This document shows, in pieces, positions 1 to 22,893 of a stretch of DNA of 22,893 nucleotides (positions are counted from its first letter, which is position 1; each line of letters opens with the position of its first letter). The notes beneath the pieces were generated by a model. That model did not search any database, was not told the DNA's origin, and saw only the letters and a program-made list of their open reading frames with translations. The position numbers and the translations under genes were made by a program. This DNA is from a virus. Location of the stretch: the IMG/VR virus record IMGVR_UViG_3300030503_000026, positions 1 through 22,893 of that record; one strand, written 5' to 3'.

Positions 1-1033
1 GCTCGCCAGATGGATATGATGAATCAAATAAGCTTAGGAATGGCGCAGCAAGTGGATTAGATGACTTCAAAAAATCCATTACATTTTGTTTTTTCTTCCT
101 ATCTGATTGGTCGCCCGGATGCAATATGTCATAGACGCTACTGCCAATTCCACCCTTCATCATCGACGTGGTCGCATCTAGCGTTTCACTCATTGGATTA
201 GCTAATATTCCGAAAATGTCCTGTTTATTTTTGCTTAATGTTTGGGCTAATTCTGTCCATTTATTATTTAATTTTGTAGCCTTATCGATATTTTCATCAG
301 TAACACCAGAAAGTTTATACATTTCATCGTGCAAGTCTTTAACCGCATCGCCGCCTTTCAGCATGGTATTAAACATGCTTTCATCCATTATTTCTAATGA
401 GCGGGAACGCGCTGCTTGAATGCCATGAACTTCGGAATATCGGACAACTGCATCTGATAATTTATACAGGTCAACAGTACCTTTTTGCATATCCACGCTA
501 TCCAGTGCAGATAGTTGCGCGAGACTTTGATAGATAGCCGAACTCTTGCCGATTTTAAAATCAGCAATGCCGCCTTCGATGCTCTGAAGTGACGATTGAA
601 ACGTTTGAAGTGAGCCGCCAGATTGCTCAACTACTTTCCCCCATGCGTCTAAGTCTGTTCCTGAAGTACTGAGTATTTTTGCTTGGCGACCTAACGCGGC
701 ATTTCCTTGGACGGTTTGCTGCACGAAGTCCTTGAATCCCGCCACGCCGAGTGTAGCAAGACCGAATCCAAGAATGGCATCCTTGGCTTTGTTTAACCCA
801 TTGAGCCGTTCTTTATTTGCTGACTCTTCGATTTTTCTTTGCTTATCGGCTTCGACCTGTGCTTTTTTAGCCGCAGATTCTTTTTCAGATTGTGATTTTT
901 TTAACTCGCGGTCAAGACTCAAAGACGCTTTTTCAATGTCCTTAATTTTCTTAATAGCTTCTTTTTGACCAGCATCAAACTTGCTTGTCTCGATTCCTAG
1001 CTCGATAAAAAGACTGTCAATTATGCTCGCCAT
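1..1033 (-). CDS. Tail tape measure protein, N-terminal part (cut by window edge)
   Basis: The frame is open from an ATG at 1033 to the window edge, giving about 344 residues with no stop; the C-terminus lies outside the window. The protein begins MASIIDSLFIELGIETSKFD and continues with a Lys/Glu/Ala-rich coiled-coil stretch (about residues 20-75), a hydrophobic glycine-rich segment (ILGFGLATLGVAGF, about residues 80-95) and then mixed helical sequence. This is the usual build of a tape measure, which sets tail length and is threaded through the tube. Its ATG overlaps the stop of the frameshifted chaperone (TAATG), so translation is probably coupled. The position directly after tube and chaperone genes supports the call. 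The family is inferred from architecture and synteny, not from a recognised domain. Confidence 0.85.
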   Translation of the reverse strand, partial: MASIIDSLFIELGIETSKFDAGQKEAIKKIKDIEKASLSLDRELKKSQSEKESAAKKAQVEADKQRKIEESANKERLNGLNKAKDAILGFGLATLGVAGFKDFVQQTVQGNAALGRQAKILSTSGTDLDAWGKVVEQSGGSLQTFQSSLQSIEGGIADFKIGKSSAIYQSLAQLSALDSVDMQKGTVDLYKLSDAVVRYSEVHGIQAARSRSLEIMDESMFNTMLKGGDAVKDLHDEMYKLSGVTDENIDKATKLNNKWTELAQTLSKNKQDIFGILANPMSETLDATTSMMKGGIGSSVYDILHPGDQSDRKKKQNVMDFLKSSNPLAAPFLSLFDSSYPSGE

Positions 1034-1631
1034 TATTCTGACCTTGCTAGATTGTTATTATGGTTATTGACCGCGTTTATTTCCAGCATCATCCATAAAT
1101 CTTCGGTGCCATAAATGCTTTGAAAGTCATGCATTGAACCATATCCAGATGTTACGGCAGTAGCAATTATCGACGGGGTATTTTGATATTCAATGAAGGT
1201 TTTTTTACGACCTGTTGAGATATTTCTGACTCCGAAGTCAACTGACTGCCAGCGGGAAAAAAATCAACATGCAATTCATAAACCGCTTTATTCAATTTTA
1301 AAATTGTCTGGATTTCTTCTATGTCTGATGAATCGACAGCGCGAACAATATTGGCGCTCGTTACAACTTGGACGCAAGCGAATAGTTCATCAAATAATTC
1401 TTCGCTTAATTCAAATGGCATGGCCACCAGAATCGAATAGCCAGCCTTGGCAAGCGCCATCATGCCGGATGATTCTGCGCCCTGTGGTGTATTCATTCCA
1501 GCTCGCACAGCCTTGGAAAATGCCTTTAGCGCGAACTTATGCGCTTGGAATGCTGGCATTTCCGTAATCTTGAATTTCTTGCCGGTATCGCGACCCTCAT
1601 CAGTCACCGTATAAATGATTTCTTTACGCAT
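1033..1631 (-). CDS. Tail assembly chaperone, -1 frameshifted (GT-type) product
   Basis: Predicted fusion made by -1 slippage at 1200-1206. Codons 1-144 are shared with the short form. Reading then resumes at ACC (1200-1198) in the -1 frame and adds 55 residues, beginning TFIEYQNTPSIIATAV and ending EDLWMMLEINAVNNHN then NNLARSE, with a stop at 1035-1033. The total is 199 residues. The extension is open for its full length, its stop overlaps the ATG of the tape measure, and its acidic/aromatic helical end resembles known T domains. In lambda the GT form bridges the tape measure and tube subunits. No other gene explains the 133 bases between the short-form stop and the tape measure. The shift itself is inferred from sequence, not measured. 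Confidence 0.82.
1167..1631 (-). CDS. Tail assembly chaperone, unshifted (G-type) product
   Basis: A 154-residue protein lying between the tail tube gene and the tape measure, where almost all long-tailed phages keep the tail assembly chaperone. It starts MRKEIIYTVTDEGRDTGKKF, with a beta-rich N-terminus followed by helical sequence, as in gpG-type chaperones. These bind the tape measure and recruit tube subunits in the host cytoplasm, and are absent from the mature virion. A homopolymer slippery site lies ten codons before the stop, and the -1 frame beyond it stays open exactly up to the tape measure start, so this frame makes the shorter, more abundant form. The tube gene ends just upstream, with a 2-base gap. 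Confidence 0.8.
   Translation of the reverse strand: MRKEIIYTVTDEGRDTGKKFKITEMPAFQAHKFALKAFSKAVRAGMNTPQGAESSGMMALAKAGYSILVAMPFELSEELFDELFACVQVVTSANIVRAVDSSDIEEIQTILKLNKAVYELHVDFFPAGSQLTSESEISQQVVKKPSLNIKIPRR
1200..1206 (-). promoter_or_regulatory. -1 ribosomal frameshift slippery heptamer A AAA AAA
   Basis: On the minus strand the zero frame reads GTC GTA AAA AAA CCT. The last A of GTA and the two AAA codons make the X XXY YYZ heptamer A_AAA_AAA in the correct phase for tandem -1 slippage of the two lysine tRNAs. A run of seven A is among the most slippery sequences for bacterial ribosomes. I did not identify a convincing stimulatory hairpin just downstream. Confidence 0.82.
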
Positions 1632-1633
1632 GA

Positions 1634-2071
1634 TTAAAATCCAATCGGTGCGCTAGTAATCAAATTCCATGTGAATTCATAAGGCATCGGCTCGAACAGC
1701 TTTTTAACATCAGGGAACGGATGAGCCGAAGTCAAGAAACCTCGAATCAAGGTGTATTGCATACCGATACTCGGCAAGAAAATAACGCCGCTTGCCTCGA
1801 ATACATCCACCACCGCATCCTGCGTCGTGCGCAATGTTTCAAAGATTGCCAGAGATGGCGAATCGGGCTGAATCATAATAGTGATTTTGTATGGCGAGAA
1901 AATCTTACCAGCAGATAATCGACCATCAACACCCATACGTGTCTCAGCCTGTGGCACTGATTCCGATTTAAATGCATCATCAAGAGCATAGCCTTGAATC
2001 GTCACCGGGGCATCATAAAGTCCAGCAAAGGACAGAGTTAAAACACTATTTGCGCCTGTTAATGTTGACAT
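1634..2071 (-). CDS. Probable tail tube protein
   Basis: A 145-residue beta-rich protein (starts MSTLTGANSVLTLSFAGLYD, ends TWNLITSAPIGF). It contains a short motif seen in many phage tube proteins, a Gly-x-Asp-Gly turn followed by a charged strand (ETRMGVDGRLSAGKIF, about residues 43-58), then a segment on 'all-or-nothing' strand pairing (TIMIQPDSPSLAIFETL). It lies between the sheath-like gene and the chaperone pair, the canonical tube position in contractile-tailed phages, where it polymerises into the inner tail tube. I do not recognise the exact family (DUF3277-like is possible), so the call rests mainly on size and synteny. Confidence 0.7.
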   Translation of the reverse strand: MSTLTGANSVLTLSFAGLYDAPVTIQGYALDDAFKSESVPQAETRMGVDGRLSAGKIFSPYKITIMIQPDSPSLAIFETLRTTQDAVVDVFEASGVIFLPSIGMQYTLIRGFLTSAHPFPDVKKLFEPMPYEFTWNLITSAPIGF

Positions 2072-2100
2072 TATTTGCCCCTATTAAATTATTTAATTGA

Positions 2101-3588
2101 TTACTGAACTTCAATGCTTGCCAAATTGATTTGCTGGATTGACTGGCCATCAAAATAATACAATGTGCAAGGTGGACTACCGCGAGCAATACGAGTAGTT
2201 GGGCTTGCCGCACCAATCTGCAAATAAAATCCTGTCGCTGAAATAGTGGCAGCGGGATTAACGCCGAGAGCCAAAGTCATTTCTTGAATTTGAGAACTGG
2301 AGAAAGTGCCCCCAACACGAATAGCGCCAAAATTGATTGCAGCATTAATCGGGGCAAGCAATGCGGAATACACCAAACTATAACCCTGAGGCGTGTAAGG
2401 AATAGAGCCGACACTGGTTTGAAGTTCGACAATTGCCAATTGCAAATTTGCGTTCAACCAAATTTGATTCAAATAACTATCAGCCCATGCCCAAACCCCA
2501 GAAACCAAGCCAGGACTCATGAAATTTGTATTGTTGACTGGATTGTTTGCGCCCCAGATGCCATATGAATTATATCCGTTGCTCAATGCAGCTTTGTAGG
2601 CTGATGCGCTGGAGACATATGGCGTCAATCCAGATTGCGAACGGAAAGCTAGTGTCGCACGGCCATTCAATGCTTCGAAATTCAATGATGCAGCATAACC
2701 CATTGCAAAAGCAGCGTGATTCACTGTTCCATAAGTCGGGCATGTCCCAATTAGTTTATTTGTCTGCAAATAGTTACCGAAAGTAACCGTATTGTTTGGA
2801 GTCAGGATATTTACATCTGAATCACATGGGCAATACAAGAATCTCGGCTGGACAGAGTTAGACCATGTTGCAAAAGCTTCTTTTTCAGTGAGAATTGATT
2901 CCCATGTTGTGCCGAATGTCGCGTAGTTGTTATACAGGCCGGTAATCATTGGCATGAATGCGGCAGGTGTCGCCAATGCCGCGCCCTGCGACAATACAGC
3001 GCCTGTGGCCTGAGTTAATGACAATCCAGTCGCCAATGTACCTGTAGCAAATGTAATCGTTTCAGTTGCGCCAGTTGTGCTTGTGGTGAAAATGAATGCA
3101 TTCGTTGTCGAGTCGAATACCACAGTAAAAGTTGGCGAAGTAAATGCCGCCTGAATTGTCGCAGCGGCAGCACTGAAGCTAGAATCACCGGACAATGTAA
3201 TTGTGCTTGATGTGAATTGAGTTCCAGCGACAGTCAGAATCAACGTTCCCGATAATGCTTGTAATTGAGCCAATGTCATCGAAGCCAATGAAGCGCTACG
3301 CAAAAAACCGGCTGTTGCCGCTTCAGGATAAAGTGTAATCAATAAATTACCCGGAGCAGCCGTTGCGCCAGTATAGCCACTGAAATAATTGGTAGCTAAT
3401 TGAGCTTCAATTGAATTCGCGCCAAAATAGGATGCTACAGCAGCCTGATTAGGAAATTGCAAAACCTGACCGTATGGCGCATAGGTACTTTGCGAGAGTA
3501 GCAACCCATTCAAATCGATTGCTTCGCCACCAGCAGTCAGCACAGAAGGAATTACATTTGCAATTAGTGAAAAAGGAATCGTGCTCAT
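2101..3588 (-). CDS. DUF3383-type structural protein, probable tail sheath
   Basis: A 495-residue protein starting MSTIPFSLIANVIPSVLTAG. The N-terminal region (residues 1-110, with GLLLSQSTYAPYGQVLQFPN and a following YFGANSIEAQLATNYFSGYT) and the C-terminal half (from about residue 215, with TTWESILTEKEAFATWSNSV) look like the DUF3383 family, which sits at the sheath position in many myophages. Between them, about residues 110-205, is a Ser/Thr/Ala-rich beta domain (TLILTVAGTQFTSSTITLSG onwards) that reads like an inserted surface domain. The final 50 residues resemble a sheath polymerisation arm. Placement upstream of the tube gene supports the sheath call and therefore contractile-tail morphology. 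Family assignment is from memory of sequence style; function is inferred. Confidence 0.78.
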   Translation of the reverse strand: MSTIPFSLIANVIPSVLTAGGEAIDLNGLLLSQSTYAPYGQVLQFPNQAAVASYFGANSIEAQLATNYFSGYTGATAAPGNLLITLYPEAATAGFLRSASLASMTLAQLQALSGTLILTVAGTQFTSSTITLSGDSSFSAAAATIQAAFTSPTFTVVFDSTTNAFIFTTSTTGATETITFATGTLATGLSLTQATGAVLSQGAALATPAAFMPMITGLYNNYATFGTTWESILTEKEAFATWSNSVQPRFLYCPCDSDVNILTPNNTVTFGNYLQTNKLIGTCPTYGTVNHAAFAMGYAASLNFEALNGRATLAFRSQSGLTPYVSSASAYKAALSNGYNSYGIWGANNPVNNTNFMSPGLVSGVWAWADSYLNQIWLNANLQLAIVELQTSVGSIPYTPQGYSLVYSALLAPINAAINFGAIRVGGTFSSSQIQEMTLALGVNPAATISATGFYLQIGAASPTTRIARGSPPCTLYYFDGQSIQQINLASIEVQ

Positions 3589-3598
3589 AGTTACCTCA

Positions 3599-4129
3599 TT
3601 ATGGTTTGAATGTTTGATCTACTTCTGCGAGAGTGACATCAATAGTAGCTGCAAAATCTTGTGTTACTGTTATAACAGGATTGTACTGCATAGACACTGT
3701 TAATTTCCATCTTTGTTCGTATTGTTCTTCGCCATCAATCAATGGCATTTGCATCGGGTCATTCGTATATAAAGGAACTATGTTTGCCGGAAAATTCTCA
3801 ACGCCAAAATTATCCCGGAATAATACCTGAGTTACATTTGCCCAATCCGAAGATAACGCTCCATAAAAATCTAATTGCATATCATATTTGATGTGTGATT
3901 CCACATCTGCGCTACCTGGATTCGATGAGCCTGGAACCCAATTATTATTTATGTTCGTATTGAATCTTTTCTGACCTGCCGGAGTCATCGCAACAAACGC
4001 GCCAGATGGCATGGATACTTGATTGTCCTGCGCTTGGACTACTTCCGTGCCAGATGGCAGGATAAGCAATAAAAACGCTCTGAGCGCCGTAAATACATCT
4101 GTTTCTAATATTGATTGAGAGATAGTCAT
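3599..4129 (-). CDS. Probable tail/neck terminator protein
   Basis: I place the start at the ATG at 4129 (MTISQSILETDVFTALRAFL, 176 residues) because it overlaps the upstream stop as ATGA; an earlier in-frame ATG at 4162 would extend into the neighbour and gives an atypical Cys/Arg-rich leader. The protein has an N-terminal helix (residues 3-20), then beta-rich sequence with FVAMTPAGQKRFNTN and SHIKYDMQLDFYGALSSDWA, and ends in a strand-rich tail. This matches the gp12-like/LIC_12616-type neck terminator proteins found next to DUF3383 sheaths, which cap the tube and join the tail to the head. Family name is from recollection of the pattern; the role is inferred from gene order. Confidence 0.65.
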   Translation of the reverse strand: MTISQSILETDVFTALRAFLLLILPSGTEVVQAQDNQVSMPSGAFVAMTPAGQKRFNTNINNNWVPGSSNPGSADVESHIKYDMQLDFYGALSSDWANVTQVLFRDNFGVENFPANIVPLYTNDPMQMPLIDGEEQYEQRWKLTVSMQYNPVITVTQDFAATIDVTLAEVDQTFKP

Positions 4130-4518
4130 GGGTTTTGCAATGCAACGACAACGCGTGCCCAATTAGTCCAAGTTTCCATGACTTTAATAATAAGCCAATT
4201 TTTTATTGTGCCACCGGGAATTTCAGGGAATTGCAAAATATCCCCGCCTTTTTGATCCGCGCGAACAACGCCCTGCACATTTCCGAACATATGCACCGAG
4301 CGCAATACTCCCTCAATATTCAATCCGTCTAAATGCCTTAAATCAGCAGCGGACAAGCCTTGTATCTGGGCTTGAATCGGCACTGTTGTTTGCAATGGCG
4401 TTCTGTGACCCGTTGCATCAGTGGTATAGCCAGAATTCTGAAGCCAAGCAATTTCTTGATTCGGATTCGTGATCTGAGTAAATGGGTTGGCAATTGATCG
4501 AACGTCAAAAAATCCCAT
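4126..4518 (-). CDS. Neck protein, possible head-closure (stopper) protein
   Basis: A 130-residue protein (starts MGFFDVRSIANPFTQITNPN) with a beta-barrel-like core containing VPIQAQIQGLSAADLRHLDG and a hydrophobic C-terminal segment IKNWLIIKVMETWTNWARVV. The size, the beta content and the place between a tail-completion protein and the terminator fit head-closure or stopper proteins of myophages. Its ATG shares a base with the stop of the gene before it and its stop overlaps the next start, so the genes are translationally coupled. No named domain is recognised with certainty. Confidence 0.5.
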   Translation of the reverse strand: MGFFDVRSIANPFTQITNPNQEIAWLQNSGYTTDATGHRTPLQTTVPIQAQIQGLSAADLRHLDGLNIEGVLRSVHMFGNVQGVVRADQKGGDILQFPEIPGGTIKNWLIIKVMETWTNWARVVVALQNP

Positions 4519-5072
4519 CAGTCCATCTCCGAATCTTTTTTAGCTACTGCGCTTCGAATAGATGCAATCATATAGCCGGAATCGTTAAGAGGTTTATTGT
4601 CATTGCCTGGATTAACACCATTAGCTATGGCAAATGCAGCTTCCCCAACAGTTCTGCCAGTAATTTTCTCACCAGCCTTGCGCCACTTACGAAGCAGTAC
4701 AGTAATTGGCGATAATGCCGGAGTATAAATACCTGCTACGGTATCTTGAATATCTAACGCAGCTACACGGCCAACAGTATCTAAAACATCAAATCCACTC
4801 ATCTCACCTTTTACGACATTGGGCGCAAGATGTTTAATAATATCAATCCATTTTCCTTGTTTTTCTTCTGCTGTCGGCCTGAAAAATGGTCTAGGTGGAA
4901 TCTTGACTGATGGCGCACCGAATTCCTGAATTGATGCAATGTACGCTACCGATTCGCCATTTTCATAAACAGCGCTTTTAGGAATGCCGATCTGCGCCAC
5001 GATGCCATCAAATTCTTTGGGCGCTTTTTCTAATTTAGCCTTGATTTTATCTAAATTAAATTTAGTCGCCAT
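4518..5072 (-). CDS. HK97 gp10-like / Mu gpG-like tail completion protein
   Basis: A 184-residue protein. Residues 40-70 contain the hallmark of this family: YIASIQEFGAPSVKIPPRPF followed by FRPTAEEKQGKW, the 'glycine-aliphatic-PPRPF' block of HK97 gp10-like and phage virion-morphogenesis proteins. A second conserved block (about residues 115-150) has SPITVLLRKWRKAG. The C-terminus carries DSGYMIASIRSAV, typical of the same group. Members join or complete the tail at the neck. The start codon overlaps the preceding stop in a TAATG arrangement. Confidence 0.8.
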   Translation of the reverse strand: MATKFNLDKIKAKLEKAPKEFDGIVAQIGIPKSAVYENGESVAYIASIQEFGAPSVKIPPRPFFRPTAEEKQGKWIDIIKHLAPNVVKGEMSGFDVLDTVGRVAALDIQDTVAGIYTPALSPITVLLRKWRKAGEKITGRTVGEAAFAIANGVNPGNDNKPLNDSGYMIASIRSAVAKKDSEMD

Positions 5073-5509
5073 TAGAATATACCTGCTACTTTTCTAAATG
5101 CCGAACGCTCAGGCAATCCACCAACATATAAACCAACACCTGCAACGGCTTTCAACAATGCGCGTAGTTGCATACCATATGGCGTTGTGGCAAGCCAATA
5201 TCCGAATGACGACTTAACGGGCGGCGGCGTAACGGAAACAGTCACAGAGCCTTCTGTAGAGCCTTGAACCAATACGACAGGAACTCCATTATTAATCAGT
5301 GTGAACGATTGCGCTAAGTGAGCAGCCATTAAATCATTTGCTAATTGAGCTTGCGCCGAAGTCCACACACAATTTACATTGTTCGTGCTGATGTACGCAC
5401 TGCCCATAGCCCAATAACCAGACAGCATCGCTTCAGGATAAGTCGTCATATTGGCGAATACCGGAAACTGAGCGCGGAAATTAGTGTCGTTATAGACAGG
5501 CGTAGTCAT
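5072..5509 (-). CDS. DUF4054-type head completion/adaptor protein
   Basis: A 145-residue protein starting MTTPVYNDTNFRAQFPVFAN. The pattern 'FRAxFPxFxN-x5-P-x-A-x-L-x-x-Y-W' followed by a helical bundle (QLANDLMAAHLAQSF) and the C-terminal YWLATTPYGMQLRALLKAVA then VGLYVGGLPERSAFRKV is the DUF4054 pattern. Members sit beside the portal vertex as head-tail adaptors, equivalent in position to HK97 gp6 or SPP1 gp15. Lies directly after a short gene and before the gp10-like gene. Confidence 0.82.
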   Translation of the reverse strand: MTTPVYNDTNFRAQFPVFANMTTYPEAMLSGYWAMGSAYISTNNVNCVWTSAQAQLANDLMAAHLAQSFTLINNGVPVVLVQGSTEGSVTVSVTPPPVKSSFGYWLATTPYGMQLRALLKAVAGVGLYVGGLPERSAFRKVAGIF

Positions 5510-5511
5510 GA

Positions 5512-5883
5512 TTAATTAGTGGTCACAGTCAATGCTTCTTCGCCTTCTTCCTTGTAATCGGAAGGAGTAATTGGCGCCGATTTATCTTTCAAATCCATAT
5601 CAGCAGCAACCTTTTCAGGATCGGCTTTTTTCGATTGAACAACGATGAACCCTAGCTTTTCATGTTCGATGAAGCATGGATTTTTCTTTAATTCTGCCAA
5701 TTGATTTTCATCTACTTCAGTCGCCACGCCCAATGGCGTAACAAACCGATCATTAGCAACGCCAGTTCCACCCTTAATCAAAACAGGATGCTGTTTTTCA
5801 TTGTTGCCGTTATCATTTTTCACCCAATTGACATATTGCTGATCGTTTGCCAATGTTGAAAATACGTAGGAATTCTTTGCCAT
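5512..5883 (-). CDS. Unrecognised small structural-region protein
   Basis: A 123-residue hydrophilic protein (starts MAKNSYVFSTLANDQQYVNW). A beta-rich middle contains VATEVDENQLAELKKNPCFI followed by EHEKLGFIVVQSKK; the last 25 residues are acidic and low-complexity. Between the capsid and DUF4054 genes this position often holds a head decoration, fibre or Mu-type FluMu-like accessory protein, and the 'Asn-Gln-Leu-x5-Asn-Pro-x-Phe' block is reminiscent of those short proteins. No function can be given. The 122 bases upstream, between its start and the capsid stop, contain a strong hairpin. Confidence 0.65.
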   Translation of the reverse strand: MAKNSYVFSTLANDQQYVNWVKNDNGNNEKQHPVLIKGGTGVANDRFVTPLGVATEVDENQLAELKKNPCFIEHEKLGFIVVQSKKADPEKVAADMDLKDKSAPITPSDYKEEGEEALTVTTN

Positions 5884-5936
5884 TTTATTGCTCCGATTTT
5901 AATTGAGAATTAAATTCTAACCGCTTTTCATGTAAG

Positions 5937-5961
5937 TACCCCCCGTTATTAACAGGGGGTA
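5937..5961 (-). other. GC-rich hairpin between capsid gene and downstream neck genes
   Basis: A 7-bp perfect stem, TACCCCC (5937-5943) with GGGGGTA (5955-5961), closes an 11-base loop that itself can form GTT/AAC pairs. It lies 45 bases after the capsid stop on the minus strand. There is no U tract after it, so it is not a good intrinsic terminator. It may stabilise the capsid mRNA 3' end or act as a partial terminator that lowers downstream expression. Confidence 0.55.
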
Positions 5962-6005
5962 TATTAACGCACTCTACGCTGATTACTCGTTAATTGGTGT
6001 TAATT

Positions 6006-7112
6006 TCAACATCCCGTGTATCTTACAACTGCGTATGGCCGTTTTAACATCACTCCAGCAGTCGCATTGGTGTAATCTTCAACATACCATTTCGATTGTT
6101 TTTCAACACCGAGAGCTTGGAACTTGGCAGGCACAACTTGAATCCAGGTGCGTGAATCGTCTGTTGCGCCATCTTCTACAGCATCGGCGTACAGATAAAA
6201 CACGTTAGCGCCACCATTGGCCGCACTCAACTGGGGGGCAGATACGACACGCATTTTAGGATAAGTTTGAGTCATCCATGTGCGAACCGAGTTTGCAACC
6301 AGAGTTGATACTGAGCTTAACCATTGGTAAATGGCAGTCGCAACAGCCAATGTGGTCGGCGTATCTTCAGGATTGATGTTGTCCTGAGATTGGATTTGCA
6401 ATTGAGCAGCCGCAGTTTGAATATCAGTGATAATTTCCAATGCTGTTTTCTTCGACCATAAAGTAGAAGATGATGCACCAGTCGCCACAGTGACATAAGC
6501 TGGCAATGACGGATCGTTCAGGAATCCATAAGTCAGGTTATTACCTGCATTAAAGCCGTTGAATCCGATCAAGTTACGCTGAATTTCCAGAGTCAAAGCA
6601 GCCGATGCCCGTTTTTCAGCAGCAGTGCTAATACGAATACGTGCTGCGCGAGCTTCTTCCAAAGCGCCAACTTTTAAACCTTGTTCGAAGCGAACAACAT
6701 TGCGACGAACAAAGTTAGCATTCCACGAACTCAATGGGACATTGGTATAGTCACCATAAGGAACGGCTGTACCCAGATTTTCCAACAGACCCTGTATGAC
6801 TTCTTCGTCTTCCCACGAGCCTGATGTGGTAATCCCGACTAATTCATCGATCTTTCGTTTAGCGGTCAGTACGCGGACAAAGCCAGGAAGCCAGTTCTGT
6901 AAAAACTGAACCGGAGTTGTCATCGAGCCGGCAGTAACGCCAGCTTGATTGGCAGCATCCATCGCGAAGCTAGCCATAATCTTGACTTGCTGCGGAGTGA
7001 AGTTAATACCGATTTTGGATAGTGCGACATAATCCTCTACGTCATCCATCGTCATCACAACCGGACGCACTTGAAGCGCCGATAAATGACTGTGCTCAAT
7101 TGATTTAATCAT
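6006..7112 (-). CDS. Major capsid protein (DUF2184 type)
   Basis: A 368-residue protein with the HK97-fold order of a DUF2184 coat protein: an N-terminal arm (about residues 1-60, MIKSIEHSHLSALQVRPVVM), an E-loop/spine region with FLQNWLPGFVRVLTAKRKID and ITTSGSWEDEEVIQGLLENL, a NANFVRRNVVRFEQGLKVGA block, and a C-terminal A-domain ending YVEDYTNATAGVMLKRPYAV. The 'W-N-x-NFVRRxVVRFEQG' region is characteristic of the family. It is preceded by the cement and protease/scaffold genes, the normal head-gene order. It would form the icosahedral shell. The call is well supported by both sequence and context. Confidence 0.88.
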   Translation of the reverse strand: MIKSIEHSHLSALQVRPVVMTMDDVEDYVALSKIGINFTPQQVKIMASFAMDAANQAGVTAGSMTTPVQFLQNWLPGFVRVLTAKRKIDELVGITTSGSWEDEEVIQGLLENLGTAVPYGDYTNVPLSSWNANFVRRNVVRFEQGLKVGALEEARAARIRISTAAEKRASAALTLEIQRNLIGFNGFNAGNNLTYGFLNDPSLPAYVTVATGASSSTLWSKKTALEIITDIQTAAAQLQIQSQDNINPEDTPTTLAVATAIYQWLSSVSTLVANSVRTWMTQTYPKMRVVSAPQLSAANGGANVFYLYADAVEDGATDDSRTWIQVVPAKFQALGVEKQSKWYVEDYTNATAGVMLKRPYAVVRYTGC

Positions 7113-7121
7113 GATTTATCC

Positions 7122-7835
7122 TTATTCAGTCATGCGGATAGCGATTAAGCCAGACGCGGAGGTTGGGAAACGATAGATAACAGCATTTGGCACAAATTGA
7201 TTGCCGGACGCTGGCTGAGTGTTAGCGGTCATTGCTTCAGAACTCACAGTTGCCGAGGTAGTTAAGTTGTAAGTTCCAGCACCACCAGTACCAGTACCAA
7301 GACTTTCAATCTTGCCAATAAACACGCCAGCTGTACTATAAACATCAGCGCCAACGCCCAAATTGCCTGTAGGCGTACCAGTTACGGTCAGCACGGTAGT
7401 CGCTTGTGATGCTGTGAATGTTGATGTAGGTGGCAATGTTGAGATCGCGCCTGTGGTGTTATTGAACTGCACCAAGTCACCGATATTTCCGGCACTGCCC
7501 GATGCTACAACGATTGTCCCCATTGTCAAGAATTCACCTTGTGAGTTAGCAGGTAAAAACAGGTTAGGATCGAGAGGATTACCACTAACCGCACCAAACG
7601 ATGCGTAAGTTTTAGGATTAGCCAAGATACCAGCGAATACTACGCCATTGGCAATCGTGCCGCCCATAGTCGCTACGTTCGTACTGTTACTTTTGGTAAA
7701 TCCGTAACCGATCGTACCGCCATTGGTATCAAGAGTAAGTGATTCAGCCCGTTGCGGGCCATCCACGATAAGTTCGCCAACTACGCCAAAACTGAGCGTA
7801 ACATTGACAGTTGATTGAAATACAGCAGCAGTCAT
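7122..7835 (-). CDS. Structural cement (capsid decoration) protein with inserted domain
   Basis: A 237-residue beta-rich protein. Residues 1-50 (MTAAVFQSTVNVTLSFGVVG, then ELIVDGPQRAESLTLDTNGG) and the last 30 (FVPNAVIYRFPTSASGLIAI) are typical of the gp24-like structural cement proteins, which bind the outside of the capsid and stabilise it. Between them, about residues 138-205, lies an inserted Thr/Gly-rich unit (ATTVLTVTGTPTGNLGVGAD followed by GTGTGGAGTYNLTTSATVSS), a short beta module that recurs in many unrelated phage surface proteins. A good ribosome site (AAGGAG) lies before the ATG. Encoded between the protease and the coat gene. Confidence 0.8.
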   Translation of the reverse strand: MTAAVFQSTVNVTLSFGVVGELIVDGPQRAESLTLDTNGGTIGYGFTKSNSTNVATMGGTIANGVVFAGILANPKTYASFGAVSGNPLDPNLFLPANSQGEFLTMGTIVVASGSAGNIGDLVQFNNTTGAISTLPPTSTFTASQATTVLTVTGTPTGNLGVGADVYSTAGVFIGKIESLGTGTGGAGTYNLTTSATVSSEAMTANTQPASGNQFVPNAVIYRFPTSASGLIAIRMTE

Positions 7836-7837
7836 GA

Positions 7838-8368
7838 TTAAGCTCCTTGAATATGACGGTCAACGAAATTGCCCTTTTTAGCCGCACTGGAATCCATACC
7901 ATATACGACCTTCGGAGCGCCTTTACCAGATAGGTAAGCTTTCAGGAATAGAGCGCGATTTTCTTTCGGCGCTTCAATTTCCAATTTCTTGCAGCCATAT
8001 TTAGCCATTTTGTCCAAATCCATTTCGGAATGATCGAATGTGCCAATGTGGGCAGACAATGATTTGTACAGAGATTCTTTCTCTGCGATGGTGGCTGTCA
8101 CGACTTTGGCAAACTCAGCCGCATCCATGCCAGAACCTTTTTCTTCATCGCCTTTTTTCTTGTCTTCTTCCTCATCTTCACCAACGGCTTCATTGCCCTT
8201 AGTTTCGCCACCACCACCAAGCAATTTTTGCATTTTGGCAATGATAGGCATGATCGTTTTCAGATGCTCATGAGCTTGCTCCATACTCATTTCGCCGGAT
8301 TCCCCATCTTCGCCTTCGGCTTTGACAGGCTCTTTTTTTACATCTTCTTTCTTCGCTTCTTCAGCCAT
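7838..8368 (-). CDS. Nested in-frame scaffold protein started inside the protease gene
   Basis: At residue 366 of the protease frame there is an internal ATG (8368) preceded at 8380-8374 by AAGGAAA, a near-ideal Shine-Dalgarno with suitable spacing. It would make a 176-residue protein starting [20 protein letters not shown], charged and helical, ending in [10 protein letters not shown]. This mirrors lambda C/Nu3, in which a scaffold is translated from an internal start in the same frame as the protease. The composition change at exactly this codon supports the idea. The internal start is an inference from sequence. Confidence 0.65.
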
Positions 8369-9463
8369 GATAGTTTCCTTATTAAGTTCGGATTGATCTA
8401 ATACTGCTACCTCTGCACCCATTCGACCAGAATTAACTAATGCCAAATGATTACCACGCACAGCGCATTGAATAAAATCATAAACTTGATTCTTCCAAAT
8501 ACCTGCCAGCTTTTTATACTTGCAGCGATAGCCGCTTGATAATTCTTTTTTGCCAGATTTGATCAATCCGGCCATTGCTTCGGAAAATACCTTTATGTTG
8601 CCAAAAAGTGTTTCTCCGTCAAAATAAACTTGTTCGCCTATTACGCCCTGAATGCCTTTTTGCTCTGCTGGCATCAATCCTGCTTCTTCAGAGCCTAACA
8701 TAACATGATTGTCAATCCATGGCAATAGTTTGAAACTTTCGATACATTCTACATCGCCAAGTTCTTCTGGGCTGCGAAAGACATTGTAAAGTCTCGAAGG
8801 GTCAATCTCAGGGTCAAGACCCAACGGATCGATCATTGCGCCCGAGTATTGATAAACGCCAATCTTTGAAAGTGGGTTATCTTCTACGGTGAACCAGCCA
8901 TTAGTATCGTATTCGCGCCGATCCATCGATCCAGAACTCGATTCAATTTCCGCTTCGATTTCTTCGGTAGATTCTTCAATCTTGGGAAACATAGGGTCTG
9001 GAGCCTCTTCTAAAGTTGCCCACATAAAACCATCATGTTCATCATTCAAGATAGGCGAAAATGATCCGTCGTCACAGGCATATAGTCTAACTTTGCCTTC
9101 TGACCATATCAGGCTAACGCCGGTTTCTGGAGTATGTTGAATTTCTTCGCGTGACTCACGAATAGCGCCCTCAATACATGATTCGCCTTTTTCAACATGC
9201 CCACCTGGGAAACCCCATGAACCGTCTTTAGTCCGATGCAACCATAAAATCTTGTCTTCATTGGTATAGCAAATGAACGCCACCAAATCAGCATCCTTAT
9301 CCGATTTATCACGTTCTTTTGATTCAGATGAATCGATGCCGTGCGATTTACGCGCTTCGGAATAAGCAATAGCAATGCTCTGAGACTGGCTATGTCCAGC
9401 CTTCATTAACTCAGCTACATTCGCTGATATATCTGCTTTGCTGCTTCCTTGCTTAAGTGGCAT
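7838..9463 (-). CDS. Nudix domain - DUF2213 prohead protease fusion with scaffold tail
   Basis: A 541-residue multidomain head-maturation protein. Residues 1-40 ([20 protein letters not shown]) match a short phage N-terminal motif of the DUF6496 type. Residues 58-150 are a Nudix domain with a full Nudix box: G88-x5-E94-x7-R102-E103-x-R105-E106-E107. Residues 178-350 are a DUF2213-type prohead protease, with candidate catalytic Ser in [13 protein letters not shown] (309/310) and His339 in [14 protein letters not shown]. From residue 366 the protein is a charged, Lys/Glu-rich, probably coiled scaffold segment. The protease would cleave scaffold and coat during head maturation. Why a Nudix hydrolase is fused is unknown; it could act on nucleotides in the infected cell or be structural. 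Confidence 0.85.
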
Positions 9464-10276
9464 TTATTTACTTTCTGATTTTAGAAACGAAAACACTGGT
9501 ATCTCTAGGCATCTACAGAACGGAAGTTGAGAAGGAAATCCTTTTTCACCACTTCGATTATCAATTATCGGAGGATCATCATATCTAAATTCCTTACCAG
9601 AAAGAGCTATATGATCTTTTCTGGGATGCGCCGACCCGCCTGTGTGCCGCCAAATAAATGATTCAACGCCAGCCTTATTAAGCCTTACTCGATTGATTGA
9701 AGTATAAGCTTTACGCGTTTGGTCAAGAGCAACATGTCTAGCCCATTTTATATCACCCTGATATTTTTTTGTTAAAAATGGTACTAAATCTTTCATTCCT
9801 TGGCCAGATGTGATAGATCGCATGACAGCGCCTTGAACCTCGGCCAGATATTTCTCAGGTATCAATTTAATGAGATTGGCCGCTTCCTGGGTGCTGGCAA
9901 TAATCACGTCTTGCAATCTCTGGTCACTGAATGATGTGTCTATTTCGAATTCTTTCGATATCGTCCGCAATGACATGTTAATCGTAACCGTCGAATTCTT
10001 TTTAACCTTTTCGATCATCTTTCCTACCGATGATTTAGCCAACTCATTAAAACGTGAATTCCAATCCATACGCAATTTGTTTAATCTGATTCTGCTATCT
10101 GACGCAACGTTCGCATCCATTGCATATGCGGTGCCACTGAATGCCTGTTTAATCTCGCGCAACACGGCGCGGTGGAATAGCTCAATTTCCTTGATAATTG
10201 ATTCACTGAATTCTTGGCTTATCTTGGCCGATGGAATCAATGGCAATGCTTCCTGCTTATTCTTCGCTTTGATCAT
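9464..10276 (-). CDS. Mu F-like / SPP1 gp7-like minor head protein
   Basis: A 270-residue protein with the Phage_Mu_F pattern in its last 100 residues: a helical stretch with KWARHVALDQTRKAYTSINR, then WRHTGGSAHPRKDHIALSGK, EFRYDDPPI, and a terminal FPSQLPFCRCLEIPV with the family's Cys-Arg-Cys signature at 254-256. The N-terminal 150 residues are helical and face the portal. The family lies next to the portal and takes part in head assembly and early DNA ejection. Its ATG at 10276 lies 20 bases inside the end of the portal gene, so the two are probably coupled. Confidence 0.85.
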   Translation of the reverse strand: MIKAKNKQEALPLIPSAKISQEFSESIIKEIELFHRAVLREIKQAFSGTAYAMDANVASDSRIRLNKLRMDWNSRFNELAKSSVGKMIEKVKKNSTVTINMSLRTISKEFEIDTSFSDQRLQDVIIASTQEAANLIKLIPEKYLAEVQGAVMRSITSGQGMKDLVPFLTKKYQGDIKWARHVALDQTRKAYTSINRVRLNKAGVESFIWRHTGGSAHPRKDHIALSGKEFRYDDPPIIDNRSGEKGFPSQLPFCRCLEIPVFSFLKSESK

Positions 10277-11744
10277 TATCAGACTCTAAAGGCTCAATAT
10301 CCATATCTTCAAGGCCAAGATCGTGATAGCCGCTTGTCTTATCAGTTGCCACGCGACGCTGTTCTACTGAGCTATCGATAGCTCCAGATTGTATCAACGC
10401 AAGCCCTGTTTGAGCCTTGACCAGATTTGTATCTGCCAATTCTTTAGCTGTTGGCGTATCGAGCGGATTCCATTGAACTGTTGTTTCAATATCCATCGCG
10501 CCTAATGCTGGCACGACATATGCTTGCATGACTAATGCATGGTGCCTTTCAAGAAATGGTGTTAAGTCGCTTTCCTGTAATGACTCCAGCATTTCATGAT
10601 AACTCGCTTCCTCATACTCGCCAGACGCGCCAAAGCCTTTCGGAGAAGTTCCAAGCATCTTAGTTGACGGCACACCGGATTGAGCGCAGACCAATTGATA
10701 TTGAGTCATGATGAGCGCATCCATATCAGCCAAGCTGGTATCGAACTGGCTATATTCGTCACCTTCTTTGTCGCCTAACTTGATTCCATAGTTGTCACGA
10801 AACATTGCCCAATCGTTAAGGCGATTAACCGTGGAAGTAGTATCGGCCATGACCGCTTCCATATCGGTCAACCAGACACTTATCCGCTTCGTCATTGCCA
10901 GTTGAGGGGCTTCATTAGCCGTTCTCTCAGCGGCATAGACGCGCTCCATGATCTGCTGCGGCAATGGCACTCCGCCATAGAGATATTGCGGCTTAATCAC
11001 ATCCACTGGCTCAGAATGACGGAATATGATTAGATGTGATCGATGAACCTTTTTTCCATTGATCATCCAATAGGAAGGCTCATAGAAATGCAAGCTATCA
11101 GGCTGACTAGCTCCTGCTTGGTCTAGTAGCGGCGCAGTCCAGTAAGGATCGATCTGAACGATACCCTTGTAGCTTCCTGGTGTCACACCATCGATATTGA
11201 ATGGATTTTCGTAATAAAGCGGGTCTGTCGAATCAACTTTGAACATAGCAATACGCACACCGAAGATGCGACCTTTGCGTATAAATTCGCGCAAATGCTT
11301 GTTGATTCCCATCTTTCTATCGTATCGCTTCAGCAATTTAGTGGCTTCAGGGTCTAAATCGTCTCCATCGATACTGACAATATTGTACCCTTTACGAACC
11401 GCGTCAACGGCCGGCATGGAACATGCTTTATTGATTAACCAGTTCTGCGCAATGATGCCGCAAAGCTGATGCCCGATAAATCCTTGCGTTGAATACCAAA
11501 AGACCAGCGTGTCACTGGCCGAGTTTATTTGATTGTTGTATTGCTTGAAGGATGGAAAGCCGTTTGAGCTGTCATCCTGGGCGAACTCACCGCTTATGAT
11601 TGGCTGTTTTCTGAATATCTCAGCAATCAAATCTCGTGCTTTATCGCCGCGATTGTCATCTAAGCCGAAATGAGTTGACCATTGCGATTTTCGCTCTTTT
11701 GGTTTAGTTACTTCTGTTTGCTTCTTTTTGAAGAAATTGAACAT
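10257..11744 (-). CDS. Portal protein (DUF1073/PF06381 type)
   Basis: A 495-residue protein, the usual length for a portal. It begins MFNFFKKKQTEVTKPKERKS, has a conserved core with STQGFIGHQLCGIIAQNWLI (about residue 85-105) and IDPYWTAPLLD, the RSHLIIFRHSEP strand before the clip, and a long C-terminal helical section with QSGVPSTKMLGTSPKGFGAS and EYEEASYHEMLESLQESDLT. This is the DUF1073-like portal pattern, whose Pfam entry also covers N-terminal regions of some anti-CBASS Acb1-like proteins; no Acb1 nuclease-like C-terminal domain is evident here. It forms the dodecameric DNA channel at one capsid vertex. Follows the large terminase by two bases. Confidence 0.88.
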   Translation of the reverse strand: MFNFFKKKQTEVTKPKERKSQWSTHFGLDDNRGDKARDLIAEIFRKQPIISGEFAQDDSSNGFPSFKQYNNQINSASDTLVFWYSTQGFIGHQLCGIIAQNWLINKACSMPAVDAVRKGYNIVSIDGDDLDPEATKLLKRYDRKMGINKHLREFIRKGRIFGVRIAMFKVDSTDPLYYENPFNIDGVTPGSYKGIVQIDPYWTAPLLDQAGASQPDSLHFYEPSYWMINGKKVHRSHLIIFRHSEPVDVIKPQYLYGGVPLPQQIMERVYAAERTANEAPQLAMTKRISVWLTDMEAVMADTTSTVNRLNDWAMFRDNYGIKLGDKEGDEYSQFDTSLADMDALIMTQYQLVCAQSGVPSTKMLGTSPKGFGASGEYEEASYHEMLESLQESDLTPFLERHHALVMQAYVVPALGAMDIETTVQWNPLDTPTAKELADTNLVKAQTGLALIQSGAIDSSVEQRRVATDKTSGYHDLGLEDMDIEPLESDNDQSEE

Positions 11745-11746
11745 AT

Positions 11747-13150
11747 TTACCCAAAAAATGACCTACGGGGAATCATAACCTCAGAAAATGCTCTCGAACT
11801 TGCATCAACCTGATCGTCAAATGTGCCATTTGGAAACATTCTAAGCTCATTAATGTATTGTTCATTCCACGGTGCGCGAAGCATTAATACGTTTCCAACA
11901 TTAAGTTGAGCCGCGTATGGCTCTGCTCTAGTAACTTTATCGCCAGTTTCAGGCGAAGATTTTACATCATAACCGGACAATTCGCGTGTTAAATATATCA
12001 CCTGCGTCTTTCCAGCTTGTCCAGGGTCTTGCGGCATACTGATTTTAGTTTCGCGCATATCTCTATTGGCAGTATTTTTTATGGCCGCGTCGCGCTCATG
12101 TGTTTCGCATCGTATTCTTACCATATCTGCGATAATGAATCTGCCATCATCTAATCGACCTATCTTGGCTCCAGCGGTAAAGTCGCCATCCAGCGTCGCG
12201 GCAAAGTCCCATCCACGGCACCATTTAATCTTTCCTGATGGTATTGCATCAACAATCTGCAATTGATCTGGTTTAAATATTCCCCCTTCGCCTGGGGACG
12301 GTCTTTGTTGATATTGACCAGCAAAAACATATGGGTTTGCTTGCTCCATCCTGCGCAAATCTTCCAAAGTATGCTTTTCATCCCATAGTGCAGTGCCGTC
12401 AGCCTGAATAGCAGGAAAGCAAATATGCTCCCATTCTTCACCGTTCCCCTTTTCAAGCAACCATCCAGCTAAATCGGACTCGTGCAATCTTTGCATGATT
12501 AAAATGATAGGGGTTTGCTTAGGATCGTTTTTTCTACTTTCCAATGTTGTCTGAAACCAATCAAGAACCCCTTTACGAATCACATCAGATCGCGCTTCAC
12601 TGGCCTTATGTGGATCATCAATAATAATAGCCCCGCCGAATCCTTGGCGATGCTTGCCAGCACCAAACCCGGTCAACGTGCCACCAGTACCAGCAGAATA
12701 CATTACACCACCCTCTGTTGTCTTCCAATGAGCCTGTGCAGTGCCTAAGAACTTAACATTAGGAAATATCTCATTGTAAGCTTCGTGCATCATCATAAAC
12801 TTAGTATTGGCGCTGTTGTTGGCTGCTAAGTCTGATGAATAGCTAACATGAATAAATTCAGAATCAGGGCTTTTTCCCATAGCCCATGCTATGAAATTAA
12901 CAACAGCCAATTCCGTTTTTGAATATCTTGGAGGGACATTAATAATCAGACGCTTGCATTCACCCGTATATACGCGCATCAAAGCATCGCACATTATTTT
13001 ATGATGAAATGATTTTTGCCAGAGAAAGCCACGGCGCTGCAAAAACATCCACCGGCTAAAGAAGTATAAATCTTGTCTAGCAGTAATCGCAGCAGCTTCC
13101 CTGTCTTTCGGATCAGACCTCTTTAAGTAACTTGGCTGCTCGTTGCTCAT
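11747..13150 (-). CDS. terL: Terminase large subunit
   Basis: A 467-residue packaging motor. ATPase domain: Walker A-like NVPPRYSKTE at 71-80 and Walker B IIIDDP at 175-180. Nuclease domain: Asp315 in CRGWDFAATLDGD, Asp375 in MPQDPGQAGK and the acidic cluster TFDDQVDASS at 443-452, together the usual RNase H-like metal-binding set. The N-terminus (FFSRWMFLQRRGFLWQKSFH) matches the same family. It cuts concatemeric DNA and pumps it through the portal. Its ATG lies 38 bases inside the small subunit gene and is preceded by GGAAGAG, so translation is coupled. Confidence 0.95.
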   Translation of the reverse strand: MSNEQPSYLKRSDPKDREAAAITARQDLYFFSRWMFLQRRGFLWQKSFHHKIMCDALMRVYTGECKRLIINVPPRYSKTELAVVNFIAWAMGKSPDSEFIHVSYSSDLAANNSANTKFMMMHEAYNEIFPNVKFLGTAQAHWKTTEGGVMYSAGTGGTLTGFGAGKHRQGFGGAIIIDDPHKASEARSDVIRKGVLDWFQTTLESRKNDPKQTPIILIMQRLHESDLAGWLLEKGNGEEWEHICFPAIQADGTALWDEKHTLEDLRRMEQANPYVFAGQYQQRPSPGEGGIFKPDQLQIVDAIPSGKIKWCRGWDFAATLDGDFTAGAKIGRLDDGRFIIADMVRIRCETHERDAAIKNTANRDMRETKISMPQDPGQAGKTQVIYLTRELSGYDVKSSPETGDKVTRAEPYAAQLNVGNVLMLRAPWNEQYINELRMFPNGTFDDQVDASSRAFSEVMIPRRSFFG

Positions 13151-13772
13151 ACTCTTCCGGTGATTGACTGAAGTTATTATTGATAACTGCCTGAGTAGGA
13201 GCCTCTATTGTCGATAATCCGTACGCTTCACGCTCAAGACCAATTAGATTCTTAATAGTATCAGACAGTTTTTTCATTCCATCTATCCGGCCAGCACCTG
13301 AAATAATCTTGTGATACAGATCATTCATTCTGTCAATGCCATCTTTATTTTCTTTCCGCATCAATTCTCCGAACTCCTCGAACAACTGAGCATTAATAGT
13401 CTGACTTTCCAATTCCCTCATTAATTCCATCGCAAGCAATCTGGCTCGTTTAATATCCGTTCTATGTGCCATTCGAATATCAGCAATAACGCTTGCATTG
13501 GATTCTATCAGTATCCGTTCACTAGTAGCCACTTCTTTGGATACCAAAGCGGATACTTCCCGTTTGGATACCAATTCATCTGCCTTGGCCTTGATCTTTG
13601 CTTGAAGGTCTTTCACCCATCCGTCACGCTTGCAACGCTTATTGATTGCGCCATGTGTTATACCATGGGACTTTGCTATTTCCCTTACAGAAAGAAGTCC
13701 GGCGCGGTATTCAATCTCTATTCGCTCCCAATCTATTTTTTTGGCTTCTGGTTTATTTTCTGAGGAAGACAT
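13113..13772 (-). CDS. terS: Terminase small subunit
   Basis: A 219-residue protein. Residues 13-50 form a helix-turn-helix (DWERIEIEYRAGLLSVREIA, then SHGITHGAINKRCKRDGWVK), the DNA-recognition domain of small terminases. The centre is helical (oligomerisation), with ARLLAMELMRELESQTINAQ, and residues 160-185 contain GRIDGMKKLSDTIKNLIGLE, a block common in this class. It binds the packaging site and presents DNA to the large subunit, which it overlaps. The packaging site is probably within or near this gene, as in many phages, but is not identified here. Confidence 0.88.
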   Translation of the reverse strand: MSSSENKPEAKKIDWERIEIEYRAGLLSVREIAKSHGITHGAINKRCKRDGWVKDLQAKIKAKADELVSKREVSALVSKEVATSERILIESNASVIADIRMAHRTDIKRARLLAMELMRELESQTINAQLFEEFGELMRKENKDGIDRMNDLYHKIISGAGRIDGMKKLSDTIKNLIGLEREAYGLSTIEAPTQAVINNNFSQSPEEYEQRAAKLLKEV

Positions 13773-13804
13773 TTCTTAACCCGGCTTGTTATGTGTTGGT
13801 TTTT

Positions 13805-13810
13805 ATTATA
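13805..13810 (-). promoter_or_regulatory. Possible -10 element upstream of the terminase operon
   Basis: A perfect TATAAT on the minus strand, 33 bases before the small-terminase ATG. No good -35 lies at 16-18 bases, so this would need an activator or be a weak site; the leftward promoter at 16582-16610 may also supply the structural genes by read-through. Confidence 0.35.
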
Positions 13811-13846
13811 CGCCAACCTAACCGATGCGCCCTATAAGCAACTCTT

Positions 13847-13954
13847 TTACTCATCCTCCAGACTGTTAATCTTATTAATTCCGTAAAGAATCATGCCCAA
13901 GCATATTGATGCAAATACTGATAATGTTATAGCAACTAATATAATGGTTAGCAT
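13847..13954 (-). CDS. 35-residue single-pass membrane protein
   Basis: A tiny frame starting MLTIILVAITLSVFASICLG. Residues 2-24 form one clear transmembrane helix, followed by a short charged tail (KINSLEDE). It follows a conserved phage gene by 8 bases and would be translated leftward. Nothing about its family is known to me. Small phage membrane proteins in this position can be holin-like, exclusion or envelope-interacting proteins, but a single helix cannot decide. A modest GA-rich ribosome site lies before the start. Confidence 0.5.
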   Translation of the reverse strand: MLTIILVAITLSVFASICLGMILYGINKINSLEDE

Positions 13955-13962
13955 GATTGATT

Positions 13963-14280
13963 CTATTTCATCATTTTACCGATTTCGGCAGCGGCGCGAA
14001 CTATTGTGCGCCTAACTAATGCAGGCTTATCCTCATCATTGCATTCGCGAGCGGAAGCAAGCATGTTTTGCACAGAAGAAACATAAATTCCTTGTCCATG
14101 GGTGCAAATAGTTAAATCTAACTTCATTGCCAATCGCAATGCGTCGCCATCGTCAGATAATGGATTCCATATCGTACTCAATTCTTTTCCTTCAATAACA
14201 GTCAATTCAGACATGGGCATGTGTGTAATTTTTAGACCAATTGCCTTTGCAGCCAGTGACAATAATTCTTTATCAGTCAT
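13963..14280 (-). CDS. Conserved phage hypothetical protein
   Basis: A 105-residue protein starting MTDKELLSLAAKAIGLKITH. The motif WNPLSDDGDALRLAMKL (about residues 38-54) and the terminal RRTIVRAAAEIGK are shared by a widespread group of small phage proteins of unknown function, often near lysis or replication genes. The GGGG just before the ATG gives a plausible ribosome site. No catalytic residues are evident. I cannot assign a function. Confidence 0.7.
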   Translation of the reverse strand: MTDKELLSLAAKAIGLKITHMPMSELTVIEGKELSTIWNPLSDDGDALRLAMKLDLTICTHGQGIYVSSVQNMLASARECNDEDKPALVRRTIVRAAAEIGKMMK

Positions 14281-14325
14281 GATTTACCCCAGTTAAATTA
14301 CGCATCAATTTTTTTGACCTATCTA

Positions 14326-14616
14326 TCAAGCGAACATTGATAAACTGTCGTATTCTTCGTTATAAATCACGCCACATCGAACAAGATATAAAATATCGTC
14401 TTCAGTGGCGATTTCCGATAAAACTTCGCAATCAACGCCTAAATAAATTTCATCGTGCTCAGCAGCGCCGACAATATCTGAATTACCAGGAATTATTTTA
14501 TCTAACAATAAAAACGCGCATAAATCAGGCCTTTTGCTTGGTTTATTTTCAATTAAATCAAATTTATGATACTCGTCTTCAAACTTTAAAAATACTTCAC
14601 TTAAATTGATACTCAT
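14326..14616 (-). CDS. Conserved phage hypothetical protein
   Basis: A 96-residue protein (starts MSINLSEVFLKFEDEYHKFD) with the conserved segments PDLCAFLLLDKIIPG, AAEHDEIYLGVDCEVLSEIA and LYLVRCGVIYNEEYDSLSMF. The acidic EHDEI and RCGV blocks recur in small proteins of many proteobacterial phages, so this is a genuine family, but its role is unknown. A clear AGGAG precedes the ATG. Encoded between two tiny or hypothetical genes in the leftward set. Confidence 0.7.
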   Translation of the reverse strand: MSINLSEVFLKFEDEYHKFDLIENKPSKRPDLCAFLLLDKIIPGNSDIVGAAEHDEIYLGVDCEVLSEIATEDDILYLVRCGVIYNEEYDSLSMFA

Positions 14617-14699
14617 TTTAATCTCCTAGTAATTGTGTTAATCCCCTTGATCTGAGGAGCGAAAAGAATCTATCCCCAATGAAAGAGATAAAATATAAA

Positions 14700-14822
14700 T
14701 CATTTTTTATCGTTCAGTGAAAAGAATATTGCCATGGCCATGAAATAAATAGCATCAGGGATATACCCTAATGCATATACCAACGCACTAAAAATACACA
14801 GAAGCACCGATAATGTTTTCAT
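14700..14822 (-). CDS. 40-residue two-helix membrane protein
   Basis: Starts MKTLSVLLCIFSALVYALGY and ends AIFFSLNDKK. It has two hydrophobic segments (about residues 3-19 and 23-35) separated by IPD. The ATG overlaps the lipoprotein stop in a TAATG arrangement, so it is probably translated by coupling with that gene. Such pairs (lipoprotein plus small membrane protein) can act together at the envelope, for example in superinfection exclusion, but this is only a possibility. Confidence 0.55.
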   Translation of the reverse strand: MKTLSVLLCIFSALVYALGYIPDAIYFMAMAIFFSLNDKK

Positions 14823-15166
14823 TATTTGGATATTTCTACACTAGTCGCTTTACGGCCTGATGTACACCAGACTGACATTAGGCGTTCCTCATCGTAGTTT
14901 ATTTTTACAATTTCGCCATTTTCAGCCGCAGATTTTAAAATTTCAGCGTCGCCTTTATTAACGACAACCCAAATGTCTTGTGTTGACATTGAACCAACGC
15001 CATTGCGAATTACGCCCAGGCTAATATCTGCCTCAATGTAGTTTGGACAAAACAAGGGAGTATTTGTAATTACCTTTTTAACCTGCCCTACTAATTCAGC
15101 ATCACGAATTGAATATCCGCAAGCCGTTAATGATAATATTGACAAAATAATTAATAATTTCTTCAT
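14822..15166 (-). CDS. Phage lipoprotein of unknown function
   Basis: A 114-residue protein with a textbook lipoprotein signal: MKKLLIILSILSLTAC, with lipobox L-T-A-C (Cys16). The mature part begins GYSIRDAELVGQVKKVITNT and contains FCPNYIEADISLGVIRNGVG and a conserved STQDIWVVVN block, as in a group of small phage envelope proteins of unknown function. It is not proline-rich, so it is not an Rz1 spanin. The residue after Cys is Gly, so it is not marked for inner-membrane retention by Asp and could go to the outer membrane. A superinfection-exclusion role is conceivable. It is the first gene after the ribozyme-bearing RNA, with GGAGA as ribosome site. Confidence 0.75.
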   Translation of the reverse strand: MKKLLIILSILSLTACGYSIRDAELVGQVKKVITNTPLFCPNYIEADISLGVIRNGVGSMSTQDIWVVVNKGDAEILKSAAENGEIVKINYDEERLMSVWCTSGRKATSVEISK

Positions 15167-15186
15167 TGTATTCTCCAGTAAGTTTT

Positions 15187-15900
15187 AAATTGCATCGCCG
15201 GAATTGATCTGACAATTTACCGATTCGTGCCGATGCTCACTATGATTTTTCACGTAGCCATTTTACTGTGCTTCTGGTGTGAAATCATTGACCGTCTTTC
15301 CGATCTGCCAATCGCCCAACTGTTTCACCAGTATTTCTTCCTAACTCAATCCCGTGTTCCGCACCGGGAAAATGCCGTCGCATTTGTTAGTACCCCGAAT
15401 TATTCGGTCACCTGTTTAGGGATGCGCGATCGCAACCCATCAATTCATTGCTGTCTCTCCAGCTGTCAAGCCATGTGTCCCGTAAAACTTTTTTGGTCTT
15501 CGACCGGCTTTCCTTCGACCTACTGTTACGGCAGCGCGACTCTATCGGACTACAATCGCGGCAACAGCCTACATCCCTTTTCATCCTGAGGATGGTTACG
15601 GTGTAGTTCCGACGTTCATACGCTTTCGCGTTTCGCCTGAATTTCGCAGGCTCATCAGTGAACTTAATTTAGTGCCGTCTTTCCGGCCTGTCAGTTGATG
15701 TCTGGTACTGATCTCCAGCTTGTTAGATTCAGCGTCTATCTAACATGATTAAATTACCGACTCTGGTCTTCATTGCGAATCAGTCTTCGCATTCACCAAC
15801 ACGACTGAGGACTGCTACCGTCCCACAACGAGCGACCCGTGGGCAGTCGCATCTTGCAATCCTCATGCGTCTTGACCCTGATTTTTAAAGTATCAGGAAA
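15187..15900 (-). ncRNA. Large ornate structured RNA, about 700 nt, containing a hammerhead ribozyme
   Basis: The 755 bases between two genes have no credible frame, but the minus strand folds almost end to end into local hairpins. Stems seen (plus coordinates): 15877-15882/15892-15897; 15848-15852/15865-15869; 15810-15815/15843-15848 around 15823-15826/15839-15842; 15774-15779/15786-15791; 15721-15728/15738-15745 (8 bp); 15674-15677/15684-15687; 15582-15586/15590-15594; 15523-15527/15563-15567 around 15535-15539/15556-15560; 15495-15498/15502-15505; 15450-15453/15460-15463; 15395-15399/15403-15407; 15370-15375/15380-15385; 15350-15354/15365-15369; 15319-15322/15329-15332; and a 3' domain 15192-15197/15231-15236 around 15202-15206/15213-15217. 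The ends are approximate. It lies in the leftward operon. Giant RNAs of phages such as GOLLD and ROOL are the nearest known analogues in size and style; identity with either is not established. Confidence 0.82.
15614..15663 (-). ncRNA. Hammerhead ribozyme (type I topology)
   Basis: The minus strand carries every core element in order. Stem I 5' strand GUUCA (15663-15659); CUGAUGA (15658-15652); stem II GCCUG (15651-15647) with CAGGC (15639-15635) around CGAAAUU; GAAA (15634-15631); stem III CGC (15630-15628) with GCG (15623-15621) around a GAAA tetraloop; then U (15620), which pairs with the last A of GAAA, and A (15619) as the cleavage nucleotide; then stem I 3' strand UGAAC (15618-15614). 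Every stem is perfectly paired. Stem I is the open stem, so this is a type I hammerhead. Predicted cleavage is between 15619 and 15618, leaving a 2',3'-cyclic phosphate on the upstream RNA and a 5'-OH on the downstream one, which leads into the lipoprotein mRNA. Confidence 0.93.
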
Positions 15901-15921
15901 CTTATATAAATATATTACAAG

Positions 15922-16539
15922 TCAAAATTCTACCAAAACGCCATTTTTAACACAATAAAACACATCCGCTTTTATTCCATTAAATCCAACTTCTCCAACG
16001 CAAATTTTCATTGATCCCGAATTTTCATCATGCCAAGCTAATGCAAATGCACCTTTCAAGCCAGCTTTTGCGCGACCATTACATCCTGCAACCATTGATA
16101 CAGTTTTTTCTCCAATTGCTTCTGCCTTGCTGGAATAGCCGGATGACGCTGCAGTGCTGGAATTGCCGGATGACGCTGCAGTGCTGTAATCGCCGGATGA
16201 CGCTGCCTTGCTGTAATCGCCGGATGACGCTGCCTTGCTGTAATCGCCGGATGCAAAAATAGGCGAACCCTCTACGGCTTTCAGCGTCACGGCGATATCA
16301 GTTTCCTTTATCACTGCTGCGACATCGCCCTCAACGTATGAAGCGATATCACTAGGTGTTTTGATGAACTGCTCAAACACGTGAGATGTCAGCCAACGCG
16401 CATCGTCGTATCTTTTGTCTACACGCAGAGTTGAACCAACTTCATGCACATCGCCACCTTGAGGGAACTTTTGCAAAAACCATTTAAAGCCATTGCTGCA
16501 TGCGTCCCATTCTTTCAATAATTCTTTTGTAATTTTCAT
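15922..16539 (-). CDS. Phage protein with 9-residue tandem repeats
   Basis: A 205-residue protein. The N-terminal 95 residues (MKITKELLKEWDACSNGFKW) are a helical domain shared with other phage hypotheticals. Residues 96-140 are four to five copies of a 9-residue unit, SGDYSKAAS with variants SGDYSTAAS, SGNSSTAAS and SGYSSKAEA, and the repeat flavour fits a short beta-solenoid. The C-terminal part (GCNGRAKAGLKGAFALAWHD, then EVGFNGIKADVFYCVKNGVL) is beta-rich and recurs with such repeats in related proteins. The role is unknown. It has a strong GGAGA site and is the first gene after the leftward promoter. Confidence 0.72.
   Translation of the reverse strand: MKITKELLKEWDACSNGFKWFLQKFPQGGDVHEVGSTLRVDKRYDDARWLTSHVFEQFIKTPSDIASYVEGDVAAVIKETDIAVTLKAVEGSPIFASGDYSKAASSGDYSKAASSGDYSTAASSGNSSTAASSGYSSKAEAIGEKTVSMVAGCNGRAKAGLKGAFALAWHDENSGSMKICVGEVGFNGIKADVFYCVKNGVLVEF
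16138..16245 (-). repeat. 27-bp tandem repeat, four full copies
   Basis: Units start at 16138, 16165, 16192 and 16219, each with GCCGGATGACGCTG at the left edge on the plus strand; degenerate partial units flank both sides. The last two copies are identical, and the first two differ from them by a few bases, which suggests recent duplication. They encode the 9-residue SGDYSKAAS units, and copy number could vary by slippage. Confidence 0.9.
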
Positions 16540-16581
16540 ATATTCTCCGTGATTTAATTTAAAAATTCAAACAACGATCAA

Positions 16582-16610
16582 ATAATAATTCATTGATTAT
16601 TCATAGTCAA
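16582..16610 (-). promoter_or_regulatory. Leftward promoter, TTGACT - 17 - TATTAT
   Basis: On the minus strand: -35 TTGACT (16610-16605), 17-base spacer, -10 TATTAT (16587-16582). Transcription would start near 16575, about 35 bases before the repeat-protein ATG. It drives the repeat gene, the ribozyme RNA and probably the accessory genes beyond. The spacer shares ATAATCAAT with the promoter at 20646-20674, as well as TTGACTAT at its -35 end. Confidence 0.75.
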
Positions 16611-16631
16611 GGTGTATTTATCCTTTTATTG

Positions 16632-16660
16632 AAAAAAATCCGTGCCTTTTACAACACGGA
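16632..16660 (-). terminator. Intrinsic terminator-like hairpin, leftward orientation
   Basis: On the minus strand TCCGTG (16660-16655) pairs with CACGGA (16644-16639) around a 10-base loop and is followed by seven U (16638-16632). It would stop antisense transcription entering the leftward promoter from the early side, and so insulates the divergent promoters. Its 6-bp stem is moderate. Confidence 0.6.
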
Positions 16661-16718
16661 CAAATCGCTACTTTCGCAGCGCGGAGAATAACAGTTAAAC
16701 TATAACATAGAATACAGA

Positions 16719-16747
16719 TTGATTATATATATCAGCAGAGATATAAT
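16719..16747 (+). promoter_or_regulatory. Rightward early promoter, TTGATT - 17 - TATAAT
   Basis: -35 TTGATT (16719-16724), spacer of exactly 17, -10 TATAAT (16742-16747). Transcription would start near 16754, shortly before the AAGGAAG ribosome site and the ATG at 16776. An inverted repeat, TATATC (16728-16733) and GATATA (16740-16745) around AGCAGA, overlaps the -10 and may be an operator. Confidence 0.78.
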
Positions 16748-16775
16748 GAATTAATTATTTTTACAAAGGAAGAAT

Positions 16776-17216
16776 ATGAATGTCGCACAATGGCTAGAAT
16801 CCACCAATCCGGGACAAAAAGGAATTAGTCGAATTGAAAAGGCTAAGTTAGTTGAATTGCGTACGCGAGTATGTGATGAAGCTGAAGTTAGCATCAAAAC
16901 TCTAATTAACGGCAAATGTCGCGGCTCTGTCGTAAGTAGAAAAATAACTGAGCGATTAATCAAGGCTACTCGCAAGGATAAATTCAAAATCACTGAAGAC
17001 TCTATAGTACCGCATGAATATAAGCATGGATTTCGTGGAATCGCCTTACTTAGTTCTGGAAAATTCGCATCAAAGATTATAGATACGGAAGGAAGTCCAA
17101 TCCATCTGGGTATTTTTGATGATGCCAAAGGTGCCGCCCTTGCATTCGATAAAAAAGCCATTGAACTATTTGGCAAGAATGCGCTTACCAATAAAAAACT
17201 TGGATTGTTGGATTAA
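16776..17216 (+). CDS. AP2-domain DNA-binding protein
   Basis: A 146-residue protein. Residues 84-140 have the AP2/ERF-like pattern: FRGIALLSSGKFASKIIDTE, GSPIHLGIFDDAKGAALAFD, KKAIELFGKNA. The 'HLGIF-D-x-x-x-GAALAFD-KKAIELFGKNA' part is the helix of the fold; the first strands would touch DNA. The N-terminal half (MNVAQWLESTNPGQKGISRI to about residue 65) looks like a Cro/CI-type or other helical DNA-binding domain. Phage AP2 proteins are often linked to homing HNH nucleases, but no nuclease domain is visible here, so it may be a regulator. As the first gene of the rightward transcript it could bind the divergent promoter region. Confidence 0.78.
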   Translation: MNVAQWLESTNPGQKGISRIEKAKLVELRTRVCDEAEVSIKTLINGKCRGSVVSRKITERLIKATRKDKFKITEDSIVPHEYKHGFRGIALLSSGKFASKIIDTEGSPIHLGIFDDAKGAALAFDKKAIELFGKNALTNKKLGLLD

Positions 17217-17218
17217 TA

Positions 17219-17680
17219 ATGGCCGAGCTAAATTTATTTAAACGCGAAGATGGAAGCCTATTCCCGTTAGATCAGCAATCATCCGACATAATCAAAAAAT
17301 TCAAAGTGAACCAGGGCTTCCAAGCTGATGTAAAAAAGCATAATAATCCTCAGTTCCATAGAAAATTATTTGCATTATTTAATCTCGCATTTGAAGCTTG
17401 GACGCCGGAAGAAGTTAAATATAAAGGCGAAATAATTCAAAAGAATTTCGATCAATTTAGAAAGGATATTACTATTCTTGCTGGATTTGGCGAGCCAATA
17501 TTTAATTTCAAAGGTGAACTTAGATATGTCGCAAAGAGCTTAAATTTTTCAGCTATGCCGCATGAAGAAAGAGAAAAATTATATTCAGCAATTATTGACG
17601 TAATTTTGCAACGAATACTTACTAAGTATTCACGGGAAGATATCGAACATATCGTTAATCAAGTTTTGGAATTTGCGTGA
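17219..17680 (+). CDS. DUF1367-type phage protein
   Basis: A 153-residue protein whose core HNNPQFHRKLFALFNLAFEA is the 'K-x-x-N-P-x-FHRK-F-A-L-x-NLxFE-x-W' signature of DUF1367, a small phage family commonly next to ninB/ninG in lambda-like replication regions. It then contains FRKDITILAGFGEPIFNFKG and a C-terminal REDIEHIVNQVLEF. Its exact activity is not established; a role linked to recombination or replication is inferred from context. It starts 2 bases after the AP2 gene and overlaps the next start. Confidence 0.83.
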   Translation: MAELNLFKREDGSLFPLDQQSSDIIKKFKVNQGFQADVKKHNNPQFHRKLFALFNLAFEAWTPEEVKYKGEIIQKNFDQFRKDITILAGFGEPIFNFKGELRYVAKSLNFSAMPHEEREKLYSAIIDVILQRILTKYSREDIEHIVNQVLEFA

Positions 17681-18273
17681 TTAAACCAAAACTAAAAAAA
17701 TGCTCGGTCTGTAAAACGCCATTTCAGCCGATTTCATCCTGGCAGAAGGCCTGTTCTGCGCCTTGCGCTCATATTATCGGCAAATCGGTCACTGCTGCTC
17801 AGAACAGAAAAACTAAGATTGCGGATAAAAAGATCACGAAGGAAAAGTTAAAATCACTCGATAATCTGCCTAAGTTAATCGCTGATGCTCAAACATCGTT
17901 CAATTTATACGTCAGGCTTCGCGCTGTTCGGTTTAAACACGGGTGCATAAGCTGTGGCACACCTTTGCATATCGGTGGCGTTGGCGGCGGTTTTGACTGC
18001 GGCCACTACCGGTCTAGGCTTACTGCTGGCCATCTTCGGTTCAATCTCAATGCAGCTTGGGGGCAGTGCAAATATTGCAATAGGCATCTGTCCGGCAATT
18101 ATTCAGAATACCGGGTCAGGCTGATAGTCCATATCGGTATCGGCAAAGTTGAACGACTCGACAACGACAACAGAACCGTCAAATTTTCCCGAGAATATCT
18201 GTTGCGCCTTAAAAAAATATTCGAAAAAAAAGCGCGGAGAATAAAAAAACGCGTTGATTTACTTAGTTTATGA
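17677..18273 (+). CDS. ninG: NinG (Rap-like) recombination protein
   Basis: A 198-residue protein starting with GTG (overlapping the DUF1367 TGA). It has the NinG layout: an N-terminal zinc site (C9, C12, C26, C30 in KKCSVCKTPF and KACSAPCAH), a Lys-rich helical linker (residues 45-65), and an HNH-like zinc-binding core with C90/C93 (HGCISCGTPLH), FDCGHYRSRLTAGHLRFNLN and CKYCNRHLSGN (C131/C134). The C-terminus is basic. Lambda NinG/Rap increases recombination by a Holliday-junction or branched-DNA nuclease activity. Confidence 0.92.
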   Translation: MIKPKLKKCSVCKTPFQPISSWQKACSAPCAHIIGKSVTAAQNRKTKIADKKITKEKLKSLDNLPKLIADAQTSFNLYVRLRAVRFKHGCISCGTPLHIGGVGGGFDCGHYRSRLTAGHLRFNLNAAWGQCKYCNRHLSGNYSEYRVRLIVHIGIGKVERLDNDNRTVKFSREYLLRLKKIFEKKARRIKKRVDLLSL

Positions 18274-18281
18274 GTTACAAT
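18254..18281 (+). promoter_or_regulatory. Promoter at the end of ninG, TTGATT - 16 - TACAAT
   Basis: -35 TTGATT (18254-18259), 16-base spacer, -10 TACAAT (18276-18281), giving a predicted start near 18288. It overlaps the last codons of ninG and lies directly before the structured leader, so the leader probably has its own promoter in addition to read-through. Confidence 0.6.
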
Positions 18282-18287
18282 TTAATT

Positions 18288-18423
18288 TGTTGCATAACCT
18301 TGTGGGGACAGGGCGCAATAAATGGATAACGGAAAGCCCATATTTGTAGTGGCTTTCCATGTTGCTCTTTGCCGTTATCCGGCAATATGGAAATACCCCG
18401 CCACTTCAAATGTGGGTTTTTTT
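18288..18423 (+). ncRNA. Structured leader RNA or small RNA before the replication genes
   Basis: A non-coding stretch of about 135 bases that begins at a predicted promoter start and ends at a terminator-like site. It contains a perfect 9-bp stem, GGATAACGG (18324-18332) with CCGTTATCC (18372-18380). Inside it is AAAGCC (18333-18338) with GGCTTT (18351-18356), which can extend to an alternative 8-bp stem using GG of the outer stem. The apical loop segment TTTGTAGTGGC (18343-18353) is complementary at 10 of 11 positions to GCCACTTCAAA (18400-18410), which contains the terminator's left arm. That makes an antiterminator or kissing interaction possible. It may be a phage c4-like regulatory RNA or a transcription attenuator; class unknown. 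Confidence 0.6.
18396..18423 (+). terminator. Conditional intrinsic terminator upstream of the replication genes
   Basis: CCAC (18401-18404) pairs with GTGG (18412-18415), or ACCC with GGGT as a longer-loop alternative, followed by seven T (18417-18423). The stem is short, so efficiency should be partial. The left arm can also pair with the leader loop at 18343-18353. Confidence 0.55.
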
Positions 18424-18442
18424 ACGCCTAAAGGAAAATGAA

Positions 18443-18580
18443 ATGAACAAAGAACAATTATTTCAACATCAAATGCGACTAGCGCACCAAATCAAAAAAC
18501 TTTCTGCTAAATCATTAAAACAATCTCAGGCTCATATTCTTTGTAAAAGTCTTATATCAATGATTGGAGCTAAAAAATGA
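18443..18580 (+). CDS. 45-residue unrecognised protein
   Basis: I choose the ATG at 18443 because AAGGAAAA precedes it and it follows the terminator; an upstream in-frame start at 18359 would lie inside the leader RNA. The product starts MNKEQLFQHQMRLAHQIKKL and is helical and basic (KSLKQSQAHILCKSL). Its stop overlaps the next ATG. It is probably a small DNA-binding or partner protein of the replication initiator, but no family is recognised. Confidence 0.55.
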   Translation: MNKEQLFQHQMRLAHQIKKLSAKSLKQSQAHILCKSLISMIGAKK

Positions 18581-19284
18581 GCTTTCAAGCCATGTCATGG
18601 GCGGTAGATATAAAAACGGATAATGCAGGGCAAAAACTTGTTTTATTAATGCTTTCAAATTACTGCAATAAGCACACAGGTCAATGCAATCCATCTCATA
18701 AAAGACTCGCTGAAGAATGCTCAATGAGTGTTTCAAGTCTTAAAAACCATATTTTATGGTTAAGTGAAAAAGGTTATTTGCAAATAATACCAAAATTCCA
18801 AGATGGTGTTAATTTGCCAAATCAATACCTATTGAATATTGGGGGGGTAGGTCAACCATTGGCTGGGGGTAGGTCAACGGTTGACCCAGGGGTAGGTCAA
18901 CCGTTGACTACTAACCTAGAAGTTAAACCTAGAATAGAACCTGAAAAGAAGTCCTCAAGAAAAAAAGAAGAAATTTCATTATCTGAATTTCTTGATGAAT
19001 GCGTGCTAAAAGACGAAAGACCTATTAAAAACTATCGGCCACTTTGGGAATATCAAGAATCTGCTGGAATACCTTTTGATTTTGTAGTTCTTGCTTGGCA
19101 TGAATTTTGTAGAAAAATAAACGATTCCGAAAAAACAAAAAAATATAAAGACTGGCGCAGAGCTTTTAAAAATTACATCGAAAACAATTATTTGAAACTT
19201 TGGGCGATTACACAAGAAGGCGAATATTTTTTAACAAATGAAGGCAAGCAAGCAGAAATTTTCCATAACAAGGATTCACAATGA
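18577..19284 (+). CDS. O-like replication initiator with N-terminal helix-turn-helix
   Basis: A 235-residue protein. Residues 1-75 (MSFQAMSWAVDIKTDNAGQK, then CNPSHKRLAEECSMSVSSLK and a following NHILWLSEKGYLQIIPKF) form a winged helix of the lambda O/HTH_36 type that recognises origin iterons. Residues 90-130 are a flexible Gly/Pro linker encoded by the iteron DNA itself. The C-terminal 100 residues (WEYQESAGIPFDFVVLAWHE, YKDWRRAFKNYIENNYLKLW) are the type that contacts the replicative helicase. The overlapping helicase start (ATGA) supports this. The gene probably contains its own origin, as lambda O does. Confidence 0.82.
   Translation: MSFQAMSWAVDIKTDNAGQKLVLLMLSNYCNKHTGQCNPSHKRLAEECSMSVSSLKNHILWLSEKGYLQIIPKFQDGVNLPNQYLLNIGGVGQPLAGGRSTVDPGVGQPLTTNLEVKPRIEPEKKSSRKKEEISLSEFLDECVLKDERPIKNYRPLWEYQESAGIPFDFVVLAWHEFCRKINDSEKTKKYKDWRRAFKNYIENNYLKLWAITQEGEYFLTNEGKQAEIFHNKDSQ
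18845..18907 (+). repeat. Three iterons, probable replication origin
   Basis: GGGTAGGTCAAC occurs at 18845, 18867 and 18890, with steps of 22 and 23 bases, about two helical turns. The second and third carry the palindrome GTCAAC-GTTGAC with a short centre (GGTCAACGGTTGACC, 18872-18886). An AT-rich stretch with a repeated AACCTAGAA follows (18913 onward). Iterons inside an O-like gene followed by AT-rich DNA match the lambda origin layout, where O binds the iterons and recruits DnaB. Confidence 0.78.
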
Positions 19285-20639
19285 TCATTAAAAACGCATC
19301 AATCGAAGCGGAGCAAAGTATTTTAGGTGCTTTACTAATAGACAATAACGCATTAGACCGGATATCAGAAAAACTAAGCATTGAGCATTTTTATCGTCAG
19401 GAACATAGAACAATATTTTCAGAGATATGCAAACAAATTATCTCCGGCCAACGTGCTGACGTGGTTACTGTTGGCATTGCGCTAAAAGAATCTGTTCAAG
19501 ATGCAATGTCCTATCTTAATTCAATCCAACAAAACACTCCATCGAGTTCTGGGATTATCAAATATGCTGCAATTGTCATTGATAAATCAATCAAACGCTC
19601 TCTGGCTGCGATTTGTAATGAAGGCATGGAGATTGCAGATAGGCACGAGGAAAGCGCCGTATTGGTCGATTTAGTGGCATCTAAACTTGAATTACTTTCA
19701 CGCAATAGAGTAGAAAAGGAACCAAAAAAACTTTCTGATCTTTTGGTGAATTATGCAAATGTAGTTGAAGATCGAATGAATGGAAAAATTAAGCCGATTG
19801 AAACAGGGTTCGCTGATTTGGATTTCAAACTTGGTGGTGGACTGGAGCGTGGAACCTTAACGGTTATTGCCGGAAGACCTGCAATGGGGAAAACAGCGTT
19901 AGGACTTGGTTTTGCTAGAAATGTCTCATTTTGGGGAAGTTCGTTATTTCTATCCATGGAAATGTCGGAAACTCAAGTTGTAGATAGAAATGTTTCAGCA
20001 TTGGGAAAAGTACCACTTTCATTTTTGCGCAATCCGGCCAAGGTTGAAAAAATTAATGAGCAGGATTATTGGAATCGAATGACAAAGGCATTTTCTGATT
20101 CGCAGGATTTAAATTTTTACATTGACGATCAGACCGGATTGAATTTGCTACAAATTCGCGCTAAATCACGCAAAGTTAAACGACAAAATGGTTTAGATTT
20201 AATTGTTATCGACCAGTTGAGTTTTATCACTGGCGCGACATCTGAAAAGCAATGGGAATATATAGGAGAATACACCCGCGCATTAATCCAACTCGCTAAA
20301 GAATTAGATGTACCTGTTGTTTTGTTGGCACAGTTAAATCGTGAATGTGAAAAGAGATCAGACAAGCGGCCAATAATGGCTGACTTAGCTTCATCAGGAA
20401 GTATCGAACAGGACGCGGCAAACGTCATCATGCTATACCGTGATGAAGTCTATAACCCTGATACATTCGATAAGGGGATTTGTGAGGTTTCAATTGTTAA
20501 GCAGCGCCAAGGATCGCCAGGAGTAGTCGGACTTTCCTACATAGGAGAGCAAACAAGATTTGAAAACCTAGCCTATGGATGGCAACCAAAAGAACCACAA
20601 AATAAGCCTGAACGGAAAAATCTTTCATCTAAAATATAA
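19281..20639 (+). CDS. dnaB: DnaB-like replicative helicase
   Basis: A 452-residue helicase of normal length. Residues 1-110 are the N-terminal DnaB domain (ASIEAEQSILGALLIDNNAL). The C-terminal RecA-like domain has Walker A GRPAMGKTALGLG (198-210), Walker B LIVIDQLSFI (307-316), the LLAQLNRECEKRSDKRP motif (348-364), SGSIEQDAANVIMLYRDEVY (372-391) and an arginine-finger KQRQGSPG (407-414). It unwinds DNA at the fork and is loaded by the initiator encoded just before it. Confidence 0.96.
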   Translation: MIIKNASIEAEQSILGALLIDNNALDRISEKLSIEHFYRQEHRTIFSEICKQIISGQRADVVTVGIALKESVQDAMSYLNSIQQNTPSSSGIIKYAAIVIDKSIKRSLAAICNEGMEIADRHEESAVLVDLVASKLELLSRNRVEKEPKKLSDLLVNYANVVEDRMNGKIKPIETGFADLDFKLGGGLERGTLTVIAGRPAMGKTALGLGFARNVSFWGSSLFLSMEMSETQVVDRNVSALGKVPLSFLRNPAKVEKINEQDYWNRMTKAFSDSQDLNFYIDDQTGLNLLQIRAKSRKVKRQNGLDLIVIDQLSFITGATSEKQWEYIGEYTRALIQLAKELDVPVVLLAQLNRECEKRSDKRPIMADLASSGSIEQDAANVIMLYRDEVYNPDTFDKGICEVSIVKQRQGSPGVVGLSYIGEQTRFENLAYGWQPKEPQNKPERKNLSSKI

Positions 20640-20645
20640 AACTGC

Positions 20646-20674
20646 TTGACTATCCATAATCAATCAGTAATAAT
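20646..20674 (+). promoter_or_regulatory. Promoter before the Cys-repeat gene, TTGACT - 17 - AATAAT
   Basis: -35 TTGACT (20646-20651), 17-base spacer, -10 AATAAT (20669-20674), predicted start near 20681. Spacer segments TTGACTAT and ATAATCAAT are identical, in the same phase, to the leftward promoter at 16582-16610. Confidence 0.68.
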
Positions 20675-20705
20675 GAACCATCGAACAAACAAACAGGAGA
20701 ATGAA

Positions 20706-21554
20706 ATGAAATTCGAATCAATAAAAACATCAAAAGGCAACACCGGATTCAGCCTTGAATCACAGGAAAAAGCTAACGAACAAGCTGCCAAGATGGACGC
20801 GAATAACAATACGAATTGTTATAATTGCCGCTATTGCAGCGGTTGCAGCGATTGCAGCGGTTGCAGCAGTTGCATCGGTTGCAGCAGTTGCAGCGATTGC
20901 AGCGGTTGCCGCTATTGCAGAGGTTGCAGCAGTTGCATCGGTTGCAGCGATTGCAGCGATTGCAGCGGTTGCCGCTATTGCAGAGGTTGCAGCGGTTGCA
21001 GCGGTTGCAGCAGTTGCATCGGTTGCAGCAGTTGCATCGGTTGCAGCAGTTGCAGCGGTTGCAGCGGTTGCATCGGTTGCAGCAGTTGCAGCGATTGCAG
21101 CGGTTGCAGCAGTTGCATCGGTTGCAGCGATTGCAGCGATTGCAGCGGTTGCCGCTATTGCAGCGGTTGCAGCGGTTGCAGCGATTGCAGCGATTGCAGC
21201 GATTGCAGCGGTTGCATCGGTTGCAGCGATTGCAGCGACAAAAAAGAAACTCCGGTCAAAATTCCAGTGATTGAGCAGATTGATCAGGCTGTTTATGCTG
21301 CTGTCACTGCTGCGCCAGATGCATTGAATATGTCTAAATGGCATGTTTGTGATACCACGCATTGCCGAGCCGGATGGGTTGTACATTTGGCTGGCGAAGA
21401 AGGATATGCGCTTCAAAAATTCTTTAACTCAACCGCATTGGCCGCACAGTTGATTTATCGTGAAAGTAGATCACCAATCAACCCATGCAGATTTTTTGAT
21501 TCAAATGAAAATGCTTTAGCTGATATGAAGCAGAGTGCTGAAATTAATAAATAA
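20706..21554 (+). CDS. Cys-x-x triplet repeat protein with a conserved C-terminal domain
   Basis: I start at the ATG at 20706 (MKFESIKTSKGNTGFSLESQ) because AGGAGA precedes it; a further upstream frame begins in the promoter. The 282 residues have an N-terminal 37-residue head, then residues 38-178 made only of Cys-x-x triplets, 47 in a row (CSG, CSD, CSS, CIG, CRY, CRG, plus an initial CYN), and a C-terminal domain (residues 180-282) with AVYAAVTAAPDALNMSKWHV, CDTTHCRAGWVVHLAGEEGY and LIYRESRSPINPCRFFDSNE, shared by many phage proteins with unrelated repeats. The repeats could fold as a Cys-lined solenoid or bind metal. Function is unknown. Confidence 0.8.
   Translation: MKFESIKTSKGNTGFSLESQEKANEQAAKMDANNNTNCYNCRYCSGCSDCSGCSSCIGCSSCSDCSGCRYCRGCSSCIGCSDCSDCSGCRYCRGCSGCSGCSSCIGCSSCIGCSSCSGCSGCIGCSSCSDCSGCSSCIGCSDCSDCSGCRYCSGCSGCSDCSDCSDCSGCIGCSDCSDKKETPVKIPVIEQIDQAVYAAVTAAPDALNMSKWHVCDTTHCRAGWVVHLAGEEGYALQKFFNSTALAAQLIYRESRSPINPCRFFDSNENALADMKQSAEINK
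20817..21239 (+). repeat. 9-bp degenerate tandem repeat, 47 copies, coding for Cys-x-x
   Basis: A continuous array of 9-bp units of the kind TGCAGCGGT, TGCAGCGAT, TGCAGCAGT, TGCATCGGT and TGCCGCTAT, all in frame. Nearly every Cys codon is TGC. Larger blocks recur, for instance SCIGCSDCSDCSGCRYC at two places. Copy number variation by slippage is likely. Confidence 0.93.
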
Positions 21555-21568
21555 TCGGAGAAAATAAA

Positions 21569-22507
21569 ATGGCAAGTTTTACCCAGATGGAAAAAGAAAA
21601 AATTATCAAACGTGCCGATATGAATAAGGTCAAATTGCAGGATATTCATATTGAGCCTGGATTTAATCTTGAAGGTCGTAATGATGGAAATAGCGAAAAT
21701 GATGAATCGTTATTTCAGTACATTATGTCCGGTGGAATACTTCCTAATTTGGAAGTAAGGCCGCGTAATGAAGGTGGTGTATGGATTGTTGATGGCCATC
21801 GTCGCTATACTCAATTATGCCGCGCCGTTGCTGCTGGCGCACCATTGCAGGATAAAAAAGATAATGAGGTTTGGATTCCAATTGTTCACTTTGTTGGTAA
21901 TGACATTGAGCGCACATTCAGACTTTTTACATCGAATGAGAAAGAATCAATTACGGCCATTCAAACAGCGAAAGGCTATGCGCGGTTAGCTAAATTTGGC
22001 GTATCGCCTGACGATATTGCCAAAGGCGTACATAAGACACGGCAACATGTCGATCAAATGCTGATTCTAGCCGGTGCAAACCATGATGTTCACAATGCCA
22101 TTACCAATGAAACCATATCGGCCACGGCAGCAATTAATGTGGTTCGTGAGCATGGAGAATCAGCTGGAAAGATTATTGACGATGCAGCTAAAAAATCAGG
22201 TGGTAAAGTTACTGCAAAAACTATTAAGCCTTGGTCGCCACCAGCAAAACTACTTGCCCCAATGGTTAAACATGCACATTCATTGATTGAGCATATTCAA
22301 CCTGAAATTATTGCTCGCGCTGGTTCGCTTAAAACATTTAACGAGCCGGATGAAATAATTTCAATCAATGTATCGATCAAATCGCTATTTTTCTTGATTC
22401 AAAATCTGGAAGCGACGAACGATGCAAAGGAAGATGCCGAACAAAAATTGCGCGATAAAGCAGCAAAGGCATCACAAGCTAAAATTCAACTGGAGAATGT
22501 GTCATGA
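21569..22507 (+). CDS. ParB-like nuclease-fold protein
   Basis: A 312-residue protein with a ParB/Srx-like N-terminal fold: LQDIHIEPGFNLEGRN, LPNLEVRPRNEGGVWIVDGH and DGHRRYTQL (75-83), in place of the GERRxxA box of chromosomal ParB. Residues 145-170 (GVSPDDIAKGVHKTRQHVDQ) are a helix-turn-helix. The C-terminus is helical and charged. Chromosomal ParB proteins bind parS and use CTP. Phage versions are often regulators or nucleoid-like proteins, so partition cannot be claimed without a parS or a ParA, neither of which is visible. Confidence 0.78.
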   Translation: MASFTQMEKEKIIKRADMNKVKLQDIHIEPGFNLEGRNDGNSENDESLFQYIMSGGILPNLEVRPRNEGGVWIVDGHRRYTQLCRAVAAGAPLQDKKDNEVWIPIVHFVGNDIERTFRLFTSNEKESITAIQTAKGYARLAKFGVSPDDIAKGVHKTRQHVDQMLILAGANHDVHNAITNETISATAAINVVREHGESAGKIIDDAAKKSGGKVTAKTIKPWSPPAKLLAPMVKHAHSLIEHIQPEIIARAGSLKTFNEPDEIISINVSIKSLFFLIQNLEATNDAKEDAEQKLRDKAAKASQAKIQLENVS

Positions 22508-22893
22508 TTCAATTCAAAGCAAGTTATCTAAAACAACTGAAACACTTCATTGGCTTCGGTGATATTCGGTATTACTTACGAGGCGTTCATATCGAACCAT
22601 ATTCTGAAGGCGGCGCGATACTAGTTGCTACTGATGGTCATTGCATGATGGTTGTTATCGATAAAGATGCGATAGTAACTGAGCCAAAGACATTTTACGT
22701 CAATCAGGATTTATTCAAGCACTGTTCAAGTGACGAAAATAAATGCTTGATTAACGAAGAAACTCAACGGCTTGAAATTGTCGGCGTGGCTGGCAACGAA
22801 TTATTTATTCAGCCAGGAAAATGTTTTGTCGAAGAAAATGAAAAAATTAAGTTTCCAGATTTCAGAAAAGTCATCCCTGATTTTGAATTACTG
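22504..22893 (+). CDS. Sliding-clamp-like (DnaN-type) phage protein, partial
   Basis: The frame starts at an ATG overlapping the ParB-like stop (ATGA) and is still open at the window edge, 130 codons. It begins MIQFKASYLKQLKHFIGFGD, then RYYLRGVHIEPYSEGGAILV, ATDGHCMMVVIDKDA and ends KFPDFRKVIPDFELL. The 'LRGVHIE..ILVATDGHxMxV' segment and the 'FPDFRKVIP' segment match the phage relatives of the DNA polymerase III beta subunit. These act as processivity clamps or modulators of replication. The remaining C-terminal domains lie outside the window. Confidence 0.7.
   Translation, partial: MIQFKASYLKQLKHFIGFGDIRYYLRGVHIEPYSEGGAILVATDGHCMMVVIDKDAIVTEPKTFYVNQDLFKHCSSDENKCLINEETQRLEIVGVAGNELFIQPGKCFVEENEKIKFPDFRKVIPDFELL

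What the first reader, a model, noticed from the sequence alone, without database searches (positions are those of the whole stretch)
15187..15900. A roughly 700-nt ornate non-coding RNA with a ribozyme at its centre
At least 15 local stems, most perfect, cover nearly the whole gene-free interval on one strand, and the coding potential is poor. Size, density of hairpins and phage context recall GOLLD and ROOL, giant phage/prophage RNAs, which are known to assemble into multimers. I do not see an obvious match and cannot rule one out. The embedded self-cleaving ribozyme would produce two defined halves, or release the mature RNA from the mRNA. This is the best candidate for an undescribed system in the window.
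Basis: partly seen in the sequence, partly recalled or inferred. Interest (0 to 1): 0.93.

Follow-up and report, generated by a model that had tools for sequence, protein, structure and literature searches.

The report
Modular tRNA-shaped phage RNA with ribozyme
The gene-free stretch encodes a structured phage RNA built from interchangeable parts, namely a tRNA-shaped module whose two loops kiss and which carries a different insert in almost every copy, a capped stem, a marker hairpin and a self-cleaving hammerhead ribozyme; the parts recur in hundreds of unrelated phages, yet apart from a sibling called STnc100 I found no description of them.

Summary
In detail: 15187-15900 is gene-free and folds better than chance on the minus strand (z -4.5; plus strand -2.0), with no Rfam match at threshold. 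It is not GOLLD or ROOL. The 5' part (15900-15614) is a chain of modules found across proteobacterial phages. A is a covarying stem with a variable cap. B is tRNA-shaped: acceptor-like helix, D-arm-like and T-arm-like hairpins whose loops kiss, and a hypervariable insert where the anticodon arm would be. C is TGACA plus a GGAAAGAC-loop hairpin. A complete hammerhead follows C at 15663-15614; it also follows C in five other phage contigs (three further distinct sequences), and another lies in the tRNA cluster of phage ZC03. B covaries strongly (97.8% of cells paired against 87.7% shuffled). It occurs in some 200 annotated phage records, including P1, HK620, D3, PY54 and BASEL phages, in late-operon leaders or tRNA clusters. 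153 copies carry 101 unrelated insert families. The 3' part (15613-15187) has no detectable homologue. Best reading: a late-leader RNA cut by its hammerhead and probably by tRNA-processing enzymes into small RNAs that share a scaffold and display fast-changing payloads. Cleavage, processing and function are inferred.

The parts
15187..15921 (-). Gene-free interval, taken as the non-coding RNA region at the start of the late (structural) operon
   Evidence: No minus-strand ORF; fold z -4.47 on the minus strand; terminase small and large subunits lie downstream on the same strand
15877..15897 (-). 5' hairpin CCTGAT-loop-ATCAGG
   Evidence: In the minimum-energy and centroid folds; no homologues examined
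15797..15874 (-). Module A: stem CAAGACGCATGAGGATTGC / GCAGTCCTCAGTCGTGTTG with a 40-nt variable apical insert (15816-15855)
   Evidence: 153 A modules pair at 145-151 of 153 at each of 8 positions; seven variable positions pair in 105-144 cases when shuffled, with GC, AU, CG and UA exchanges; window coordinates checked
15694..15800 (-). Module B, tRNA-shaped: acceptor-like GTTGGTG/CATCAAC, AA linker, D-arm-like TGCGA-AGACTGAT-TCGCA (15791-15774), variable insert (15773-15720), T-arm-like GCTGG-AGATCAGTA-CCAGA (15719-15701); loops kiss ACTGAT/ATCAGT
   Evidence: 40-sequence covariation count: 97.8% of cells paired, 11 double-changed pairs, 0/500 shuffles; kissing pair in the set anchored outside the loops G-C 35, A-T 26, G-T 22, A-C 1
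15674..15693 (-). Module C: TGACA followed by hairpin GCC-GGAAAGAC-GGC
   Evidence: 45 of 142 GGAAAGAC sites in the fetched loci have perfect 4-bp flanks (22 different stems), 0-2 for each of six control words; 29 of the 45 are preceded by TGACA or TGACG
15614..15663 (-). Hammerhead ribozyme, stem I open: stem I GTTCA/TGAAC, stem II CCTG/CAGG, stem III ACGC-GAAA-GCGT; predicted cleavage after A15619, between 15619 and 15618
   Evidence: Core identical in window, L155 (= L240, L243), L162 and L165, with the stem sequences differing among the four; folds as expected; Rfam Hammerhead_3 21.8 bits, below the gathering score 48.5
15290..15305 (-). Second C hairpin GATC-GGAAAGAC-GGTC, preceded by TTGGCA
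   Evidence: Found; same loop and stem rule as
15187..15613 (-). 3' segment: about ten further predicted stems
   Evidence: Single-sequence folds only; no homologue in the fetched loci or the plasmid collection
11747..13772 (-). Downstream late genes: terminase small (13113-13772) and large (11747-13150) subunits
   Evidence: PHROGs terminase families, E 3.9e-66 and 1.1e-100

Best explanation
The interval is a non-coding leader RNA at the head of the phage's late operon, read on the minus strand. Its 5' part is made of interchangeable RNA modules shared across proteobacterial phages. Shown by comparison: (1) module A is a real stem with a variable cap; (2) module B is a tRNA-shaped fold in which D-like and T-like loops pair with each other and a hypervariable insert replaces the anticodon arm; (3) module C is a conserved-loop hairpin that often opens a new unit; (4) the hammerhead has an intact, conserved core and sits repeatedly just after C. 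Inferred: the hammerhead cuts the nascent RNA after A15619; the tRNA-shaped modules are recognised and trimmed by tRNA-processing enzymes, as are the tRNAs they lie among in other phages; the products are stable small RNAs with one constant scaffold and different payloads. The payloads probably act in trans on host factors or RNAs and change fast under that conflict. How the payload acts is not shown.
For: Covariation of B, of its kissing loops in a set selected without reference to either loop, of A and of C. tRNA likeness: B lies inside tRNA clusters of Pseudomonas phages ZC03 (between tRNA-Arg and tRNA-Leu) and D3 (between tRNA-Met and tRNA-Gly). In L197 the same slot holds a body with the same GTTGGTG/CACCAAC helix, a D arm ACTCAGTTGGTAGAGT and a canonical T arm GCTGGTTCGAATCCAGC. 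Hypervariable inserts: 153 copies, 124 distinct inserts, 101 unrelated families, although the framework is 87% identical. Hammerheads: four distinct sequences directly after C in six phage contigs, plus one in the ZC03 tRNA cluster. Leader position: window, and terminase genes downstream in many loci; HK620, PAJU2 and PY54 near Q or before the lysis genes. Precedent: the region between PR' and tR' of Stx phages gives a stable processed Hfq-binding RNA, StxS (PMC7873438); STnc100, which shares B's layout in L146 and L150 by inspection, was confirmed by Northern blot (PMC5331693).
Against: No expression, cleavage or processing data for the window. B's acceptor-like helix is longer than 7 bp in many copies and CCA is not encoded (the next four nt are mostly AACC or AACT). 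Inserts fold only weakly better than shuffles (mean z -0.45, no better than their antisense), so a folded payload is not established. Some arrays lie away from late genes or on another strand than a neighbour. A and B share the strand GTTGG, so the two helices cannot both be complete at once. The hammerhead is below the Rfam threshold.
Confidence: 0.55

Rival explanations
1. Cis-acting leader: the folded array protects the late transcript, blocking Rho and nucleases or helping antitermination, and the hammerhead trims the leader off the mRNA. Inserts are spacers and vary because they are neutral.
For: Late-leader position in the window, HK620, PAJU2 and PY54; inserts weakly folded and unrelated; phage hammerheads have been proposed to cut long transcripts into gene-length mRNAs (PMC3088659).
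Against: B also lies in tRNA clusters (ZC03, D3), beside tRNAs in P1, and in N4-like and Taipeivirus ncRNA regions. Such detailed tertiary conservation is more than a neutral spacer needs.
Confidence: 0.25
2. Decoy: tRNA-shaped modules soak up a host defence factor or nuclease that acts on tRNAs or structured RNA.
For: tRNA shape with no anticodon arm; tRNA-cluster context; rapid turnover of the exposed insert. RNA mimicry of a defence RNA by a phage is known for ToxIN (PMC3475682, title and abstract only).
Against: No defence partner identified; inserts share no motif.
Confidence: 0.2
3. Large RNA cage of the GOLLD/ROOL kind that forms multimers through the kissing loops.
For: Size, phage origin, tRNA-island context and kissing loops are alike (PMC12286853).
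Against: No Rfam match; module B occurs as a single stand-alone unit in EcP1 and PSTRCR_117lys; the kissing partners lie in one module and covary as an intramolecular pair would.
Confidence: 0.05
4. Chance structure in a gene-poor stretch.
For: 3' half without homologues and with modest z.
Against: Covariation and hundreds of homologues for the 5' part.
Confidence: 0.02

Closest known systems
STnc100 (RF02076) and PasD, prophage small RNAs
   Same: STnc100 matches in L146 (47.0 bits, at threshold) and P1 (33.9, below it) share B's layout by inspection: GGTGAA start, short D-like hairpin, long insert, hairpin abutting the closing strand. Also found in lambdoid phages.
   Different: Different loops, with no kissing pairs seen; Rfam's model does not find B in the window or in the other loci scanned.
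GOLLD and ROOL RNAs
   Same: Large phage RNAs of unknown function near tRNA islands, with kissing loops (PMC12286853)
   Different: No sequence or structure match; modular and mosaic, not one fixed fold; carries a hammerhead
tmRNA and bacterial Y RNA (YrlA), tRNA mimics
   Same: Acceptor-like and T-arm-like parts, with a large domain in place of the anticodon arm (tmRNA); YrlA in phages is from my own knowledge
   Different: No gathering-level match; D and T loops pair by Watson-Crick kissing instead of the usual tRNA elbow; no tag frame seen in the window
Prophage hammerhead ribozymes (Perreault 2011, PMC3088659)
   Same: Hammerheads in phage intergenic regions (e.g. PaP3), sometimes several per transcript
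   Different: Here directly after a marker hairpin inside a chain of tRNA-shaped modules, a setting I found no description of

Membership tests
GOLLD / ROOL / OLE / HEARO / RAGATH (Rfam) | Covariance-model match at gathering score | tested here: not met
   0 matches to any Rfam family at gathering in the window; none of these at E up to 5 in 14600-16800
GOLLD / ROOL | Homo-multimeric cage | not testable with these tools
   Needs native gel or cryo-EM
Hammerhead ribozyme | Core CUGAUGA..GAAA, A15.1-U16.1, H17, three stems | tested here: met
   four distinct sequences keep the core, stems differ
Hammerhead ribozyme | Rfam gathering score | tested here: not met
   21.8 against 48.5 bits; L155 21.8 against 52; ZC03 21.2 against 48.5. 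Threshold missed although the core is intact
Hammerhead ribozyme | Self-cleavage | not testable with these tools
   Needs in vitro transcription
tRNA | Found by ARAGORN or by the Rfam tRNA model | tested here: not met
   0 in the window; neighbouring true tRNAs are found, B is not
tRNA | Order of parts: acceptor helix, 2-nt linker, D arm, 5-bp T arm abutting the acceptor 3' strand | tested here: met
   104 of 162 anchor sites have the abutting 5-bp hairpin, 100 of them with the TCAG kissing loop; covariation. A tRNA's anticodon arm and 7-nt T loop are absent
STnc100 (RF02076) | Covariance-model match at gathering score | tested here: not met
   No STnc100 hit in the window or in L002-L004; the hits in L146/L150 lie on a different unit from B
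tmRNA | Tag reading frame plus tRNA-like domain | tested here: not met
   No tmRNA match in the window; tag-like frames occur beside B in other phages
YrlA bacterial Y RNA (RF02553) | Covariance-model match | tested here: not met
   No model match in the window at gathering
YrlA bacterial Y RNA (RF02553) | Ro60-type partner gene nearby | not tested
   Only 16 window proteins were scanned; the whole genome is not held

The most novel reading that the evidence does not exclude
Phages of Pseudomonadota share a combinatorial RNA system: constant scaffolds (A, kissing tRNA-like B, marker C) carry interchangeable, fast-evolving RNA payloads, arranged in arrays cut by tRNA-processing enzymes and by built-in hammerheads, and used in trans against or inside the host.
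Probability: 0.35. Interest if true: 0.95.

Novelty: new variant of a known kind. Interest (0 to 1): 0.85.

Why it matters
The module is present in classic laboratory phages (P1, HK620, D3, PY54, BASEL Bas77-80), and the HK620-type late leader in 156 of 5,426 complete E. coli genomes (megablast, so a lower bound for the family), yet it has no Rfam family and lay in unannotated or probably mis-annotated stretches in the phage records I looked at. It gives a concrete, testable class of tRNA-mimicking phage RNAs with a constant frame and hypervariable payloads, and a new setting for phage hammerheads. It could help to explain gene-free regions of up to 3.3 kb in phages.

Tried and rejected
GOLLD/ROOL/other Rfam families: no match. 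The Plastid-ycf2 hit (19.6 bits, gathering 65.7) is chance. Finding close relatives of the window array through the neighbouring 114-aa protein (no relative) or terminase small subunit (one identical contig, L247, that stops before the array). Homologues of the 3' segment: none in fetched loci or plasmids. Terminators soon after B: 12 of 148 against 7 of 740 background by a crude scan, so only a minority. Insert reuse as a sign of shared payloads: small, 21 of 101 families have more than one distinct member. My first kissing-loop count used a wrong pattern and was replaced. The idea of a single fixed ornate fold was dropped. Literature: no paper found describing the module in ten searches of an open-access library, which misses most subscription journals.

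Full report
What is there. The window is a 22.9-kb fragment of a tailed phage. Late genes run on the minus strand to the left (terminase small and large subunits, portal, head protease); replication genes run on the plus strand to the right (NinB, DnaB-like helicase). Between them, before the late genes, lies the gene-free stretch 15167-15921. On the minus strand 15187-15900 folds at -231.6 kcal/mol, z -4.47; the plus strand has z -2.02. No Rfam family matches at its gathering score. With a lax threshold only a sub-threshold hammerhead and a chance plastid hit appear.

The way in. A sensitive DNA search of annotated phages gave only short matches, but most of them fell in gene-free DNA: Iodobacter phage phiPLPE, Enterobacter phage EcP1 and Providencia phage PSTRCR_117lys. 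They share two hairpins whose loops are complementary. Two later DNA searches with framework sequences found 170 and 215 annotated phage records at E up to 1, mostly Klebsiella, Pseudomonas and Escherichia phages; a few of the weakest are probably chance. 296 plasmid records also match, many perhaps P1-like phage-plasmids, which I did not check one by one.

Module A. The arms CAACACGCATGGGGATTG and CAGTCCCCAGCCGTGTTG enclose a variable insert. In 153 such stems, eight neighbouring positions pair in 145-151 cases; after shuffling, the seven variable positions pair in 105-144. Exchanges such as GGGG/CCCC, GAGG/CCTC, GGAG/CTCC and GGCG/CGCC are compensatory. In the window A is 15874-15797.

Module B. 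GTTGGTG-AA-[hairpin with loop AGRCTGAT]-insert-[5-bp hairpin with loop AGATCAGYA]-CACCAAC. The order of parts and the abutting 5-bp hairpin are those of a tRNA: acceptor, two linker bases, D arm, T arm stacked on the acceptor. The insert stands where the anticodon arm would be. On 40 distinct frameworks, 97.8% of cells pair (shuffled 87.7%), 11 pairs have changes on both sides, and no shuffle of 500 reaches any measure; sliding the partner destroys the signal. The kissing helix has one strongly covarying pair: G-C 22, A-U 13, G-U 4, other 1. In loci picked mainly by an anchor upstream of both loops the same pair is G-C 35, A-T 26, G-T 22, A-C 1. Caveats: the framework set required at least 4 of 5 stem pairs, 5 of 7 acceptor pairs and parts of the loops, so the cells-paired figure is inflated; the covarying kissing pair was left free. 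I chose the 40 by eye for diversity.

Why tRNA-shaped is more than a likeness. In Pseudomonas phage ZC03, B sits in a row of tRNA genes, between tRNA-Arg and tRNA-Leu; in D3 it sits between tRNA-Met and tRNA-Gly. In P1 and KP591P1 it is beside tRNAs. In L197 the slot of B, with the identical GTTGGTG/CACCAAC helix, holds a body with a D arm and a canonical T arm. ARAGORN and the Rfam tRNA model do not recognise B itself, so it is not filed as a tRNA.

Module C and the hammerhead. GGAAAGAC occurs 142 times in the fetched loci with distinct context; 45 have perfect 4-bp flanks with 22 different stems, while six control words give 0-2 each. 29 of the 45 are preceded by TGACA or TGACG. In the window C (15693-15674) is followed after 10 nt by a hammerhead, 15663-15614. 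Searches for C followed by a hammerhead core found L155, L162, L165, L240 and L243; L155, L240 and L243 share one ribozyme sequence. The four distinct sequences keep the core and differ in their stems. A pairing-based scan of all loci found one more in the tRNA cluster of ZC03 and two outside arrays (L198, L244). Most of these loci were collected by the hammerhead pattern, so the count does not measure frequency. Rfam scores stay below threshold for the window, L155 and ZC03. Hammerheads in phage intergenic regions and in series along prophage transcripts are known (PMC3088659).

Inserts. 153 B copies hold 124 distinct inserts that fall into 101 families with no detectable similarity between them, median 63 nt, while the framework is 87% identical. 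Their folding is only slightly better than shuffled and not better than antisense. The window's insert has no relative in the set.

Where the arrays lie. Of 20 downstream proteins tested from 20 loci, 10 match terminase subunits; others are head, connector, replication or methyltransferase proteins; the choice was by hand and favoured the longest frame downstream. In HK620 B lies after the pR' promoter and just before the annotated terminator tQ, in PAJU2 after Q, in PY54 before the lysis genes. The corresponding region of Stx phages is transcribed in lysogens and processed to the Hfq-binding RNA StxS (PMC7873438). The median gene-free gap is 624 nt by a crude ORF rule; gaps of 2.1 and 3.3 kb occur in IME11 and UPM2146.

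Relation to known RNAs. STnc100 (RF02076) reaches its threshold on a different unit in UPM2146 and partly matches in P1. By eye these units have B's order of parts with other loops. STnc100 was seen by Northern blot in EHEC (PMC5331693) and is proposed to share ancestry with PasD (PMC13192938). I take B as a sibling of this layout, by inspection only, not by a profile test.

Mechanism, graded. Shown by comparison: A, B with its kissing loops, C, hammerhead core, tRNA-cluster and leader contexts. Inferred from known chemistry: cleavage after A15619. Inferred from context: processing by tRNA enzymes. Conjecture: payloads act in trans. The strand GTTGG is used by both A and B, so one helix must give way; this could be a switch between precursor and processed form, or simply partial pairing.

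Limits. The 3' segment 15613-15187 has no homologues found and stays a single-sequence prediction apart from its C hairpin. No transcript data exist for the window. The literature search covered open-access papers only, so an earlier description of B cannot be ruled out.

Noticed in passing
L149 (HK620) 2285, L152 (KP591P1) 2273, L248 (Klebsiella phage 6991) 1781, L145 (Bas80) 2312, L148 (IME11) 2307, L146 (UPM2146) 2313, L150 (P1) 2362: tmRNA-like tag frames with a conserved upstream stretch beside modules A/B: ANEEMYLAVA*, ANDDVVLMAA*, ANDNTFLAVA*, ANDDLMMVAA* (P1). Rfam tmRNA_permuted scores 26-33 bits in L145, L148 and L150 (gathering 47). Some endings differ from the usual LAA.
   Followed up: partly
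L146 1400-4700 and L148 1472-3558: Gene-free regions of 3.3 and 2.1 kb made of successive structured units closed by long inverted arms, mixed with tRNAs and degenerate tRNA-like bodies.
   Followed up: partly
L245 2134-2190 (Pseudomonas phage ZC03; also ZC08): Hammerhead ribozyme inside a tRNA gene cluster that, in ZC03, also holds module B.
   Followed up: partly
L248 1985-2101 and similar Klebsiella and Escherichia phage records: Short 'hypothetical proteins' annotated antisense over module B; probably spurious genes.
   Followed up: no
window 20646-21554 (+): 302-aa ORF with a long cysteine-rich CSxCSGC repeat, no Pfam match.
   Followed up: no
window 15922-16539 (-): 205-aa ORF with tandem KAASSGDYS repeats just upstream of the RNA; matches PHROGs of unknown function.
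   Followed up: no
L197 4030 ff (-): tRNA-like body with D and T arms and an oversized middle in the slot of module B.
   Followed up: no
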